From Leadbettera azotonutricia ZAS-9 (lineage in GTDB: Bacteria; Spirochaetota; Spirochaetia; Treponematales; Breznakiellaceae), in the NCBI RefSeq assembly GCF_000214355.1, contig NC_015577.1, positions 2,781,389 through 2,845,388 of the forward strand: a stretch of DNA of 64,000 bases. Direction: 5' to 3'. Positions 1-64,000 of this stretch are shown here, piece by piece. The position numbers and the translations under genes are program-made. How positions within the stretch are numbered: position 1 is the stretch's first letter; the number at the start of each line of letters is the position of its first letter. The notes under the pieces are model-generated. The model saw only the letters and a list, made by a program, of their open reading frames with translations, had not been told where the DNA came from and did not search any database.

Positions 1-38
1 TAGATGGGGTTTTTGGTCATTACCAGGTTCACTATCAT
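1..38 (-). CDS. 5' end of a gene running off the window
   Basis: The minus strand shows GGAGGAAG (50..43), then an ATG at 38..36 that overlaps the stop codon of the preceding gene as TAATG. The frame stays open for 12 codons (reads MIVNLVMTKNPI) to the window edge. This is a typical translational-coupling layout, so a downstream operon partner of the Uma2-like gene is likely. Nothing can be said about its function. Confidence 0.35.
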   Translation of the reverse strand, partial: MIVNLVMTKNPI

Positions 39-370
39 TATGCTTCCTCCTTTATTGGTTCAGCAAAAACTTCACGCAAATTTATCTCGCAGCCCGGAAG
101 AACTGAAACCGGGGCTGTAGCCTCGTCATTATAGGGTGCAAGGACATAACGGCTGTCCTCAAGCAAACAAGCCTGCACGATCTTTGAATCAGGCTCCACC
201 ATCCAATATTCCCTGACCCCCGCCTTCTGGTAAAAGTTGCATTTCCGCACTTTATCGTGCGAAGCAGTGCTTGGGGAAATCACCTCGACAACCATATCCG
301 GCGCCCCGTTGCAGCCCCGTTCAAGGAAATCCGCGTATGTATAGTAAATTTTTCCCTTCGGAATTGCCAT
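38..370 (-). CDS. Uma2-family (DUF820) nuclease-like protein, internally deleted
   Basis: About 110 aa. The C-terminal half is clearly Uma2/DUF820 (PD-(D/E)XK fold): GAPDMVVEVISPST, then K and YQKAGVREYWMVEP. Family members are normally about 180-190 aa. Here the usual N-terminal opening (KIYYTYADFLE, residues 7-17) runs straight into RGCNGAPD, which normally lies some 70 or more residues later. The ELIDG-type Glu segment and the PD segment of the active site are therefore missing while the frame stays open. I chose ATG 370 because GAGGGTGG precedes it; the frame could also open at 472, but that extension has no family similarity. Probably a non-functional relic of an in-frame deletion. Confidence 0.7.
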   Translation of the reverse strand: MAIPKGKIYYTYADFLERGCNGAPDMVVEVISPSTASHDKVRKCNFYQKAGVREYWMVEPDSKIVQACLLEDSRYVLAPYNDEATAPVSVLPGCEINLREVFAEPIKEEA

Positions 371-465
371 ATCGCCACCCTCTGTGTTCATTATAATAAA
401 AAGAGAGGTTATTTCAATATATAGTCCCTCCACTCGATTTTTTGAAAATAATTTTGTAAAATCGT

Positions 466-494
466 TTGACAAATAGAAAATCCGGGCTTATAAT
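466..494 (+). promoter_or_regulatory. Consensus sigma-70-type promoter of the URO-D/ROK cluster
   Basis: TTGACA (466-471), a 17-bp spacer, then TATAAT (489-494); both hexamers match the consensus perfectly. The predicted start of transcription (about 500-502) falls at or just before the ATG at 503, and no Shine-Dalgarno lies between, so the first gene is probably translated from a leaderless or nearly leaderless mRNA. Confidence 0.75.
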
Positions 495-502
495 TTATTC
501 AT

Positions 503-1510
503 ATGACATCCAGAGAACGTGTATGCCGATCCATGCACTTCAAAAACCCTGATCGTATTCCGGTTCAGTACTATTACTGCCCTGTGGGGTATTACGAACA
601 TGGGGATAAACTGAACGATCTTTACGCAGGATTGAAAGGCGATTTTGCCCCCATTGTCAGGGTGAAGCCCCCTGCGCCGCCCGCTTCGGACTTTGATGCA
701 GAGGGAAAGTACCACGCCTTCAAGAAGGACGAATGGGGTGTCCTTTGGGAATACAGGATCTACGGTGTTACAGGCATCCCAAAAGAATATCCTTTGGCTG
801 ATCCGGACAGGATAGCTTCCTTTACAACGCCGCCGCTTCCCGCCATTGTCCCGCCACCCGCTCAAATTTCTGGCAACAGCTTCTACCGTCTCGAAGGCTG
901 CGGTTCCCTCTATGAACGCATGATCGCCCTGCGGCCCGAGGCGGATGTGCTCTGTGACATCATTTCGGATGAACCCTACATACACAAACTCGCGGATAGT
1001 ATCATTGGGTATGACGCCGCTCTTGTCGAACGGGCAATAGCTTCCGGCGCCGATGGTATAGCCTTTGGAGACGATTACGGTACTGAACGGGCCATGTTGA
1101 TGAGTCCCGCCCTATGGCGCTCATTTTTTAAACCCCTATTGTCTGCCCTCTTCAAACCTGCAGTTGAGGCGGGGCTGGATATACACTTCCATTCCTGCGG
1201 CTATATTTGGGACATTCTGAGTGATTTTGCTGAAATCGGGATTACTTCGATTTGGCCTCAACTTCCCATATACGATATGGGCTGTCTCGCTGCCCGCTGC
1301 CGCGAACTGCGCCTTGCCGTCGCAATTCATACCGACCGGGCCAGAACCATGACCTATGGCTCCCCTTCAGATGTACGGGAACTGGTATTGAGGGAGTGCG
1401 AGACGTTCAAACTGCACGATGGGGGCGGTTGGTTTTATATTGAGGCCGATAATGGCTTCCCCTTCGCCAACCTTGCGGCTCTGGTTAATACGATAAAGGA
1501 GATTCGATAG
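503..1510 (+). CDS. Uroporphyrinogen decarboxylase-fold protein (URO-D/MtaA-CmuA family)
   Basis: 335 aa. The opening MTSRERVCRSMHFKNPDRIPV and the C-terminal half fit the URO-D-like superfamily, which includes haem-pathway HemE and many corrinoid:CoM-type methyltransferases. HFHSCG near residue 235 sits where zinc-binding methyltransferase members carry their His/Cys ligands, so a cobamide-linked methyl transfer role is more likely than HemE. The substrate is unknown and no corrinoid protein gene is adjacent. The start is kept at 503 because the paralogue at 1809 opens with the same MTSRER. Expression is probably from the promoter immediately upstream without an untranslated leader. Confidence 0.75.
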   Translation: MTSRERVCRSMHFKNPDRIPVQYYYCPVGYYEHGDKLNDLYAGLKGDFAPIVRVKPPAPPASDFDAEGKYHAFKKDEWGVLWEYRIYGVTGIPKEYPLADPDRIASFTTPPLPAIVPPPAQISGNSFYRLEGCGSLYERMIALRPEADVLCDIISDEPYIHKLADSIIGYDAALVERAIASGADGIAFGDDYGTERAMLMSPALWRSFFKPLLSALFKPAVEAGLDIHFHSCGYIWDILSDFAEIGITSIWPQLPIYDMGCLAARCRELRLAVAIHTDRARTMTYGSPSDVRELVLRECETFKLHDGGGWFYIEADNGFPFANLAALVNTIKEIR

Positions 1511-1541
1511 TGGGCTGGTATCAATTTACGTTTAATAGTAA

Positions 1542-1790
1542 CTTATTGAAAATAAGGAAGCAAAGCGTCTCTACGGCAAAAAATTGAGCCTCATGGGAAA
1601 CCTCCAAACTACCCAGGTGATGCTAAAAGGAAGCCCTGCCGATGTTGAGCGGGCTGCAAAAAAGGCCATAGATGACGCCGGCGCGGACGGCGGTTTTCTC
1701 CTTTCCACAGGGGATCAGTGCGGGCGGGATACACCGGAAGCAAATATTTTCAAACTTGTGGAAACAGCCAAAATATACGGTAAATATTGA
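1542..1790 (+). pseudogene. C-terminal remnant of a third URO-D-fold gene
   Basis: The frame is open from the codon at 1542 and reads as the last ~80 residues of a URO-D-family protein: YGKKLSLMGNLQTTQVML, then GSPADVERAAKKAID, GGFLLSTGDQCGRDTPEANI and a YGKY end. This matches the corresponding tail of the gene at 1809 (GGIDTQELL, GTPEEVEE, YILSPAHCIQQDVPAANI). No N-terminal two thirds exists upstream. TTG 1584 or ATG 1593 could begin a peptide of about 68 aa, but the piece lacks the catalytic barrel. Most simply a deletion remnant between two intact paralogues. Confidence 0.65.
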
Positions 1791-1808
1791 TGCAAACAAG
1801 GAAGGCGT

Positions 1809-2927
1809 ATGACATCCAGAGAACGTTTTAACCGTGCCATCAGGCATGAAACAGCAGACAGGGCAGTTTTCGACCTTTGCGGCTGCCCCCAGACCCTTAT
1901 CGACTATCAGGAAACCAGGGACAGTCTCAAGGCGTACTTCGGCCTTTCAGGTACGGACAAAGGCGGCTTCCCCCTGGATGAGCGCATCCTCGATTTTTTT
2001 GACATCGATACCCGCATAGTTGGCGGTATGCCTACACCCAATACAGTGCATAACCGTACCGAAGGAGAAATCCATTACGATTCCTACGGCATAGGGCACA
2101 AACCAATCAATGGCCATTTTGAAATCTGCCATAATCCCCTGAAGGATGCAAGTATGGATGAAATGCTAGCATATCCCCTGCCCGATGCTTCCAAAATAGA
2201 TCGCCAGCTTATTCGTTCCTGGGGAGAGAGGGCCAAATATCTGCATGAGAACACTAATTATGCCATTATTGCAGAACATCCGGTACTCGGCGTATTCGAA
2301 ATAGGCTGCTGGCTCTTCGGCTTTGATGATTATCTTTACCGTGTCGCAGCTGAGCCCGAACTAGTGCACGAATTTTCCCGGCGTATTCTTGATTACCAGA
2401 AGGCGGTTATCGATATTTACTATAGCGAGCTGGGGCCCTACATAGACTGCACATCTTCGGGGGATGATTTCGGCATGCAGACCGGAACTTTCATGTCGGT
2501 GAATATGTTCAACGAAATGATAGCTCCCTATTTTTCGGAGCGCATCTGCCATACCAAAAAATACACTTCTGCCTTCTACGAGCATCACACTTGCGGCAGC
2601 GTCCATTCCCTCATACCAAGCCTGATTAAATGCGGTGTTGACATTATCAATCCTATTCAACCCGGGACCTATATGATGGAACCGGAACGGCTTAAAAAAG
2701 ATTATGGCGCCCAAATTTCATTTTGGGGCGGCATAGACACCCAGGAACTACTGCCCCGCGGTACGCCGGAAGAGGTAGAAGAAAGGGTAAAACAAATACT
2801 CTCTATCATGGGGGATGAAGGGTACATACTCTCACCGGCTCACTGCATACAGCAGGACGTGCCTGCCGCAAATATTGCAGCGATTTATTCGGGAGCCAAA
2901 AAGTTTTACAAGGCCAGGGGGGAATAG
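1809..2927 (+). CDS. Uroporphyrinogen decarboxylase-fold protein (putative methyltransferase)
   Basis: 372 aa, opening MTSRERFNRAIRHETADRAVF and preceded by AAGGAAGG. The C-terminal half carries YEHHTCGSVHSLIPSLI (residues near 260) and FWGGIDTQELLPRGTPEEV, which is the canonical URO-D-like barrel end. The HH/TCG positions correspond to metal ligands in cobamide-dependent methyltransferases of this fold. It is a distant paralogue of the gene at 503. It runs into the ROK regulator with one intervening base, so the three probably form one transcript. Specific substrate not assigned. Confidence 0.75.
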   Translation: MTSRERFNRAIRHETADRAVFDLCGCPQTLIDYQETRDSLKAYFGLSGTDKGGFPLDERILDFFDIDTRIVGGMPTPNTVHNRTEGEIHYDSYGIGHKPINGHFEICHNPLKDASMDEMLAYPLPDASKIDRQLIRSWGERAKYLHENTNYAIIAEHPVLGVFEIGCWLFGFDDYLYRVAAEPELVHEFSRRILDYQKAVIDIYYSELGPYIDCTSSGDDFGMQTGTFMSVNMFNEMIAPYFSERICHTKKYTSAFYEHHTCGSVHSLIPSLIKCGVDIINPIQPGTYMMEPERLKKDYGAQISFWGGIDTQELLPRGTPEEVEERVKQILSIMGDEGYILSPAHCIQQDVPAANIAAIYSGAKKFYKARGE

Positions 2928-2928
2928 T

Positions 2929-4134
2929 TTGGCTTCCAGAGGGGAACCTCGATCTTCGATCTCGGCTGGGGTTCCCGGCACCCGCAGTAATGCACTTATA
3001 TCGAAGGAACACAACAGAAAACTGCTGCTCCGCCATATTCTCAATACCTCTGTTTCAAGAATAGAAATTGCATCCCTCACCGGCCTTACAAGGGCAGGCG
3101 CAGGGGTAATCGTGGATTCCCTCATTAAAGACGGATTCCTGGAAGAAGAGCTTACAAAAAAACCGGGCAAGGGCAGATCTCCCAAAGCACTTTACATACG
3201 GGACACAGCCCTCTATGCGGTGGGTATCAATATTACCCGTTCGGGCAGTTCCGCAGGTATTTGCGGCCTTAATGGAAAAATAATCTGCGCTAAATCCTTT
3301 CCTGTTAAGCATAGTCGGGAAGAAACTATCGATCTGATTCACAATGAAGTAAAAAAAATGCTTAAGGGGTTAAAGATAAATCCCCGCAGTGTTGCCGGTG
3401 CAGGTATTACTACCCCCGGCCCGGTGGATTCCATTAAAGGCGTCATTCTCAAACCCCCCGATTTTAATCATTGGGAATTTTATCCTATCGCTGAAATTTT
3501 TGAGGAGAAATTGGGTATCCCGGCATACCTTGAAAACAACTCGATTGCCAGAACCATCGAAGAGCAGTATTACGGCGTAGGAAAATTATACGAAGACTTT
3601 ATAAACCTTGTGGTAGACAACGGCATAGGCGGTGGCATAGTAGTCAACATGAAACTCATCAAGGGTGTGGGAGGCTGCGGCAGCGAGCTGGGACATATCA
3701 CCATCAATAGCCAGGGGAAACGCTGCTACTGCGGCAACCCCGGCTGCCTTGAAATGTACGCCAACCCCAAAGCCTTTGTTACCGAAGCTGTCAAGGCCGG
3801 ATACAAAATAAAAAGCTGGGACGAGATAGCCCTCCGTGCCGAAGCGGGAGAGGCGTATTTTAAGAACATGGTAAAACGCATGGCTTTCTACATTGCTTCA
3901 GGCTGCACCAGCCTCATCAACCTCTTTGAACCCCAGGTGATTATTATCTCAGGCGAGCTGAACCAGCATAATACTACGCTGATAAAATACATACAGGATG
4001 AAGTGAACAAGAGCAGAATCAACCGTGATGTACGGGAAGTAGCCATCCTGAGCTCCGACACTGACAAGAGCCAGGGGGTAATGGCCGCAGCCACCCTGGT
4101 CTTTAGCTGCTATCTTTCAAGTCCTATAAGGTAA
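2929..4134 (+). CDS. ROK-family transcriptional regulator (NagC/XylR type)
   Basis: About 401 aa from TTG 2929, chosen because a G-rich Shine-Dalgarno (AGGGGGGAA) sits just before it and the stop of the previous gene is one base upstream; the frame also extends back inside that gene. The N-terminal ~80 residues form a winged-helix HTH (RKLLLRHILNTSVSRIEIASLTGLTRAG). A ROK sugar-kinase-like core follows, with VDNGIGGGIV, GSELGHIT and the zinc motif CYCGNPGCLE. The kinase phosphate-binding DxGGT motif is not conserved (VGINITRSG), fitting a repressor. It probably controls the URO-D genes upstream in answer to a small ligand. Confidence 0.85.
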   Translation: MASRGEPRSSISAGVPGTRSNALISKEHNRKLLLRHILNTSVSRIEIASLTGLTRAGAGVIVDSLIKDGFLEEELTKKPGKGRSPKALYIRDTALYAVGINITRSGSSAGICGLNGKIICAKSFPVKHSREETIDLIHNEVKKMLKGLKINPRSVAGAGITTPGPVDSIKGVILKPPDFNHWEFYPIAEIFEEKLGIPAYLENNSIARTIEEQYYGVGKLYEDFINLVVDNGIGGGIVVNMKLIKGVGGCGSELGHITINSQGKRCYCGNPGCLEMYANPKAFVTEAVKAGYKIKSWDEIALRAEAGEAYFKNMVKRMAFYIASGCTSLINLFEPQVIIISGELNQHNTTLIKYIQDEVNKSRINRDVREVAILSSDTDKSQGVMAAATLVFSCYLSSPIR

Positions 4135-4147
4135 GCATCCTGGTAAA

Positions 4148-4860
4148 TCAACCGCCCAGGTAAGCTGCTTTAACCGCATCATCCTTCATAAGATCCTGTG
4201 CCGAGCCGCCTTTGATTATGGCGCCGGTTTCAAGTATATAGCCCTTATTCGCAAGGCCAAGGGCCTTGTATGCATTCTGCTCCACCAGGAGTATAGTAGT
4301 TCCCGCCTCATTAATGCGCTTAATAACTGAGAAAATTTCATCTACCAGGATAGGCGCGAGCCCCATGCTCGGTTCATCAAGCAGAAGGAGCCTGGGCTTT
4401 GCCATGAGGGAGCGGCTCATGGCAAGCATCTGCTGTTCGCCACCCGAGAGGGTACCCGCAACTTGCTTATGGCGTTCCTTTAAGCGGGGAAATATGCCAT
4501 AGACCATTTCAAGATCCTGGGCAATAAGATTCCTGTCCTTCCGGGTATATGCGCCCATTTCGAGATTATCCCGTACTGTAAGATTGGCAAAAATCCTGCG
4601 TCCCTCGGGAACCTGCACAAGACCGGAAGATACAATTTTGTCGGGGGACAAAGAACTTATGTCTTTTCCGTCAAAAAAACAGATCCCGAACTCTTTTTGA
4701 TGATATTGGAAATAGCATGGAGAGTGGTGCTTTTCCCGGCGCCATTGGAGCCAATGAGGGTGATAACCTCACCCTTCCCTACTTCGAAGGAGATGCCCCG
4801 CAGGGCCTGAATGGCGCCATAGTGGACTGCCAGATTTTTAACTTCAAGGAGCTTATCCAT
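4148..4860 (-). CDS. livF: LivF, branched-chain amino acid ABC transporter ATPase, broken by a frameshift
   Basis: Two frames together make one normal LivF. The first part (4860 down to about 4680) has MDKLLEVKNLAVHYG and Walker A GSNGAGKST, then terminates early. The second part (4651 down to 4148) has VPEGRRIF, signature LSGGEQQ, Walker B LLLLDEPSMGLAP and the switch His. The break is at a run of seven A on the plus strand (4673-4679). One extra base would restore SGSVFFDGKDISSLSPDKIV without a gap. The start at 4860 overlaps livG by 8 bases. It could be a true lesion, a slippery tract restored during transcription, or a sequencing error. Confidence 0.85.
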
Positions 4861-5662
4861 TGGCGGCCTCCACGGCGTCTGCGCCAAGGTATGCTTTAAT
4901 TACCGCAGGATTACGCTTAATTTCTTCGGGGAGGCCTTCGGCAATAGTGCGTCCGTAATCCAATACCATAAGGCGTTCGCAAATACCCATTACAAGGCGC
5001 ATATCGTGCTCAATAAGAAGAATGGTAAGCCTAAACTCTCTGCGGATCAGGGTGATAAGCTTCATGAGCTCATCAGTCTCCTGTGGGTTCATGCCCGCAG
5101 CAGGTTCGTCCAAAAGAAGAAGACAAGGGTCTGATGCCAGGGCCCGGGCTATTTCAAGTTTGCGCTGTTCGCCATAGGGAAGATTCCGCGCCAGTTCATG
5201 CTTCTTTTTTTCTATCTTGAAAAGGGAGAGCAGCTCATTTGCCTTGCCGATCATGCGCTCCTCATCCTCAAGAAAACCAGGCAGCCTAAAAAGAACCTGA
5301 AAGGGGTTTGTCTTCCTCCCTCCATGCAGCGCGATGCGTATGTTGTCTTCCACTGTAAGATTCGAAAAAAGCCTGATGTTCTGGAAGGTCCGGGCAATGC
5401 CAACGCGGTTAAGCTTATAGGGGCTCATGCTCCCTCCAAGATAAATATTCCCCTGCCTGTCCCAAAATTCCATTTGCCCAGCGCTCGGCGCATAAATCCC
5501 CGAGAGCATATTGAAAACTGTGGTCTTTCCGGCACCATTAGGCCCGATAAGCCCCACCAGCTCCCCCTGGTACAATTCGCAGGAAAAATCGCTCACCGCC
5601 TTAAGGCCGCCAAAAACAATGGAAAGATCCTGAATCTTGAGGCGCAGCTCTTTGCCGCTCAT
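4853..5662 (-). CDS. livG: LivG, branched-chain amino acid ABC transporter ATPase
   Basis: 269 aa, normal for LivG. Walker A GPNGAGKTT lies near residue 40; LPYGEQRKLEIARAL stands for the signature; LLLLDEPAAGMNPQE is Walker B and a switch-region HD follows (IEHDMRLVMGICERL). The C-terminal GLPEEIKRNPAVIKAYLG is typical of LivG. It overlaps livM by four bases (ATGA) and livF by eight, as in a tightly coupled liv operon. It pairs with LivF at the inner membrane to power uptake of leucine/isoleucine/valine or related solutes. Confidence 0.93.
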   Translation of the reverse strand: MSGKELRLKIQDLSIVFGGLKAVSDFSCELYQGELVGLIGPNGAGKTTVFNMLSGIYAPSAGQMEFWDRQGNIYLGGSMSPYKLNRVGIARTFQNIRLFSNLTVEDNIRIALHGGRKTNPFQVLFRLPGFLEDEERMIGKANELLSLFKIEKKKHELARNLPYGEQRKLEIARALASDPCLLLLDEPAAGMNPQETDELMKLITLIRREFRLTILLIEHDMRLVMGICERLMVLDYGRTIAEGLPEEIKRNPAVIKAYLGADAVEAANG

Positions 5663-6648
5663 TTTGCGCCTCCCTTGACTTTGCTTTTGCGGGCCAACAG
5701 CCGGTTCACCAGCTTAACAAAGGAAAGCTCCTTCATGCCCAACAGCCCCTGGGGCCTGAAAAGCATGACCAGTATCAGTATAAGCGGATAAATGAGAAGC
5801 CTGTAATCCTGCAAAAAACGGAGGAATTCCTGAAGATACGTTAAAACATACGCTGCCAATATAGAGCCGGTCATGGAGCCCATGCCGCCAAGCACCACAT
5901 AAATCAGGAAGTCTATGCTTCTTAAAAATTGGGCTATATCAGGTTTCACAAACCCTACCACCATGGCATAAAGGGAGCCGCCAATGCCCGCAATAAAAGC
6001 AGCTATTACAAAACCTATCATTTTATAACGGAAGATATTGATGCCATTGGAATTAGCGGCAATTTCATCCTCACGGCAGGCCATAATCGCACGGCCATAA
6101 GTGGAACGCAGGAAATTTTGCAGCAGCGCGAGCACTACAATCAGCACCGATGTAACAATCACAAAGGCAAGCTGACCGTTCAGTACCATGGAAGTTGTAA
6201 ACTGCCTTCCATTGGGACCGCCTGTGAGGGGCTTGATGTTGATAAAAACCACACGGATTATTTCGCCAAAGCCGAGGGTCACAATGGCAAGGTAATCCCC
6301 CGAAAGCTTAAGCACCGGAAAACCGATGAGGAAGCCTGCAAAGGTGGTAAGCACCGTGGCGAAGGCTGCCGCCAGAGGCAGAGGCAAATGCATATCAAGG
6401 TTGAAAAAAATGCAGGCATAAGCCCCGATTGCAAGAAAGCCCGCCTGGCCTAAAGAAAGCTGCCCTGTGATCCCCACAATCATGTTCACCGACATGGCCA
6501 TAATGGCGTTGACGCCGCCCATGGTGATAATGTGGGCAGTATAGGCATCCAGTACCCCTATCTTCATCAGGAGCAGTGGTAGTATTACTGCTAATATTCC
6601 TACAATTAGCAGTATTAGTGTTGAACGAAGCGGAAATTTCCCCTTCAT
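5659..6648 (-). CDS. livM: LivM, branched-chain amino acid ABC transporter permease
   Basis: 329 aa with multiple hydrophobic helices. The LivM fingerprint is clear: NMIVGITGQLSLGQAGFLAIGAY, LSGDYLAIVTLGFGEIIR, and GGMGSMTGSILAAYVLTYLQEFLR near the C-terminus. The EAA-like loop contacts LivG/LivF. It is encoded two bases after livH and overlaps livG. Solute specificity cannot be read from the sequence; related systems also move urea, amides or aromatic compounds. Confidence 0.92.
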   Translation of the reverse strand: MKGKFPLRSTLILLIVGILAVILPLLLMKIGVLDAYTAHIITMGGVNAIMAMSVNMIVGITGQLSLGQAGFLAIGAYACIFFNLDMHLPLPLAAAFATVLTTFAGFLIGFPVLKLSGDYLAIVTLGFGEIIRVVFINIKPLTGGPNGRQFTTSMVLNGQLAFVIVTSVLIVVLALLQNFLRSTYGRAIMACREDEIAANSNGINIFRYKMIGFVIAAFIAGIGGSLYAMVVGFVKPDIAQFLRSIDFLIYVVLGGMGSMTGSILAAYVLTYLQEFLRFLQDYRLLIYPLILILVMLFRPQGLLGMKELSFVKLVNRLLARKSKVKGGAK

Positions 6649-6650
6649 AA

Positions 6651-7538
6651 TTACACCTTTATCCTTAACTTTTTGCCCAAAATGCCTGTGGGCTTGATCA
6701 AGAGGACAATGATCAGAATGCCGAATGAAATAGCATCGCTGAACTGGCTGGAAATAAAACCTTTGGTGAAGGTTTCGGCAATGCCAAGTATAAAACCCCC
6801 AAGCATTGCCCCAGGTATGGAACCTATGCCCCCAAGGACAGCCGCCACAAAAGCTTTGAGCCCGGGCATCATGCCCATGAGGGGATTCACCTGGGGATAA
6901 GCGGAAGCGTAAAGCACACCCCCCGCTGCGGCAAGTATGGAACCAAGCGCAAAAGTAAAGGATATAATACCGTTAACCGAAATACCCATGAGGCTTGCGG
7001 CGCCCAGATCAAAAGAAACAGCCCTCATGGCCTTTCCGCGTTTGGTATAATTCACTATGTAATTCAGGCCCAGCATCATCAGCCCCGACAGCACAATCAC
7101 AATTATCTGTATATTGGAAATTGAAAGGCTTCCTAACTGGAGGTTGACCACAGCGGGCCGGGGGAACTGGCGGGGGTTGGGCCCAATAAAGGGCAGCACT
7201 CTGGCGCCGTTTTCCAGTATTAAACTTACCGCGATGGCGGTGATCAAAGAATTTAGGCGGGGAGCGGAACGGAGCGGGCGGTAGGCAAGACGTTCGATGG
7301 TAATGCCGAAACCGGCGCAGATAATCATGGAAACAATAAAGGCAACGAGCATGCCCACAGGCCCGGCGCCTATAGCTCCCAAAACAAAGAAAGCCGCATA
7401 GGCCCCTACCATGAGTATATCGCCATGGGCAAAATTTATGAGCAGGACTATGCCATAGACCATGGTATACCCCAGGGCTATTAGGGCATAAATCGAACCC
7501 AGAGATACGCCATTTATCAACTGTTGAAGAACAATCAT
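6651..7538 (-). CDS. livH: LivH, branched-chain amino acid ABC transporter permease
   Basis: 295 aa integral membrane protein. It begins IVLQQLINGVSLGSIYALIALGYTMVYG, the standard LivH opening, then LINFAHGDILMVGAYAAF; the coupling loop reads GLKAFVAAVLGGIGSIPGAMLGGFILG. It is the second gene of the operon after the binding protein, separated by about 50 bases that contain a GC-rich hairpin. It forms the translocation pore with LivM. Confidence 0.93.
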   Translation of the reverse strand: MIVLQQLINGVSLGSIYALIALGYTMVYGIVLLINFAHGDILMVGAYAAFFVLGAIGAGPVGMLVAFIVSMIICAGFGITIERLAYRPLRSAPRLNSLITAIAVSLILENGARVLPFIGPNPRQFPRPAVVNLQLGSLSISNIQIIVIVLSGLMMLGLNYIVNYTKRGKAMRAVSFDLGAASLMGISVNGIISFTFALGSILAAAGGVLYASAYPQVNPLMGMMPGLKAFVAAVLGGIGSIPGAMLGGFILGIAETFTKGFISSQFSDAISFGILIIVLLIKPTGILGKKLRIKV

Positions 7539-7550
7539 ATAACGCCTTCA

Positions 7551-7586
7551 GGACAGGGAAGAGCTTGCCCGTCCCTGCCCTTCCCT
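7551..7586 (-). promoter_or_regulatory. Hairpin between livJ and livH
   Basis: GGACAGGG (7551-7558) can pair with CCCGTCC (7568-7574) with one bulged A; alternatively AGGGAAG pairs with CTTCCCT (7580-7586). Such a stem just after a binding-protein gene commonly stabilises its mRNA or lowers downstream expression. There is no T-run, so it is not a classical terminator. Confidence 0.3.
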
Positions 7587-7588
7587 AT

Positions 7589-8731
7589 TTATTTGGGATT
7601 GACCGTGGTCTTGTATGCGTTAGAGAGCTTGCCGCCCTTGTTGACGATTTCGAGAATAGCAGCGCCCTTGATGGGGTCGCGGTTGGCGTCAAAGCGGATA
7701 TTTCCGGTAACATAGGGGCCGTTGATCCTTGCCATAGCGGCTTTTACCGCAGCGGTGTCGAAGCTTCCGGCTGCCTTGATTCCATCGGCGACCAGCATCA
7801 GAGTATCGTAGCCGAGGGCCGCGAACTGGGAAGCGGGGTTATGGAACTTGGCCTCGAAAGCCTGCACAAAAGCCACACCCTTGGGGTCGGTAGTATCGGA
7901 GGCAAAACCTGCTGACCAGAAACCATTGAGTACTTCGTCGCCAGCGTTATCGATAAGACCGTCCCATCCGTCACCGCCCAGGAGAGCGCAGTTAACGCCC
8001 TGGGCCCTGAGCTGCTTGGCGATCAGGGAAACATCGTTGTAATAGTTGGGGAGGTACACTACATCGGGGTTTGCTGCCCTGATGCGAGTGATCTGGGCGT
8101 TAAAGTCCACGTCACCAGTCTGATAGGCTTCATCGGCCACGATCTGGCCCTTGTCGGCCAGGAACTGCTTCCGGAACGCATCGGCAAGACCGGTATTATA
8201 ATCGGCGCCCGCATCGTAAAGAATGGCAGCCCGGCGGCTTCCCAAAGTATCATAGGCAAAATCTGCGCCTACTACACCCTGGAAGGGGTCGATAAAGCAA
8301 GCACGGAAAATATAATCCCCGGCCTTGGTAACATCGGTGTTGGTAGCAGAAGGCGAAATCAGGATGACTTTGGCCTGCTGAGCCAGGGAAGTCATGGACA
8401 TGGTGGCCCCGGAAGTACTGGAACCAAGAACAAAGGAAACCTTATCCCTGGTAGCAAGCTTGGTGAAGGCATTTACCGATTTTTCGGCATTTCCTTCGTC
8501 ATCTTCGGCGATAAGGGCCAATTTCTTGCCCAAAAGGCCGCCTGCAGCGTTGATCTGCTCGATAGCCAGGAGAGCACCGTCTCTGGACTGGGTACCGTAG
8601 AAGGCCACACTGCCTGAAAGGGGAAATACCGCGCCGATAGTCACGGTATCGCTGGACTGACTACCACCGCCTGCAAAAGCCAGAGAGGCCGCACAACAGA
8701 GCGCCAAAAACACTAAACTTAATTTTTTCAT
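7589..8731 (-). CDS. livJ: Branched-chain amino acid ABC transporter substrate-binding protein
   Basis: 380 aa periplasmic binding protein of the LivJ/LivK (type I fold) family. It has a signal peptide (MKKLSLVFLALCCAASLAFA); no lipobox Cys is at the cleavage point (AFAGGGSQS), so export is by signal peptidase I. Family marks are IGAVFPLSGSVAFYGTQSRDGALLAIEQINAAGG and VSFVLGSSTSGATMSMTSLAQQAKV. Strong Shine-Dalgarno AAGGAGGG. First gene of livJHMGF; it captures the solute and delivers it to LivHM. Confidence 0.92.
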   Translation of the reverse strand: MKKLSLVFLALCCAASLAFAGGGSQSSDTVTIGAVFPLSGSVAFYGTQSRDGALLAIEQINAAGGLLGKKLALIAEDDEGNAEKSVNAFTKLATRDKVSFVLGSSTSGATMSMTSLAQQAKVILISPSATNTDVTKAGDYIFRACFIDPFQGVVGADFAYDTLGSRRAAILYDAGADYNTGLADAFRKQFLADKGQIVADEAYQTGDVDFNAQITRIRAANPDVVYLPNYYNDVSLIAKQLRAQGVNCALLGGDGWDGLIDNAGDEVLNGFWSAGFASDTTDPKGVAFVQAFEAKFHNPASQFAALGYDTLMLVADGIKAAGSFDTAAVKAAMARINGPYVTGNIRFDANRDPIKGAAILEIVNKGGKLSNAYKTTVNPK

Positions 8732-8770
8732 CTTTTCCCTCCTTATTGAAAAAAGCTGAATTCAAAGAGA

Positions 8771-8799
8771 ATATTAGCGTAAATTGACGAGAGTGTCCA
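8771..8799 (-). promoter_or_regulatory. Predicted promoter of the liv operon
   Basis: On the minus strand TGGACA (8799..8794), a 17-bp spacer, then TAATAT (8776..8771), about 40 bases before the livJ ATG. The rest of 8732-8894 holds the AAACAAC/GTTGTTT inverted repeat (8878-8893) just after the kinase stop, which may be a weak terminator; nothing else is evident there. Confidence 0.5.
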
Positions 8800-8894
8800 G
8801 CATTACGGGACGGTACTGCCGGCCGGTACAGGAGCACCCTGTAGCAACAGCAGCGGTCTTCCCCTTTATCCGGCCTGAAACAACTGGTTGTTTT

Positions 8895-11345
8895 CTATTT
8901 AAGATACTGCCTCAGGGTAGATATCACTTCTTCCAGATCCAGAGGCTTACCCACATGGCCATTCATGCCCGCTTCGAGGCACTTCTCCACATCTTCACGG
9001 AACACATTGGCAGTCATGGCAATTATTGGAATCTGTGGAACCTGCTTTGCAGCAGAGCTTTTTTCCAACTCTCTTATTTTCCTTGTTGCCTCATAGCCGT
9101 CCATTTCGGGCATTTGAACATCCATGAAAATCATGTCGTATTTCCCGGGGTTTTCCGTAAAGAGCTTTACCGCCTGGACGCCATTCTCGGCGCAATCTAT
9201 GGCAATCCTGGTTGGTTCAAGGAGGGAGAGGACAATTTCGCGGTTGATATCTACATCTTCTGCCAGAAGTATAGTACTGCCTCCAAAGGCGCCCTCATCC
9301 TTCTCCGCTTCAGCTTCGCCCCCCTGACCTTCAAGCTGGATTACCTTTTCGTCCTTTCCCTTCTCGAGAACTGCGGTAAAGATAAAAGAAGCTCCTTTGC
9401 CCAGCTCTGACTCTACCCAGATATTCCCGCCCATCATCTCCACAATGCGTTTGGAAATCGCCAACCCGAGGCCCGTGCCGCCGTACTTGCGGGAAGTGCT
9501 GGAATCGGCCTGTTCAAAAGACGAGAAAAGCCTGCCCTTCTGTTCAGGACTCAGGCCAATACCCGAATCGATAACACTCACCTTAACAGTATAAGTACTC
9601 GATATAACAGCATTACTAACCGTATTACTGTCAGCAATATCATTGCTTTTACCATCAGAACCGGGCGCCAAATCCGCTTCCAGTCTGATAGATCCACCCT
9701 CGGGTGTAAACTTGACCGCATTGGACAACAGATTTGCAATTACCTGTGCCAAACGCTGATCGTCGCCTTTGAGCATTGCCGGTATAGAGTCGTCTATACG
9801 GACAGAAAGGTTCTGGTGTTTTTCTTCAACCTTGAAGTTGATGACATTCACCGTTTTTTGGACCATTTTTTCAAAATTGAAGTTGGCAAAGGAAAGAGCA
9901 AACTTATTGGCTTCTATCTTGGACATATCAAGTATATCATTGATAACACCCAAAAGGTGGGTGGAAGCATCTTCTATCTTTTTAAGGCAGTATTCCTTCT
10001 TTTCTATATCGTCTGAACCTTTGGCAATGGCGGTCATGCCTATAATGGCGTTCATGGGGGTACGCATTTCATGGCTCATATTGGAGAGGAAGTCGGTCTT
10101 GGCCTGGCTCGCCCTTATGGCTTGTTCCCGTGCGGCATCCCGCTCTTTTTCGCGAATATCCCGCGTGATAGCCCCTGCAACAACACTCGACAGGGTACTT
10201 AAAAGCTGACGATCGCTTTCAGTCCAGACACGGGACTTAAAACATTCTTCAATACTAAGGAGGGCCCACATCTTCCCGTCAATATATAAAGGCGCCCAGA
10301 TAAAGGCTTTGACATCAACGATCTTCATTATCTGCCAGTCTTTATCAGCATTGGTATCATTGCAGTAAACCGTAGGAATAACGTCGGGCTGTTCTTTGGG
10401 GAAAGTACTATGAATAAGATCGTTAAGCCCTGTCTTTGCAGGATCGGTAAACACTGCGTCGGTTCCGCACCAGAGGTAAACAGGCCGACTGATATCAGAA
10501 TCGGCATCGGGAACCCCTACGAGTATACGGGTAACGCCCATGAATTCCCCGGCAATGCGCAGAGCCTCGTTGATAAGCGCGGTACTGTCCCTGGCGGAAA
10601 TAAAGTTGCGGGAAAGGACAGACATAAGTTCCTGCTGTTCAAAGCGTTTTGCGTAAACCGCTTCTTTTTTCTTATAAATAAAAAAACTCAAAAAACCGGA
10701 GCTTATGACGAAAACAATTGATAATACGAGCAGGATTGAAAGTATCATTATCCTGTTCTGCACATCGATCACCTGCTCATCAGAAACATCCACCCCTGAA
10801 AAAGCAACAACCTCGCCTGTTTCGCCAAAGATAGGCGCATAGGCGGTGAGGAGGCTTTCCCAGCCCTGGGCATAAGTGCCAAGGCCTGTACTAACAGCAG
10901 TGCGATGTTTGATAACCCATTCTATGGCGTCTTCCATGGGCCAGGGTTCGGACGCAAGGTCCACCTTGGTTTTGGGATCCACGTCATTATCAACAATATA
11001 TAAGGCTGAAGAACCATCAGGGCTAAGGCGGAAATAATAGGCGTAGAGTATGTGGGATTCTTTACTGAATGCAATGAGCCGCTGCTTGACAAGGCCATAG
11101 ATAGGCTTTTCCATATCCTTGACGGTTACCAATTCATTTAACTCATCAGCAGTAATAAGGGAAGCAACACTACGGGCTGACGCGAGAAGGCGTTCATCAA
11201 TGCTTTCGGAAAGATATGTTGAAATATAATTGATCAGTACATTGGTATAAATAGAAATAACAAGAACCAATACAGCGGCGACGGAGAAAAGAAACACCGC
11301 CAGGTTATTAAAAACAACAGCCTTTAGTTTTTTGGATTGATTCAT
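8895..11345 (-). CDS. Membrane hybrid sensor histidine kinase (HisKA-HATPase-REC)
   Basis: 816 aa. TM1 is about residues 15-38 and TM2 about 199-224, enclosing a ~160-residue extracytoplasmic sensor of dCache-like look (LYAYYFRLSPDG, LTAYAPIFGETGEVVAFSGVDVS). A GAF-like region spans ~250-395, followed by a short coiled coil. The HisKA phosphoacceptor is in SNMSHEMRTPMNAI (His ~425), ATPase boxes include SNAVKFTPEGG, DSGIGLSPE and GGTGLGLAIS, and the C-terminal receiver has its Asp ~742 in MDVQMPEMDG. No output domain, so the phosphoryl group must be passed on or the receiver self-regulates. The ligand is unknown. No clear Shine-Dalgarno. Confidence 0.9.
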   Translation of the reverse strand: MNQSKKLKAVVFNNLAVFLFSVAAVLVLVISIYTNVLINYISTYLSESIDERLLASARSVASLITADELNELVTVKDMEKPIYGLVKQRLIAFSKESHILYAYYFRLSPDGSSALYIVDNDVDPKTKVDLASEPWPMEDAIEWVIKHRTAVSTGLGTYAQGWESLLTAYAPIFGETGEVVAFSGVDVSDEQVIDVQNRIMILSILLVLSIVFVISSGFLSFFIYKKKEAVYAKRFEQQELMSVLSRNFISARDSTALINEALRIAGEFMGVTRILVGVPDADSDISRPVYLWCGTDAVFTDPAKTGLNDLIHSTFPKEQPDVIPTVYCNDTNADKDWQIMKIVDVKAFIWAPLYIDGKMWALLSIEECFKSRVWTESDRQLLSTLSSVVAGAITRDIREKERDAAREQAIRASQAKTDFLSNMSHEMRTPMNAIIGMTAIAKGSDDIEKKEYCLKKIEDASTHLLGVINDILDMSKIEANKFALSFANFNFEKMVQKTVNVINFKVEEKHQNLSVRIDDSIPAMLKGDDQRLAQVIANLLSNAVKFTPEGGSIRLEADLAPGSDGKSNDIADSNTVSNAVISSTYTVKVSVIDSGIGLSPEQKGRLFSSFEQADSSTSRKYGGTGLGLAISKRIVEMMGGNIWVESELGKGASFIFTAVLEKGKDEKVIQLEGQGGEAEAEKDEGAFGGSTILLAEDVDINREIVLSLLEPTRIAIDCAENGVQAVKLFTENPGKYDMIFMDVQMPEMDGYEATRKIRELEKSSAAKQVPQIPIIAMTANVFREDVEKCLEAGMNGHVGKPLDLEEVISTLRQYLK

Positions 11346-11356
11346 TTCTCACACCA

Positions 11357-11374
11357 CTGCTGCATACACAGCAG
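11357..11374 (-). promoter_or_regulatory. Small hairpin just before the kinase start
   Basis: CTGCTG (11357-11362) pairs with CAGCAG (11369-11374) across a 6-base loop. It lies between the pgk-tpi terminator and the kinase ATG at 11345, in the position where it could mask or expose the weak ribosome site. Confidence 0.3.
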
Positions 11375-11380
11375 GCGAAC

Positions 11381-11416
11381 AAAAAAAACAATGGAGCCCT
11401 GTATAAACAGGGCCCC
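11381..11416 (-). terminator. Rho-independent terminator after pgk-tpi
   Basis: On the minus strand a 9-bp stem (GGGGCCCTG/CAGGGCTCC, one G-U pair) with a TTTATA loop is followed by ATTG and eight T. It lies 12 bases after the pgk-tpi stop codon. Confidence 0.85.
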
Positions 11417-11427
11417 TATGAGTATCA

Positions 11428-13434
11428 TTAGCTGAACTTCGCTATGGGCGCAAAGGTCTCTTCTTTGAGGGCAGCGCCGCCCACAAGGGCGCCGTCTATG
11501 TCTTCCTTGGCCATAAGCTGGGCCGCGTTCTCTGCCTTAACCGATCCGCCATACTGAATGACTATCTGTTTTGCAGCCTGGGCCCCGTAAAGCTTGGCGA
11601 TCACGCTGCGTATGTAGGCGTGAATGGCTTCGGCATCATCAGGAGTTGCGGTCTTGCCGGTACCGATGGCCCATACAGGCTCGTAGGCAATGGTGATCTT
11701 TGAAAGTTCCTCGGGGGTAACACCGGCGAGGCCCTTTTCAGTCTGGCGTTTGCACACCGCTTCGGCCTTTCCCTTCTCTCTTTCTTCGAGAAGCTCGCCA
11801 ACGCAGAGTATGACTTCAAAACCGTGCTTCAGGGCCAGCTTTACCTTCTTGTTGATAAGGGTGTCGTCTTCCTTGTAAATGTGCCGCCTCTCGCTGTGGC
11901 CCAGAATGATGGCGTCGACGCCGAGATCCTTAAGCTGGAGTACGGATACTTCGCCCGTATGGGCGCCTTGTTCTTCGGGGGCGCAGTTCTGGGCGCCCAG
12001 CAAGATGTTGGTACCTTTGACAATTGCGCCCACTGTTTCGAGGGCGGTAAAAGTCGGGGCCACCAGGTACTTGTGCTTCCCGGGCTTGAGGGCTTTTACC
12101 AGGGCTTTGGCAAGGGCCGCCGCTTCGGCGCGGGTCTTGTGCATTTTCCAGTTTCCGGCGATGAAGTAATCCCGGGAACGGGTAACTTCGATGCCGGGAA
12201 GTTTTTTGCCTTCCAGGAGTTCGAGGGAAGCGCCGCCGCCTGTGGACACATGGCTCATCTTGGAGGCAAGGCCGAATTTGTTGACCGCCGCCACCGAGTC
12301 ACCGCCGCCTACAACAGTGATAGCACCGCGGGCTGTGGCTTCCGCCACAAGTTTGGCAACCGCTTCGGTTCCCTTAGCAAAGGCGTCGAATTCAAAAACC
12401 CCTACAGGGCCGTTCCACACTATAGTCTTGGCCTTGGAAAGAACTTCCTTGTACTTGGCAATGGTCTTGGGACCCACGTCAAGGCCCATGAGCTTCGCCG
12501 GGAGGTTTACATTATCCACCGCTACAGGTTCTGCTGCGGCGTCGAATTTATCGGCCCCGACATGATCCACGGGCAGCACTATTTCTGCGCCCACTTTCTT
12601 GGCGGTTTCGAGGATCTTTTTGGCAGTGTCTATCTGATCATCTTCGACAAGGGACTTGCCGATCTTTTTGCCCTGGGCCTTGAGGAAGGTATAGGCCATG
12701 CCTCCGCCTATGACGAGTGCCGAGGCATTCTTGAGGAGGGATTCCAGAACCGCGATTTTGGACGACACCTTTGCGCCGCCGATTATGGCCACCAGGGGTT
12801 TCACAGGGTTGGTAACAATGGGTTCAAGGTAGTTCACTTCTTTTTCCATGAGGAAGCCCGCCACTGAAACCGGTACGAACTTGGCAATGGAAGCGGTGGA
12901 AGCGTGATCCCTGTGGGCAGTGCCGAAGGCATCGTTCACAAAAATATCGCCGTATTCGGCAAGGGCCTTGGCGAGCTTGTCCCGCTGTGCATCATCTTTG
13001 GAAGTTTCTTCCTTATGGAAGCGGGTGTTTTCGAGCATGATGATGGTGCCGGGCTTCTGGGAGTCGATGAGGGCCTTCTTGCCGTAGCAGCTATCCTCGC
13101 CTGCGAAGACCACGGGCAGTTTGAGCTTCTTCGACAAATAGGCGGCCACAGGCGCCATGCGGTGCTTGCCCTTGATGTACTTGTCGAGGTCAAAGGTCTT
13201 GCCGTCTTTTTCGGCCTTGCCCTTGGCTTTTTCGGCGTCCTTGGAAGGATCCCCCAAATGGCTCATGAGGGTAAGGGTTTTGACGCCCTGGCCCAGAATG
13301 TACTTGATAGTGGGAATAGCCGCCGTGATGCGGGTATCGTCCTGTACGACCCCGTCCTTCATGGGGACATTGAAGTCCACCCGCATGATAACCCGCTTGC
13401 CTTTAAGGTCTACGGTTTTTACTGTCTTAATCAT
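11428..13434 (-). CDS. pgk-tpiA: Bifunctional phosphoglycerate kinase / triose-phosphate isomerase fusion
   Basis: 668 aa in one uninterrupted frame. Residues 1 to ~417 are a complete Pgk: RVDFNVPMKDG, SHLGDP, LENTRFHKEE, GGAKVSSK, WNGPVGVFE and the C-terminal nucleotide loop VGGGDSVAAV. Residues ~422-668 are a complete TIM: NWKMHK (Asn ~428, Lys ~430), GHSERR (His ~513), AYEPVWAIGTGKTAT (Glu ~585) and QYGGSVKAENA. The linker is a few residues (EVTRSRDYF). It thus carries out two glycolytic steps, isomerising triose phosphates and making ATP from 1,3-bisphosphoglycerate. A similar fusion is known from Thermotoga. Preceded by AGAGG; gap lies just upstream with its own terminator. Confidence 0.95.
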   Translation of the reverse strand: MIKTVKTVDLKGKRVIMRVDFNVPMKDGVVQDDTRITAAIPTIKYILGQGVKTLTLMSHLGDPSKDAEKAKGKAEKDGKTFDLDKYIKGKHRMAPVAAYLSKKLKLPVVFAGEDSCYGKKALIDSQKPGTIIMLENTRFHKEETSKDDAQRDKLAKALAEYGDIFVNDAFGTAHRDHASTASIAKFVPVSVAGFLMEKEVNYLEPIVTNPVKPLVAIIGGAKVSSKIAVLESLLKNASALVIGGGMAYTFLKAQGKKIGKSLVEDDQIDTAKKILETAKKVGAEIVLPVDHVGADKFDAAAEPVAVDNVNLPAKLMGLDVGPKTIAKYKEVLSKAKTIVWNGPVGVFEFDAFAKGTEAVAKLVAEATARGAITVVGGGDSVAAVNKFGLASKMSHVSTGGGASLELLEGKKLPGIEVTRSRDYFIAGNWKMHKTRAEAAALAKALVKALKPGKHKYLVAPTFTALETVGAIVKGTNILLGAQNCAPEEQGAHTGEVSVLQLKDLGVDAIILGHSERRHIYKEDDTLINKKVKLALKHGFEVILCVGELLEEREKGKAEAVCKRQTEKGLAGVTPEELSKITIAYEPVWAIGTGKTATPDDAEAIHAYIRSVIAKLYGAQAAKQIVIQYGGSVKAENAAQLMAKEDIDGALVGGAALKEETFAPIAKFS

Positions 13435-13458
13435 TTTATACCTCTGTAAATTGAATAG

Positions 13459-13500
13459 AAAAAAAGCCCCGGCCCCCAGAACGGGACACGGAGCCTTTTT
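13459..13500 (-). terminator. Rho-independent terminator after gap
   Basis: On the minus strand AAAAAGGCTCCG (13500..13489) pairs with CGGGGCTTTTTTT (13471..13459), giving a GC-rich stem extended by A-T pairs and ending in a T-run. It sits between gap and pgk-tpi, so the latter probably has its own promoter or depends on read-through. Confidence 0.75.
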
Positions 13501-13523
13501 GTGTTTAACAACCTTTCAAATGC

Positions 13524-14597
<1,074 letters not shown>

Positions 14598-14646
14598 TTA
14601 AGACCCCCATTTAAGATATAGATTTATGATATAAATACTATACAAC

Positions 14647-16026
14647 ATGAAGAGAAAAGTAAAGACCCCGCCGCCTATAGATAGCATAGATTCCGGCGAG
14701 TGGAGCAACACGAGGCTTTTGCAGCTCATCTGGCCCCTCATCATAGATCAGATACTCATGGTCCTCATCGGCATTATTGATACCGTCATGGTAGCCTCCC
14801 TTGGCGAAGAAGCCGTAGGGGGCGTTTCCCTGGTAGATTCCATCAACGTCCTCTTTGTGAGCCTTTTTACTTCCCTCACCACCGGCGGGGCTGTAGTATG
14901 CAGCCAGTACCTGGGCCGGAAAGATCCCCAAAATGCCTCCAGTGCTGCAAAACAGCTCATCCACATCACCACCCTCTTTACCCTGTTTCTTGCCCTTCTT
15001 ATGTTCTTTGGAAGGACCTTTGTATTACGCCTCATTTATGGCCATATAGATCAGGGCATTATGAGGGAGGCGGAAACCTACTTTTTCTACACCTCCCTAA
15101 GCTACCCCTTCATAGCCCTCAACACCGCAGGGGCGGCCCTTTTCCGCAGCATGGGTAACAGCCGTATAGGCATGTGGATCTCCCTTTTGATAAATATCCT
15201 GAATTTTTTGGGGAATGCCCTTCTTATGTATGTTTTCCACATGGGGGTTGCCGGAGCCGCCATTTCCACCCTCATAAGCCGCTTTGTCTCGGCCATCGTC
15301 ATACTTGCCCTGCTGCGGAATTTGCGAGGCGCACCGGTCAACATACGGGGCTTCTTCAAAACCCGCTTCATGCCTTCCATTATCAAGAGCATGCTGAGGG
15401 TAGCGATCCCCAACGGCATAGAAGGCGCCACCTTTCAGGTGGGGAAGCTGGCCCTGGCCCGCCTCGTCTCCACCTTCGGGACCGCTGCCATAGCCGGCAA
15501 TGCAGTAGGCACTATCTTCATGACCCTGGGAAATCTCCCCGGCATGGCTGTAGCCTATGCACTGCTCACCGTGGTTGGCCAGTGCATAGGCGCAGGAGAT
15601 TATGATGGAGCCAAACGCTATACCCGTAAACTCATCATATATAGTTATATCGCGATGGGCATCTTCAACACCCTCATCCTCGTTTCCATGCCTTTGGTGT
15701 TTCACCTTTTCGCCCTCTCCTCCGAAGCCTTGGCCTACGGCAGGCTTTTCGGCATCATCTTCTGCACTGCTGCCATGCTCATCTGGATCCCCGCGTATTG
15801 CCTTCCTTATTCGTTGAGGGCGGCAGGCGACGGCAGGTACACCATGATAGCCGCCACCTTCGCCATGTGGCTCGTGCGGGTCGGGGTTGCGTATCTTTTA
15901 GCATATGCTTTCGGGGTGGGCGCGGTATGCGTGTGGATATCCATGGTCTGCGAATGGGCCGCAAGAGGAACCTGCTTTATCGTACGCTGGAGAAGCGGCA
16001 AATGGAAAGAACAGCGGGTTATCTGA
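14647..16026 (+). CDS. MATE-family multidrug/cation antiporter
   Basis: 459 aa with about 12 hydrophobic helices in two homologous halves. The first half carries [36 protein letters not shown], the MATE signature region; the second has [32 protein letters not shown]. Exports organic cations or drugs by sodium or proton exchange at the inner membrane. TACTAT at 14636-14641 lies only five bases before the ATG and there is no Shine-Dalgarno, so translation may be leaderless. The stop codon directly abuts that of the convergent HD gene. Confidence 0.88.
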
Positions 16027-16599
16027 TTACTTCCCCATGGAAGCTTTTTCCGGAATTATTGCCGAGAGGTATTTCCGCCGGGATTCCACCAGGGACTGAA
16101 GCTCCGAAAGCATGGCCTTGTCCACTTCTTCCGCAATGGGATAGATATAGCGGACGGTCTCCTCGGTATACCGGCTGATGAAATTGTAATTGATCACAAA
16201 ACCCAGGGAAATCATATTGGAGATCCTGTCAGCTACTTTCAGGATCTTGGAGTTCTTTGATCCCTTTTCGAGGATGCGGGTAAGGAACTCAGGCTTGGTC
16301 TCGTTGGGAAAGCGGGTTACTTCCAGCACCAGGCTGTACACATCGGAACTTTCAAAATCAATCTGGAGCAGATTGTTGTGGTTAAAATCGGGAATATCCT
16401 CGATAAGATCATGCACTATCGAAGCCTTAAGCAGCACCGAGTCGATGTAGCCGTAATCGATGAGAGTAGCCATGGTGTCAAGCTGATGCCGGAACATGTT
16501 GCCCCCTCCCTCACGGGTCTTGCCAATGAGGGCGGTTGCGAGCTGCATATAAGGCGCCAAATAGGTGCCATTTAGGCGCAGCATCTCTTCGGTGGTCAT
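16027..16599 (-). CDS. Small stand-alone HD protein resembling ppGpp hydrolases (Mesh1/SpoT HD domain)
   Basis: 190 aa, close to Mesh1 (~180 aa). The ligand pattern of the SpoT/Mesh1 HD domain can be followed: FRHQLDTMATLI (first His), IVHDLIEDIPD (HDxxED), and KILKVADRISNMISL (corresponding to the K(L/V)ADRxxN segment). No synthetase, TGS or ACT domain is present. It lies 8 bases downstream of valS with Shine-Dalgarno AGGGGGA, so it is co-transcribed with an aminoacyl-tRNA synthetase, which suits a role in alarmone turnover. The activity is inferred from motifs only; another nucleotide could be the substrate. Confidence 0.6.
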   Translation of the reverse strand: MTTEEMLRLNGTYLAPYMQLATALIGKTREGGGNMFRHQLDTMATLIDYGYIDSVLLKASIVHDLIEDIPDFNHNNLLQIDFESSDVYSLVLEVTRFPNETKPEFLTRILEKGSKNSKILKVADRISNMISLGFVINYNFISRYTEETVRYIYPIAEEVDKAMLSELQSLVESRRKYLSAIIPEKASMGK

Positions 16600-16607
16600 T
16601 TTTCCCC

Positions 16608-19289
16608 CTATGCCATATCGCGCAGCCAGGATTCCAGCTTGCCCGTCCTGTCCAGGGCATCCGCCAGTTTCCGCTTTTCCCCTTCAACCAATTCAGGCGG
16701 GGCATTCTTCAAAAAATTTTCATTGGCCAGCTTTGATTCAAGGCCCCCGATGAATTTTTTATCCTTCTCCAGTTCTTTGGCAAATTTCTGTTTCAATGCA
16801 GCCGTATCCACTGCCTCTGCGATATGCACAAAAGCTTCGAAACCCGCTCCCGCAAGCCCGATGGAACCGGCAGGTTTTTCGCCCCCTGCGGCAGCCTCGG
16901 CAATTTCAAGCTCCCCAAGGCCTGCCAGGAGTTTGACCAGGGCGGCATTTTCTTTAAGAAAGCCTATTCTGCCTCCGGAGGGCATACGCACAGTAACCCG
17001 GATCTTCTTGTCGGGGTTCACGGTACATTCGCTCCGCAGAGTGCGGATCATGCGTACGAGATCCTTGAGGAAACCAAAGTCCCCTTCTGCTTCGGGATCT
17101 TCCTTTTCCTTTTTATATTCGGGATAGGGGGCCGTAATGAGAAGGCTTTCGCCCCTAATCTCAAGGGGCAGGCGTGAATATATCTCCTCGGTAACAAAGG
17201 GCAGAAGGGGATGAAGCAGCCTGAGGGACTCGGCAAGCACTGTGAGCAGCACCGTGGTTGCCCTGTCTTTTTCCGCCGCCGCCTGATCCGAGTCGTCGCC
17301 TGAACGCATGGAAAGCTTCGTGGCCTCCACATACCAGTCACAGAAATCATTCCAGAAATATTCGTAAGCCGTGGACGAAGCATCGTTAAAGCGGTAGGAG
17401 AGGAAAGCCTCCTCCATGGCCTTTGCGGCGCCGTTGAGCCTTGAAATAATCCACTTGTCTGCGGGAAGCAGCGGAGGGTTTACAACAAGGCTCCGGCCCT
17501 CAAGGTTCATCAATATATACCGTGAAGCATTCCAGACCTTGTTGGCAAATTTGGAACCCATCTTGAAAGATTCCTTGTCCACCAAAAGATCCTGGCCCTG
17601 GGCGCACATATAGGCCAGGGTGAATTTGAGGGCATCGGCCCCGAACTCGTCCACGAGCTCCAGGGGGTCAAGGCCGTTGCCGAGGCTCTTGCTCATCTTC
17701 CGGCCCTGCTTGTCGCGGATAAGGCCGTGCATGCAGATATCCCTGAAGGGCGCCTTGCCTGTAAACTCAAGGCCCGCCATGATCATCCGGGAAACCCAAA
17801 AGAAAATTATGTCATAAGCTGAAATTAACGCAGTCGTAGGATAAAAAGTTTTGTAATCCGGGGTCGTACAGGAATTGTTCTCCCAGCCCAAAGTGCTGAA
17901 AGGCCAAAGCCAGCTTGAAAACCAGGTATCAAGCACATCAGAATCCTGGTCCATCTCTTTTGAACCACAGTGGGGACAGCAGGAAGGATCTTCCCGGGCC
18001 ACCGTAAGTTTGCCGCAGCTTTTACAGGTCCAGGCCGGAATACGGTGGCCCCACCAAAGCTGGCGGCTCACGCACCAGTCGCGGATATTTTCAAGCCAGC
18101 GCTGATAGGTGTTCTCCCATTTTTTGGGATAGAAAACGATCTCCCCATTGCGCCAGGAGGTCAGGGCCTTTTCCGCCAAAGGCTTCATGCGCACAAACCA
18201 CTGTTCCGAGAGGAAAGGCTCTATCACCGTATGACAGCGGTAACAATGCCCCACGGCGTGGGTGATTTTTTCATCCTTGATAAAGTAATCCCCCGCAACA
18301 AGATCCTCAAGCACGATCTTGCGGGCCTCGGCAACAGAAAGCCCCCGGTATTTTTGGGGAACCTCGTCATTGAGCTTCCCGTCGGGGGTAAGAATATTGA
18401 TCACCTGAAGATCGTGGCGCTTTGCCACTTCCCAGTCATTGGGATCATGGGCCGGGGTAATCTTCACCACACCTGTGCCAAAGGCCCTGTCCACGTAGGT
18501 ATCGGCCACCACGGGGATTTCACGGTCCGTCAGGGGAAGCTTTACCATCTTGCCGATGAGGTGGGCATAACGTTCGTCCTCGGGGTGCACCGCCACTGCC
18601 GTATCCCCCAAAAGGGTCTCGGGCCGCGTGGTCGCCAGTTCCACAAAAACACCTTCGCTGCCCGCTACAGGGTAGCGAAGGTGATACATTTTTCCCGGCG
18701 TATCCTCGTGCTCCACCTCGTCGTCCGCCAGGGCGGTACCGCAGGAAGGACACCAGTTCACAAGGTAGTTGCCCTTGTACATAAGATCCCGCTCGTAGAG
18801 GGTCACAAACACATCCCTCACCGACCTTGAAAGCCCTTCGTCCAGGGTAAAACGCTCCCGCGACCAGTCCACACTGGCCCCGATACGGGACAGCTGATTG
18901 GATATGATGGTCCTGTGCTCGTTGATAAAACTCCAGGTTTCTTCGACAAATTTCTCCCGCCCCAGCTCGCGGCGGTTTTTCCCCTGTGATCGGAGACGCT
19001 TCTCTACCACGTTCTGGGTGGCGATCCCCGCATGATCGGTGCCTGGCACCCAAAGGGTCTTTTCACCCTTCATACGGTGGAAGCGTATTACAATATCCTG
19101 AAGGCTGTTATTCAGGGCGTGGCCCAGATGCAGTATGCCCGTTACATTGGGCGGAGGAATCACAATAGTAAAAGGGGCGCTCCCCTCGGCGGTAGGCTTA
19201 AAGCAGCCATTGTCCTTCCAGAGGGCATAGATCCTGTCTTCAAAAGTTTTGGGGTCGTAAGCTTTTTCCAGTTCAATAGCCTTCATCAT
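16608..19289 (-). CDS. valS: Valyl-tRNA synthetase
   Basis: 893 aa. Class I signature HLGH in PPNVTGILHLGHALN; CP1 editing domain with TTRPETLLGDTAVAVHP; a CxxC...CxxC zinc segment (CKSCGKLTVAREDPSCCPHCG); KMSKS in GRKMSKSLGNGLDPLE; an anticodon-binding domain; and a C-terminal coiled-coil arm (FAKELEKDKKFIGGLESKLANENFLKNAP). Charges tRNA-Val and hydrolyses mischarged Thr-tRNA-Val. A sigma-70-like promoter ends seven bases before the ATG and overlaps the end of ispH, predicting a leaderless message. Followed directly by the HD protein. Confidence 0.95.
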   Translation of the reverse strand: MMKAIELEKAYDPKTFEDRIYALWKDNGCFKPTAEGSAPFTIVIPPPNVTGILHLGHALNNSLQDIVIRFHRMKGEKTLWVPGTDHAGIATQNVVEKRLRSQGKNRRELGREKFVEETWSFINEHRTIISNQLSRIGASVDWSRERFTLDEGLSRSVRDVFVTLYERDLMYKGNYLVNWCPSCGTALADDEVEHEDTPGKMYHLRYPVAGSEGVFVELATTRPETLLGDTAVAVHPEDERYAHLIGKMVKLPLTDREIPVVADTYVDRAFGTGVVKITPAHDPNDWEVAKRHDLQVINILTPDGKLNDEVPQKYRGLSVAEARKIVLEDLVAGDYFIKDEKITHAVGHCYRCHTVIEPFLSEQWFVRMKPLAEKALTSWRNGEIVFYPKKWENTYQRWLENIRDWCVSRQLWWGHRIPAWTCKSCGKLTVAREDPSCCPHCGSKEMDQDSDVLDTWFSSWLWPFSTLGWENNSCTTPDYKTFYPTTALISAYDIIFFWVSRMIMAGLEFTGKAPFRDICMHGLIRDKQGRKMSKSLGNGLDPLELVDEFGADALKFTLAYMCAQGQDLLVDKESFKMGSKFANKVWNASRYILMNLEGRSLVVNPPLLPADKWIISRLNGAAKAMEEAFLSYRFNDASSTAYEYFWNDFCDWYVEATKLSMRSGDDSDQAAAEKDRATTVLLTVLAESLRLLHPLLPFVTEEIYSRLPLEIRGESLLITAPYPEYKKEKEDPEAEGDFGFLKDLVRMIRTLRSECTVNPDKKIRVTVRMPSGGRIGFLKENAALVKLLAGLGELEIAEAAAGGEKPAGSIGLAGAGFEAFVHIAEAVDTAALKQKFAKELEKDKKFIGGLESKLANENFLKNAPPELVEGEKRKLADALDRTGKLESWLRDMA

Positions 19290-19296
19290 TGAATAT

Positions 19297-19325
19297 AATA
19301 TACCCCACTAAATCTTAATTTTCAA
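19297..19325 (-). promoter_or_regulatory. valS promoter overlapping the ispH stop codon
   Basis: On the minus strand TTGAAA (19325..19320), 17-bp spacer, TATATT (19302..19297), then ATATTCA and the valS ATG. The -35 hexamer overlaps the ispH stop codon (19322-19324). Predicted +1 is at the ATG; no Shine-Dalgarno lies upstream. Confidence 0.65.
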
Positions 19326-20254
19326 GGAAGAAAGGGAGGCTGTATCCGAAGTGCAGCTTCCATTGCATCGATTATGGAATCGGGGGTGGAAGCCCCCGCA
19401 GCAAGGCCTATCACTGAATATGCAAAAGCTTCGGAAGGAATTTCGTCAGGGGTTTCTACCAGCCAGGCTTTCCTGGCCACACCGCTTCCGTCAAGCCTTG
19501 CGAACTCCGCACGGGCGATATCCAAAAGACGGCGGGTATTGGCTGACCGTTTCCCTCCTGCAATGATCATACCGTCCACCTTCGTGCAGAGATCCCTCAA
19601 TGCCTCCTGCCTGTCCCTGGTTGCACCGCAAATAGAATTGATTATTTCAAGATCAGGAAAAATCTTTTTTATCCCCTCCCCTATCGCCAGGTATTCTTCA
19701 GGAGTAATGGTAGTCTGTCCGATCAACGCAGTTTTAATGTTTTTATTTTTTTCGCATAACTCTTTCGCCGCCCGTTCCGCTTCGTCCTGATCGCCCACCA
19801 CCGCACAGAGCTCCGAGGCAACATAACCCTGCATGCCGATTATCTCCGCATGGTTTTTTTCACCGGCAAGAAAAATCCGATACCCCTGGCTTGCCAGGGC
19901 TTTTGCCTTCATCTGGCTAGCCTTAACACGGGGACAGGTAGCATCGACAACATGAGCCCCACGGCGTACAAGATCGGCCTCGATTTGAGGCGCAACCCCA
20001 TGAGCCCTGATTATAACTGTCGAATTATCAAGACAAGAAGGAAGATTATCTTCTTTTAGGATCTCAACTCCCAGCCCCTTCAAACTTTCCAGGGCCTGGG
20101 GATTATGTATCAATGGTCCCAAGGTATAGACCCTGGAACCAGTATCTGCGGACGGAGCCTTGGCACCCGGCAGAGCCACAGCCTCGGCGGCCATATCTAC
20201 CGCCCTGCGGACCCCCATACAGAAGCCTAAAACCTTGGCCCGCCGAACTTCCAT
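19322..20254 (-). CDS. ispH: 4-hydroxy-3-methylbut-2-enyl diphosphate reductase
   Basis: 310 aa, normal IspH (LytB). The three cluster cysteines are visible: GFCMGVRRAVD (Cys ~12), DATCPRVKASQ (Cys ~100) and NSICGATRDRQEAL (Cys ~200). LGPLIHNPQALESL, RAHGV and the SANTRRLLDIA segment complete the family pattern. Last step of the MEP isoprenoid route, making IPP and DMAPP, with a [4Fe-4S] cluster. Encoded upstream of valS on the same strand. Confidence 0.94.
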   Translation of the reverse strand: MEVRRAKVLGFCMGVRRAVDMAAEAVALPGAKAPSADTGSRVYTLGPLIHNPQALESLKGLGVEILKEDNLPSCLDNSTVIIRAHGVAPQIEADLVRRGAHVVDATCPRVKASQMKAKALASQGYRIFLAGEKNHAEIIGMQGYVASELCAVVGDQDEAERAAKELCEKNKNIKTALIGQTTITPEEYLAIGEGIKKIFPDLEIINSICGATRDRQEALRDLCTKVDGMIIAGGKRSANTRRLLDIARAEFARLDGSGVARKAWLVETPDEIPSEAFAYSVIGLAAGASTPDSIIDAMEAALRIQPPFLP

Positions 20255-20293
20255 ATAAATCTGAATTCTTTAAGAATTTCTAACCGCAAAGTC

Positions 20294-20338
20294 AAAAAAG
20301 CGCACAAAGTATAAAAAATTACTTTTTTCTTCGTGCGC
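20294..20338 (-). terminator. Rho-independent terminator of the yajC-secD-secF operon
   Basis: On the minus strand GCGCACGAAG (20338..20329) pairs with CTTTGTGCGC (20309..20300) with one mismatch, across a 19-base AT-rich loop, and is followed by six T. It begins 28 bases after the secF stop. Confidence 0.75.
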
Positions 20339-20366
20339 CTTCAGCTCCTTTGCGGCAAAAAAGACC

Positions 20367-21602
20367 TTACGCCTTGGCCGGAACAGCCACTGCGGGAGCA
20401 GTAAGCTTTCTTTTTTCCCGTTTGTTCTTCTGGGCTTCCCAGAGGTTTACAAACCCACAGGCGATGAAAATTGTTGAATATACGCCCGAAGTCATGCCTA
20501 CGAGGAGGGCAAGGGCAAAATCTTTCATTGAGCCTGTGGTAAAGATAAAGAGGCTCAATACAGCCAGCATAGTAGTAAAAGTAGTAATAATGGTACGGCT
20601 CAAGGTTTCGGTGAGGGAACGATCAAGAATTCGCACAAAGGTATCGTCAGGATAAATACGCCGCGATTCCCGGACACGGTCAAAGATAACGATGGTGTCG
20701 TTTATCGAATAACCCAGGATTGTGAGTATTGCTGCGATAGTAGTAGTGTTAAACTCCATGCGGGACCAGACCACAAAGGCAACCATGATAAGACCGTCGT
20801 GGACAATGGCAAGAACCGCGCCTATGGCGTACTGGGGCTTAAACCGTATAGTTGAATAAAGCAGAATCAAAAGAAGGGTAAGGCCAAGAAGAATACCGGC
20901 CTGATCAGCCAGCTGCTTGGAGAAACGGGAACCTACATAGTCAGACTTGTTCACCGCTACCCCGCCATGCCCAAAGGCTGTCTCCAAAGTGGAAATGATC
21001 TTTTCCGCAGGGACACCCTGCCCGCCTTCAATATCGCTGTCTTCCATTCGAACCATAAAACGCCGCTCGGCCGGCTCGCCAAGGCTCTGCACAGAAACAG
21101 TCCCCAAAGGCAGGAGGGCTGAACGCACATCCTCGATAGGTATCACCTGTTCGTCAGGCGAAAGGTAATGGACGTTGTAGGGAACAGAACCAAGCTGGGG
21201 GCTGCTCTGGGCGCTTACCACGAGCCACGAAGACCGTATTGAGCCCACCGAGGAAGAAGCGGAGGCGGAAATGCCGTCAATGGCCTGAAGGCCCCGGACA
21301 AGATCATTCACTGCCGGATAAGAAGCAAAGGGGAAATCGTGCTGCTCTTCCTCGACCCCCGCACCCGAAATGACAATAGTCAAATTAGTGCGGCTAAGGG
21401 ATATGGACGCATTGCCCCTGCCATTATAGGTGACCTGGAAAGCGCCGGGGGCAAACTGAATTTCCTGCAAAAGACCTGCCTGGAAATCGACACCCATATT
21501 AAACCCTTCAGTTACATACCCCACTATACCGCCAACAGCCAACAGGATCGATAGTATTATTGCGGGAAGGAAAAATTTTGAAAAAGGAATAATGCGTTTC
21601 AT
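20367..21602 (-). CDS. secF: Protein translocase subunit SecF
   Basis: 411 aa, longer than the usual ~310 because of an enlarged periplasmic domain between TM1 and TM2 (residues ~35-250). The SecF motif GVDFQAGLLQEI after TM1 and the C-terminal membrane block (LTLLLILLYSTIRF, TTTIAAILTILGYSINDTIVIFDRVRE) are typical. With SecD it uses the ion gradient to finish export through SecYEG. Its ATG overlaps the secD stop codon by one base (TAATG). Confidence 0.94.
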   Translation of the reverse strand: MKRIIPFSKFFLPAIILSILLAVGGIVGYVTEGFNMGVDFQAGLLQEIQFAPGAFQVTYNGRGNASISLSRTNLTIVISGAGVEEEQHDFPFASYPAVNDLVRGLQAIDGISASASSSVGSIRSSWLVVSAQSSPQLGSVPYNVHYLSPDEQVIPIEDVRSALLPLGTVSVQSLGEPAERRFMVRMEDSDIEGGQGVPAEKIISTLETAFGHGGVAVNKSDYVGSRFSKQLADQAGILLGLTLLLILLYSTIRFKPQYAIGAVLAIVHDGLIMVAFVVWSRMEFNTTTIAAILTILGYSINDTIVIFDRVRESRRIYPDDTFVRILDRSLTETLSRTIITTFTTMLAVLSLFIFTTGSMKDFALALLVGMTSGVYSTIFIACGFVNLWEAQKNKREKRKLTAPAVAVPAKA

Positions 21603-23344
21603 TACCGGACCCTCCAGGAAACAGAAAGGTGCTTAGAGCCCATCACATCGGTTCCAAAGTCAAAAATAAGGCGGGACACAAAGAGGGCGGTAAACACCGA
21701 GGAGAATACCCCGATAGCCAAGCTCACTGCGAAACCCTGAATAGGGCCTGACCCAAGCTGGGAGAGGAACAGGGCCGCAATAAAGGTGGTGATGTTCGAG
21801 TCCATAATGGCCCAGAAAGCCTTGTCGAAGCCTGCGTCAATAGCAGCCTTCCGGCCTTTGCCAAGATGCAATTCTTCTTTCATCCTTTCAAAGATGATGA
21901 CGTTGGCATCGACAGCCATGCCGATGGTGAGTATAAAACCCGCGATGCTCGGCAGGGTCAAAGTGAAGTTGAAGGCTGAAAGTATGCTGAACATAAAATA
22001 GATATTGAGCACCTGGGCTACAACAGCGTTGATGCCCGAACCCTTGTAGAAAAGCAGCATGAAGATCATGACCGCCGCAAGGCCGCCCAAAAGGGCAAAA
22101 AGCCCTTGGCGTATGGTGTCCTCGCCCATGCTCGCGCCGATGGACTGCTGGGTGACAACCTCAAGCTCCACAGGCAGGGCAGCCGTCCTCAAGGTGAGAG
22201 CTATATTGTTGGCTTCTTCCTGGCCAAAACCAGTGAGCCGCACCGCGTCGCGTATGGCGCTTTGAATAGTTGCCTGGGACTTTATCCTGTCGTCGAGCAC
22301 TATGGCCATGGGCTTGCCAATATTGTTGGATGTAAGCTTATAGAAGATTTCGCCCCCTTCGGTGCTCAGCATGAAGGTAACTTCAGGCCGGCCGTCAAGG
22401 GAATTCCGTTCTACCAGGGCGCTCTGTATGTAGTTGCCGTCCAGGCCAACTTCTTTTTTGACCGCCGCATAGCTTAAATTTCCGGAAGCGTTCCTGGCCT
22501 GTTCATCAAGGCCGTAACGATCCTTCGTATAAACACCGTGGATTACCACGTCGGAAGGAATGATAGAGGGGTCCAGGAGATTGCCGTTCGCGTCAAAGGT
22601 CGTTGCAGGATGGGCGTTGTAATAGGTATTGAAAGCTTCGGTCGCTTCCTGATCAACCATGTGGAAGGCAAGGCTGCCCCGCCCCATGATGATGTCATTG
22701 ATGCGCTCGGGGTCCGCGGAACCGGGGATTTCAACATAGATCTGATCCTGCCCCTGTCGGCGTATCACAGGCTCGGTAAGGCCGAATTTATCTATCCTGT
22801 TGTTAAGCACTTCAAGGGCGCGGTTAACCGCGTCTTCGCGGTCAGCATCGGTAAGCACCCTGCCGAGGCGTTCCTGGAGAGACTCGAGGTCAGCCTGGAG
22901 GACTATGGAAAGCCCCCCCGAAAGATCAAGGCCGAGCTGCACTGCGCTCTTCTGAAGATCCTTCAATTCCAGGATCTCGCTGCGGTATTTGGTTTCGATG
23001 GACTCAAGCGCCTCCTGGCGGGAGGTAAACGCCGCCAGCACCGTCTGGGCATCCCATTTGGCAGGACTGGGCTCTTTAGCCCTCTTGTAGATCTTTTTAG
23101 CCTCCACGGTCAGAAAGTCCAGCCCCGGGGGCACATCCCCGCCGGCCCTTGCCTGGACAATGAGGTTCTCAAGATCCACCTGGGCGGTCTGCGAGGCATA
23201 GGCCTTTATCTGTTCCCGGGAAGCCAATGCCCTGGTCTGTTCCAGCTTGGGAACGAAGAAATACCAGCGTATGGAGGGGGAAAGAAAGACAAAACATACT
23301 ATTATAATAGCTAGTATGATAAAAAACCGGTATCGTTTACTCAT
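21602..23344 (-). CDS. secD: Protein translocase subunit SecD
   Basis: 580 aa. N-terminal TM, then the periplasmic region with QLGLDLSGGLSIVLQ and NNRIDKFGLTEPVIRRQGQDQIYVEIPG, and the C-terminal six-helix block with LPSIAGFILTIGMAVDANVIIFERMKEE. Middle gene of yajC-secD-secF, 24 bases after yajC. Works with SecF at the inner membrane. Confidence 0.95.
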   Translation of the reverse strand: MSKRYRFFIILAIIIVCFVFLSPSIRWYFFVPKLEQTRALASREQIKAYASQTAQVDLENLIVQARAGGDVPPGLDFLTVEAKKIYKRAKEPSPAKWDAQTVLAAFTSRQEALESIETKYRSEILELKDLQKSAVQLGLDLSGGLSIVLQADLESLQERLGRVLTDADREDAVNRALEVLNNRIDKFGLTEPVIRRQGQDQIYVEIPGSADPERINDIIMGRGSLAFHMVDQEATEAFNTYYNAHPATTFDANGNLLDPSIIPSDVVIHGVYTKDRYGLDEQARNASGNLSYAAVKKEVGLDGNYIQSALVERNSLDGRPEVTFMLSTEGGEIFYKLTSNNIGKPMAIVLDDRIKSQATIQSAIRDAVRLTGFGQEEANNIALTLRTAALPVELEVVTQQSIGASMGEDTIRQGLFALLGGLAAVMIFMLLFYKGSGINAVVAQVLNIYFMFSILSAFNFTLTLPSIAGFILTIGMAVDANVIIFERMKEELHLGKGRKAAIDAGFDKAFWAIMDSNITTFIAALFLSQLGSGPIQGFAVSLAIGVFSSVFTALFVSRLIFDFGTDVMGSKHLSVSWRVR

Positions 23345-23368
23345 GTTTTCGCTCCGGAGGTGAGGATC

Positions 23369-23767
23369 CTATTCGCTTTTTTCTTCGGCATCAGATTCGT
23401 CCTCAGCCGGGGCTTCGATCTTCTTGTCTTCTTTTTCTTCTTTAGCCTGGCTCTCCACAGAGGAAATAGCGCTGCGGGAGAATTCAAGCTTTATATTGTC
23501 GTCCACCCTGACTATGACGGTGCTTTCCTTTACGCTCTGGATAGAGCCATGTATGCCGCCAATGGTAACGATTCTGTCCCCTTTCTTAAGGGCAGACAGC
23601 ATCTTCTGGGTTTCCTTCTGTTTTTTATTCTGGGGCCGGATAATCAGGAAATAGAAAATCCCGATAATGGCGACCAGAGGCAGGAAATTGATAAGCCCTC
23701 CACCAGGAGCAGCCCCTTCAGCACCCTGAGGGGCACCCAACAGCAGGGAAAACACAAATGAATTCAT
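23369..23767 (-). CDS. yajC: Preprotein translocase accessory subunit YajC
   Basis: 132 aa. One TM helix (FLPLVAIIGIFYFLIIRPQNKKQKE, residues ~29-53), then a soluble part with LKKGDRIVTIGGIHGSIQSV, the YajC core. The C-terminal tail (residues ~105-132) is an acidic/lysine-rich extension. Heads the secDF operon. Confidence 0.92.
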   Translation of the reverse strand: MNSFVFSLLLGAPQGAEGAAPGGGLINFLPLVAIIGIFYFLIIRPQNKKQKETQKMLSALKKGDRIVTIGGIHGSIQSVKESTVIVRVDDNIKLEFSRSAISSVESQAKEEKEDKKIEAPAEDESDAEEKSE

Positions 23768-23840
23768 AAAGTAACTTCCTTATATCAAAATGAGTTGAAG
23801 AATAGATTAGCATAGAAGAAAAGGAAGGGTCAATACATCG

Positions 23841-24128
23841 CTAAAGGACGATGGAACGCCGGGCATCAGTAGGGAACACCCCAAAAAGGCGATCCAGCCC
23901 CGCAACACCGACCTGAGCCCCAATAAGGCTTCCATAGGCAGAAGCCACCAGCTCAAGCTCAGACGGATCTTTGGAATAGACCGCCGAGGAATAGGCAGCC
24001 CTGAAAAGCCCCTTTTCCGCCAATTCCCTGGTCGAAAGCTTCCCATAGCGCTTCCTCGCCTGCCCGTCAATCACCGCCGCAGGCCCGTCATAACCGATGG
24101 TGAAAACAAAATCCTCACGTAAAAGCAT
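23841..24128 (-). CDS. Hypothetical protein downstream of rubredoxin
   Basis: 95 aa, unrecognised. It starts 7 bases after the rubredoxin stop codon, so it is probably co-transcribed and translationally coupled. The sequence reads MLLREDFVFTIGYDGPAAVID at the start; the middle is helix-prone (TRELAEKGLFRAAYSSAVYSKD) and the end is GLDRLFGVFPTDARRSIVL. No Cys, no signal peptide, no membrane segment. Its position suggests a link to electron transfer or oxidative-stress handling, but this is inference from context only. Confidence 0.6.
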   Translation of the reverse strand: MLLREDFVFTIGYDGPAAVIDGQARKRYGKLSTRELAEKGLFRAAYSSAVYSKDPSELELVASAYGSLIGAQVGVAGLDRLFGVFPTDARRSIVL

Positions 24129-24135
24129 AAAACCC

Positions 24136-24297
24136 TTATTTCACAGCCGAAAAATTGTCTTTCGACGCTCCGCAGAGGGGGCAAACCCAGTCCGAAGGCA
24201 GCTGCTCAAAAGCCGTCCCCGCCTTTATCCCGCCATTGTCGTCTCCGTTCGCGGGGTCATACACATAACCGCAAAGATCGCATACGTACTTTTGCAT
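24136..24297 (-). CDS. Rubredoxin
   Basis: 53 aa, a complete rubredoxin. Two CxxC knuckles bind one iron: [12 protein letters not shown] (Cys 6, 9) and [13 protein letters not shown] (Cys 39, 42), with the usual G-x-x-F and LP-x-W segments between. Start ATG 24297 is preceded by AAGGAG at good spacing. A one-electron carrier in the cytoplasm; in anaerobes it commonly feeds superoxide reductase or rubrerythrin. Own promoter about 35-60 bases upstream; the 95-aa gene follows. Confidence 0.95.
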
Positions 24298-24329
24298 GTT
24301 TAGCTCCTTATGTATAGAAAGATACTTAC

Positions 24330-24358
24330 ATTATGGGAGATTATGGGGGATTTGACAA
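24330..24358 (-). promoter_or_regulatory. Rubredoxin promoter with direct repeats
   Basis: Minus strand: TTGTCA (24358..24353), 17-bp spacer, CATAAT (24335..24330). The spacer and -10 consist of two 10-bp direct repeats (plus strand ATTATGGGAG, ATTATGGGGG, 24330-24349), which could be an operator for a stress regulator. The remainder of 24298-24386 shows nothing else. Confidence 0.55.
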
Positions 24359-24386
24359 GCGTAAGGGATTGGTGCCTGGCGCCATT

Positions 24387-26099
24387 TCACAACAGCCCTG
24401 CATACTCCCCCTCGTACCTCTTGAGCTGCGGATTGTCCGGCGCAAGGGCAAGGGCCTGTTTGAGATAGTACACAGCCCGGCGTTCGTCGCGGCGGCGGTG
24501 GTAAATCTCGAACATGGCAGTGAGGGCCAGGAGGTTGCGGGGGTCCTCGAAGAGGCTCGAGCGGAGATCGTTCATAATGGCGTCTTCGCTGGCTCTGGTG
24601 CGGCTGCGGAGGTAGTGGTAGCGGGCCTTGAGGACGCCGCCTGACATGCCGGTAAGGCGGGTGTCTATCATGCGGGCCGCTTCGTCCTGCCTGCCTGTAT
24701 CAATCAGTGCGGATATATAGGCGATGATACCTTCCTCGTTGGCGCGGTCCGCCTCGTAGAGTTCCCGCGCATAGGATAGGGCAGCGGCATTGTTGCCCTG
24801 GCCGTGTTCAACGGTATAGGCGCTGAGAAGATCCTGGGGAGAACGGCGTTCATCCAGAAGCCTGGCAAGATACGGGCGGGCTTCGGCCCAGGCCTGGCGG
24901 CGCACAGCATCCTGAAGGGCAATGGTGACAACCGTGAGGGAGGGGCTGGGATTGGCAAGAAGGCGGCGGAGCAAATCCCGCCCTTCGTTTTGATCTTCCT
25001 GCCTTGAAGACTCCATGAGGAGCCTTGCAGCATAAACAGAAGCTTCATCATCTATAGCGCCGGCCGAGCCCCGGAGCAGGGATCGGAGATAGTTAAGGGC
25101 AGCGTCGCGGTTGCGGTAGCCCTCGGACTGGACACGGGCGCGGAGGAACAAATAGAGCCTGTTGTTGGGATTAATCGACGCATAGAGATCCAGGGGCGCT
25201 TGTGCCTGGAGGAACTGGCCTTCTTCAACCAGCACATGGGCCCGCATCAAAATAAATTCGCCATCCCGGTTGTCCCGCTGCAGTATCTCCGCGATGGCAG
25301 GTTCGGCCCTTGACCAGATGCCGGCGCGGTACCAGGCAATGGCAAGCTGCCGCTTTATCTGGAGGTTGTCGGGAAAGCGTATCACCAGATCCTGGAGCAG
25401 CTGGGCTGCTTCCTGCCTTTGGCCTTTGGCATCCAGGACACGGGCAAGCCCCAGGGCTGCGGGATAGCAGTCAGAAGAAAGCTGCCAGGCTTTGCTGTAT
25501 TGGGCATTGGCTTCATCAAGCCGCTGGGAACGCTCGTAAACTATGCCCATAAAAAAAGGAGCCAATAGTGCGGCGGAATTAAGCTCTGCGGCCTTCTGCA
25601 AATCAGGCAGGGCAGGGAGGAGCCTTTCGCTTCTTGTCTCAGCATAAAGCGCCAGGAAGGGCAGCACAAATTCCAGATAGTCCTGGGAATTTGCCATCGG
25701 GTTAAGGTAGGCCCCCTTCTCGGCATCCCGCAGGATTCGTGTATACACATGAGTCTGGGGAGGATCAATTTGGGGGAGTTGGGGCCCGGTGGCGGAGTAC
25801 AAAACTTTTAAAAGGGTTGCATCCACATAGTTCATGACTCTGCCGAATTCGGAGTTTCCAAGATCCCGGTTCCTGATAAGCTCCAGGGCTTCAAACAGGG
25901 CCGGGGGGGTCCCCTTCTCGACAAGGGAACGAATCTCCTCGGCTATGCCCCCTGTCCTTGGCGGGGCTGGCTGGGGGCTTTCCACAGGGACAGGAATTTC
26001 TGCAGGCAGAGGGGTTTCCCGGGTGTCGGGGTTTGAACCGCAAGCCCCAAGAAAGACGCAAAGAATGGCCGCACAAAGGCGCGTCCGGTTGCCCTTCAC
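24387..26099 (-). CDS. TPR-repeat lipoprotein
   Basis: 570 aa. Lipobox VFLGAC gives an acylated Cys ~20; a Pro-rich linker follows (residues ~25-48). The remainder is largely helical tetratricopeptide-like repeats, e.g. AALLAPFFMGIVYERSQRLDEANAQYSKAWQLS, and C-terminal ALTAMFEIYHRRRDERRAVYYLKQALALAPDNPQLKRYE. Probably a scaffold anchored in the inner or outer membrane facing the periplasm. Overlaps the upstream membrane-protein gene by four bases. Exact role unknown. Confidence 0.85.
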   Translation of the reverse strand: MKGNRTRLCAAILCVFLGACGSNPDTRETPLPAEIPVPVESPQPAPPRTGGIAEEIRSLVEKGTPPALFEALELIRNRDLGNSEFGRVMNYVDATLLKVLYSATGPQLPQIDPPQTHVYTRILRDAEKGAYLNPMANSQDYLEFVLPFLALYAETRSERLLPALPDLQKAAELNSAALLAPFFMGIVYERSQRLDEANAQYSKAWQLSSDCYPAALGLARVLDAKGQRQEAAQLLQDLVIRFPDNLQIKRQLAIAWYRAGIWSRAEPAIAEILQRDNRDGEFILMRAHVLVEEGQFLQAQAPLDLYASINPNNRLYLFLRARVQSEGYRNRDAALNYLRSLLRGSAGAIDDEASVYAARLLMESSRQEDQNEGRDLLRRLLANPSPSLTVVTIALQDAVRRQAWAEARPYLARLLDERRSPQDLLSAYTVEHGQGNNAAALSYARELYEADRANEEGIIAYISALIDTGRQDEAARMIDTRLTGMSGGVLKARYHYLRSRTRASEDAIMNDLRSSLFEDPRNLLALTAMFEIYHRRRDERRAVYYLKQALALAPDNPQLKRYEGEYAGLL

Positions 26100-26653
26100 C
26101 GATCCTGATCCCCAGCGCTGTTTCTAGCCCCAAGGGAAATCAGGACCAGGAGCAGCCCCGCAAAGGCAATGAGGAGAGGCCACCAGTTAAGTATGAACTG
26201 CTTAAAAGAGAAGCCGACTATGTCGAAGGAGAATGCCAGAAGGGCACAGCCCAAAATCACAAAGACCAGGGCTGGCGCCATGAAGCGGCTGCGGAACGTA
26301 CCGTAACGCCTCCACCCCGCAGGCACCAGGGCAAGGCCCGAAAAGACTGAAATCAGGGGCCAGGTTTTATAAAAGATATCCCTGGGGATGACATTCAGGG
26401 CAGAGAGGAAAAGGAAAAAACCCGCCATGAGGAAAAAAGCGGCAAAAAAGAGGTAAATGGAACTCTTGTTCATCTTTATGGCGAACATCGCCAAGAGTAT
26501 GCCTGCAATCACGACAAGAAAAGCCAGAAGGACCGAGAATTTCGATGTCCCCGCCAGGGAGCCCAGGAGAAAGGCAGATCCCAGGAACATGAGCAAAAGG
26601 CCGATAAAGAAAGAAAGCCATGCGGCAATACGGCGGGAGAACATTGAAGCCAT
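26096..26653 (-). CDS. Integral membrane protein, about six helices
   Basis: About 185 aa from ATG 26653 (MASMFSRRIAAWLSFFIG); the frame also opens at 26740 but that extension is hydrophilic, overlaps the divergent gene's promoter space and lacks a ribosome site. Helices come in hairpin pairs ending with WPLISVFSGLALVPAGW and WWPLLIAFAGLLLVLISLG, resembling the LiaI/LiaF-type transmembrane repeat seen in envelope-stress proteins; that likeness is only suggestive. Coupled (ATGA) to the TPR lipoprotein that follows. Confidence 0.7.
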   Translation of the reverse strand: MASMFSRRIAAWLSFFIGLLLMFLGSAFLLGSLAGTSKFSVLLAFLVVIAGILLAMFAIKMNKSSIYLFFAAFFLMAGFFLFLSALNVIPRDIFYKTWPLISVFSGLALVPAGWRRYGTFRSRFMAPALVFVILGCALLAFSFDIVGFSFKQFILNWWPLLIAFAGLLLVLISLGARNSAGDQDR

Positions 26654-26717
26654 GGTATAAGTATAACCATGAGTCCTTCTCTTGCCAATGGCAATGCGGC
26701 ATGATAGGCTGAATCTT

Positions 26718-27809
26718 ATGGGGAAAGGGGCGGGCATCAAAAAAATCGCTGTAATCCTGGCGTTTGCGGCCGTTGCGGGTCTTGTTTCGGCCTGTGGCGG
26801 GGGGAATCCAAGCCCCAGGGCTGAGCAGAAAATCGATTCCTACTATATTGTGGGCTCAAAAGAGAACCGGGAGACCCTGCGTAATCTCTTTTTGCTCCTC
26901 TCCGATGAAAACCCCGGCGGGGAAGAGCAGTTCGCGGTCGCCCGGGAGATAGCCAACAATTTTATGCGGCAAAAGGAATACGCCAAGCTCATCAATTTTC
27001 TGACTGCCCGTATTGGCCAGTACCCCGATGATCACTACAACACCTACTACCTTTTCATGACCGCCTTTGCCTATATGCAGGAAGAGGCATACCCTGCCGC
27101 GGCCCTCTACTTCGACCTCATTATCAAGAACTACCCCGATTTGACCATATTGGGGGAATCGGTGCATCTTGCCTGCCTGAACCAGCTTATCACCCTGGTG
27201 GACAGGAGCGAGCAGAAAGTCTGGTACTATGAAGAACTTATTTCCCGCTTTGCGGACAGGATAGATCTTGGCGCCGCCTACTTCATGCTTGCCCAGGCTT
27301 ACGAGGAAATAGGCGAGTGGAACAGCGCCATCAAAGCCTATACCCAGTACCTCCCCTTTATGGGTTCCAATGTGCCGGGCTTCCCCAATGCGGACACCTA
27401 TGCCAAGCAGCTTGTGGACTTCAACAACTCCTCCAAAAACTGGAGCTTCGACAGCCTCAATTCGCTGATAAACACCATCAAGACAGCCCTGGATGCAGGT
27501 TCACCCAACAGGCTCGAACAGTACAGGGCAAAGGTAAATTTCTTTGCCCGCACCTGGGAGCAGGAAGCCACCGATGATTCGGGCATGTCGGACTTCAACC
27601 TTTCGGACTTTATGCGCATGAGCCGCATACGCTACAACGCCGACCTCGACGCAGGTTCCAACGCCAACGAGGCCTACCTCCGCACCTGGGGCTGGTCCCA
27701 ATACATCTCCACCTGGTACCTCTATTTCAGGAAAATCTACTTCCCTTCCGACCCCGAAATCCACGGTCGCTGGGAATGGGCCGGCATTTACTATGGCGAA
27801 AAATTTTAA
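26718..27809 (+). CDS. TPR-like lipoprotein
   Basis: About 363 aa from ATG 26718. The signal peptide ends in a lipobox (GLVSAC, Cys ~26). The mature part is helical repeat: LINFLTARIGQYPDDHYNTYYLFMTAFAYMQ, AALYFDLIIKNYPDLTILGES, GAAYFMLAQAYEEIGEWNSAIKAYTQYLPF. This looks like a BamD/YfgC-style TPR lipoprotein, but the C-terminal half (DFNLSDFMRMSRIRYNADLDAGS) is not recognised. The last 17 bases overlap the lytic transglycosylase gene, suggesting joint work at the cell wall. An upstream start (26682) lacks a plausible signal peptide. Confidence 0.78.
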   Translation: MGKGAGIKKIAVILAFAAVAGLVSACGGGNPSPRAEQKIDSYYIVGSKENRETLRNLFLLLSDENPGGEEQFAVAREIANNFMRQKEYAKLINFLTARIGQYPDDHYNTYYLFMTAFAYMQEEAYPAAALYFDLIIKNYPDLTILGESVHLACLNQLITLVDRSEQKVWYYEELISRFADRIDLGAAYFMLAQAYEEIGEWNSAIKAYTQYLPFMGSNVPGFPNADTYAKQLVDFNNSSKNWSFDSLNSLINTIKTALDAGSPNRLEQYRAKVNFFARTWEQEATDDSGMSDFNLSDFMRMSRIRYNADLDAGSNANEAYLRTWGWSQYISTWYLYFRKIYFPSDPEIHGRWEWAGIYYGEKF

Positions 27810-29223
27810 AAATTCCCGCATCCTAAAATCGGCTCTATTGGCATGCCTTTTGTGTTTTGGGCGCACCGCGCTGCTGCCCGCGGCAGAATCGGCTGATGCG
27901 ATTCCCGGTGGGGCGGCAGCCATAAGCCCGACAGAGGCCCTTGTTGAAAATCCTGCCCTGCCACCCAGGCCCCTGCGTTCCCAAAGGGCCGCACGGCCGG
28001 ATCACCCTTTATACAGGAACGCCCTGCCTCCTCCTTATGCGAATTCAAATTCCGCGCCAATACGGTCGTCCCCAAATTCTCTCCTGACTTCGAGCGCATT
28101 GGAGCGCAGCCTTACCCAATACTATATACGCCAATATTCGACCGCCGGCGGGCTCGCATGGCTCAATGCCGTGATGGAGAGGGGAGGACCCTACCTGGGG
28201 TTTATACGGAAGGAAATTGAAGAGCGGGGGCTGCCGCCCGAACTCCTCTATCTGCCAGTAATAGAATCACAGTTTTTGGCAAGCGCGGTGAGCAAATCCG
28301 GAGCCATGGGGCTCTGGCAGTTTATGAAGAACAGCATTGCCCCCTTTGACATGAAAGTGAACGACTGGGTGGACGAACGCAGGGATTTCTGGAAATCCAC
28401 CCAGGGCGCCCTCCGCAAGCTTGAAGAGAACTACAATTACTTTGGCGACTGGCCCCTGGCGCTGGCTGCCTACAATGCGGGCCTTGGGGCAATAAACAGA
28501 GCAGTAAAAGATTCGGGCCTCAAAAATTATTGGCTCCTATCGGATAAAAAAATCCTTAAAACCGAAACCATACACTACGTGCCCAAGCTTTTGGCAGTGG
28601 CACAGATTCTGTCCAACCCCAGGCGTTACGGCCTCAGCCCTCAATGGGCAGAGATCCCCCAATGGACAAGGGTAGCGGTTACACGCCCTGCCGACCTGAA
28701 CATTTTGGCTTCCGAGGCAGGGCTTGATGCGGCAGAGCTTAAAAAGGCCAACCGCGAACTCATCTATAATATCACTCCCCCGGGATCGGGGTATTCCCTC
28801 AAAGCAAGGCTTGAGGATGCCGACAAGATACGCGCGGTGCTTGCCCGTACCGATCTCCCCCTCATCAAGTACTATATACACACCATACGTTCCGGGGACA
28901 CCCTTCTCGCCCTGGGGCTTCATTACGGGATTTCGGTGGAGCAGATTTTGCAGTCCAACCCGGGAACCCAGGCGCGGTACCTCAAAATTGGCGGGCGCCT
29001 CATGATCCCTGCCTTTAAGGACGTGGAGCCCTATATTGCTCCCAAGGCTTCCGCCGTGGGGCTTGTTTTTGCGGGGAACCACCTGGTAAAGCGGGGCGAA
29101 ACCCTTTGGTCCATTGCCCTGGCCTACGAAGTCGATCCCGAATTGCTGGCCGAGGCCAACAGCATGGGTTTAAATGATGTGCTCCGCGAAGGAAGAAGCC
29201 TAAAAACGCCGATAAGAGAGTAA
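27793..29223 (+). CDS. LysM-containing membrane/secreted lytic transglycosylase (MltD-like)
   Basis: 476 aa. N-terminal signal/anchor (residues ~10-32). SLT domain ~110-250 with catalytic Glu in LLYLPVIESQFLASAVSKSGAMGLWQFM and AAYNAGLGAINRAV. Two C-terminal LysM domains: YYIHTIRSGDTLLALGLHYGI and HLVKRGETLWSIALAYEVDPELL. Cleaves peptidoglycan glycan strands to 1,6-anhydro ends; the LysM units bind the sugar backbone. The middle gene of a three-gene plus-strand envelope operon. Confidence 0.92.
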   Translation: MAKNFKNSRILKSALLACLLCFGRTALLPAAESADAIPGGAAAISPTEALVENPALPPRPLRSQRAARPDHPLYRNALPPPYANSNSAPIRSSPNSLLTSSALERSLTQYYIRQYSTAGGLAWLNAVMERGGPYLGFIRKEIEERGLPPELLYLPVIESQFLASAVSKSGAMGLWQFMKNSIAPFDMKVNDWVDERRDFWKSTQGALRKLEENYNYFGDWPLALAAYNAGLGAINRAVKDSGLKNYWLLSDKKILKTETIHYVPKLLAVAQILSNPRRYGLSPQWAEIPQWTRVAVTRPADLNILASEAGLDAAELKKANRELIYNITPPGSGYSLKARLEDADKIRAVLARTDLPLIKYYIHTIRSGDTLLALGLHYGISVEQILQSNPGTQARYLKIGGRLMIPAFKDVEPYIAPKASAVGLVFAGNHLVKRGETLWSIALAYEVDPELLAEANSMGLNDVLREGRSLKTPIRE

Positions 29224-29227
29224 GAAG

Positions 29228-30133
29228 ATGCGCATAAAATTCGGCTTTTTATTGTTCATTCCCCTGCTGTTTTCCCCCTTGTCAGCCCGGGGGCAAACCA
29301 GACTCGATCTGTCAGGCACTATAGAATGGGATAAAGGCGAATTGAGCGCAGCAGCCAGCCTCAACCTTGGTTCGGCGGGGATAAAACTCCCCACAGGCCG
29401 CATACGGGGCGAGGAGATCCTGGGCGACGAATGGCCGGCCCTCATACGGCCCTACCTTCTCAAGATCCAGGTCGATTCTTCTTCCACCGTCGAAGACCTG
29501 GTAAACAACCGGGAAACCACCCTGGCGGAGCTGGACAATATCAGCCTTGAAGCCGCGAAGATCCCCCCGAGCCTTTCGGCGGATCTTGCGTTTATGACCG
29601 GCCGCTATACCATCCCCCTCAAAAGCATCAGCGCAGCCTTGATCAGGCACAGGCGGGCTGTCGACCAGGCAAGGCCCTTTATCCCCTCCCCTGCCGCAGA
29701 CTATACGGGCATAATCATCATCGCCGACACGGAGCTTCCCATTCATGGGAGAAACACTTCCGCCCTTGTCAGGCCCTGCATTTTTCCCAGGGTTTGGGAT
29801 ACCAATATGAACCTTGTTTATGAAAAAAACATGACCGACCCTGCAATCACCGCGTCGGGCACAGGGGCTTTGGTGCGCTATACCAGGGCGGAAAATATTT
29901 TCCGCCCAACCCCTTCGGGGATTGACGAAAGCCTTGCCGCTCTTGTGGGCACGAACCCCATAAGGATATTGGCAAGGGCGGTCTTCGGTTCAAGCCCCAC
30001 AGATCCTGTGATAGACCGTGAAGACGCCCTTGCAATAATCTCTTCAGAAAACAACCGCCGTCTTCTCAGGGAAGGCAGGGTTGCGATTGTGTTAAACGAA
30101 TCAGTGCTAAAGGTGCCGCTGGGCCGGCAATAG
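29228..30133 (+). CDS. Exported hypothetical protein
   Basis: 301 aa, unrecognised. Signal peptide MRIKFGFLLFIPLLFSPLSARG with probable cleavage after SARG. The mature protein has short beta-rich stretches (LDLSGTIEWDKGELSAAASLNLGSAGIKLP; DYTGIIIIADTELP) and ends with ALAIISSENNRRLLREGRVAIVLN. It starts four bases after the lytic transglycosylase stop and is probably co-expressed, suggesting a periplasmic or outer-membrane role. Confidence 0.7.
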   Translation: MRIKFGFLLFIPLLFSPLSARGQTRLDLSGTIEWDKGELSAAASLNLGSAGIKLPTGRIRGEEILGDEWPALIRPYLLKIQVDSSSTVEDLVNNRETTLAELDNISLEAAKIPPSLSADLAFMTGRYTIPLKSISAALIRHRRAVDQARPFIPSPAADYTGIIIIADTELPIHGRNTSALVRPCIFPRVWDTNMNLVYEKNMTDPAITASGTGALVRYTRAENIFRPTPSGIDESLAALVGTNPIRILARAVFGSSPTDPVIDREDALAIISSENNRRLLREGRVAIVLNESVLKVPLGRQ

Positions 30134-30144
30134 CATTAGCTCCA

Positions 30145-31233
30145 TTACTTCACCATCTCCAGGGTATACTCTTTGCTCCCCAAGCCGTATTCCTCAAGGA
30201 ACTTGATCTGGGAATAGGGATCTTTGCCGTGGAGCCTTTCAAAGAGGTGGCCTTTGCTTCCCATGGTGCTCCCTGTAGGCACACCCTCGGGGTTGAGCTT
30301 TTCGATCTTTATCTGGTCGAGGCTCGCGCTTTCGATGGCGGAAAGATCCCAGGACGACATCACGCCGATATCCGGCACCAGGTAGGGGGTGGTCATGCCC
30401 CAGCAGTCGCACATGGCGGTTATGGAAATCAGGAGATTGACAAAGAACACATTGCCGGGCTCGAAGCTGTCCAAAACCGTTTTGGTGCAGAGGGCAAGGC
30501 CCTTCTGGAAATCGAGGTAGCTGGAATCCGTAAGGGTGATTGCTCCGGTGGGGCATACCTTGAGGCAGTGCTGGCAGAGGGTACAGTTGTGGAAATTCAC
30601 CTCGTACTCGCCCTTGTCGTTGAAGGAGTTAGCCTGGTGGTTGCATGCGCCAATGCAGGCTTCGCAATGGGTGCACTTGTCCTTGTCCCACTTGAGGCCC
30701 CCTTCCAGCCCGTGCTGTTCACGGCGGGTGCGGTCAGAAACACAGCCCATGGAGATATTCTTGACGGCTCCGCCATAAGCGCAGCATCCGTGGCCTTTGA
30801 CATGGGCAAAGTCGATGAGAAAATCGGCGTCATGGATGAGGCCCGCAATATCCACATGCTTAAAAGTTTTCCAGTTGACTTCTTTGGTGTAAATGTATTT
30901 GCCCAGGTGGCCCGCAGCCTCCACTATGGGAGCGCCTATGCTCTCCTGGGTATAGCCCCGGTGTTCAGGATGCCGCTGGGCTATATAATGATCCGTAAAA
31001 AAGCAATTCCCCCCATGGGCCCGAACGAATTCCGCAAGGAGCCTCATGAATACAGGGGGTATGGTAGAATACCCAATTTCGGAACCCACATGGATCTTGA
31101 TTGCAACGTTCTTGCCTTTTACCTTGTCCCCAAGGCCCGATGCCTCAAGCTGCCTTTCCATTTTCCTGGGCAGGGTCTGGTTTGCCTCGTAAGCGGCATA
31201 CGCCATGTCAGAAAAATAAACCTTTGATGCCAT
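30145..31233 (-). CDS. DUF362-domain iron-sulfur protein with 2x[4Fe-4S] ferredoxin module
   Basis: 362 aa. DUF362 parts: N-terminal KVYFSDM and NVAIKIHVGSEIGYSTIPPVFMRLLAEF, and HVKGHGCCAYGGAVKNISMGC. A bacterial ferredoxin insert at ~185-235 has CTHCEACIGAC and CTLCQHCLKVCPTGAI, eight cluster ligands. Family members are annotated as ferredoxin-like cytoplasmic proteins; their substrate is not known to me. Stands alone between convergent and tandem genes; upstream spacer 31234-31310 has TTAA-rich sequence but no clear promoter. Confidence 0.88.
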   Translation of the reverse strand: MASKVYFSDMAYAAYEANQTLPRKMERQLEASGLGDKVKGKNVAIKIHVGSEIGYSTIPPVFMRLLAEFVRAHGGNCFFTDHYIAQRHPEHRGYTQESIGAPIVEAAGHLGKYIYTKEVNWKTFKHVDIAGLIHDADFLIDFAHVKGHGCCAYGGAVKNISMGCVSDRTRREQHGLEGGLKWDKDKCTHCEACIGACNHQANSFNDKGEYEVNFHNCTLCQHCLKVCPTGAITLTDSSYLDFQKGLALCTKTVLDSFEPGNVFFVNLLISITAMCDCWGMTTPYLVPDIGVMSSWDLSAIESASLDQIKIEKLNPEGVPTGSTMGSKGHLFERLHGKDPYSQIKFLEEYGLGSKEYTLEMVK

Positions 31234-31310
31234 TCTTTATTCCTCTCTTTTAATAAGCTTGTAAGAGGATCTTAAATGTTAACGTTAAGGTTAAGTCAAG
31301 TGACCTGAAG

Positions 31311-32222
31311 CTAAAGCCCTGGTTTTGCCCTGATTTTTTCAGCCAAAACGGGAAGCCCCAGGGCCTCGAAAATACCTGCAGCCCTTTTATATGCGGCTTC
31401 GGCATCAGAGGCATTACCCATTTTCAGGTACACATCCCCCAGGGCCTGCCAGCTCGAAGCAAGGCCAAAGCCGTTTTCTGCCCGACGGTCGAAACTTATG
31501 GCTGTACGCAAGGCTTCCGCAGCCCTGTTATAACTGCCGGACACTGAACGTATGGACGCGATAAGGTACCAATCGTAGGCAGCTTCCTCGAGGTAGCGGT
31601 TCTTCTCGTGAATTTCCAAAGCCCGGCGCACAATGTATTCGGCTTCGGGATAGCGGGCCAGTTCTTTCTCCGCCATACCGAGCACAAGGTTCCCGGAGGC
31701 TTCACCCATGGGATCCGACTTCATGGCAGAAAGGGCCGCCCTCACTTCAACCTTGATGGCTTCGACAGCTGCAGGATCTGCAATGCCGGAACTTCCGGCC
31801 ATGAGCAGGACCAGCTGCCCCCTTGCCCTGGCGATCCGGGCCTGGGAAACAAGGTTCACGATCCCTGCATTCTCGCCTTCTTTTTGGGCATAATCCCAAT
31901 TGGAAAAAGCTTCGTCATGGCGGCCCATGGAAAAGAGTATATTCCCCCGGGACAGGGAGCATTTAATGAGCAGGCCGGGATCGTCCACGCTTACCGCTGT
32001 CACCCAGGCATCCTCAAGTATAAGGAGGGCATCGTTATAGCGGCCCTGGTTGGCAGTCCTGTTGGCAAGGTCGAGCTGGCTTGCAGCCATATTGCGGTCG
32101 GTCAACACCTCAAGGGGTTTCTTGGGCGCGGAAGAACAACTGAAAAATGTTAGCAGCAATACTGTTAAAATCGAAACAGAATAAATCGTATTAGTGTTAA
32201 TTGGTATTATAGGCTTTTTCAT
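31311..32222 (-). CDS. TPR-repeat lipoprotein of the Mla operon
   Basis: About 303 aa from ATG 32222, chosen because GAGGAAGG lies at correct spacing; the TTG at 32234 overlaps the upstream stop. Signal with lipobox TFFSC (Cys ~29). TPR-like helices: ANRTANQGRYNDALLILEDAWV, RYPEAEYIVRRALEIHEKNRYLEEAAYDWYLIAS, and C-terminal ASSWQALGDVYLKMGNASDAEAAYKRAAGIFEALG. It is the last gene of an mlaEFD-like operon and may be the periplasmic/outer-membrane partner there; that function is inferred from position. Confidence 0.8.
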   Translation of the reverse strand: MKKPIIPINTNTIYSVSILTVLLLTFFSCSSAPKKPLEVLTDRNMAASQLDLANRTANQGRYNDALLILEDAWVTAVSVDDPGLLIKCSLSRGNILFSMGRHDEAFSNWDYAQKEGENAGIVNLVSQARIARARGQLVLLMAGSSGIADPAAVEAIKVEVRAALSAMKSDPMGEASGNLVLGMAEKELARYPEAEYIVRRALEIHEKNRYLEEAAYDWYLIASIRSVSGSYNRAAEALRTAISFDRRAENGFGLASSWQALGDVYLKMGNASDAEAAYKRAAGIFEALGLPVLAEKIRAKPGL

Positions 32223-32230
32223 GTCCTTCC

Positions 32231-33298
32231 TCAAAACTGTATATCCCTGGGGCTGGTGCCGCTGGACTGCACTTCTACCCTTTCGGGTATGCCTTTGCGG
32301 AGCAGGGGGTTGTTTGTCAAAGCCACGAGCACATCTTCTGCGGTTTTAAGCGTAACCCTGAGGTCTGTAATAACCCCCGCAAGGGCAGGCATCTGCCCGG
32401 GTATAAAGGCAGTGGTCCTGTCGAGGTTGTCGAGAATTCCCGAAACAGAATTGAGGGAATCCACAATGCTTAAATAGAGAGGGCCCGAAGTATCCAGGGC
32501 AGTCATAACTACCCCGGAAGGATTTGCGAGTTCCGAGGAGAGAGTGTTCAAATCTGCCAGAATGGGGTTGATGCGTTCAAGCTCATTGTCGAGCAAATGC
32601 TTGACATCATCAATGTCTGCCAAAAGTATATCCACATCTGACAAAATTGTATCGGCGGCCCTGTTCACAGTACCCGGAATGGTTTCGAGCCCCGCGACAG
32701 TGCGATCGACCCCGCCGACTATCCTGCCTATGGCGGTAGAGTCAGTGCCGGTGATAAGGGCTTCGTTAACCTGGAACAGGGTACGGTTAACAGCATCCAT
32801 CACAGAACTTGCCCGGTTTAGGAGAAGCGAAATGGAATCGTCATGGCGGGGCTCGTCCGCCAGCCCCTGGCGTATAAAGTCCCTGGCCTCGGCAGAACCA
32901 ACGGCAGGCACAAAATCGCCGTACGCCAAACGCTCTTCGCCCTTGCCTGCATGGAAAAGGAACTGGTTCCCCAGCCCTATAGGGCTCACCATAAGTTCTA
33001 CCATGGAGCCTTTTCTTACCCTGTCCACATAGAGATCCTGAATCCGGAAGACAACTTCAACCTGATCGTTTTCCGCCAGGCCAAAGGACTGGACATTGCC
33101 TATGGTAAAGCCCCTGTAGAGAACCGGCATGTTTTTGCTTAAGCCTGCCGCAGAGACGAATGAAGAATGGTATGAATAATCTTTTGCGAACCAGCGCTGG
33201 GAACTCCCCAACATGACAATAATGAAAACCAGAGAAGCCAGGGCAAGGATAATGAAAATGCCAACAATCTGATCGGCAAAGCGTATCCTGAATTTCAT
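32231..33298 (-). CDS. mlaD: MCE/MlaD-family lipid transport protein
   Basis: 355 aa. One N-terminal TM (IVGIFIILALASLVFIIVML, residues ~11-30) anchors a single MCE domain (~38-120: FVSAAGLSKNMPVLYRGFTIGNV, GSMVELMVSPIGLGNQFLFHAG). The rest is a long helical region with an amphipathic, coiled-coil-like pattern (DILLADIDDVKHLLDNELERINPILADLNTLSSEL). MCE proteins form hexameric rings that move phospholipids between membranes. Overlaps mlaF by four bases. Confidence 0.88.
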   Translation of the reverse strand: MKFRIRFADQIVGIFIILALASLVFIIVMLGSSQRWFAKDYSYHSSFVSAAGLSKNMPVLYRGFTIGNVQSFGLAENDQVEVVFRIQDLYVDRVRKGSMVELMVSPIGLGNQFLFHAGKGEERLAYGDFVPAVGSAEARDFIRQGLADEPRHDDSISLLLNRASSVMDAVNRTLFQVNEALITGTDSTAIGRIVGGVDRTVAGLETIPGTVNRAADTILSDVDILLADIDDVKHLLDNELERINPILADLNTLSSELANPSGVVMTALDTSGPLYLSIVDSLNSVSGILDNLDRTTAFIPGQMPALAGVITDLRVTLKTAEDVLVALTNNPLLRKGIPERVEVQSSGTSPRDIQF

Positions 33299-34029
33299 GA
33301 AGCGATTCCCCTTTCCACATACCGGGACAGATCCTCATCCTCTTCCATCTGTTCCCGGGAAAGCTTGAGGAAGAACTGCCCCCCAAGGATCATGAGCACA
33401 TAGTCTGCCATGTTTTTGATGATCCGGAAATCGTGGCTTACCAGGAGAACCGTGTGGTGTTCATTCTGCTGGGCATGCACCAGGGAAATGAGCCGCTGGG
33501 CAGCCGAATCATCCAGGGACTCTGTCCACTCGTCAAGAAAAAGGAGCTTTGGCCTGCAGAGCATAGCCCTGGCAAATGCGATGAGCTTCTGCTCCCCCAT
33601 GGAAAGCAGGGAAGGCCGTATGGAAAGATCCCGCTTATAGCCCACATCCCTCAGCACTGATTGTATGCGGTTTTCCCGCTCTGATTGGGGCATCCTGGGG
33701 AAGTGTATCCTTAAGGGAAGCTCCAGGATCTGATAGAGGTTCTGGTTTGCCCAGAGGGCAGAATCCTGGAAGACCATGGAGCCCTCTCGCCTGAAGTCGA
33801 GGTTGTCCTGGCGGTTCATATGGGTGATATTCTGGCCCCTAAAGGACACTTCCCCCTCGCTAGGCACGAGGAGGCCCGCAGTGAGCTTGAGGATAGTGCT
33901 CTTGCCGCTCCCCGAAGGACCCACCAGGGCGGTGGTCTTCCCTTCTTCGAACTGATGGGAAAAGTTTTTCACCACTATCCGGTTTTGAGCGACAAAGGAA
34001 ACATTCTTCAATTCCAAAATTACTGCCAT
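33295..34029 (-). CDS. mlaF: MlaF-like ABC transporter ATPase
   Basis: 244 aa. Walker A GPSGSGKST (residues ~37-45), Q-loop region VFQDSALWANQNLYQIL as in MlaF, signature LSMGEQKLIAFARAM, Walker B LLFLDEWTESLDDSA and switch His in LLVSHDFRI. Two departures from textbook ABC ATPases are LSMGE for LSGGQ and DEWTESLD for DEPTSGLD. Works with MlaE to power lipid movement; 10 bases after mlaE. Confidence 0.88.
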   Translation of the reverse strand: MAVILELKNVSFVAQNRIVVKNFSHQFEEGKTTALVGPSGSGKSTILKLTAGLLVPSEGEVSFRGQNITHMNRQDNLDFRREGSMVFQDSALWANQNLYQILELPLRIHFPRMPQSERENRIQSVLRDVGYKRDLSIRPSLLSMGEQKLIAFARAMLCRPKLLFLDEWTESLDDSAAQRLISLVHAQQNEHHTVLLVSHDFRIIKNMADYVLMILGGQFFLKLSREQMEEDEDLSRYVERGIAS

Positions 34030-34039
34030 TGCCCCAGCC

Positions 34040-34798
34040 TTACACCATTATATAGTAAAGGGCGGAAAGTAATATATCCACCAAAATGCACCAGCCAAAA
34101 GAAGCGCCCACCGCCTTAAGGCCCGCTATGGGGACCTCGGTGCTTGATCGCTCCACTGCCAAACCCTTGACTATGGCCACCACAGAAATAATAATGCCAA
34201 AGGTTATACTCTTTATAACTGAAACAATGATATCCGGCAAGCTCAGGCTCAAAAGGATGTTCCCAAAGTAAACCGAGGCAGGCATGGGGTTAAATATCTG
34301 GGCCACTGCAAAGGAGCCCGCCAGGCCGAAGACCGAAAAGAAAATGTTCAGCATAAAAAGCGAAATCGTTACCCCCAAAAAACGGGGGACCGCCAGGTAC
34401 TCGATGGGGTCTACCCCTACAGATATATAGGCCTCTATCTCGTGGGAAATCACCATGCCTGCCATTTCAGTGGCAATAGCCGTAGCCGATCGGGCTATGA
34501 TGATGAAGGCAGTGAGGAGAGGCCCCAGTTCCCTGGTAATAATGGTGATGAGCAGGGGGTAGATGTAGGCTTCCTGGGAAAACTGGGCCAAAAAAGGTAT
34601 GCCTATGACATTGACCGCAGCCCCAATGCCCAGGGCAAGAAGGGTGGAGATACTCAGGGCTTCCACAAAGGTAAAGAGTATCTGCATAATGAGGACCCTA
34701 TGAGCCGCCTGACCCCGGCGGACAAACTGGCCCACCCCTTTGAGGATTTGGACAAAAAAACCCAAAGCATAGAAAAGGGATTTTATTGCAGCGCCCAT
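34040..34798 (-). CDS. mlaE: MlaE-family ABC transporter permease
   Basis: About 252 aa from ATG 34798 (MGAAIKSLFYALGFF); another ATG lies 15 bases upstream at 34813. MlaE marks: ITRELGPLLTAFIIIARSATAIATEMAGMVISHEIEAYISVGVDPIEYLAVPRFLGV, then a membrane pair and a C-terminal GLKAVGASFGWCILVDILLSALYY. Inner-membrane permease of a phospholipid transporter. TATAAT six bases before ATG 34798 and the lack of a Shine-Dalgarno favour that start and a leaderless transcript. Confidence 0.88.
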   Translation of the reverse strand: MGAAIKSLFYALGFFVQILKGVGQFVRRGQAAHRVLIMQILFTFVEALSISTLLALGIGAAVNVIGIPFLAQFSQEAYIYPLLITIITRELGPLLTAFIIIARSATAIATEMAGMVISHEIEAYISVGVDPIEYLAVPRFLGVTISLFMLNIFFSVFGLAGSFAVAQIFNPMPASVYFGNILLSLSLPDIIVSVIKSITFGIIISVVAIVKGLAVERSSTEVPIAGLKAVGASFGWCILVDILLSALYYIMV

Positions 34799-34804
34799 TG
34801 GTAT

Positions 34805-34835
34805 ATTATACATAATAGGGGAATTTTAGTATATT
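34805..34835. promoter_or_regulatory. Overlapping divergent promoters for mlaE and the soluble kinase
   Basis: Minus strand: TATAAT (34810..34805), six bases before the mlaE ATG 34798, with a poor -35. Plus strand: TATACA (34807-34812), 17 bp, TATATT (34830-34835), eight bases before the kinase ATG 34844. The plus -35 and minus -10 overlap, so the two promoters should exclude one another. Confidence 0.45.
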
Positions 34836-34843
34836 AGGATATC

Positions 34844-36007
34844 ATGCAGGAAAACCAAGCAGCGGGAACAGAAGAGTCGAGCCAGGCAAAATTCAGCTTT
34901 CTGGCCCGTATGAGCCACGAAATGCGTACCCCCCTCAATGCTATTCTCGGCATGACAACCATTGCCCAAAGCTCCATTGAAGATCCTGAAAAAGTAATCC
35001 ACTGCCTCAGCAAAATCAACGAGGCTTCCCTTCACCTGCTGGGGATGATCAACGACATCCTGGACATGTCCAGGATTGAATCGGGCAAACTGGAATTCCA
35101 CAGTGCCGAATTCGACTTTGAAGAGATGATAAAGGGCATAATCTCCTCCATGCAGTTCAGCATGAACGAGAAGAAGCAGAATTTCAAACTTTTCCTTGAT
35201 CCCAGCCTGCCCAGGACCGTTATCTCGGACCAGAAGAGCCTCATCCAGGTTATAACCAACCTCCTTGGCAATGCGATCAAGTTCACCCCCGCAGAAGGCA
35301 ATATCAGCCTAAAGGTCAAAAAGCTCGCCGAAGGGGACGGGTCCTGCACCCTGAAGCTGGATGTGGCGGATTCGGGCATAGGCATAAGCCCTGAGGCCAA
35401 AGAAAAACTCTACGCCCTTTTTGAGCAGGCAGATGGCAGCATAGACCGTAAATTTGAAGGCATCGGCCTGGGCCTGGCCATTACCAAAAGCATACTGGAT
35501 CTCATGGGCGGCGATATTTCCGTACAATCCGAACAGGGCAGGGGAACCTGCTTCACCGTCAAATTCGCTGTGGAGATGGTTAAAGCCAAAGAGCCCGAGG
35601 CAGTCAAGGCGGGCGCCATATTCACGGGCCGCTGCTTGCTGCTGGCCGAGGATGTGGAGATAAACCGCGAAATCATCATTTCCCTTCTGGAAGATACGGG
35701 CATTGCCATTGAATGCGCCAAAAACGGCATCCAGGCACTCAGCATGTTCGAAGCAGCCCCTTCCAAATACAGTATCATACTCATGGACATACACATGCCT
35801 GAAATGGACGGCTACGAAACCACCCGCAAAATACGGCACTCTGCTGCGGAGGAGGCATTCTCCATACCCATAGTGGCCCTCACAGCCAATGTCTTCAATG
35901 AAGATATTGAAAAGTGCCACAAGGCAGGCATGAACGATCACCTGGGAAAACCCATAGTCTACAACGATCTCGTAAAAATGCTTGAGAAGTATCTTTTAAG
36001 CAATTAA
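34844..36007 (+). CDS. Soluble hybrid histidine kinase (HisKA-HATPase-REC) without a sensor domain
   Basis: 387 aa with no membrane segment and almost no N-terminal sensor. HisKA has His ~25 in LARMSHEMRTPLNAILG; the ATPase part has NLLGNAIKFTPAEGN, DSGIGISPEAKE and EGIGLGLAITKS (residues ~125-245). The receiver (~262-385) has Asp ~310 in LMDIHMPEMDGYETT and Lys in GKP. Close in layout to the C-terminal half of the 816-aa kinase at 8895, so probably a paralogue that lost or never had its sensor; it would need a partner protein for input. Confidence 0.88.
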   Translation: MQENQAAGTEESSQAKFSFLARMSHEMRTPLNAILGMTTIAQSSIEDPEKVIHCLSKINEASLHLLGMINDILDMSRIESGKLEFHSAEFDFEEMIKGIISSMQFSMNEKKQNFKLFLDPSLPRTVISDQKSLIQVITNLLGNAIKFTPAEGNISLKVKKLAEGDGSCTLKLDVADSGIGISPEAKEKLYALFEQADGSIDRKFEGIGLGLAITKSILDLMGGDISVQSEQGRGTCFTVKFAVEMVKAKEPEAVKAGAIFTGRCLLLAEDVEINREIIISLLEDTGIAIECAKNGIQALSMFEAAPSKYSIILMDIHMPEMDGYETTRKIRHSAAEEAFSIPIVALTANVFNEDIEKCHKAGMNDHLGKPIVYNDLVKMLEKYLLSN

Positions 36008-36026
36008 CGGAAACAATGCCGGAATA

Positions 36027-37454
36027 TCAGATTTGGAACTCCCGGGCTATTCTTTCTCGCAGTTCTGCAATTTGCCGCTTCACTTCTTCGGGCGCAGGCC
36101 CTCCCTTAAGGCTGCGGGCTTTTACGCAGGCAGCGGGGGTAATGGCATCGTAGATATCCGGTTCAAAAAGCGCAGAGCGGGTTTTGAGTTCAGCCAGGGT
36201 GCGATCCGCAATGCGGTTCTGCCCCGCCTGAATGCAGTCCCTGACAATCAGGGCGGCAGCCTCGTGGGCTTTGCGGAAAGGAAGGCCCTTGCGTACCAGG
36301 TATTCTGCGGCGTCGGTGGCTTCAAGGAAACCTCCGGTACAGGCGGCTTCCATGCGTTCGGTGCTGAATGCCGCAGTGCTCATCATACCCCTGAACATGC
36401 GGAGGCAATTACGGACAGTATCGAGACTGTCAAAAAGGCTCTCCTTGTCTTCCTGAAGATCCTTGTCGTATGCATAGGGCAGACCTTTTAACAAAGCGAG
36501 GAGGGTCACCAGATTACCGACTGTCCGGCCCGACTTGCCCCTGATAAGTTCCGCAAAATCGGGGTTCTTCTTCTGGGGCATTATCGAAGATCCGGTGCTC
36601 CAGGATTCAGCCAAATTGATGAATTTAAATTCCTCGCTGGCCCAGATCACCACATCCTCGCAGAAACGGGAAAGATGGATCATGGTGATTGCACAGGCCG
36701 ACGAAAGCTCCAGGGTGAAATCCCTGTCCGCCACAGAATCCATGGCGTTGAGGGTCGGCCCGGCAAAGCCAAGGGCCGCGGCAGTTGCATGGCGATCCAG
36801 AGGGAGGCCCGAACCTGCCAACGCCCCTGATCCAAGGGGGCACTCATCCAGGCGTTCTAATGCATCCGCAAAGCGGGAAAGATCCCGCTCAAGCCCAGCG
36901 CACCAGGCACAGAAATGATACCCCAGGGTCACAGGCTGTGCCCGCTGGAGGTGGGTATAGCCGGGCATGACAGAATCAATATGCTTTTCAGCCTGATCAA
37001 GAAGGGCGGAAACAGTCTCGCGAAGTTCAGCCTGCAATTCGGGCACAGCCCGCTTGAGGTAGAGCCTGAAATCCACCGCCACCTGATCATTGCGGCTCCT
37101 GCCGGCGTGAACCATGCGGCCCTCGTCGCCCAGCCTTTGGGTAAGGACGCCTTCGACAAAGGAATGAATATCCTCGGCATTGGGATCTATGGCAAGCTTC
37201 CCGGCCACAAGCTCGTCAGCGATTTGGGCAAGTTCCTTATCCAGCTTTTCCGCCGCCTCTTTAGGTATAATTCCCTGCTTGCCCAGCATGGCTGCATGGG
37301 CGCGGCTTCCGGCAATATCATCCAAAGCGAGGCGCTGATCAACAGAGATAGAAGCCTGAAAGGCAAACGCCTCGGCTTCCGGTTTCTCGGATAAACGCCC
37401 CGCCCAGAGTACATCGGGCGGCTTTCTGTTAGAGTCCAAATAACGCTCCTGCAT
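36027..37454 (-). CDS. argH: Argininosuccinate lyase
   Basis: 475 aa. Superfamily signature GSSIMPQKKNPDFAELIRGKSGRTVGNL (residues ~285-315), HAGRSRNDQVAVDFRLYLK and MPGYTHLQRAQPVTLGYH. Splits argininosuccinate into arginine and fumarate. Follows argG by 12 bases on the same strand, so argGH is an operon. Convergent with the soluble kinase. Confidence 0.95.
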   Translation of the reverse strand: MQERYLDSNRKPPDVLWAGRLSEKPEAEAFAFQASISVDQRLALDDIAGSRAHAAMLGKQGIIPKEAAEKLDKELAQIADELVAGKLAIDPNAEDIHSFVEGVLTQRLGDEGRMVHAGRSRNDQVAVDFRLYLKRAVPELQAELRETVSALLDQAEKHIDSVMPGYTHLQRAQPVTLGYHFCAWCAGLERDLSRFADALERLDECPLGSGALAGSGLPLDRHATAAALGFAGPTLNAMDSVADRDFTLELSSACAITMIHLSRFCEDVVIWASEEFKFINLAESWSTGSSIMPQKKNPDFAELIRGKSGRTVGNLVTLLALLKGLPYAYDKDLQEDKESLFDSLDTVRNCLRMFRGMMSTAAFSTERMEAACTGGFLEATDAAEYLVRKGLPFRKAHEAAALIVRDCIQAGQNRIADRTLAELKTRSALFEPDIYDAITPAACVKARSLKGGPAPEEVKRQIAELRERIAREFQI

Positions 37455-37466
37455 TCTCGAATTTTT

Positions 37467-38735
37467 TTATTTTTTCTTTGATTTAGCTTTGGGTTTCGCA
37501 GTATCGCTTTTAACCGCAGCAGTCTTTCCCTTCTTCTTATCCTGTTCCATAAGCGCCCGTACCAATACGGGAAGCCCGTAGAGCCTGATAAAGCCCTTGG
37601 CGTCGGCGTGGTTATACAGCTCGCCGGTAGTAAAACTGGCAATACTGGTGTTGTAAAGAGAATAGGGGCTTGTGACGCCTGCGGAGCTGATACTGCCTTT
37701 GTAAAGCTTGACGCGCACCTTGCCAGTCACGGTTTTCTGGGTAGTGTCTATAAATGCGGAGAGGGCTTCGCGCAGGGGCGTGAACCAGAGGCCGCCGTAG
37801 ATGACTTCGGCCATCTTTAAGCTGACCTGCTGCTTGAACGCGTAGGTTTGCCTGTCGAGGCAAAGATGCTCCAGCTCCTGGTGGGCGTAATAGAGTATGC
37901 TTCCACCGGGAGTCTCGTAGACGCCGCGGCTCTTCATGCCGACCACGCGGTTTTCAACAAGGTCGATGAGGCCCACGCCATTGGCGCCGCCTATCTTGTT
38001 GAGGGCCAGGATCAGGGCAACGCCATCCATCTTTTTGCCGTTCAGGGCCGTCGGAATTCCCTTCTCGAATTCTATTTCCACATATTCAGCCTTATTGGGG
38101 GCCTTCTCGGGGGGCACGGTTATTTTGAGCATGCGCTTCAGCGAAGGCTCGTTGGCGGGATCTTCAAGCTCAAGGCCCTCGTGGGAAATATGCCAGAGAT
38201 TATCGTCCCGGCTGTAGGAATCCTTCTTCTTCATGGGCACGGGGATCTTCCTGCGCTGGAGATAGCGGATCTCCTCTTCCCTGCTCTTGAGCCGCCATGT
38301 CCGCCAGGGGGCAATAATTTCGATATCAGGGGCAAAGGCCATGATGCCCAGATCAAAACGCACCTGGTCATTTCCCTTGCCGGTGGCGCCATGGGCTATG
38401 GCAGTCGCATTTTCCTTGCGGGCATAATCCACAAGCACCTTGGCAATGAGGGGCCTGGCGGTCGAAGTACCCAGAAGGTATTTATCTTCATAGAGGGCAT
38501 TGGCCTTGAGGGCAGGCCACACATATTCCTCTACATATTCTTTTTTGACATCCGCCACATAGCAGGCAGAGGCGCCTGTATCCAGGGCGCGTTTTTTGAT
38601 GGTTTTCCAGTCAGCTTCCTGACCAACATCCACGCAGACCGCGATAACGTCGCAGTCCTGGTTTTCCTTCAGCCAGGGGATAATCACCGTTGTATCAAGC
38701 CCGCCCGAATAGGCCAGGACAATCTTCTTCTTCAT
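37467..38735 (-). CDS. argG: Argininosuccinate synthase
   Basis: 422 aa. N-terminal ATP pyrophosphatase loop [56 protein letters not shown] lysine-rich C-terminal tail ([23 protein letters not shown], ~25 residues) is beyond the usual ~400-aa enzyme. Joins citrulline and aspartate using ATP. Divergent from sdaAB; an imperfect dyad (ATGC...GCAT, around 38758-38771) lies in the shared 68-base spacer but I see no convincing ARG box there. Confidence 0.95.
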
Positions 38736-38803
38736 AATTGTTCATTACTCCTATAATGCAATAGTAGCATAAATGCGGGGAAATTTAATAGTATTATGCC
38801 ATA

Positions 38804-39517
38804 ATGCCGAAAGAAAATGTGCCCTTTTTTGAGATTTTCGGCCCTGTAATGATAGGGCCTTCAAGTTCCCACACTGCGGGGGTGGCCCGCATCTGTTTCC
38901 TTGCAAGGAAAATGTTCGGCGCTCTCCCCGTCAGGGCCAGGATACTGTTTTATGGTTCCCTGGCCGCCACCTGGAAAGGCCACGGTTCGGGAGACGCAGC
39001 CATAGCGGGCCTTTTGGGCATACCCCCCGAAGATGAGCGGCTTTCGCAGGGCAGCGCTATCCTCAAAGACTTTGAAGCCGAAGACCGGGGCTTCCCTGTT
39101 TTTATAGAAGAATGCCGGGAGCTGCCCCCAAGCTGGCACCCCAACAGCCTTGTGGTGGAACTTTTTGGAGCCAGGGGGCAGGGTCCGGATCATCTGGCAA
39201 TCAGGGCTTCCAGCATAGGCGGGGGTTCCATCAGGATTGACGAGATAGACGGATTCCAGGTGAACCTTTCAGGGGAACTTGAAGCCCTGCTCATACTGCA
39301 CCACGATGAAATCGGGGTGATAGCCCAGGTGTCCCGCATTTTGGCCAACGAGAAAATCAACATCGCGGGAACTTCAAGCCACCGCAAAGAAAAAGGCGAA
39401 GAAGCCCTTCTTGTGGTGGAGGCGGACGGCAAGATCCCCCAATATGCCGCCGATCAAATCACCGCCCTGGCCCCGGTTTACCGGGTCATTTCCGTACCCT
39501 CCCTGGTGGATCTATGA
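38804..39517 (+). CDS. sdaAB: L-serine dehydratase, beta subunit (Fe-S type)
   Basis: 237 aa. FEIFGPVMIGPSSSHTAGVARI near the N-terminus is the hallmark of the iron-sulfur serine dehydratase beta chain. A C-terminal ACT domain (~150-225, LLILHHDEIGVIAQVSRILANEKINIAGTSSHRK) probably senses an amino acid. With the alpha chain it deaminates serine to pyruvate. Overlaps sdaAA by four bases. TATTAT six bases before the ATG and no Shine-Dalgarno. Confidence 0.93.
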   Translation: MPKENVPFFEIFGPVMIGPSSSHTAGVARICFLARKMFGALPVRARILFYGSLAATWKGHGSGDAAIAGLLGIPPEDERLSQGSAILKDFEAEDRGFPVFIEECRELPPSWHPNSLVVELFGARGQGPDHLAIRASSIGGGSIRIDEIDGFQVNLSGELEALLILHHDEIGVIAQVSRILANEKINIAGTSSHRKEKGEEALLVVEADGKIPQYAADQITALAPVYRVISVPSLVDL

Positions 39518-40458
39518 AATACAGGTTCAACAGCTTTACTGAACTTTCCCAGATATTGGAAGAAGAAAAAATTCCCGCCCCCCGATACATGATTAAGCGT
39601 GAAATGTTTATTTCAGGATCGTCGGAAGAAGCGGTTATCAAAGAACTTGACCGCCGTATCGAAGTAACAAGGCAAGCCCTGATCAAAGGGCTGGAACATC
39701 CCCAGCATTCCCGTTCGGGCCTCACCAAAGGCGCCGCAAATGCCTTTACCTCAGCGGAAAGGGGACTCGTCGGCGATGCCCTTTTCAGGCGGGCAGTTGC
39801 CTACTCTTTGGCAATTAACGAAGTGAACGCCTGCGGCGGCAAGGTGGTGTCCTTTCCCACAGCAGGTTCAAGCGGCATAGTCCCGGGTGTGATTTGGGCC
39901 TGGCATGATTGCAAGCGGGGCGCCGGAGCCGTCCCCCAAAAACCCCACCGGTTTAGCCTCCCTGTAGCAAAACCCCTAAGCCCACCCTACACAGCGGAAC
40001 TACGGGAAGCATTTTTAATTTCAGGTCTTGTAGGCATACTCATCTCCCAGGGGGCTACCCTGGCAGGTTCCGAAGGAGGCTGTCAGGCTGAATGCGGATC
40101 AGCAGGAGCCATGGCTGCCTGCGCCGTCTCATGGCTTGAAGGGCTGCCCCTGGATAAGTGTTTTTCCGCCGCAGCCTTGTCGCTGAAAAATTCCCTGGGC
40201 CTCGCCTGCGATCCCGTCGCGGGCCTTGTGGAAGTTCCCTGCGTTAAGCGTAATGCCTTTGTCGCGGTCAATGCTTTGACTGCGGCGGACATGACCCTTG
40301 CGGGCATCGAAAGCGTCATACCCTTTGACGAGGTGGTCTGGGCTATGAAGCAGATAGGCGACTCCATACCGCTGGCGATTAAGGAAACCGCCATGGGCGG
40401 GCTGGCGTTGACTCCGACGGGTAAGGCGTTTAAGGAAAGGACACGAGGAGTTTTATGA
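39514..40458 (+). CDS. sdaAA: L-serine dehydratase, alpha subunit (Fe-S type)
   Basis: 314 aa. Cluster-binding and catalytic region: EGGCQAECGSAGAMAACA, LGLACDPVAGLVEVPCVKRNA and VIPFDEVVWAMKQIGDSIP. The Cys residues at ~192, 196, 231 and 242 are candidates for the [4Fe-4S] ligands. An unusual insert (HDCKRGAGAVPQKPHRFSLP, residues ~130-150) interrupts the region that is short in other alpha chains. Works with SdaAB. After its stop the AT-rich repeat region begins. Confidence 0.92.
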   Translation: MKYRFNSFTELSQILEEEKIPAPRYMIKREMFISGSSEEAVIKELDRRIEVTRQALIKGLEHPQHSRSGLTKGAANAFTSAERGLVGDALFRRAVAYSLAINEVNACGGKVVSFPTAGSSGIVPGVIWAWHDCKRGAGAVPQKPHRFSLPVAKPLSPPYTAELREAFLISGLVGILISQGATLAGSEGGCQAECGSAGAMAACAVSWLEGLPLDKCFSAAALSLKNSLGLACDPVAGLVEVPCVKRNAFVAVNALTAADMTLAGIESVIPFDEVVWAMKQIGDSIPLAIKETAMGGLALTPTGKAFKERTRGVL

Positions 40459-40484
40459 AAAGAGCTTAATACAACGGTTGAAAT

Positions 40485-40616
40485 GGTATAAACACATTAA
40501 GCAATTTGATAATGCATTTAACCCTTTTGGTTAAAGCGTTTAAGCTCTTAGGTTAAAGCATTTGATCCCGGTGCTTAAAGCATTTATAAAAAAATATAAA
40601 TCATTTGGCCAGATAG
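40485..40616. repeat. 22-bp phased palindromic repeat array, cluster A
   Basis: Six units begin every 22 bp at 40485, 40507, 40529, 40551, 40573 and 40595. The best units read GGTTAAAGCGTTTAAG and GGTTAAAGCATTTGAT; the core is an imperfect palindrome TTAAAnnnTTTAA. Edge units are degenerate. A spacing of 22 bp is about two helical turns, so bound proteins would lie on one DNA face. Since 22 is not a multiple of three, the repeats are not protein-coding repeats. The element looks like an operator or iteron array. Confidence 0.75.
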
Positions 40617-40816
40617 TACAAAAATTCATAAAACCGGTCAAAACAGCCATCAAAACAGGGAGTTGCTTCATTCTCCGGGACGGTTTTATCATACAGATCT
40701 AAGGGTATATCATGCAGGCAGACAGCTATAAGCATGGGTTTTACCCGTCGACGGGCCGAAATGCCCTGTTGTTTATATCCATCGAACAGTATGTTTATAT
40801 GTTCGGTATAAACCAT
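40601..40816 (-). CDS. Small hypothetical ORF between repeat clusters
   Basis: 71 aa (MVYTEHINILFDGYKQQG ... CFDGCFDRFYEFLYYLAK). Not recognised; no membrane segment or signal. Only a weak CCAGG lies upstream of the ATG, and both ends run into the repeat arrays. It is the only sizeable minus-strand ORF in the 550-base stretch between sdaAA and the next gene. Could be real and controlled by the arrays, or chance. Confidence 0.3.
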   Translation of the reverse strand: MVYTEHINILFDGYKQQGISARRRVKPMLIAVCLHDIPLDLYDKTVPENEATPCFDGCFDRFYEFLYYLAK

Positions 40817-40910
40817 TTAATGAACCTGGTTAAACACTTTAAGGGACTTGGTTAAACGATTCAACGAATCCGGTTAAACGCTTTAAGCAGCCTGGTTAAA
40901 CAGAGTATGC
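40805..40910. repeat. 22-bp phased palindromic repeat array, cluster B
   Basis: Five units starting at 40805, 40828, 40850, 40872 and 40894 (first step 23, the others exactly 22 bp). Each opens with GGTTAAAC (first GGTATAAAC, like the first unit of cluster A) and continues as a TTAAAnnnTTTAA-type palindrome, e.g. GGTTAAACGCTTTAAG. Same family and orientation as cluster A about 230 bp away. Confidence 0.75.
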
Positions 40911-40928
40911 TTTTTTATAAAAGCGCCT

Positions 40929-40953
40929 AAAAAACCCGCCGGAAGCCGGCGGG
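40929..40953 (-). terminator. Terminator after the 41010-41510 gene
   Basis: Minus strand: perfect 8-bp stem CCCGCCGG/CCGGCGGG with a three-base loop (stem 40935-40942 and 40946-40953), followed by six T. Strong intrinsic terminator pointing away from the gene on the right. Confidence 0.8.
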
Positions 40954-40966
40954 GAAGCAATGAGCC

Positions 40967-40999
40967 CAGGATAGGGCCCTGTACCGGGTGCCTATCCTG
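40967..40999 (-). promoter_or_regulatory. Second 3' hairpin ahead of the terminator
   Basis: CAGGATAGG (40967-40975) pairs perfectly with CCTATCCTG (40991-40999), with a further GCCC/GGG inner pairing. It lies 11 bases after the stop codon of the adjacent gene and before the terminator. No T-run follows it, so it more likely protects the 3' end or binds a protein. Confidence 0.45.
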
Positions 41000-41009
41000 C
41001 CTTGAGCCC

Positions 41010-41510
41010 TTACAGCTTGGTTTCTCCCTCTTTGTTCGGCGGCAATTCCGTCTCAGGGCGCTTTACATGGGGAAACTGCTTTTTCAAACGCAGGTAAAGG
41101 GGCTTTGCCCCAGCCTGGCCGCTCTTGGACGCCTCCCGCAGATAGCGGTGGATGCTCAGGGCATTCTGGTATGCACTGTTGCTCAGGAGGATTTCGCTGC
41201 TCCTGATATAATCCATGAGCTTTTTGGCCTCGTTTTGCAGTTGTGACAGCACCTTTACATTGGACATGTCCTGGTTTAAATCATCAACACTGAGATAGCT
41301 CGGAATATACCCGGTATTTTTCAGTGCAATGACATGTGCTGTTTCCACAAACCCCAGACGCTTGATTCCTATCGCGTTTTTTGACTTCTTGGGCTTTGGG
41401 CTTAGCTTTTTGAGCGTAAGAGCAAAAGAGCTGTTAATTCCTTCCAGTTTGCCCAGCATTTCGCTGAAAGCATCAACCGGGAGATCCGATTTTTGAGCTG
41501 TAGCAGCCAT
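41010..41510 (-). CDS. Hypothetical protein with its own operator and double 3' hairpin
   Basis: About 166 aa from ATG 41510 (MAATAQKSDLPVDAF), chosen for the AAGGAG seven bases before it; the frame also opens at 41531. I do not recognise a family. It is mainly helical and basic, with a Lys/Pro-rich segment (LSPKPKKSKNAIG, ~42-54), a part resembling a short DNA- or RNA-binding region (KRLGFVETAHVIALKNTGYIPSYLSVDDLNQDMS), a long helix (KVLSQLQNEAKKLMDYIRSSEIL) and an acidic tail. It stands alone between the repeat arrays and an exporter operon in AT-rich DNA, which suggests acquired material. Confidence 0.65.
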   Translation of the reverse strand: MAATAQKSDLPVDAFSEMLGKLEGINSSFALTLKKLSPKPKKSKNAIGIKRLGFVETAHVIALKNTGYIPSYLSVDDLNQDMSNVKVLSQLQNEAKKLMDYIRSSEILLSNSAYQNALSIHRYLREASKSGQAGAKPLYLRLKKQFPHVKRPETELPPNKEGETKL

Positions 41511-41571
41511 AAAAAACTCCTTCGGCATCAATCCGCCGGTTCATAGCCGGCATTATGAAACCTTAATGATT

Positions 41572-41610
41572 TGAGATAACTTCAATATTTGATATATTAG
41601 AGTTATCTCA
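41572..41610. promoter_or_regulatory. 9-bp perfect inverted repeat, probable operator
   Basis: TGAGATAAC (41572-41580) and GTTATCTCA (41602-41610) form a perfect inverted repeat with 21 bases between, in very AT-rich DNA upstream of the minus-strand gene. Half-sites are three helical turns apart centre to centre, as for a dimeric or looping regulator. The rest of 41532-41734 is AT-rich with several -10-like sequences but no other clear structure. Confidence 0.5.
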
Positions 41611-41734
41611 TATATTAAATATAGCAAATAAATCTGAAAAGTCAACAAAAAATGTAAAATTTATCAAAAATATCTATTTTTTGGATTGTCAATGATAGCT
41701 TTTTTCTTGCCCATCCCGTAAAGTATGGTCCGCG

Positions 41735-41763
41735 TTGACGCTTTCCTGTTCCCATGGTATAAA
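41735..41763 (+). promoter_or_regulatory. Promoter of the ABC exporter operon
   Basis: TTGACG (41735-41740), 17-bp spacer, TATAAA (41758-41763); one mismatch to consensus in each hexamer. The predicted start near 41770 gives a ~150-base leader containing a short ORF with a strong Shine-Dalgarno. Confidence 0.7.
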
Positions 41764-41794
41764 GACACACTACATTCACAAAACGGAGGAAAAT

Positions 41795-41827
41795 ATGTTC
41801 GCGCCTACGGTGGCCCTTTCAGTCTAA
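41795..41827 (+). CDS. Ten-residue leader peptide of the exporter operon
   Basis: ATG 41795 follows CGGAGGAAAAT (excellent Shine-Dalgarno) and reads MFAPTVALSV then TAA. An inverted repeat CCGCG-TATT-CGCGG (41829-41842) follows at once. This is the layout of leader peptides that control exporter or resistance genes by ribosome stalling or attenuation. Function is inferred; no alternative hairpin with a T-run is obvious before the next ATG at 41921. Confidence 0.45.
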   Translation: MFAPTVALSV

Positions 41828-41920
41828 CCGCGTATTCGCGGCGTCTTACGCACAAACCCTCTTTTACAATGCAGGGGCGGATATGCGGTTTTCTCTTTAC
41901 CAAACCACTGGAGGAAAGCC

Positions 41921-42940
41921 ATGTCCGCAGGACAAAACAATACAGAACAGCAAAAAACAATAGTCGTGGAGACTGAAAAGCTGACCAAGGAATACCGGCG
42001 TTTCGAGAAGGAGCCGGGGCTTTTGGGAAGCGTTAAAAGCCTTTTTAACCGGAAATTCGTTACCAAAACCGCAGTGGACAGCCTGGACTTAAAAATAAGC
42101 CAGGGGGAGTTCACCGCCCTTATCGGGCCCAACGGGGCGGGCAAGACCACCCTGGTCAAAATGCTCACAGGCATAATCGCGCCCAGTTCCGGCAGGATCT
42201 CGGTGCTGGGGTATTATCCCAATAAACTGGAAAACGCCTTTAAGCGGCAGTATGCCGTGGTCATGGGTCAGAAGAGCCAGCTCTTTTTCGAGCTGACCCC
42301 TTTGGATACCTTTGCCCTTTTCAGGGAACTCTACAATATCCCTCCCGATGTGTATAAGCGGAACGTGGATTACTTTGTGGACATCTTCGGCGTGTCCGGC
42401 CTCCTCAATGTGCAGGTGAGGACCCTCTCCCTGGGGGAACGGATGAAGATGGAACTTATCACCGCCCTCCTTCACAGCCCCCAGATCCTGTTCCTGGACG
42501 AGCCGACTATCGGTCTTGACGCGGCGGCCCAGCGTCAGATCCGGACCTTCCTCCGGGAGGTGAACCGCGAACAGGGCACGACCATCATCCTGACTTCCCA
42601 CTATATGGAAGATGTGCGCAGCCTCTGCGGACGCAGCATAGTGATTTCCGGGGGCAGGAAAATATACGACGGGGATACGGAGCGCCTCTTTGCCTCCTAC
42701 CAGATACACAAAAAGATCACCCTCCTCTTTGAAACCGAATGTACCTTTGCCGCGCCTCCCGGAGCCGTGGTGATTGAACAGAGCCCCTGGAAGGCTGTCT
42801 TCATGGTTCCCAAGGAACAGAGCGGGGAACTGCTTCAAAGTATCATCGCCCTCTATCCCCTCAGGGACATTACGGTGGAAGAAGACGACCTGGGCGGCGT
42901 GGTGGAGCGCATTTACACCGCAGGCGGGGAGGCGCGGTGA
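41921..42940 (+). CDS. ABC-2 exporter ATPase (COG4586-like)
   Basis: 339 aa. Walker A GPNGAGKTT (~66-74), signature LSLGERMKMEL, Walker B ILFLDEPTIGLDAAAQ, switch His in LTSHYMEDV. The N-terminal extension (VETEKLTKEYRRFEKEPGLLGSVKSLFNRK) and the C-terminal ~70 residues are typical of the uncharacterised COG4586-COG4587-COG3694 export systems. Shine-Dalgarno GGAGGAAA. Overlaps the next gene by four bases. The substrate is unknown; related sets export drugs such as daunorubicin or viologens. Confidence 0.88.
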   Translation: MSAGQNNTEQQKTIVVETEKLTKEYRRFEKEPGLLGSVKSLFNRKFVTKTAVDSLDLKISQGEFTALIGPNGAGKTTLVKMLTGIIAPSSGRISVLGYYPNKLENAFKRQYAVVMGQKSQLFFELTPLDTFALFRELYNIPPDVYKRNVDYFVDIFGVSGLLNVQVRTLSLGERMKMELITALLHSPQILFLDEPTIGLDAAAQRQIRTFLREVNREQGTTIILTSHYMEDVRSLCGRSIVISGGRKIYDGDTERLFASYQIHKKITLLFETECTFAAPPGAVVIEQSPWKAVFMVPKEQSGELLQSIIALYPLRDITVEEDDLGGVVERIYTAGGEAR

Positions 42941-43737
42941 TGAAAAAATATCTTGAAGTCGCCAGGGTGCTTTTCAAGACCCAGCTGGTGTACCGCTTTG
43001 ATGTGATCATGAGCGCCCTTACCGTTGCAGGGCGGGCGCTCTTTGCATGGATACTCTGGGGCGCGGTTTTCGCGAGCCGGGAACAGGTGGGGGCTTTTAC
43101 CTTCCGTACTATGCTGTCCTACTATATTGTCAGCGCCTTCCTCGCGTCACTGGATCTGTCCGAAGGGATCAGCGGCGAAGTTTCGGCCCGCATCAGAAAC
43201 GGCACCTTTTCCAAGTTTATGGTTATCCCCGCAGGTCCTCAGCGCTATTTTCTGGCCCAGAATTTCGGGGCGGCTGCTTACTACGGGCTTTTCGGTTTAG
43301 CCTGCGCCGCCGTCATGGTTTTCATCTTCCGTCTTGACCTTGCCATTACAGACAGCCGGTTGATTTTTTTCTGCGCCTTTATAATGGAGGGGATAGGACT
43401 TGTCTTTATGGCGAGCTATCACTATTTCATTGGGATACTCTGTTTTAAATTCCAGGATACCAGCTTTTTCATCTATGTCCAGGGACACATTATCGCGTTT
43501 ACCTCCGGCATCCTTATCCCCCTTTCCCTTCTGCCCGATGGAGTCAGGGCTCTTTTCAGGTTTCTGCCGTTTTATTACGTTAATTACCTGCCGGCCATGC
43601 TTCTCACCGGGCAGGAAGTAAAGGCCGAAGCCCTGCCGGGGCTTTTAATCATAAGCGCGTGGGTTGTTTTTATGCTCACTGCAAGCCGCGCCATGTACCA
43701 TCATCTGCGCGTTCACTACGATGGAGTGGGAATATGA
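42937..43737 (+). CDS. ABC-2 exporter permease 1 (COG4587-like)
   Basis: 266 aa, about six TM helices, starting MKKYLEVARVLFKTQLVYRFDVIMSAL. Pattern FRTMLSYYIVSAFLASLD, SARIRNGTFSKFMVIPAGPQRYFLAQNFG and FQDTSFFIYVQGHIIAFTSGILIPLSLLPDGVRALFRFLPFYYVNYLPAMLLTG fits the ABC-2 permease class. Coupled on both sides by four-base overlaps. Confidence 0.82.
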   Translation: MMKKYLEVARVLFKTQLVYRFDVIMSALTVAGRALFAWILWGAVFASREQVGAFTFRTMLSYYIVSAFLASLDLSEGISGEVSARIRNGTFSKFMVIPAGPQRYFLAQNFGAAAYYGLFGLACAAVMVFIFRLDLAITDSRLIFFCAFIMEGIGLVFMASYHYFIGILCFKFQDTSFFIYVQGHIIAFTSGILIPLSLLPDGVRALFRFLPFYYVNYLPAMLLTGQEVKAEALPGLLIISAWVVFMLTASRAMYHHLRVHYDGVGI

Positions 43738-44528
43738 TTTCATCCAATCTACGTTTCATCCTGCTTCTCATCAAATTAAAACTATCCCATTTAATGGTGT
43801 TCCGCTTAAGTTTCTTCGGCGCCTTCTTTGCCGACGGACTCCTCTTCATCATCCAGATTGTTACTTTTAGCGTGATCTACTCCGGCGTGGATTCCATAGG
43901 CGGCTGGAGCCGGGGGCAGATGCTTATCTTCATCGGCACTTTTTCCCTGATCAACGCCCTGAATATGGTGATCTACTTTTTCGGGGTTATCACCATACCG
44001 GACAAGATACGCCAGGGGGGCCTCGATCTTTACCTGACCAAACCAGTCAGTCCCCTCCTCCGCCTGACCTTTGAAAACGTAGATCCCGGCTCCCTTCCCC
44101 TAATCGTTCTCTCGGGCCTCATCATCGCTTACGGGGTTCAGGTAGAGGGTATTGTTCCCGGCCCCGGCGTTATTCCGGGCTATTGCGCCCTGGTCATCCT
44201 TATGACACTGCTCTATTACGACATGGAACTTATCTTTCGTACCATTCCGTTTTTTACCCAGTCCATGGGCACCGCCGACAGGCTGGAAGGGGAAATGCTC
44301 AATTTGAATTTTAAAATACCCGGGGTTTTGTACAAGGGAGCATTCAAGATTGTGTTTTACTTTATCCTGCCCTACGGAATCATGGCCACGGTTCCTGTGC
44401 AGTTTCTGACAGGGACTCTCTCCCCCGCCGCTCTTGCTCGGGCGGCAGGAACGGCGATTCTGTTTACGATCTTTGCCCTGTGGTTCTGGCGCTTCGGGCT
44501 AAGGCATTACAAGAGCGCGAGCAGTTAG
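43734..44528 (+). CDS. ABC-2 exporter permease 2 (COG3694-like)
   Basis: About 264 aa from ATG 43734, which overlaps the stop of permease 1 (ATGA). The frame is open further upstream inside that gene, but the hydrophobic profile starts at SNLRFILLLIKLKLSHLMVFRLSFFGAFF. Six TM helices; IRQGGLDLYLTKPVSPLLRLTFENVDPGSLP is the cytoplasmic loop typical of this family. Final gene of the three-gene exporter. Confidence 0.82.
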   Translation: MISSNLRFILLLIKLKLSHLMVFRLSFFGAFFADGLLFIIQIVTFSVIYSGVDSIGGWSRGQMLIFIGTFSLINALNMVIYFFGVITIPDKIRQGGLDLYLTKPVSPLLRLTFENVDPGSLPLIVLSGLIIAYGVQVEGIVPGPGVIPGYCALVILMTLLYYDMELIFRTIPFFTQSMGTADRLEGEMLNLNFKIPGVLYKGAFKIVFYFILPYGIMATVPVQFLTGTLSPAALARAAGTAILFTIFALWFWRFGLRHYKSASS

Positions 44529-44637
44529 CTGCGATTCGCTTGACGAATGAAAGAATAGCAATATTATTTACCGAATTTATTGATTGCAGTGCATTTAAAG
44601 AATTCAACGAACCCAGGAAATTTTCTGTATTGGAATC

Positions 44638-44671
44638 AACAACCCCGCGGCAAGCCGCGAGGTATGTTGTT
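44638..44671. repeat. REP-like hairpin 1
   Basis: CGCGGC-AA-GCCGCG (44646-44659) with outer AACAA/TTGTT pairing gives a 34-base cloverleaf-like palindrome. Lies in the otherwise empty 44529-44836 stretch after the exporter operon; no T-run. Confidence 0.5.
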
Positions 44672-44695
44672 CTCTTAAGGAATTGGACTCGGGGC

Positions 44696-44734
44696 TTAAT
44701 ACCTTTTTAACCGCCCCAAGGGGCGGGGTATTAA
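44696..44734. repeat. REP-like hairpin 2
   Basis: CCGCCCC-AA-GGGGCGG (44711-44726) enclosed by TTAATACC/GGTATTAA (44696-44703, 44727-44734) with a one-sided T-rich bulge. Together with hairpin 1 it forms a twin palindrome of the REP/BIME kind, and probably ends exporter transcription. After it, 44735-44836 has AAAGGAG and a short ORF start (MEQFLA) running into the IS. Confidence 0.5.
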
Positions 44735-44874
44735 CCCCCTCGCCACGAATCAAAAATACTATATGATCCAAATAAAAATAGACTCAAAAAAAGATTATGA
44801 AAGGAGACGAAAATTATTCATGGAACAATTTTTAGCTATCCCCGGTTCAAGAGCGGAGTGCGACAGATAGTTAA

Positions 44875-44896
44875 GGGGAGGGGCTAGCCCCTCCCC
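44875..44896. repeat. Perfect 22-bp palindrome inside the left IS end
   Basis: GGGGAGGGG-CTAG-CCCCTCCCC, perfectly self-complementary, 10 bases inside the left repeat and 25 bases before the transposase frame. As RNA it would be a very stable hairpin able to hide the transposase ribosome site from read-through transcripts, a known self-limiting device in insertion sequences. Confidence 0.7.
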
Positions 44897-44920
44897 GAAA
44901 ACGGCAAAACCCTGTAAGGT

Positions 44921-45949
44921 TTGTTTACCAGAACATTCACTCACAGGAGCGTCGTTATCAAAAAGTTTACCCCCAAATCGCCTGAAAAGTATACCCAACT
45001 AACCCTTGCAGAAAGGGAGGAGATTTCTTTGGGCCGGAATTCCAATACGCCCGTGTGTGAAATAGCCGCGAAGCTGGAGAGATCCCCCAGCACTATTTAC
45101 CGGGAATTAAAGAGAGGCAGGCCGTGCAAGAACAACGTCCAATACCGGGCCCACAAGGCCCAGATGCAGAGCGATGAAAGGAAAAAGGCCAGCCATTTCA
45201 GGGAAAGGATACCAAACAAGGAAATAAAGGCTTACATTGTTGACAAACTGCGGCAGGGGTGGTCTCCTGAACTCATAGCGGGCAGATTAGCCAAGGACAA
45301 TCGCAGTTTGAAGACCAATTATGAAACCATTTATCAATGGATTTACGAAGACAGGCCGGATCTATTCTGCTATCTTGTCCGGCACCATAAGAAACGCAGG
45401 GATCGAGGCTCCGCAAAGGGCAAAAGGCTGCCAAAAGTGCTTTATAGGACCATGATTAGCGAAAGGCCCCGGTATATCGACAACCGCAAGGAATTTGGCC
45501 ATTGGGAGGCCGACACGGCCATATCCAGGCAAAGCAAGGCGGCCATAATGGCCACGGTTGAACGGAAAACCCGGTTTTTATTGGTCAGGAAAATAAAGAG
45601 CAAATCGGCCCCCTGCATGCATGAAGCCCTGGTCAAATGCCTTGGGGAATATCCGTTGCGAAACCGCATGTCAATCACCTATGACAATGGGACTGAAAAC
45701 GCTTTTCACCTGGCAACCAATAATTGCCTGAATACAAAATCGTATTTCTGCAATCCCTACCACAGCTGGGAAAAAGGGAGCATTGAAAACAGGATTGGGA
45801 TTCTCAGGAGATATTTTCCCAAAAAGACGAATTGGATCTTGATCACGCAGGCACAAATTGATAAGGTAGTAAAAGAAATAAATTCTAGGCCTATGAAGCG
45901 ATTAGGCTTTAGAACACCTTACGAGGCCTTTGTTGCACTTCGCTCTTAA
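44921..45949 (+). CDS. IS30-family transposase
   Basis: 342 aa from TTG 44921; the true start is uncertain and might lie nearer VIKKFTPKSPEKYTQLTLAEREEI, since CAGGAG lies at 44944-44949. N-terminal HTH (LTLAEREEISLGRNSNTPVCEIAAKLERSPSTIYRELKRG) is the IS30 signature. DDE core: HWEADTAI (Asp), TYDNGTENAFH (Asp) and YHSWEKGSIENRIGILRRYFPK (Glu). Frame intact and catalytic residues kept, so the copy may be active. Confidence 0.92.
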   Translation: MFTRTFTHRSVVIKKFTPKSPEKYTQLTLAEREEISLGRNSNTPVCEIAAKLERSPSTIYRELKRGRPCKNNVQYRAHKAQMQSDERKKASHFRERIPNKEIKAYIVDKLRQGWSPELIAGRLAKDNRSLKTNYETIYQWIYEDRPDLFCYLVRHHKKRRDRGSAKGKRLPKVLYRTMISERPRYIDNRKEFGHWEADTAISRQSKAAIMATVERKTRFLLVRKIKSKSAPCMHEALVKCLGEYPLRNRMSITYDNGTENAFHLATNNCLNTKSYFCNPYHSWEKGSIENRIGILRRYFPKKTNWILITQAQIDKVVKEINSRPMKRLGFRTPYEAFVALRS

Positions 45950-46002
45950 ATCCGGGTATATTATAGCAGCGCAAAATGAACAATAAAATAGAGGGCGTAA
46001 AG

Positions 46003-46030
46003 TGCCGCCCCATAAAATACAGAGGCGGCA
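46003..46030 (-). terminator. Possible terminator of the arg operon
   Basis: TGCCGCC (46003-46009) pairs with GGCGGCA (46024-46030) across 14 bases, beginning 13 bases after the argD stop on the minus strand. The following sequence is only loosely T-rich, so it is weak as an intrinsic terminator. Confidence 0.35.
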
Positions 46031-46043
46031 TTATGCAAAACTC

Positions 46044-47246
46044 TTACAAACAGCTCTTAAGTATCTCCAACCCCTGTTCAATTTCAGCGTCGCTGATAAT
46101 GTAAGGCGGAAGGAGCCGTAACGTGTTCTTCCCTGCGCTGAGGAGCAGGAGGCCGTGGGCATCTTTTTCGCTGTAGACCCGGGAGATGCCTTTTTCAAGC
46201 ACAGGCCAGGCTTCTTCGGTGATATCCACACCCAGCATAAGGCCCCGTGCCCGTATTTCCTTTACCTTGGGATCTTTCCAACCCTTGATGGTGGATTCGA
46301 ACTTGGCGCCTTTCCTGGCTATCTCCTTGAGGAAATCGGGCTTGGTAACTGTATCCAAAACCACAATCCCTGCGGCTGCGGCCAGGGGGTTGCCCCCAAA
46401 GGTAGAGCCGTGATCGCTAATCTGGAATACATCCATAGCTTTTTCGCCTGCCAGCACTGCCCCTACGGGAATACCACCGCAAAGGCCCTTTGCCAGGGTT
46501 ACTACATCGGGTTTTATGCCTAAACCATGCTCGTCATGGTAGGCTTCACAGGCGAGGAAGGTCCCGGTCCTGCCCACACCCGCCTGAACTTCGTCAAACA
46601 TGAGGAGTATGTCTCGCTCGGCGCACAGTTTTGCTGCCGCTGCCACGTATTCCTTGGACTGGGGCCTGATGCCGCTTTCGCCCTGTATGGCTTCAAGAAG
46701 GAAGCCGGCTGTGGTATTGGGATCAAGGGCATTGTCCAGGGCCGCGATGTCGCCTCCGGGTATGTAAGAAAAACCCTCGGTAAAGGGGCCGAAATCCTTG
46801 TGGAACACATCCTGGCCTGTGGCGGCAAGGGTAGTAATAGTCCTGCCGTGAAAGCTCCCCCTCAGGGTAACAATCTGGTGCCTGCCGGGGCCGTGCTTCA
46901 CCAGGGAATATTTCCGCGCGATCTTGCATGCCCCTTCGTTGGCCTCCGCGCCCGAATTCCCCAGGAATACTTTCCGCATCCCTGCGCCTGCGCAGGCTGC
47001 GACCAGTTTTTCTGCGAATGCTTCGGATATATCGCTCATATAGTAATTGCAAATGTGGTTGAATTTCGCGGCCTGTTCCGAGATGGCCTTGACCAGGGGA
47101 GGGTAATTGTGGCCCAGGCAGTTTACCGCTATGCCTGAACAAAAATCGAGATATTTCTTCCCGTTTACATCGGTAAGCCACGCTCCTTCACCTTTTGCAA
47201 AAGTTACCGGCAGCCTGTGATAGGTGTTCATAAAAACGTCTGACAT
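46044..47246 (-). CDS. argD: Acetylornithine aminotransferase
   Basis: 400 aa from ATG 47246 (MSDVFMNTYHRLPVTF), preceded by AAGGAAGG; the frame runs on upstream into argB. Class-III PLP aminotransferase: NSGAEANEGACKIARKY, FDEVQAGVGRTGTFLA, PLP Lys in TLAKGLCGGIPVGA, and HGSTFGGNPLAAAAG. Converts N-acetylglutamate semialdehyde to N-acetylornithine. Last gene of argCJBD, 22 bases after argB. Confidence 0.94.
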   Translation of the reverse strand: MSDVFMNTYHRLPVTFAKGEGAWLTDVNGKKYLDFCSGIAVNCLGHNYPPLVKAISEQAAKFNHICNYYMSDISEAFAEKLVAACAGAGMRKVFLGNSGAEANEGACKIARKYSLVKHGPGRHQIVTLRGSFHGRTITTLAATGQDVFHKDFGPFTEGFSYIPGGDIAALDNALDPNTTAGFLLEAIQGESGIRPQSKEYVAAAAKLCAERDILLMFDEVQAGVGRTGTFLACEAYHDEHGLGIKPDVVTLAKGLCGGIPVGAVLAGEKAMDVFQISDHGSTFGGNPLAAAAGIVVLDTVTKPDFLKEIARKGAKFESTIKGWKDPKVKEIRARGLMLGVDITEEAWPVLEKGISRVYSEKDAHGLLLLSAGKNTLRLLPPYIISDAEIEQGLEILKSCL

Positions 47247-47268
47247 TTTTTCCTTCCTTTTTTTTCTT

Positions 47269-48150
47269 CTATCGTTCCAACATTGTACCGATGCCTTCAT
47301 CGGTGAAAAGCTCTATGAGCAATGCATGGGGCAGACGGCCGTCTATAATATGGGCCTTCTTTACGCCACCGTCCAGGGCCAAGGTGCAGCAGTCAACCTT
47401 GGGTATCATGCCCTTGCTGACAATTCCGTCCTTTTTTAGACCTTCAAGCTCGGAGCGGCGGGCTTTTTTGATAAGCGAGTCGGGGTCCTGCACATTTCTC
47501 AGTATACCCTGCACATCGGTCATGAGGAGCAGTTTTTCCGCCCCTATGGCTGCCGCGATTTTGGCCGCCGCGATATCGGCATTGATATTGAGGGGCTTCC
47601 CTTCGTCCTCACCTGTCCCGTAAGCCACCGAGGACACCACAGGAATAGCGCCCGAGTCGAGGACCGCCTGGAGGACTGAAGTGTCCACTTCTTCTATCTC
47701 CCCTACGAGGCCCAGATCGTCCTCTCCCCGGATGCGGCGGGCTTTAAGCATAGCGCCGTCAATGCCGCAAAGCCCCATGGCTTTCCTTCCTGCCTGCTCT
47801 ATGAGCAAGGTGATGTCTTTGTTCACCTTCCCGCAGAGGACCATCTGGACTACTTCCATGGTTTCTTCGTCGGTATAACGGAGACCATTGACGAAACGGC
47901 TTTCCTTTCCGGTTTTTTTCAGCATGGCTTCTATTTCGGGGCCGCCTCCGTGAACCAGGATAGTGCGTATGCCCACACATGCCATGAAGATCACATCCTG
48001 GATCACCGCCGCTTTCAGTTCTTCGTTGATCATGGCATTGCCGCCGTACTTGACCACCACGGTTTTGCCTTTGAAGCTTTGTATATAGGGCAGAGCCTGG
48101 ATAAGGGCTGCTGCCCTGTCATTATTGCTAAGCGCCGTCTCTTTAATCAT
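47269..48150 (-). CDS. argB: Acetylglutamate kinase
   Basis: 293 aa. KTVVVKYGGNAM, ILVHGGGPEIEAMLKKTGKESRFVNGLRYT, NINADIAAAKIAAAIGAEKLLLMTDVQGIL and GMIPKVDCCTLALDGGVKKAHIIDG define the amino-acid kinase fold. Length and the N-terminal helix (ALIQALPYIQSFKGK) resemble arginine-inhibited hexameric forms. Third gene in argCJBD. Confidence 0.95.
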   Translation of the reverse strand: MIKETALSNNDRAAALIQALPYIQSFKGKTVVVKYGGNAMINEELKAAVIQDVIFMACVGIRTILVHGGGPEIEAMLKKTGKESRFVNGLRYTDEETMEVVQMVLCGKVNKDITLLIEQAGRKAMGLCGIDGAMLKARRIRGEDDLGLVGEIEEVDTSVLQAVLDSGAIPVVSSVAYGTGEDEGKPLNINADIAAAKIAAAIGAEKLLLMTDVQGILRNVQDPDSLIKKARRSELEGLKKDGIVSKGMIPKVDCCTLALDGGVKKAHIIDGRLPHALLIELFTDEGIGTMLER

Positions 48151-48165
48151 AATCCCTGATTTCCC

Positions 48166-49389
48166 CTACGACCTGTAATCGCCGTTAATCTTGACATAAT
48201 CATAGGTGAGATCGCAGCCCCAAGCCGCCGCATCCCCCTTCCCTGTGCCTGCTTTTATCACAATTTCAATTTCTTCTTCCGAAAGCACATTCTTCGCAGT
48301 CTCCTCTGAAAAAGGGATGGAGCTGCCTGAAGAACAGACAAGAACTTCCCCTGCCCTGCTTGCAAAACGCACATCCACTGCGGAAGGATCAAATTCAGCA
48401 CCCGAATAGCCCATGGCACAGAGTACCCTGCCCCAATTGGCATCAGCGCCAAAACAGGCGGCCTTGACCAGGCTTGAACCTGCTACAGCTTTTGAAAGCA
48501 TTTCTGCGTCATCCTCCGAAGCAGCACCTGTTACTTTTACTGTCACAAGTTTTGTTGCCCCTTCCCCGTCCCTTGCCATGGCCCGGGTAAGCTTGACGCA
48601 GAGGCTTTGAAGCAGCCCGGCAAAAAGCGTAAATGCCGGACCCTCGGAATTGATGGCGGCATTCCCCGCCTCCCCTGATGCCATGACCAACACCGTATCG
48701 TTTGTGGAAGTGTCCCCATCTACTGTCAGGCGGTTAAAACTGCGTTTAACTGCCATCTTCAGGGCCTTGTCCAGCATTTCCCTCGTGATACTCACATCGG
48801 TAGTAATAAAGCAAAGCATAGTCGCCATATTGGGGTGTATCATCCCCGAACCCTTGACCATGCCGCCGATACGCACAGTTTTGCTGTCAATATCGGTTTC
48901 AAAAGCCCCGTCTTTCCTGCGGGTATCGGTGGTCATAATGGCCTCAAGGGCAGCTGCATGGCCTGCTTCATCTGCTTTAAGTGAATTACCCAGACTCTCT
49001 ATGCCGCTCTCAATGGCCGCCACAGGGAGAGGCACGCCTATGACCCCCGTAGAAGCCACCGCGACTTCCTTCGGGTTTATTGCAAAAAGATCCGCTGCCA
49101 GCTCCGCCATCTTCTTTGCGGCAGCAATCCCAGCCTCGCCGGTGCAGGCATTGGCATTCCCGGAATTGGCAATGACAGCCCTCAGCACACCGCCGGAAAC
49201 ATGCTCCCTGCTCACCAGCACGCTGGCCGCCTTCACCTTATTGGTAGTAAACATGGCAGAAGCGGTGCAGGGCTTCTCCGAATAGATCAGCGCCAAATCC
49301 CGCTTCCTGGAAGAAGCCTTGATCCCGCACCAGATCCCCCCGGCCCTAAACCCTTTCGGCGCGCATACACCGCCCGGTATCTCCTTCAT
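48166..49389 (-). CDS. argJ: Glutamate N-acetyltransferase / amino-acid acetyltransferase
   Basis: 407 aa from ATG 49389 (MKEIPGGVCAPKGFRAGG), preceded by AAGGAAGG; an upstream in-frame start would overlap argC. Self-cleaving Ntn-type enzyme: the break is in HPNMATMLCFITTD between Ala and Thr, the Thr becoming the nucleophile. Also STGVIGVPLP, GDTSTNDTVL and GRVLCAMGYSG. Recycles the acetyl group from acetylornithine to glutamate; may also use acetyl-CoA, explaining why no argA or argE is seen here. Confidence 0.94.
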   Translation of the reverse strand: MKEIPGGVCAPKGFRAGGIWCGIKASSRKRDLALIYSEKPCTASAMFTTNKVKAASVLVSREHVSGGVLRAVIANSGNANACTGEAGIAAAKKMAELAADLFAINPKEVAVASTGVIGVPLPVAAIESGIESLGNSLKADEAGHAAALEAIMTTDTRRKDGAFETDIDSKTVRIGGMVKGSGMIHPNMATMLCFITTDVSITREMLDKALKMAVKRSFNRLTVDGDTSTNDTVLVMASGEAGNAAINSEGPAFTLFAGLLQSLCVKLTRAMARDGEGATKLVTVKVTGAASEDDAEMLSKAVAGSSLVKAACFGADANWGRVLCAMGYSGAEFDPSAVDVRFASRAGEVLVCSSGSSIPFSEETAKNVLSEEEIEIVIKAGTGKGDAAAWGCDLTYDYVKINGDYRS

Positions 49390-49408
49390 ATTCCTTCCTT
49401 TTCTTTCC

Positions 49409-50554
49409 CTAAAACAATGCCGGCACAGCAGCCAGCCCCGAGGTTTCATCAAAGCCCATAAGCACATTCATATTCTGAATCGCCTGGCCTGCGGCGCCCT
49501 TCACCATATTGTCTATGGCAGTGCACACAATAAGGGTAGTTCCCGCAGGATCCAAATGTACGGAAATATCGCAGAAGTTCGACTGCCTTACCCTGTTTGT
49601 AGCCGCGTTCACTCCCGCCGGCAGAACCCTCACAAAAGGTTCATCCTCATAAAACCCGGCATAGAGGCTGCGTATCTCCGAGGCTTTTGCTTCAATCTCC
49701 TTTGAAGGGGGCCTCGGAGCGCCGGCGCTTGCGGGAGCTTGCCAAGCCTGGACCAGGGGTATGTAGATAGTGCTGAGTATGCCCCGGTTCATTGGCGCAA
49801 GATGAGGGGTAAAAATAACCAGGGGAGGCTCGGCTTTCCCCAAAGCCGCCATAGCCTTAAAATTCCGGCTGATCTCGGGAGTATGCCGGTGAGAGCCAAC
49901 CTTGTAAGGGGCTACCGCGTCGGAGCATTCGGGGAAATGAAAAGAACGCTGGGGTTCCCTCCCGCCCCCGGTAACGCCTGACGCGGAATCTACAATAATA
50001 GTGCAAGGGGCCTTTGGCCCCAGAGCCTCTGATCCCAGGGCTGCGAGCCCTTTTGCCAGGGCAGGGAAAGCCCCCAGGGAAGCCCCTGTAGGATAACAGC
50101 CGGGATTGCCTATGATGACAGGACCCTTCTTTTTTAGGGAAAGGATCTTCTCCCTGTTGAGTTCCGGAAGGCCGTAAACCGAACGCTGCCTGAGTTCAGG
50201 GTGGATGTACGGCTTGCCGTACCAGGCCTTGAAAGTATCCTCGTCGTCGTCAAAACGGTAATCTGCGGAAAGATCGATAAAATCTACGCCTTTTTCGACG
50301 CAGGCTTTGGCATAAGGCTCGCCTACACCATGGGGCAGGGCCGCAAAAACCGCATCAGAACGGGCTATCACCTCTTCAGGCTTAACCAGGGGGGCTGAAA
50401 TCTTCCCAAAAAAGTTGGGATAGATGTTTTCTATCATTTCCCCCTCAAAACTGACCGACGCCAGGGCAAGGCCTGAAACTTCAGGATGGGCTGCCAGAAG
50501 CCTTACCAGCTCTGCGCCTGCATAACCTGTCGCGCCGATGATTCCCGCTGTCAA
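49409..50554 (-). CDS. argC: N-acetyl-gamma-glutamyl-phosphate reductase
   Basis: 381 aa from TTG 50554; GGAGGT precedes the TTG by five bases. GIIGATGYAGAELVRLLAAHPEV (NADP loop), catalytic Cys in GNPGCYPTGASLGAFPAL, SGVTGGGREP and HRHTPEI. About 35 residues longer than usual owing to two inserts, ~170-185 (AALGSEALGPKAP) and ~285-300 (ASAGAPRPPSKEIEA). First gene of argCJBD with an ARG-box-like site just upstream. Confidence 0.94.
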   Translation of the reverse strand: MTAGIIGATGYAGAELVRLLAAHPEVSGLALASVSFEGEMIENIYPNFFGKISAPLVKPEEVIARSDAVFAALPHGVGEPYAKACVEKGVDFIDLSADYRFDDDEDTFKAWYGKPYIHPELRQRSVYGLPELNREKILSLKKKGPVIIGNPGCYPTGASLGAFPALAKGLAALGSEALGPKAPCTIIVDSASGVTGGGREPQRSFHFPECSDAVAPYKVGSHRHTPEISRNFKAMAALGKAEPPLVIFTPHLAPMNRGILSTIYIPLVQAWQAPASAGAPRPPSKEIEAKASEIRSLYAGFYEDEPFVRVLPAGVNAATNRVRQSNFCDISVHLDPAGTTLIVCTAIDNMVKGAAGQAIQNMNVLMGFDETSGLAAVPALF

Positions 50555-50588
50555 TGTGCACCTCCATCGTGGTTGGAAAATTCAATTT

Positions 50589-50602
50589 TGCATAAATATT
50601 TA
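50589..50602. promoter_or_regulatory. Putative ARG box upstream of argC
   Basis: TGCATAAATATTTA matches the ArgR/AhrC operator pattern TGAATWWWWATTCA at 12 of 14 positions and lies 35 bases before the argC start. Suggests repression of the operon by arginine through an ArgR-type protein encoded elsewhere. Confidence 0.5.
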
Positions 50603-50649
50603 TTTTGGTCAATAACAATTCTATATATTGACTAAATCGCTGTTTTTTT

Positions 50650-50663
50650 GGAATATTTATGCA
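50650..50663. promoter_or_regulatory. Second putative ARG box, facing the divergent gene
   Basis: Minus strand TGCATAAATATTCC also matches 12 of 14 ARG-box positions. It shares the core TGCATAAATATT with the site at 50589, in inverted order and about 61 bp away centre to centre. It lies 24 bases before the ATG of the divergent Cys-rich gene. Confidence 0.45.
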
Positions 50664-50686
50664 TAAAATAAGGTAAGGTGGGAATT

Positions 50687-51073
50687 ATGGTTCGTACAGC
50701 GGAAGCGTCGGAAACAGCGGTGCTTCAGGATTCAGCAGTTGGGGAGCAGCCCGTCCAGGATTCCCCTGGGCAGGAAGATGAAGAATTTCATAGCGGGAAA
50801 ATTTACTGCGCCAACTGCATACATTGCAAATTAGTTCCCGCCAAATCGGATAAAGAAGAACGCTATGTGCTCAGGATACGCTGCGCTGCGGGCAAATGGA
50901 AAAAGAAGCTGGGAGAGGAAAAACTCTACAAGTACTGCACCATAACCCGGCGCTATCTGGATGCCTGCGATGCTTACGACGCCATGGGAGACACCAGGGA
51001 ATTTATCAGGGAACTCCGGAAGAACCTTTCGGGGAAAGATGAAATCTACGGAAGTTCCGAAACTGATGAATAG
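50687..51073 (+). CDS. Cys-rich hypothetical protein
   Basis: About 128 aa from ATG 50687 with AAGGTGGG upstream (GTG 50678 also possible). An acidic, disordered N-terminus (~1-35) precedes a block with YCANCIHCKLV, RIRCAAGKWKK, KYCTITRRYLDACDAY. The CxxCxxC and the following Cys residues suggest a zinc or iron-sulfur site. Ends with an acidic tail. Not assigned to a known family; it shares a regulatory region with argC but need not be functionally related. Confidence 0.65.
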   Translation: MVRTAEASETAVLQDSAVGEQPVQDSPGQEDEEFHSGKIYCANCIHCKLVPAKSDKEERYVLRIRCAAGKWKKKLGEEKLYKYCTITRRYLDACDAYDAMGDTREFIRELRKNLSGKDEIYGSSETDE

Positions 51074-51075
51074 GC

Positions 51076-51104
51076 TTGTTTCTTGGAGCTTTTTATAGTA
51101 TATC
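51076..51104 (+). promoter_or_regulatory. Predicted promoter of the 51111 lipoprotein
   Basis: TTGTTT (51076-51081), 17-bp spacer, TATATC (51099-51104), six bases before ATG 51111. Both hexamers are weak but the spacing is exact; no Shine-Dalgarno precedes the ATG. Confidence 0.4.
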
Positions 51105-51110
51105 AATGGT

Positions 51111-51530
51111 ATGCGAAAAGAAAAATTTCTGATCCTTTCACTTGTCTCTGCATTGATGATGGCATGCGCCTCAAGCCCTGGTGAAATCCCTATGGATTTG
51201 ACTGCTGCCGAAATGGTTCAGCGGGCACAGGAAGCTTCGGACAAGAACCGTTACAATGTCTCCCTGGAATACTACGAAACCATACTCGACAGGTTCCAGA
51301 GCGACACGGAATATGTTTGCACCGCGGAATATGAAATAGCCTTCATCCATTATAAGCAGAAAAAATACCAGATTGCCAAAACAGAGTTCAATTCGCTCCT
51401 GGTCCGTTACGACAGCCCCGACGAAGAGCTCCTCCCTCCCCAGTTCAAGATCCTCTCCCTGAAAATCCTGGGGAATATTACAGAGATAGAAAACAAAAAG
51501 AACAAAAACAAGCCTACTGGGGAAGTATAA
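51111..51530 (+). CDS. Small TPR-like lipoprotein
   Basis: 139 aa. Signal peptide with lipobox ALMMAC (Cys ~19). Mature part carries about two helical repeats: AAEMVQRAQEASDKNRYNVSLEYYETILDRF and CTAEYEIAFIHYKQKKYQIAKTEFNSLLVRY, reminiscent of BamD-type TPR lipoproteins but shorter. Its 3' end overlaps the convergent vWA gene by 17 bases. Confidence 0.75.
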   Translation: MRKEKFLILSLVSALMMACASSPGEIPMDLTAAEMVQRAQEASDKNRYNVSLEYYETILDRFQSDTEYVCTAEYEIAFIHYKQKKYQIAKTEFNSLLVRYDSPDEELLPPQFKILSLKILGNITEIENKKNKNKPTGEV

Positions 51531-52614
51531 TAGCCGACACTTTCAAGTCTTTTGCGGAAATCGCCTCATCCACCATCTCCCTGGTGATCATCCCCCGGGG
51601 CCGGGGATGGGGCGGCGCGTCGCCTACCAGGATCATGACGCGGCTTTCAGCCTCCCAGGGGAATTTGGTTGCTCCTTCGTAGAGAGCCTCATAGACCGCT
51701 TCGGGGATATCCCCGCCGCCCCTGACCTGTATGGAGTTGAGGTTGCGCTGAAAAACTGCGAAATCGTCCGTGAAGGGCAGTACTTTGTTGATATATTCTT
51801 CAAAATAATCCTTGTAAAGCACCATGCCTATCCTGAAACTGGCAAAATCCGCAATAATCCCGCGGAACATGGGGATAATCCTGGTCCTGACTGCGGCGAT
51901 ATCGTCCTTCATGCTGGCGGTGGTATCCAGGCAAAGCACCAGGTCGAGGGTTTTGCCTTTCTCTTCTTCCAGGATGGTTTTGATGCGATCCACCAAATCG
52001 GCGGGGCCCGAGGAATAGACCAGGTACCCCCCGCCCTGGGCTATCTCATTGAAAGCCTCTTCGGTTTCCTTCATGTAATTCCCTTCCGGCGTCTCGGGGG
52101 GCTTCTGCGCCACATTGAGTATGAAGGGATTATCCTTGAAGCTCCCCCTGTAATCGCCATAAGGGAGATAAAAAGCCCGTATGTTCAAATACGTTCCGTT
52201 GGCTACATAAAATTCCCCATGGCGGGTGTTTTCGTAGCCGTAAAAAACAAGCCAGGGTATAAAGACATGGAAGGCTTCCCCCAATACAGGGTGCGGCTCG
52301 GGGGTGGAATCTATGAGGGAATGGATATTGTCCTCTTTGGGAATGGGGGCACCGTTAATGAGGCGCAGCTCATCCCCGTTCACCGCATTCCATTCGGCTG
52401 CCCTGTAGGCATAATTGTCCGAGCGGAGGGAAGGATCGCGGGTGGACTCTGTGAGAAGCACCGAAGAAATGCCGGGCTTTTTGCGTATAAAAAGATGGAA
52501 GCCCGAAGCGGTCTTTTGCTCTATTATAAGGTCCCCGCTCTGGAGGGATAGATCCTGGCTAAAGGCAGGAAGCGAGAGGAAGCAGAGCAAAAGGATGAGG
52601 CTTATCCGCTTCAT
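51514..52614 (-). CDS. Exported von Willebrand factor A-domain protein
   Basis: 366 aa. Signal peptide MKRISLILLLCFLSLPAFSQ. The N-terminal ~200 residues are not recognised (ARDPSLRSDNYAYRAAEWN...). A vWA domain occupies ~220-360: the MIDAS DxTxS in LDLVLCLDTTASMKDDI, then FRIGMVLYKDYFEEY, GGGDIPEAVYEALYEGA and RVMILVGDAPPHP. It likely acts in the periplasm as a metal-dependent binding protein. A promoter ends six bases before the ATG. Confidence 0.85.
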   Translation of the reverse strand: MKRISLILLLCFLSLPAFSQDLSLQSGDLIIEQKTASGFHLFIRKKPGISSVLLTESTRDPSLRSDNYAYRAAEWNAVNGDELRLINGAPIPKEDNIHSLIDSTPEPHPVLGEAFHVFIPWLVFYGYENTRHGEFYVANGTYLNIRAFYLPYGDYRGSFKDNPFILNVAQKPPETPEGNYMKETEEAFNEIAQGGGYLVYSSGPADLVDRIKTILEEEKGKTLDLVLCLDTTASMKDDIAAVRTRIIPMFRGIIADFASFRIGMVLYKDYFEEYINKVLPFTDDFAVFQRNLNSIQVRGGGDIPEAVYEALYEGATKFPWEAESRVMILVGDAPPHPRPRGMITREMVDEAISAKDLKVSAIILPQ

Positions 52615-52620
52615 ACTATA

Positions 52621-52648
52621 ATTATCGGAAGGAATGCTGTATTATCAA
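52621..52648 (-). promoter_or_regulatory. Promoter of the vWA gene, leaderless layout
   Basis: Minus strand: TTGATA (52648..52643), 16-bp spacer, GATAAT (52626..52621), then TATAGT and ATG 52614. One mismatch to consensus per hexamer. No Shine-Dalgarno. Confidence 0.55.
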
Positions 52649-52660
52649 AAAGGAATAATT

Positions 52661-53476
52661 ATGAGATCACCTAAAGAACTGTCCTTGGACACAAAACTTA
52701 TTGAAACCCTTGAAACCTTCAATCCCGGGGGAAAGGCCGTAAAAGGGGCCAAGCTCCTCCTGGAAGATGAAGAAATTCAGGCTACCCAGGAATATGCAAA
52801 CAATGTATCGATTGTACGCCTGGGTTATAATGACCACGGGCCTGTGCACATGCGTACTGTCACCCTTAACGCCGTTATCATGATGGGCCTTCTGCGCCAG
52901 GCAGGGATTAAGACCAGCCTCGAAAATGAAGACTGCGGCGATTTTGAAGATAGCCTTACAGCGGTTATCTTTGCGGCTATGCTCCACGATCTGGGCATGA
53001 GCGTGGGCCGGCAGGATCATGAACTCCACAGCATGTACCTTGCCTGCCCCATCATGTCGAGGCTGCTGCCCCAGGTTTACGCAGGGAATATACAGAAACA
53101 AGCCATAATCCGCTCCCTTGCCCTGGAAGGAATTTCAGGCCACATGGGCACTCGCACCATACATTCCCTCGAAGCCGGCGTCCTGCAGGTAGCAGATGGC
53201 GTTGACATGAAGAAGGGCAGGGCAAGGATCTCCATAGCCCTGAGCCAAAGCCCCAGAGTCGGGAACATTCACCAATATTCGGCCAATTCCATCGAAGAAG
53301 TCCGCATAGACAGGGGCGATGAAAAACCCATACGCATAGAAGTTGTCATGTCCAGTGAAGTGGGACTTTTCCAGGTAGAAGAAGTGCTTCTCGCAAAAAT
53401 CGCAGCCAGTACCGCCAAACCTCACATCGAATTGTACGCACAGGTGCAGGACGAAGCGCCAAAACGTTATCTGTAA
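52661..53476 (+). CDS. HD-superfamily phosphohydrolase
   Basis: About 271 aa from ATG 52661 with AAGGA upstream. HD pattern: YNDHGPVHMRTVTLNAV (first His), AAMLHDLGMSVGRQDHELHSMYLACPI (HD, then a second His), and later LEAGVLQVADGVDMKKGRARI. It resembles the uncharacterised HD hydrolases of COG3294. The C-terminal third (EVRIDRGDEKPIRIEVVMSSEVG) is beta-rich and could bind a ligand. It lies 15 bases upstream of the large hybrid kinase and is probably in its operon, hinting at nucleotide or signalling turnover. Confidence 0.8.
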   Translation: MRSPKELSLDTKLIETLETFNPGGKAVKGAKLLLEDEEIQATQEYANNVSIVRLGYNDHGPVHMRTVTLNAVIMMGLLRQAGIKTSLENEDCGDFEDSLTAVIFAAMLHDLGMSVGRQDHELHSMYLACPIMSRLLPQVYAGNIQKQAIIRSLALEGISGHMGTRTIHSLEAGVLQVADGVDMKKGRARISIALSQSPRVGNIHQYSANSIEEVRIDRGDEKPIRIEVVMSSEVGLFQVEEVLLAKIAASTAKPHIELYAQVQDEAPKRYL

Positions 53477-53491
53477 GCCAGGGGCAAATAA

Positions 53492-56404
53492 TTGCTGACC
53501 GAATACACGCTTTTTATTATCTCAATGATCATTGCTGCTATCCTCATGTATACCGTGGGCTTGCTTTGGTTTACCGACAGGGTGAACCGGCAAGTGAGGG
53601 GCCTCTTTGTGTCAGGCATAGCGCTTTGGTTCTGGACTGTCTTTTCGGCATTTGCCATGCTGGTCAAAGATACCCCCTATTACCCTTTCATTTATACGAT
53701 CAGGATAATTTTCCTGTCGATTTCGCCCTGGTGCTTCCTCTGGTTTATCCTGGAGCTTTCAGGTTCCACAGTTCTCAATTTCTTGCCGGTACGCATCATT
53801 TGCATCCTGATTCCTTTTGCGGATTCCATACTCCTTGCAACCAACCTGATACACCACAGGATTTACGCAGTATATCAATACCCTATTCCCATCTATGGCC
53901 CTGATTACATAATCCATGGCGTTATGGCCTATTCTGCCATGCTCTTCTGCGTCATTTTCATGTTTATCTATGTAATTAAAAACATGAAAGAAAAGCCCAT
54001 TGTACTTGCCCAGGGACTCGGTTTTCTGCTCCTCACGGGGGTTAATATTATTTATACTGCAAAGATAATTAATTTTGCCCATGACATCGGCCCTTACACA
54101 TTCTTTTTCATGTATATTCTTTTCGCATTCTCAACCCATCGTTCACGGCTGTTTAATTTCCGCACCCATTTGCTTAACAGTCTTTTTGAGACAAACCAGA
54201 ATGTCATGCTCATGGTGGACAGGGAAGGGTTTATCAGTGATATAAACAGCGCTTTTGCCGGCGTCTTCCCCGATTTTGAATTAAAGCCGAAACTCACGCA
54301 GGTTCATGAATTGCTGGATTATTTTAGCTCCCGGGCTATCTGGCAGCTTCCCAATACCCTTTTTGATGATATTGCGCGGAAGAATTTCAAGGGCGGCGAA
54401 TTCGCCATGGATTACGGTGAAGGGAAGCAAAGATCCTTCAGCGTATCCCGGCAATTTGCCTACTCGGAAAGGCCATCTTACGGCTATTCCATAGTAATCG
54501 CGGATATCTCAAGCTATCACTCCATGATCAACGAGATAAATGAACAGAACCAGACCCTTACCAGCTTAAAGGAGCTTGCGGAAACCGCTTCGCATGCAAA
54601 GAGCACATTCCTTGCAAACATGAGCCATGAGATCCGCACCCCCCTCAACGCCATCATAGGCCTGGGCGAAATGGAGCTGCAGAATGAACTTCCCGCAGGA
54701 ACCAGAGAGAATCTGCGGAAAATGCTCGGTTCGGGGAAAGTGCTCCTCAATATCATCAACGACATACTGGACATTTCCAAAATAGAGTCGGGACGTTTTG
54801 AGCTGGTTCCCGGGGAATACAATATCCCCAGCCTTATCAACGACACGGTGAGCATGAATATCATCCGCATTGGATCGAAGCCTATTACGTTTAAGCTTGA
54901 TCCGGACGGGAATTTGCCCATGAGGCTTTGGGGCGATGAACTAAGGGTAAGGCAGATACTCAATAATCTTCTTTCCAATGCCTTTAAATACACCCGCGAA
55001 GGCCAGGTAGAATTCAAAATAGGCGGGATACAGGAAGGGGACGATTACTGGCTCGAAGCATCGGTAAGCGACTCCGGCATAGGAATAAAAGAAGAGGACA
55101 TAGGCAAACTTTTTACCGAATACAGCCAGCTTGATACCAGGACCAACCGCTACATTGAAGGCACAGGCCTGGGCCTTGTTATTTGCAAGAACCTCGCAGA
55201 AATGATGAATGGCACTATTACTGTTAAAAGCACCTATGGTACGGGGAGCGTTTTCTCTGTCAGGATTAAGCAAAAGATCGTTGACGCCATCCCCCTGGGG
55301 AAGGAAGGCGCGGAGAATCTGCGTTATCTCCGCTTCCTTGAACAGGGGCAGGACAGGCGCAAGCGAAACCTCCCCAGGATTCGCATGCCTTACGCAAGGG
55401 TGCTGGTCGTGGACGATGTGGATACCAACCTCGATGTAGCCCGTGGCATGATGGCCCCCTATGATCTTACGATTGACTGCGTAGCCTCAGGCCCTGAAGC
55501 TATCAACCTGATACAAGAAGAAAAAAACATATACAACGCACTATTCATGGATCACATGATGCCCGGCATGGATGGCATAGAAGCAGTAAAGATCATACGG
55601 GAGATAAAATCCGAATATGCCAAAAACATACCGATTATAGCCCTCACCGCAAATGCCCTGGTGGGAAACGAAGACCTGTTTTTGCGAAACGGATTTCAGG
55701 CTTTCCTGCCAAAACCCATAGACATCATCAAGCTGGATTCGATCCTAAACCAGTGGGTACGGGACAAGTCAAAAGAAAAGGAGCAAGAGCCCATCCAAGA
55801 AAAGCAGGAGAAACCCATGCCGGAAAGGGGCTTGTTCAAAACTCCCCTTGAAGGCATGGACTTCTATCTCGGCCTCAAACGCTTTGCCGACAATGAGACT
55901 ACTTATGCCCAGGTGATCAAATCCTATGTGGATCATACCCCGCCGCTGCTGGAAAAACTGAAGAACCATACCGACCTTGCGGAATACGCTGTCACAGCCC
56001 ATGGCATCAAGGGCTCAAGCTACGGTATCTGCGCCGAGGCCATAGGCAAAAAAGCCGAAGAGCTTGAAGCGGCAGCCAAATCCAGTGACGCAGAAAAAGT
56101 CTCCGCCGAAACCGCAGGCTTTATCGCCTCGGCAGAAAAACTCATAGCCGGGCTCAAAGCCCTCCTCCCCGACACCCCTGCCCCCGAAGGCAAAGGCCGC
56201 CTCCCCTCCCCTGACAAAGCCCTGCTCCAAAAACTCCTCGATGCGGACAAAAACTTTGACCATACAGGAATGGAGAAGATCCTCGCGGAACTTGATAATT
56301 ACGAATACGAGTCCAACTCAGACCTCATCCCCTGGCTCAAACAGCAGATTGAGGAATTGGAATATGACGCAATACAGGACAAATTGACCGCGTTGCTGGG
56401 ATAA
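53492..56404 (+). CDS. Large 7TM hybrid histidine kinase (7TM-PAS-HisKA-HATPase-REC-Hpt)
   Basis: 970 aa from TTG 53492 (CAGGGG upstream). Seven hydrophobic helices (~5-220) of the His_kin_7TM type; a PAS-like part (~225-345); HisKA with His ~379 in LANMSHEIRTPLNAIIG; ATPase boxes NNLLSNAFKYTREG, DSGIGIKEED, EGTGLGLVICKN; receiver with Asp ~687 in FMDHMMPGMDG; C-terminal Hpt with His ~837 in AHGIKGSSYGICAEAIG. All phosphorelay modules are thus in one chain and the signal can leave by the Hpt to a separate regulator. Ends next to the convergent tyrS. Confidence 0.9.
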   Translation: MLTEYTLFIISMIIAAILMYTVGLLWFTDRVNRQVRGLFVSGIALWFWTVFSAFAMLVKDTPYYPFIYTIRIIFLSISPWCFLWFILELSGSTVLNFLPVRIICILIPFADSILLATNLIHHRIYAVYQYPIPIYGPDYIIHGVMAYSAMLFCVIFMFIYVIKNMKEKPIVLAQGLGFLLLTGVNIIYTAKIINFAHDIGPYTFFFMYILFAFSTHRSRLFNFRTHLLNSLFETNQNVMLMVDREGFISDINSAFAGVFPDFELKPKLTQVHELLDYFSSRAIWQLPNTLFDDIARKNFKGGEFAMDYGEGKQRSFSVSRQFAYSERPSYGYSIVIADISSYHSMINEINEQNQTLTSLKELAETASHAKSTFLANMSHEIRTPLNAIIGLGEMELQNELPAGTRENLRKMLGSGKVLLNIINDILDISKIESGRFELVPGEYNIPSLINDTVSMNIIRIGSKPITFKLDPDGNLPMRLWGDELRVRQILNNLLSNAFKYTREGQVEFKIGGIQEGDDYWLEASVSDSGIGIKEEDIGKLFTEYSQLDTRTNRYIEGTGLGLVICKNLAEMMNGTITVKSTYGTGSVFSVRIKQKIVDAIPLGKEGAENLRYLRFLEQGQDRRKRNLPRIRMPYARVLVVDDVDTNLDVARGMMAPYDLTIDCVASGPEAINLIQEEKNIYNALFMDHMMPGMDGIEAVKIIREIKSEYAKNIPIIALTANALVGNEDLFLRNGFQAFLPKPIDIIKLDSILNQWVRDKSKEKEQEPIQEKQEKPMPERGLFKTPLEGMDFYLGLKRFADNETTYAQVIKSYVDHTPPLLEKLKNHTDLAEYAVTAHGIKGSSYGICAEAIGKKAEELEAAAKSSDAEKVSAETAGFIASAEKLIAGLKALLPDTPAPEGKGRLPSPDKALLQKLLDADKNFDHTGMEKILAELDNYEYESNSDLIPWLKQQIEELEYDAIQDKLTALLG

Positions 56405-56406
56405 TT

Positions 56407-57651
56407 TTATTTTGCCATAACCCGGCAATACCGTTTTTTGCCTGCCCTAAGTATCAGCTCGCCGTCCCCGTCAAGGTACAAAGCTGTAATGGAAGCGCCC
56501 ACATCGGCAATAGCCTCAAGGTCAGAGCCGGCTTTGGATACGAAGGCGCCCCCCTGCTGGACAAGACGGCGGGCTTCGCTCTTGGTGGGGGCAAGGCCAG
56601 CATCGGTGAAGATGTCCACTATGTTATAGCCAGCTTCGAATTTGGACCTGGGGAACTCGGCTTTTGGCATGGCGGATTTGTCGCCGCCGGAACCTCCGAA
56701 GCTGGCACGGGCGCCGGCAAGGGCTTTGTCGGCTTCGTCTTTGCCGTGGATCAGGGCGGTCACTTCCCAGGCAAGGCGTTCCTTGGCTTCGTTGGGGTTC
56801 TTGCCCTGGGCGCAGAGCGATTCGCATTCCCCGACAGGGAGGAATGTGAACATGAGGAGGAAACGGCGTATGTCTGCGTCCTGGATATTCCGCCAGTATT
56901 GGAAAAATTCGTAGGGGGAAGTGATTTTGGGGTTAAGGAAAATAGCGCCCTTTTCGGTCTTGCCCATCTTCTTACCGTCGGAAGTGGTAACCAGGGGGAA
57001 GGTCATGCCGTACACCTCTGCCCCTTCGATACGGCGTATGAGGTCGGCGCCAGCGACAATGTTGCCCCACTGGTCATCCCCGCCGATCTGGAGACGGCAG
57101 CCGTAGCGTTTGTGAAGCTGGAGGAAGTCATAGCTCTGGAGAAGCTGGTAATTGAATTCGATAAATGAAAGGCCCGTCTCCATACGAAGCTTGTAGGCTT
57201 CGAAACTGAGCATGCGGTTTACCGAGAAATGGCTCCCGATTTCCCGTAAAAAGTCGATATAGTTGAGGGTCGCGAGCCAGTCCTTGTTGTTGGCAAACTG
57301 CACCTTCTTTTCGTCAGCACCCAGAAAGCGCTCAAGCTGAGCCCTGATTAAAGCAGCATTGGCATCAAGGGTTTCGTAGCTCAAAATTTTCCGCATCTCG
57401 GTCTTCCCCGAAGGGTCGCCGATGCGGGCAGTCCCCCCGCCGATGAGGGCGATGAATTTATGCCCCGCTGCCAAAAGATGGCGGCAGGCAAAGAAGGGAA
57501 CCATGTGCCCAATGTGCAAGCTTGGACCAGTAGGATCAGTGCCTTCATAAAAAGTCACCGGCCCTTCATCCATTAAACGCGAAAGCCCCTCCACATCGCT
57601 GCACTGCTGAAAAAAGCCGCGAACCTTTAAATTCTCCAGAGCCGGATTCAT
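56407..57651 (-). CDS. tyrS: Tyrosyl-tRNA synthetase
   Basis: 414 aa. HIGH motif in GPSLHIGHMVPFF; NYQLLQSYDFLQL and GGDDQWGNIVAG for tyrosine and tRNA binding; KMSKS-like KMGKTEKGA; C-terminal S4 RNA-binding domain (VDIFTDAGLAPTKSEARRLVQQGGAF). KMGKT rather than KMSKS is seen in some bacterial TyrS. Preceded by AAGGAAG. Charges tRNA-Tyr. Confidence 0.95.
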   Translation of the reverse strand: MNPALENLKVRGFFQQCSDVEGLSRLMDEGPVTFYEGTDPTGPSLHIGHMVPFFACRHLLAAGHKFIALIGGGTARIGDPSGKTEMRKILSYETLDANAALIRAQLERFLGADEKKVQFANNKDWLATLNYIDFLREIGSHFSVNRMLSFEAYKLRMETGLSFIEFNYQLLQSYDFLQLHKRYGCRLQIGGDDQWGNIVAGADLIRRIEGAEVYGMTFPLVTTSDGKKMGKTEKGAIFLNPKITSPYEFFQYWRNIQDADIRRFLLMFTFLPVGECESLCAQGKNPNEAKERLAWEVTALIHGKDEADKALAGARASFGGSGGDKSAMPKAEFPRSKFEAGYNIVDIFTDAGLAPTKSEARRLVQQGGAFVSKAGSDLEAIADVGASITALYLDGDGELILRAGKKRYCRVMAK

Positions 57652-57712
57652 AAAACACTTCCTTGAACAAAATGTGCCAAGAATATACCATAAATCTTAA
57701 AGGGAGTTAACC

Positions 57713-58102
57713 ATGCAATTCAACGGAATACACCACATCGGCCTTCTCGTAAAGGACAGCCAGAAAAGCCTCGATTTTTACACCAAAGGTCTGGGGGGAA
57801 CCCAGATCTTCTCCTTCCCCATGGGCGACAGCGGCAAGACCATCTACCTTGTAGACTTGGGCGGCAATGCCACAGTAGAACTCATCCCCCGGGGCACAGG
57901 CGAAGAGGAGAAAGAAGCCCATTGGGCGCACGTAGCAGTCAACACTGCCGACGCCAAAGCCGCCTACGAAAAGGCCCTCAAAGCAGGAGCCATCTCGCAA
58001 AGCGAGCCCAAGGAAGGCAAGCTCGGCACAATGACGGTGATCAACCCCTTTGTGCGGGGGCCGGATAACGAGGTGATTGAGTTTTTTCAGATAGTGAAGT
58101 GA
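57713..58102 (+). CDS. VOC (glyoxalase/dioxygenase) superfamily protein
   Basis: 129 aa with the two beta-alpha-beta-beta-beta modules of the vicinal oxygen chelate fold: FNGIHHIGLLVKDSQKSLDFYTKGLG and HWAHVAVNTADAKAAYEKALKAGA, ending GPDNEVIEFFQIVK. Candidate metal ligands are His ~7, Glu ~56, His ~69-72 and Glu ~124. This is the lactoylglutathione-lyase-like type; the substrate is not known. GGGAG precedes the ATG. Confidence 0.85.
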   Translation: MQFNGIHHIGLLVKDSQKSLDFYTKGLGGTQIFSFPMGDSGKTIYLVDLGGNATVELIPRGTGEEEKEAHWAHVAVNTADAKAAYEKALKAGAISQSEPKEGKLGTMTVINPFVRGPDNEVIEFFQIVK

Positions 58103-58159
58103 ATCGCGATTTGCATTTAGAAGTACCTCGATGATTGATGCCGCCCATGCCGGGCGCAC

Positions 58160-58194
58160 AAAAAAAGAGCCGGAACATGTCCGGCCCTTTTTTT
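58160..58194. terminator. Bidirectional terminator between VOC gene and ppdK
   Basis: AAAAAAAG-A-GCCGG / CCGGC-C-CTTTTTTT with a 7-base loop; seven A on one side and seven T on the other allow it to end transcription from both convergent genes. Confidence 0.85.
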
Positions 58195-58227
58195 GTCTTT
58201 ACAATTACAATTAACAGAAAAACAGGC

Positions 58228-60912
58228 TTACGCCCCGGCCTTCTCCAATTCCGCCTGGGCCACTGCCAATAAGGCGATGGGCACCGAGTAGGGGGAGCAG
58301 GAAACATAGTTGAGGCCGGCTTCCATGCAGAACCTTACGTTGGCGGGGTTGGCGCCGTGTTCGCCGCAGAGACCGCATACGAGGTCGGGCCTTGTAAGGC
58401 GGCCGCGCTCGGTAGCCAGGGCAATCAGTTCCTTCACCCGGGAATCCAGGGTGCTGAAGGGATTGCCCACGATGAGGTCGAAGAGAGTATAGTCGGGCAT
58501 GAAGGCGGTGAAGTCGTCGCGGGAGATACCCAGAGTAGTCTGGGTAAGGTCGTTGGTGCCAAAGCTGAAGAAACGGCCGTACTTGGCGATTTCCCCGGCC
58601 CCGAGGGCCGCGGCAGGCAGCTCAATCATGGTGCCTATGGAATACTCTACAGGCTTTGCTTTCTTGGACTTGCGAAGTTCTTCTTCGATATCCACGATGC
58701 CCACATAATTGTTGCCTTCGATCTTCTTGCCATAGGCAATCAACTTGAGTTCCGACGCATTCATCACGATGGGAACCATGATTTCAGGCTGGGCGTCCAC
58801 GCCTTCGGAGCGGAGCTTGTAGGCTGCTTCGAAGATGGCCCTAATCTGCATAGCGTAGATCTCAGGGTAAGAAACAGCAATGCGGCAGCCCCGGTGGCCC
58901 AGCATGGGGTTAAACTCGTGAAGAGCTTCCACACTGGCGGCGATTTCCGCTTTGGAAATCTTCACCTTCTTGGACTTTTGCATGTGGGCAATGAGGCCCG
59001 CTGTTTCATCATCGTTGTGGGGCATAAATTCATGGAGAGGCGAATCGAGGAGCCTTATGGTAACCTCTTTCCCTGCCATGGCCTTCATGATGCCATAAAA
59101 ATCTTCCCGCTGCATAACCTGAAGCTTGTCCAGGGCTTTCTGCCTCTCCTTGGGATTGGTAGAAAGGAGCATCTCGCGGAACACGTTGATGCGCTCGGCC
59201 TTGAAGAACATGTGCTCGGTGCGGCAAAGGCCCACGCCGTCTGCGCCGAAGCTCAGAGCCAGGGCAGCGTCGCGGGGAGTGTCCGCATTGCAGCGCACAT
59301 TGAATTTCTTAATGAAGGTCTTGGATATGGCAATAAAGTCCAGAAGGCCCGACTCTTCGGGATCAGGCTCGATAAGGGTTGCGGTTCCCGAGTAGACCAT
59401 GGACTCACCGTAGAAAGGCACCTGAAGGGTGATATAATCGCCCTCGGAGAATGCAAAGCTTCCCAGGCTGGCTTTCTTTCCCTTGATTTTGAGATCAGGA
59501 GCCACCAGGGATACTTTTCCATATTGCCGGGCAACTACCGAGGCGTGGGCTGAATAGCCCCCTTCCGCGGTGAGCACTCCGGTACTTACTTCGATGGCTT
59601 TGACATCTTCGGCAAAGGAAGATTCGGCTACCAGAATGCAACGGCTATCCTCGCCCTTTTGGATAGCCAGTTTCTTGGCTTCCAGGAGGGAATCGGTGGT
59701 AAAATATACCCGGCCTATGGCAGCTCCCGGGGCGCCTGCTATGCCGCCCTTCCACGATTTGAAGCCTTTGACGCTGTCAGGATCAATAATGGGGTGGAGA
59801 ATTTCATTGAGCCTGAGAGGCTCGATGGATTTGACCACATAGGCGTTGTTCACCACCTTGCGTTTGGCAAGATCCAGAAGGAGCCTGATGTCGGACTGGG
59901 TGGATTTCTGGGCCACTTGGCGCTGTTCAATCAGCCAGAGCTTGTCTTTCTCTATGGTAAAGCGGACCTGGCGGATTTCCTTGAACTTGTCTTCAAGTAT
60001 CCGGGCAATTTTCTGGAGTTCCTTGAGGTGCTTGTCGCCGACCTTGGAAATATCCTGGCCCGAAGCCCCAATCTCGTTGAACTTGCCCCGGAAAAATTTG
60101 CCCTGAAGCTTATTGTCCCCGGTAACCACATTGCGGCTGAAAAAGTCGCCGGAGCAGGAATCCTTGCCATAGTTCCCATAGACCATGGGGGCGATCATGA
60201 GGGCGGTATCGTTGTCGTTCTGATCGTCCATTTGGAACATGCGGGAAATTTCGCTCAGCGTAAGGAGAAGCTGTTCTTCGGCGCTGTCGAAGAAACCCTT
60301 GGGGAAGTACTTGGCGTAGTCTTCCATATAATCTTCTGCGGATTTGGGAACAACTTTAACGACCTTGGCTTTTTTCTCGCTCGCAAGCTCATTTGACGGG
60401 CCGTGGATGCCAAGGGCATCGTCCAGGCTGCGCAGAACTCCGGTGATTTCTTCAAGGGCTTTGGTATTGTCTTCAAGCTCCTTGATGCGCTCTTCAATCT
60501 TGAGCATTCCCCGGACAAGGAAAAGCACTTCGTGGGCTGCAAAATCCTTGCCTACCCAGTTGGCAAAACCCTTGATGGTGGTTTTTGCAAGGCCGAAGTT
60601 GTGGAGGGTCGGATAGTTTGTTACAACCAGGTTTGAGGATATAACCACTTTGACCAGCATGGGGTTTTCTGCGTCCCCATACTTCTTTCCCACTATGCCC
60701 GCGCATTTGTCCAGCAGGGATTTTATATCTTTTTTGACCTCGGCAACTTTTAACCCCGAAGCAATATCCGTATCAAGAATAAAGCCGGGCAGAATGGGAA
60801 AGCCCAATTCCGCAAATTCGTTGGCCTGGCGCCCGCGAATCCCCAATTTCTCGCTTTCGATCTTCTTGGGGATGACATCTATTTGGCTAAAAAAATGTAT
60901 TCTGTTATCCAT
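58228..60912 (-). CDS. ppdK: Pyruvate phosphate dikinase
   Basis: 894 aa. Swivel-domain His ~456 in TAEGGYSAHASVVARQYG; PEP-binding barrel with GADGVGLCRTEHMFF, NPMLGHRGCRIAVSYPEIYAMQ, GTMIELPAAALGAGEIAKYGRFFSFGTNDLTQTTLG and catalytic Cys in VCGLCGEHGANPANV. The ATP-grasp N-terminus is unlike plant or Clostridium PPDK (opens FFSQIDVIPKKIESEKLGIRGRQANEFAELGFPILPG) and contains a long helical part (~130-200). Interconverts pyruvate, ATP and Pi with PEP, AMP and PPi. It lies 15 bases after the HPr-like gene, in the order I recall for T. pallidum. Confidence 0.93.
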   Translation of the reverse strand: MDNRIHFFSQIDVIPKKIESEKLGIRGRQANEFAELGFPILPGFILDTDIASGLKVAEVKKDIKSLLDKCAGIVGKKYGDAENPMLVKVVISSNLVVTNYPTLHNFGLAKTTIKGFANWVGKDFAAHEVLFLVRGMLKIEERIKELEDNTKALEEITGVLRSLDDALGIHGPSNELASEKKAKVVKVVPKSAEDYMEDYAKYFPKGFFDSAEEQLLLTLSEISRMFQMDDQNDNDTALMIAPMVYGNYGKDSCSGDFFSRNVVTGDNKLQGKFFRGKFNEIGASGQDISKVGDKHLKELQKIARILEDKFKEIRQVRFTIEKDKLWLIEQRQVAQKSTQSDIRLLLDLAKRKVVNNAYVVKSIEPLRLNEILHPIIDPDSVKGFKSWKGGIAGAPGAAIGRVYFTTDSLLEAKKLAIQKGEDSRCILVAESSFAEDVKAIEVSTGVLTAEGGYSAHASVVARQYGKVSLVAPDLKIKGKKASLGSFAFSEGDYITLQVPFYGESMVYSGTATLIEPDPEESGLLDFIAISKTFIKKFNVRCNADTPRDAALALSFGADGVGLCRTEHMFFKAERINVFREMLLSTNPKERQKALDKLQVMQREDFYGIMKAMAGKEVTIRLLDSPLHEFMPHNDDETAGLIAHMQKSKKVKISKAEIAASVEALHEFNPMLGHRGCRIAVSYPEIYAMQIRAIFEAAYKLRSEGVDAQPEIMVPIVMNASELKLIAYGKKIEGNNYVGIVDIEEELRKSKKAKPVEYSIGTMIELPAAALGAGEIAKYGRFFSFGTNDLTQTTLGISRDDFTAFMPDYTLFDLIVGNPFSTLDSRVKELIALATERGRLTRPDLVCGLCGEHGANPANVRFCMEAGLNYVSCSPYSVPIALLAVAQAELEKAGA

Positions 60913-60927
60913 GTGTTTACCTCACGC

Positions 60928-62004
60928 CTATCCGAAAAGCTTTAAAACGTTGTTCACCGGCCCATGCAGGAAAGCCTCGAACTGGTGGCTGGCCCCCTGG
61001 ACCAGATAACGCTGCAGCTTGGCCACATCCTTGATGTCGTTCCCTGAAACAGCGAACTGAATGGCGCTTCCATGTTTTACCTTGCCCCACTTAAAGAGGG
61101 CATTAATATCCATAATACGCTCGCCCTCGTAGTAGATGAATACCAGAAGATCCGGGTACTTGGCGTTATAGCTCGCGATAATGCGCTTCCATGCCTCGAC
61201 GTTGCCGTTGTGGAAAAGCTCGTTGGCGACCACCACGGAGTACATAGGGGTCATCCGCACCGGGCCTTTGGTAATGGCAGGGGCGGCGGCAGTAACCGCC
61301 GGGGCCGCAATCCTGGCGCTGACTGGCTCTTCCTGCGCCCTGGGTTCAGGGGCAGCTTGAGGGCTTCTGCCCCTGGAAGCTTTTGCGGCCTTGGCAGGCT
61401 TTCCGGCTTTTGCAGCCTTGGGCTTCCTGGCCGGCCTTTCTTCCGGTTCAGCAGTTTTTTTGAGCTTTTTGGTTACAAAAGCGCCTTTAAGGATTTCTGC
61501 AGGCACTTTGACCTTGCCAGTCTCGAAAAGGGCGACGGCAAGCTCGGCGGCTTTTTCGCAGATTGCGTCAGAGGGAGCGCCCCCCTTGCCTGCGTAGATA
61601 ACTATGAGTTCCCGCTTGCGTATCATGCCGAAGTTGGCAAGCTCCTCAGCCGATTTTGGATTGGCAATGAGGAGGCCCAGATCGGGGTGATGGTAAGCGG
61701 CTATAAGGTCAACAGCTTTCCATTTTTCGAATTGATCTGCCAGGGCAGGGACATCGCTCACTGTTGAAGCAAGATTGGAAGAAACCGTTTTATATCCTAG
61801 TTTGTCTACCAACAGCATGTGGAGAAGCAGGGCCCCGCGTTCACCCGAAAGGTTTTCGTCGCCCTTTTCGTAAAGGAGATCGCCAAGGTTGGTATTGCCG
61901 CCCAGGGTGCCTGCTATCTCGATAGTCTTGTTCATATGCCGCACAGCAGAGTTAAAACCCGCCCGTGAAGCAAGGACTTCAAGATTCATTGAATCTTTGC
62001 TCAT
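60928..62004 (-). CDS. Protein with a degenerate HPr-like C-terminal domain (TP0747-like)
   Basis: About 358 aa from ATG 62004 (AGGAGG upstream; GTG 62016 sits inside that site). Three parts: an N-terminal alpha/beta domain (~1-170, TIEIAGTLGGNTNLGDLLYEKGDENLSGERGALLLHMLL), a Lys/Ala/Pro-rich linker (~180-248), and a C-terminal ~90-residue domain. The last aligns by eye with HPr: YSVVVANELFHNGNVEAW for the GLHARPA strand-turn, IYYEGERIMDINALFKWGKVKHG for the nGk-IMgvmsLgvkkG part, and IQFAVSGNDIKDVAKLQRYL for the last strand and helix. A His is kept (~265) but the following Arg is not. Reported elsewhere only as hypothetical, as far as I recall. Confidence 0.65.
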   Translation of the reverse strand: MSKDSMNLEVLASRAGFNSAVRHMNKTIEIAGTLGGNTNLGDLLYEKGDENLSGERGALLLHMLLVDKLGYKTVSSNLASTVSDVPALADQFEKWKAVDLIAAYHHPDLGLLIANPKSAEELANFGMIRKRELIVIYAGKGGAPSDAICEKAAELAVALFETGKVKVPAEILKGAFVTKKLKKTAEPEERPARKPKAAKAGKPAKAAKASRGRSPQAAPEPRAQEEPVSARIAAPAVTAAAPAITKGPVRMTPMYSVVVANELFHNGNVEAWKRIIASYNAKYPDLLVFIYYEGERIMDINALFKWGKVKHGSAIQFAVSGNDIKDVAKLQRYLVQGASHQFEAFLHGPVNNVLKLFG

Positions 62005-62023
62005 ATTTATTTCCACCTCCTAG

Positions 62024-62050
62024 AAAAAACGCCCCCGGCTCCGGGGGCGT
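62024..62050 (-). terminator. Terminator after cfpA
   Basis: Minus strand: ACGCCCCCG/CGGGGGCGT stem, loop of four bases, then six T, beginning 31 bases after the cfpA stop and ending just before the Shine-Dalgarno of the HPr-like gene. It should strongly limit read-through from the highly expressed filament gene. Confidence 0.88.
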
Positions 62051-62080
62051 TTCGGCAAATAATCAACCGATTATATTAAC

Positions 62081-64000
62081 TTATACTTCTTTAAGGGCTG
62101 CGCCACTGTCCGCGGCTTTCTGCCCTCGGCGTCCAGGCTTGGCATCAACTGCTCCGCTCTTGCCTGGCTTCCGACCCCTCTTGGCAGGGGCCGCAATAGC
62201 CTTAGGCTTAGCCTCGGTCACGCTGGCAGGGCTATCAGAATTGAGCACATCCAGGTACGCGTTTTCGGCAGCAGGCTTGTCATCCGATGTGGAGGAGAAG
62301 GACTGGTTAATGTCTTCCCGTACCGTTGACCGGCGGCGGCTGAAGGATGCAAAAGCTGCATCCTGGAAGCCCTTGGATACACCATGGAGGAACTCGTTGA
62401 GCACGTTCGCCATAGCGTCGAGGGTCGCCTTCTTCCTCTTGATGGAAGTAATATCCACGTCCAAAAGAATACCCGGCTGCAGATGGTAGGGATTGATCGC
62501 GTATTCGAAGCGATAGTACTCCCTCTCCAGGAAGGAGAGGCGATCTTCCATAACCCTTCTTTCGATGGGATAAAGATAATCGTACATTTGCTTCATCTTG
62601 TTACGCATAAGGATAATCCGCTGGCGGATCCTGTCTTTTTCGTAAATGTAGGTGCGGTTGGAGCGTTCCACTTCGGTTTCACCGGCCCTGATAAAGGAAA
62701 TCTCGTCCCATACCTTGGCAATGTCTTCGTACAGGGGCTCGCCGGTCTTGGATTTGATGAGTTTCTGCACCCGGGGCTTAACCTTTTTGGCCAGATCGTC
62801 AAAGTCGTTGACCTTGAAGGAAGATTTGGAATCCTGGTAGATGACTTCGAGTATGTCCCAGATGTGCTGGACTTCGGTTTCGAAGCTCTTCATCTGCACA
62901 TCATAGGCTTTGCGATCTTCGTTAAGCTGGGCATTGTCGAAATAGCGGAGCTTAATCTGATAGCGCTCGTCGGGGAGGTTCGCCACATCAGTGTCCTCAT
63001 ATTCCCGGATGTTGACTTCACGGGCGTTCTTGAGGTTTTCGATGTACTGATAGCCCATCTTGGATGTGTCCAGAATGGAGGTAATGGAGTTGATGGCGGT
63101 ATTGAAGCCCCGGTTGCGGATATTCTCGATGTCCACAATCTTCTTGATGTTTTCCCGAATATTCATCTGATCGAAACTCTCGGGGTCGATTTCGGCCCTA
63201 AGGTCATTGATCTTTTCCATAATGGTTTTGGCCACGATGGAATAACGCTTCGATTTGGGATCGTCAATCTTGTCATCAGTGAAGCTCTCGACCTGTCCGA
63301 TCTTGCTGAAGAGGATCTCGCTGTCCGAGAATTCTTCGAGGCCCTGATCCACCCTTTCGTCTTTGACGCTTTCGATGGCATGGTCAATGGAATCCACAAT
63401 ATGCTTGCCGAGGAGATCCTTGATGAGATATTCGACAGTTACCTGGTAGTGGAAAATAGGGGAAATAAGTTCCGAGTCAAGGATGTTGACCGAGAGTTTT
63501 ACATCGGAAACGGTCTTGGGCTTGGAAAGGTTGTCCTTGAATGCGCATTTCACGATGGAATAGGCGTTCTCGCCCCGGACAAAGGCACCGGTATCGGTCT
63601 TTTGACGGAGTATGCTATTGGTATGGGTTTCCAGCTCATTGACGCCCCTCTGGATATGACCCTGAAGGTGGCCGTACATGTTGACCATTGATTTTTCGAT
63701 TTCACCGGTGTTGAACTTGTCGGCGCCGCCAACGGCGTCGAGGAGGTCGGCAATCTCTTTGGGGGTATACCGGGCAAGGACTTTGGTTTCTTCCTTGTCG
63801 ATAAAGTTCCTCACCTTCTTCACCATCTCATCTTCACTCGTTACCATGTAACGATTGAACATGTTCTGATAATTCTGGTTGAAGTAGTTGTACAACTTCT
63901 CTTTGAGGCCGCCCATTACATCAAGGCGTTCGAGAACGTCCTTGGGCAGGCGGGCGGTTAAATGATGGATGACCTTGTTGGTCTCCTCTTCCAGAAGTTG
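62081..64000 (-). CDS. cfpA: Cytoplasmic filament protein A, 5' end outside the window
   Basis: The frame is open to the window edge: 28 codons precede the Met at 63916 ([19 protein letters not shown] ... LERLDV then [24 protein letters not shown]), so the start is beyond 64000. At least 639 residues are present; T. pallidum CfpA is about 680 aa. Long alpha-helical, coiled-coil-like protein ([15 protein letters not shown]-type regions; [25 protein letters not shown]), with an Ala/Pro/Lys-rich C-terminal tail (~570-639). CfpA builds the ribbon of cytoplasmic filaments that runs along the inner face of the membrane in treponemes and is needed for normal cell division. Confidence 0.95.

What the first reader, a model, noticed from the sequence alone, without database searches (positions are those of the whole stretch)
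40485..40910. Two clusters of 22-bp-phased palindromic repeats
At least eleven units with a constant 22-bp step share the palindrome TTAAAnnnTTTAA after GG. Both clusters begin with the same variant GGTATAAAC and flank one small ORF. The regular two-turn spacing suggests a protein that assembles cooperatively along one face of the DNA, as iterons, partition sites or multi-operator arrays do. There are no spacers, so it is not CRISPR, and 22 is not a codon multiple. Nothing known to me in treponemes matches.
Basis: seen in the sequence. Interest (0 to 1): 0.6.

Follow-up and report, generated by a model that had tools for sequence, protein, structure and literature searches.

The report
Unknown gene with phased DNA array
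The odd repeats are the tail of a previously unnamed two-part genetic module, a small gene of no known family followed by a run of DNA units spaced two helical turns apart, which recurs many times in related spirochetes, often right beside anti-virus defence genes.

Summary
A two-unit version of the 22-bp motif occurs at only two loci in the 3.86-Mb genome: E1 (the finding) and a paralogue, E2. The "small ORF" is not conserved. The stretch between the two clusters is itself 21-bp-phased in both copies, so each locus is one continuous array.

E1 lies just past the 3' end of window gene 41010-41531(-), which has no credible match in Pfam, NCBIfam, PHROGs or PADLOC. That gene has five paralogues in the genome, and relatives in 50 of 200 genomes of its family. 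Downstream of 39 of 44 testable copies the best repeat period is 21 (37) or 22 (2); 33 are clear, against 0 of 43 upstream. Unit sequences differ between loci and track protein relatedness. The arrays are not coding, show no hairpin covariation, and do not reappear in the gene's own promoter. In the commonest clade they are often followed by restriction-modification, abortive-infection or PIN genes; in one genome two matching arrays bracket an AlwI-type system.

Best reading: DNA sites two helical turns apart that seed a one-faced nucleoprotein array, part of a mobile, defence-associated module. The module is shown; what binds and why is inferred. I found no description of it.

The parts
40485..40925 (-). 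E1: one continuous array of about 20 degenerate units, step 22 at both ends and about 21 in the middle, read in the direction of its gene (minus strand)
   Evidence: (period 22, score 49.8, best of periods 15-30)
40805..40910 (.). gene-proximal end of the array: five clear units, TTAAAnnnTTTAA palindromes at 22-bp step
40595..40804 (.). middle of the array (first taken for a core with an ORF): 21-bp-phased, non-coding, 74% identical to E2
40485..40594 (.). distal end of the array: five units at 22-bp step, inverted relative to the proximal end
40935..40953 (-). terminator-like hairpin CCCGCCGGCTTCCGGCGGG + T run between the gene and the array
41010..41531 (-). linked gene (ATG start likely at 41510; stop codon 41010-41012): small helical protein of an undescribed family, five paralogues in this genome

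Best explanation
The finding is the 3' array of a two-part module. Part one is a small (about 160-220 aa), all-helical protein gene of an undescribed family. Part two is a tandem array of degenerate, dyad-symmetric DNA units (about 4 to 47 in the clear cases) that begins 0-153 nt past the stop codon and steps by 21 bp (22 in the window and one weak case). Shown: gene and array go together, the period is fixed, unit sequences differ from locus to locus, and in the commonest clade the module often sits next to defence genes. Inferred: 21 bp is two turns of B-DNA, so each unit offers the same face of the helix, and a protein (the linked one, or a partner) binds unit after unit and builds a one-faced nucleoprotein array. 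Differing unit sequences would keep the several copies in one cell from cross-reacting, as incompatibility groups do for partition sites. Most likely role (inference, weakest step): holding, insulating or silencing a horizontally acquired cassette.
For: Best period 21 or 22 downstream of 39 of 44 gene copies; 33 clear arrays downstream against 0 of 43 upstream; lags 21/42/63 raised downstream only; in 427 kb fetched, tandem arrays are almost all of period 21; palindrome columns conserved, rest free; motif similarity follows protein identity, 22 of 2000 permutations reach it; no coding signal and no pair covariation, as expected of independent DNA half-sites; neighbours are MTases, AlwI REases, KAP, GmrSD, Abi_alpha and PIN genes; one R-M system bracketed by two like arrays in the same orientation. 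Published analogy: iteron binding is cooperative and lost on a half-turn shift (PMC4980987); ParR assembles on tandem sites (PMC5016525).
Against: No binding was shown. Canonical members of the protein family are acidic (pI about 5), unusual for a DNA binder, though the window's copy is basic (pI 9.7). No DNA-binding domain or fold was recognised. Five of 44 copies lack a 21/22 array, E2 is an array without the gene, and the Thiodictyon homologue has no array. In T. azotonutricia itself most neighbours are not defence genes.
Confidence: 0.45

Rival explanations
1. The array is a recombination or landing platform: defence cassettes enter and leave at the tandem units, by homologous recombination between units or by a recombinase encoded elsewhere, and the small protein is an accessory factor.
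For: In G025 an AlwI-type REase and MTase lie between the gene's array and a second 20-unit array of the same unit and orientation; cargo differs between loci; many gene copies are broken.
Against: Only one clear two-array bracket was seen; no recombinase is part of the module; homologous recombination alone would not need a fixed two-turn period or palindromes; no target-site duplication at E1 or E2.
Confidence: 0.25
2. The array works as RNA: a 3' UTR or small RNA of repeated units, bound by the linked protein or cut into guides.
For: Most arrays start within tens of bases of the stop codon, so read-through is likely; some units could form short hairpins.
Against: No covariation between palindrome arms (1559 paired cells against 1541 expected); no Rfam match; a terminator-like hairpin precedes E1; RNA gives no reason for a 21-bp period.
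Confidence: 0.12
3. The arrays are a selfish or neutral satellite that expands by slippage and happens to sit behind this gene family.
For: Copy number runs from few to 47; some arrays are nearly perfect and look recently expanded (L139, L145).
Against: Old, highly degenerate arrays keep the period and the palindrome columns; 21 bp is shared by arrays of unrelated sequence, which slippage does not explain; 33 downstream against 0 upstream.
Confidence: 0.1
4. E1 and E2 are a species-private pair of operator clusters (or a small mobile element) around a conserved 205-bp core, unrelated to the neighbouring gene.
For: Core 74% identical between E1 and E2 and absent elsewhere; E2 has no family gene nearby.
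Against: All six family genes of the genome have a downstream array, E1 being one; the core is 21-bp-phased itself.
Confidence: 0.05

Closest known systems
Iteron arrays of plasmid origins (R6K and pPS10 have 22-bp iterons; PMC4980987)
   Same: Short tandem sites at a two-turn step beside a protein gene; the published binding is cooperative and phase-dependent
   Different: Linked protein is not a known Rep; arrays are chromosomal, several per genome, with a different unit at each; always behind the gene's 3' end
Plasmid centromeres parC / tubC of type II and III partition systems (PMC5016525)
   Same: Tandem repeats, sometimes in two blocks, on which a small protein can build a helical array; private specificities
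   Different: No motor gene beside the array in the neighbours examined; array downstream rather than upstream of the gene; no sign of autoregulation
Tn7-like transposon ends with arrays of 22-bp TnsB sites (PMC8649781)
   Same: Arrays of about 22-bp sites, ends of E1 inverted relative to each other, defence cargo in the wider class
   Different: The stretch between the ends of E1 is array, not cargo; no target-site duplication; no transposase found linked
Integron cassettes with attC behind each gene (own knowledge, not tested)
   Same: A palindromic site directly behind a gene; a stock of defence-type genes
   Different: Tandem 21-bp units instead of a single folded attC; the same gene family precedes the arrays
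CRISPR arrays
   Same: A tandem array next to a protein gene, with defence genes nearby
   Different: No unique spacers, 21-bp units without gaps, no cas gene recognised; the linked protein is in no defence library searched

Membership tests
CRISPR array | repeats separated by unique spacers of similar length | tested here: not met
   units abut with 21/22-bp step and no spacers
CRISPR array | cas genes nearby | tested here: inconclusive
   no Cas family among the linked proteins or the neighbours scanned, apart from a weak Cas11 score of E 0.025 for the window protein; whole genomes not scanned for cas
iteron plasmid origin | tandem direct repeats of about 17-22 bp | tested here: met
   21/22-bp step
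iteron plasmid origin | linked Rep initiator with winged-helix domains | tested here: not met
   linked proteins match no Pfam or NCBIfam family above cut-off; predicted all-helical fold
iteron plasmid origin | autonomous replication | not testable with these tools
   needs an experiment
type II (ParMRC) partition site | ParM/StbA motor gene in the genome | tested here: inconclusive
   no StbA_N match, but the control genomes did not ring either
chromosomal parABS centromere | 16-bp parS palindrome TGTTTCACGTGAAACA | tested here: not met
   two perfect parS at 3.84 Mb, none at E1 or E2
Tn7-like transposon end | TnsB transposase with Mu-type C-terminal domain in the genome | tested here: inconclusive
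   no PF09299 match, but the control genomes did not ring either
Tn7-like transposon end | target-site duplication at the outer edges | tested here: not met
   no direct repeat beyond chance at E1 or E2
autoregulatory operator array | the motif occurs in the promoter of the linked gene | tested here: not met
   mean z of own motif upstream -0.04 over 28 loci
structural RNA | compensatory changes between palindrome arms | tested here: not met
   1559 paired cells against 1541 expected under independence
coding heptad repeat (7 codons) | one frame kept open through the arrays more than chance | tested here: not met
   19 stops in best frames against 22.7 expected over 28 arrays; the window's step is 22
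integron cassette array | IntI integrase and attC sites | not tested

The most novel reading that the evidence does not exclude
A new kind of genetic module: an undescribed small helical protein paired with a private, helically phased DNA array directly behind its gene, carried in several mutually distinct copies per genome and serving as the maintenance or capture platform of a mobile defence-cassette system in these spirochetes.
Probability: 0.4. Interest if true: 0.9.

Novelty: categorically new. Interest (0 to 1): 0.8.

Why it matters
A fixed two-turn period kept across arrays of unrelated sequence in many genera is a strong sign of a real DNA-protein device that no library searched here names. 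Its place beside restriction, abortive-infection and PIN genes, and the case where two matching arrays bracket an R-M system, suggest a way in which these bacteria gather or hold on to defence cassettes. It also offers over 30 gene-array pairs with differing unit sequences, a ready set for asking how DNA recognition changes and whether copies in one cell are kept apart.

Tried and rejected
Mobile element with a 200-bp conserved core: set aside when the core proved to be 21-bp-phased and no target-site duplication was found. Structural or small RNA: no Rfam match at gathering score, only noise below it, no covariation. Small ORF between the clusters: frame broken in the paralogue. Divergent promoters in the core: hits near chance. 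Rex regulation: E2 lies beside rex, which has its own Rex-box-like palindrome; E1 has no such link. Exact motif elsewhere: 8 GTDB contigs hold unrelated tandem repeats; one 20-mer match in IMG/VR lies inside a phage gene and is taken as chance; none with the other patterns. E1's own sequence in relatives: no array pattern in 200 family genomes and only short stray matches elsewhere, because the unit sequence is private. Linked family in phages: none; in plasmids: one distant hit without an array; in IMG/VR: no relative. Solved structures by sequence and fold: nothing credible, although weak or missing matches do not show the fold is new. Papers: no description found in an open-licence library.

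Full report
CHECK OF THE OBSERVATION. The units are present where stated. A two-unit pattern with up to three mismatches occurs only at the finding (E1) and at a paralogous intergenic place 0.49 Mb away (E2, L004 about 4971-5300), ten matches per strand against one in the reversed control. Palindrome columns carry 1.51 bits and the other columns 0.46, so the palindrome is what is conserved. The outer ends of the arrays are inverted relative to each other: the distal end of E1 against the proximal end of E2 scores 68 inverted, while the best of 500 nulls that keep the palindromes is 53; within E1 alone the evidence is weaker (11 of 500 nulls reach it).

FIRST READING AND ITS CORRECTION. At first E1 and E2 looked like two operator clusters around a 205-bp conserved core (74% identity). 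The core does not look coding: 1- and 20-bp indels and a stop break the frames. No homologue of core or array appeared in 200 genomes of the family, 394 of the order, phages or plasmids, apart from short stray matches. That would have left it a species-private oddity.

THE TURN. The neighbouring gene at 41010-41531(-), which runs towards the array, has five paralogues in the genome. Reading past their 3' ends showed degenerate arrays with 21-22-bp steps behind them, confirmed by computation for all six. The family matches nothing above noise in Pfam, NCBIfam, PHROGs or PADLOC. A profile of the six (A4) finds it in 50 of 200 genomes of the family, in 24 of 57 genera, with up to eight matches per genome, many of them fragments or with stops.

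FAMILY-WIDE TEST. For the first set of loci the mean autocorrelation z at lags 21, 42 and 63 is 2.55, 2.65 and 2.17 downstream, against 0.65, 0.27 and 0.62 upstream, where coding periodicity gives a general rise at multiples of three. In a second, larger set the best period among 15-30 was 21 in 37 and 22 in 2 of 44 copies with enough downstream sequence; 33 of these are clear (score 25 or more), against 0 of 43 upstream of the same genes. In all 427 kb fetched, arrays above a fixed score are almost only of period 21 (35 stretches, 29 of them at these genes); the single one at 22 is E1; period 28 appears five times, at least partly as an echo of 7-bp sub-repeats. Arrays begin 0-153 nt past the stop and hold about 4 to 47 units in the clear cases. 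Unit sequences differ: TCTnnnAGA, GGAGTTCnGAAC, ACGTCTnnnnAGACGT, GAGGTATAAAACCTC and AGAACGCGTTCT classes. Motif similarity follows protein identity (Mantel rho 0.28; 22 of 2000 permutations reach it), which fits co-inheritance or co-evolution; the two are not told apart.

RE-READING E1. With this in hand the core was tested alone: its strongest lag is 21 in E1 (0.389), and lags 21 and 42 are the strongest in E2. E1 is therefore best read as one array of about twenty units, best kept at its two ends, lying behind its gene after a terminator-like hairpin. E2 is an array without the family gene, between rex and a PIN-domain gene; no remnant of the family gene was found there.

WHAT THE ARRAY IS NOT. 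Not coding: 19 stops in the best frames of 28 arrays against 22.7 when columns are shuffled. Not RNA hairpins by covariation: 1559 paired cells against 1541 under independence. Not an operator of its own gene in the sense tested: the own motif is absent upstream (mean z -0.04). Not parS: two perfect sites lie at 3.84 Mb. Not CRISPR: no spacers.

NEIGHBOURHOOD. The next large open frame past the array was scanned for 18 loci. Among the canonical clade: N6/N4 MTase (L131), C5 MTase (L127), AlwI REase (L119, L130), KAP NTPase of PDC-S20 followed by an MTase (L140), GmrSD/HEC-05 (L143), Abi_alpha/PDC-S47 (L139); L144 and L122 gave no match and L118 is a tyrosyl-tRNA synthetase (PADLOC). Frames cut by contig ends also read as AlwI (L128, L129) and as one PIN-like protein (L134, L154) (by reading the letters, not by a family search). 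All four AlwI loci carry the TCTnnnAGA unit class, in genomes of three genera; two of the enzymes, L119 and L130, share 473 of 598 aligned residues. In G025 the REase (L119:3015-4823) and an MTase (2216-3073) lie between the gene's array and a second, 20-unit array (961-1382) of the same unit in the same orientation (similarity 0.80 direct, 0.60 inverted). In T. azotonutricia and the divergent clades the neighbours are mostly ordinary genes. The loci scanned were chosen for having a long frame nearby, so this is a count on a small sample, not an enrichment test.

PROTEIN. AlphaFold2 on A6 gives an all-helical model (pLDDT 87, pTM 0.68) with one 55-residue helix and a disordered tail. No credible fold match was found, which does not show the fold is new. 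Canonical members are acidic with a short basic stretch near the C-terminus; the window's copy is basic (pI 9.7).

MECHANISM. Shown: linkage, fixed period, palindromic sites, locus-specific unit sequences, defence genes among the neighbours. Inferred: 21 bp equals two turns of B-DNA, so units present one face of the helix. Published iteron work reports that separating two iterons by half a turn abolishes cooperative Rep binding (PMC4980987), and ParR assembles a superhelix on tandem sites (PMC5016525). I therefore propose a one-faced nucleoprotein array whose binder is the linked protein or a partner. The acidic proteins are the main doubt. The chief rival is a platform where cassettes enter and leave between units.

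NOVELTY. No library or paper searched here describes the gene family or the module; the paper library holds open-licence texts only. The kind of site (phased tandem binding units) is known; the module is not. I rate the whole as categorically new with about even confidence, because the role is unknown and a member of a known class could still be hidden in the divergent protein.

Noticed in passing
L004:4971-5300 (G000:3311470-3311799): E2, an array without its family gene, ends about 30 bases from the stop codon of a PIN-domain gene with a likely antitoxin gene upstream of it.
   Followed up: partly
L004:4877-4894: Rex-box-like palindrome CTGTGAAATATTTCACAG upstream of a rex-like gene next to E2.
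   Followed up: no
window 41573-41609: Perfect inverted repeat GAGATAAC ... GTTATCTC with 21 bases between the arms, upstream of the linked gene; possibly its own operator.
   Followed up: no
L119:9878-10173: A second, unrelated 21-bp array (CAACTCTGCGCCATCTTGTCT, 14 copies) with no family gene seen beside it, next to many GTGTCAGACA-like repeats.
   Followed up: no
L134 and L154, just past the arrays: Two genomes carry nearly the same PIN-like gene (KLRLYLDTSVISYLDQTDSPEKMAETRLF) right after arrays of different unit sequence.
   Followed up: partly
G006, G026, G060, G186 and others: Many copies of the family are broken by stops or frameshifts, as expected of mobile or dispensable genes.
   Followed up: no
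L117:4914-5381 (plasmid pTs417 of Candidatus Thiodictyon syntrophicum): A distant homologue of the linked protein outside spirochetes (38% over 84 aa), without a 21-bp array behind it.
   Followed up: yes
L139 and L145: Arrays of 47 and 37 units, much longer and more uniform than the rest, as if recently expanded.
   Followed up: no
G000:3839569-3840394: Two perfect chromosomal parS sites 0.8 kb apart near the end of the contig, marking the likely origin region.
   Followed up: no
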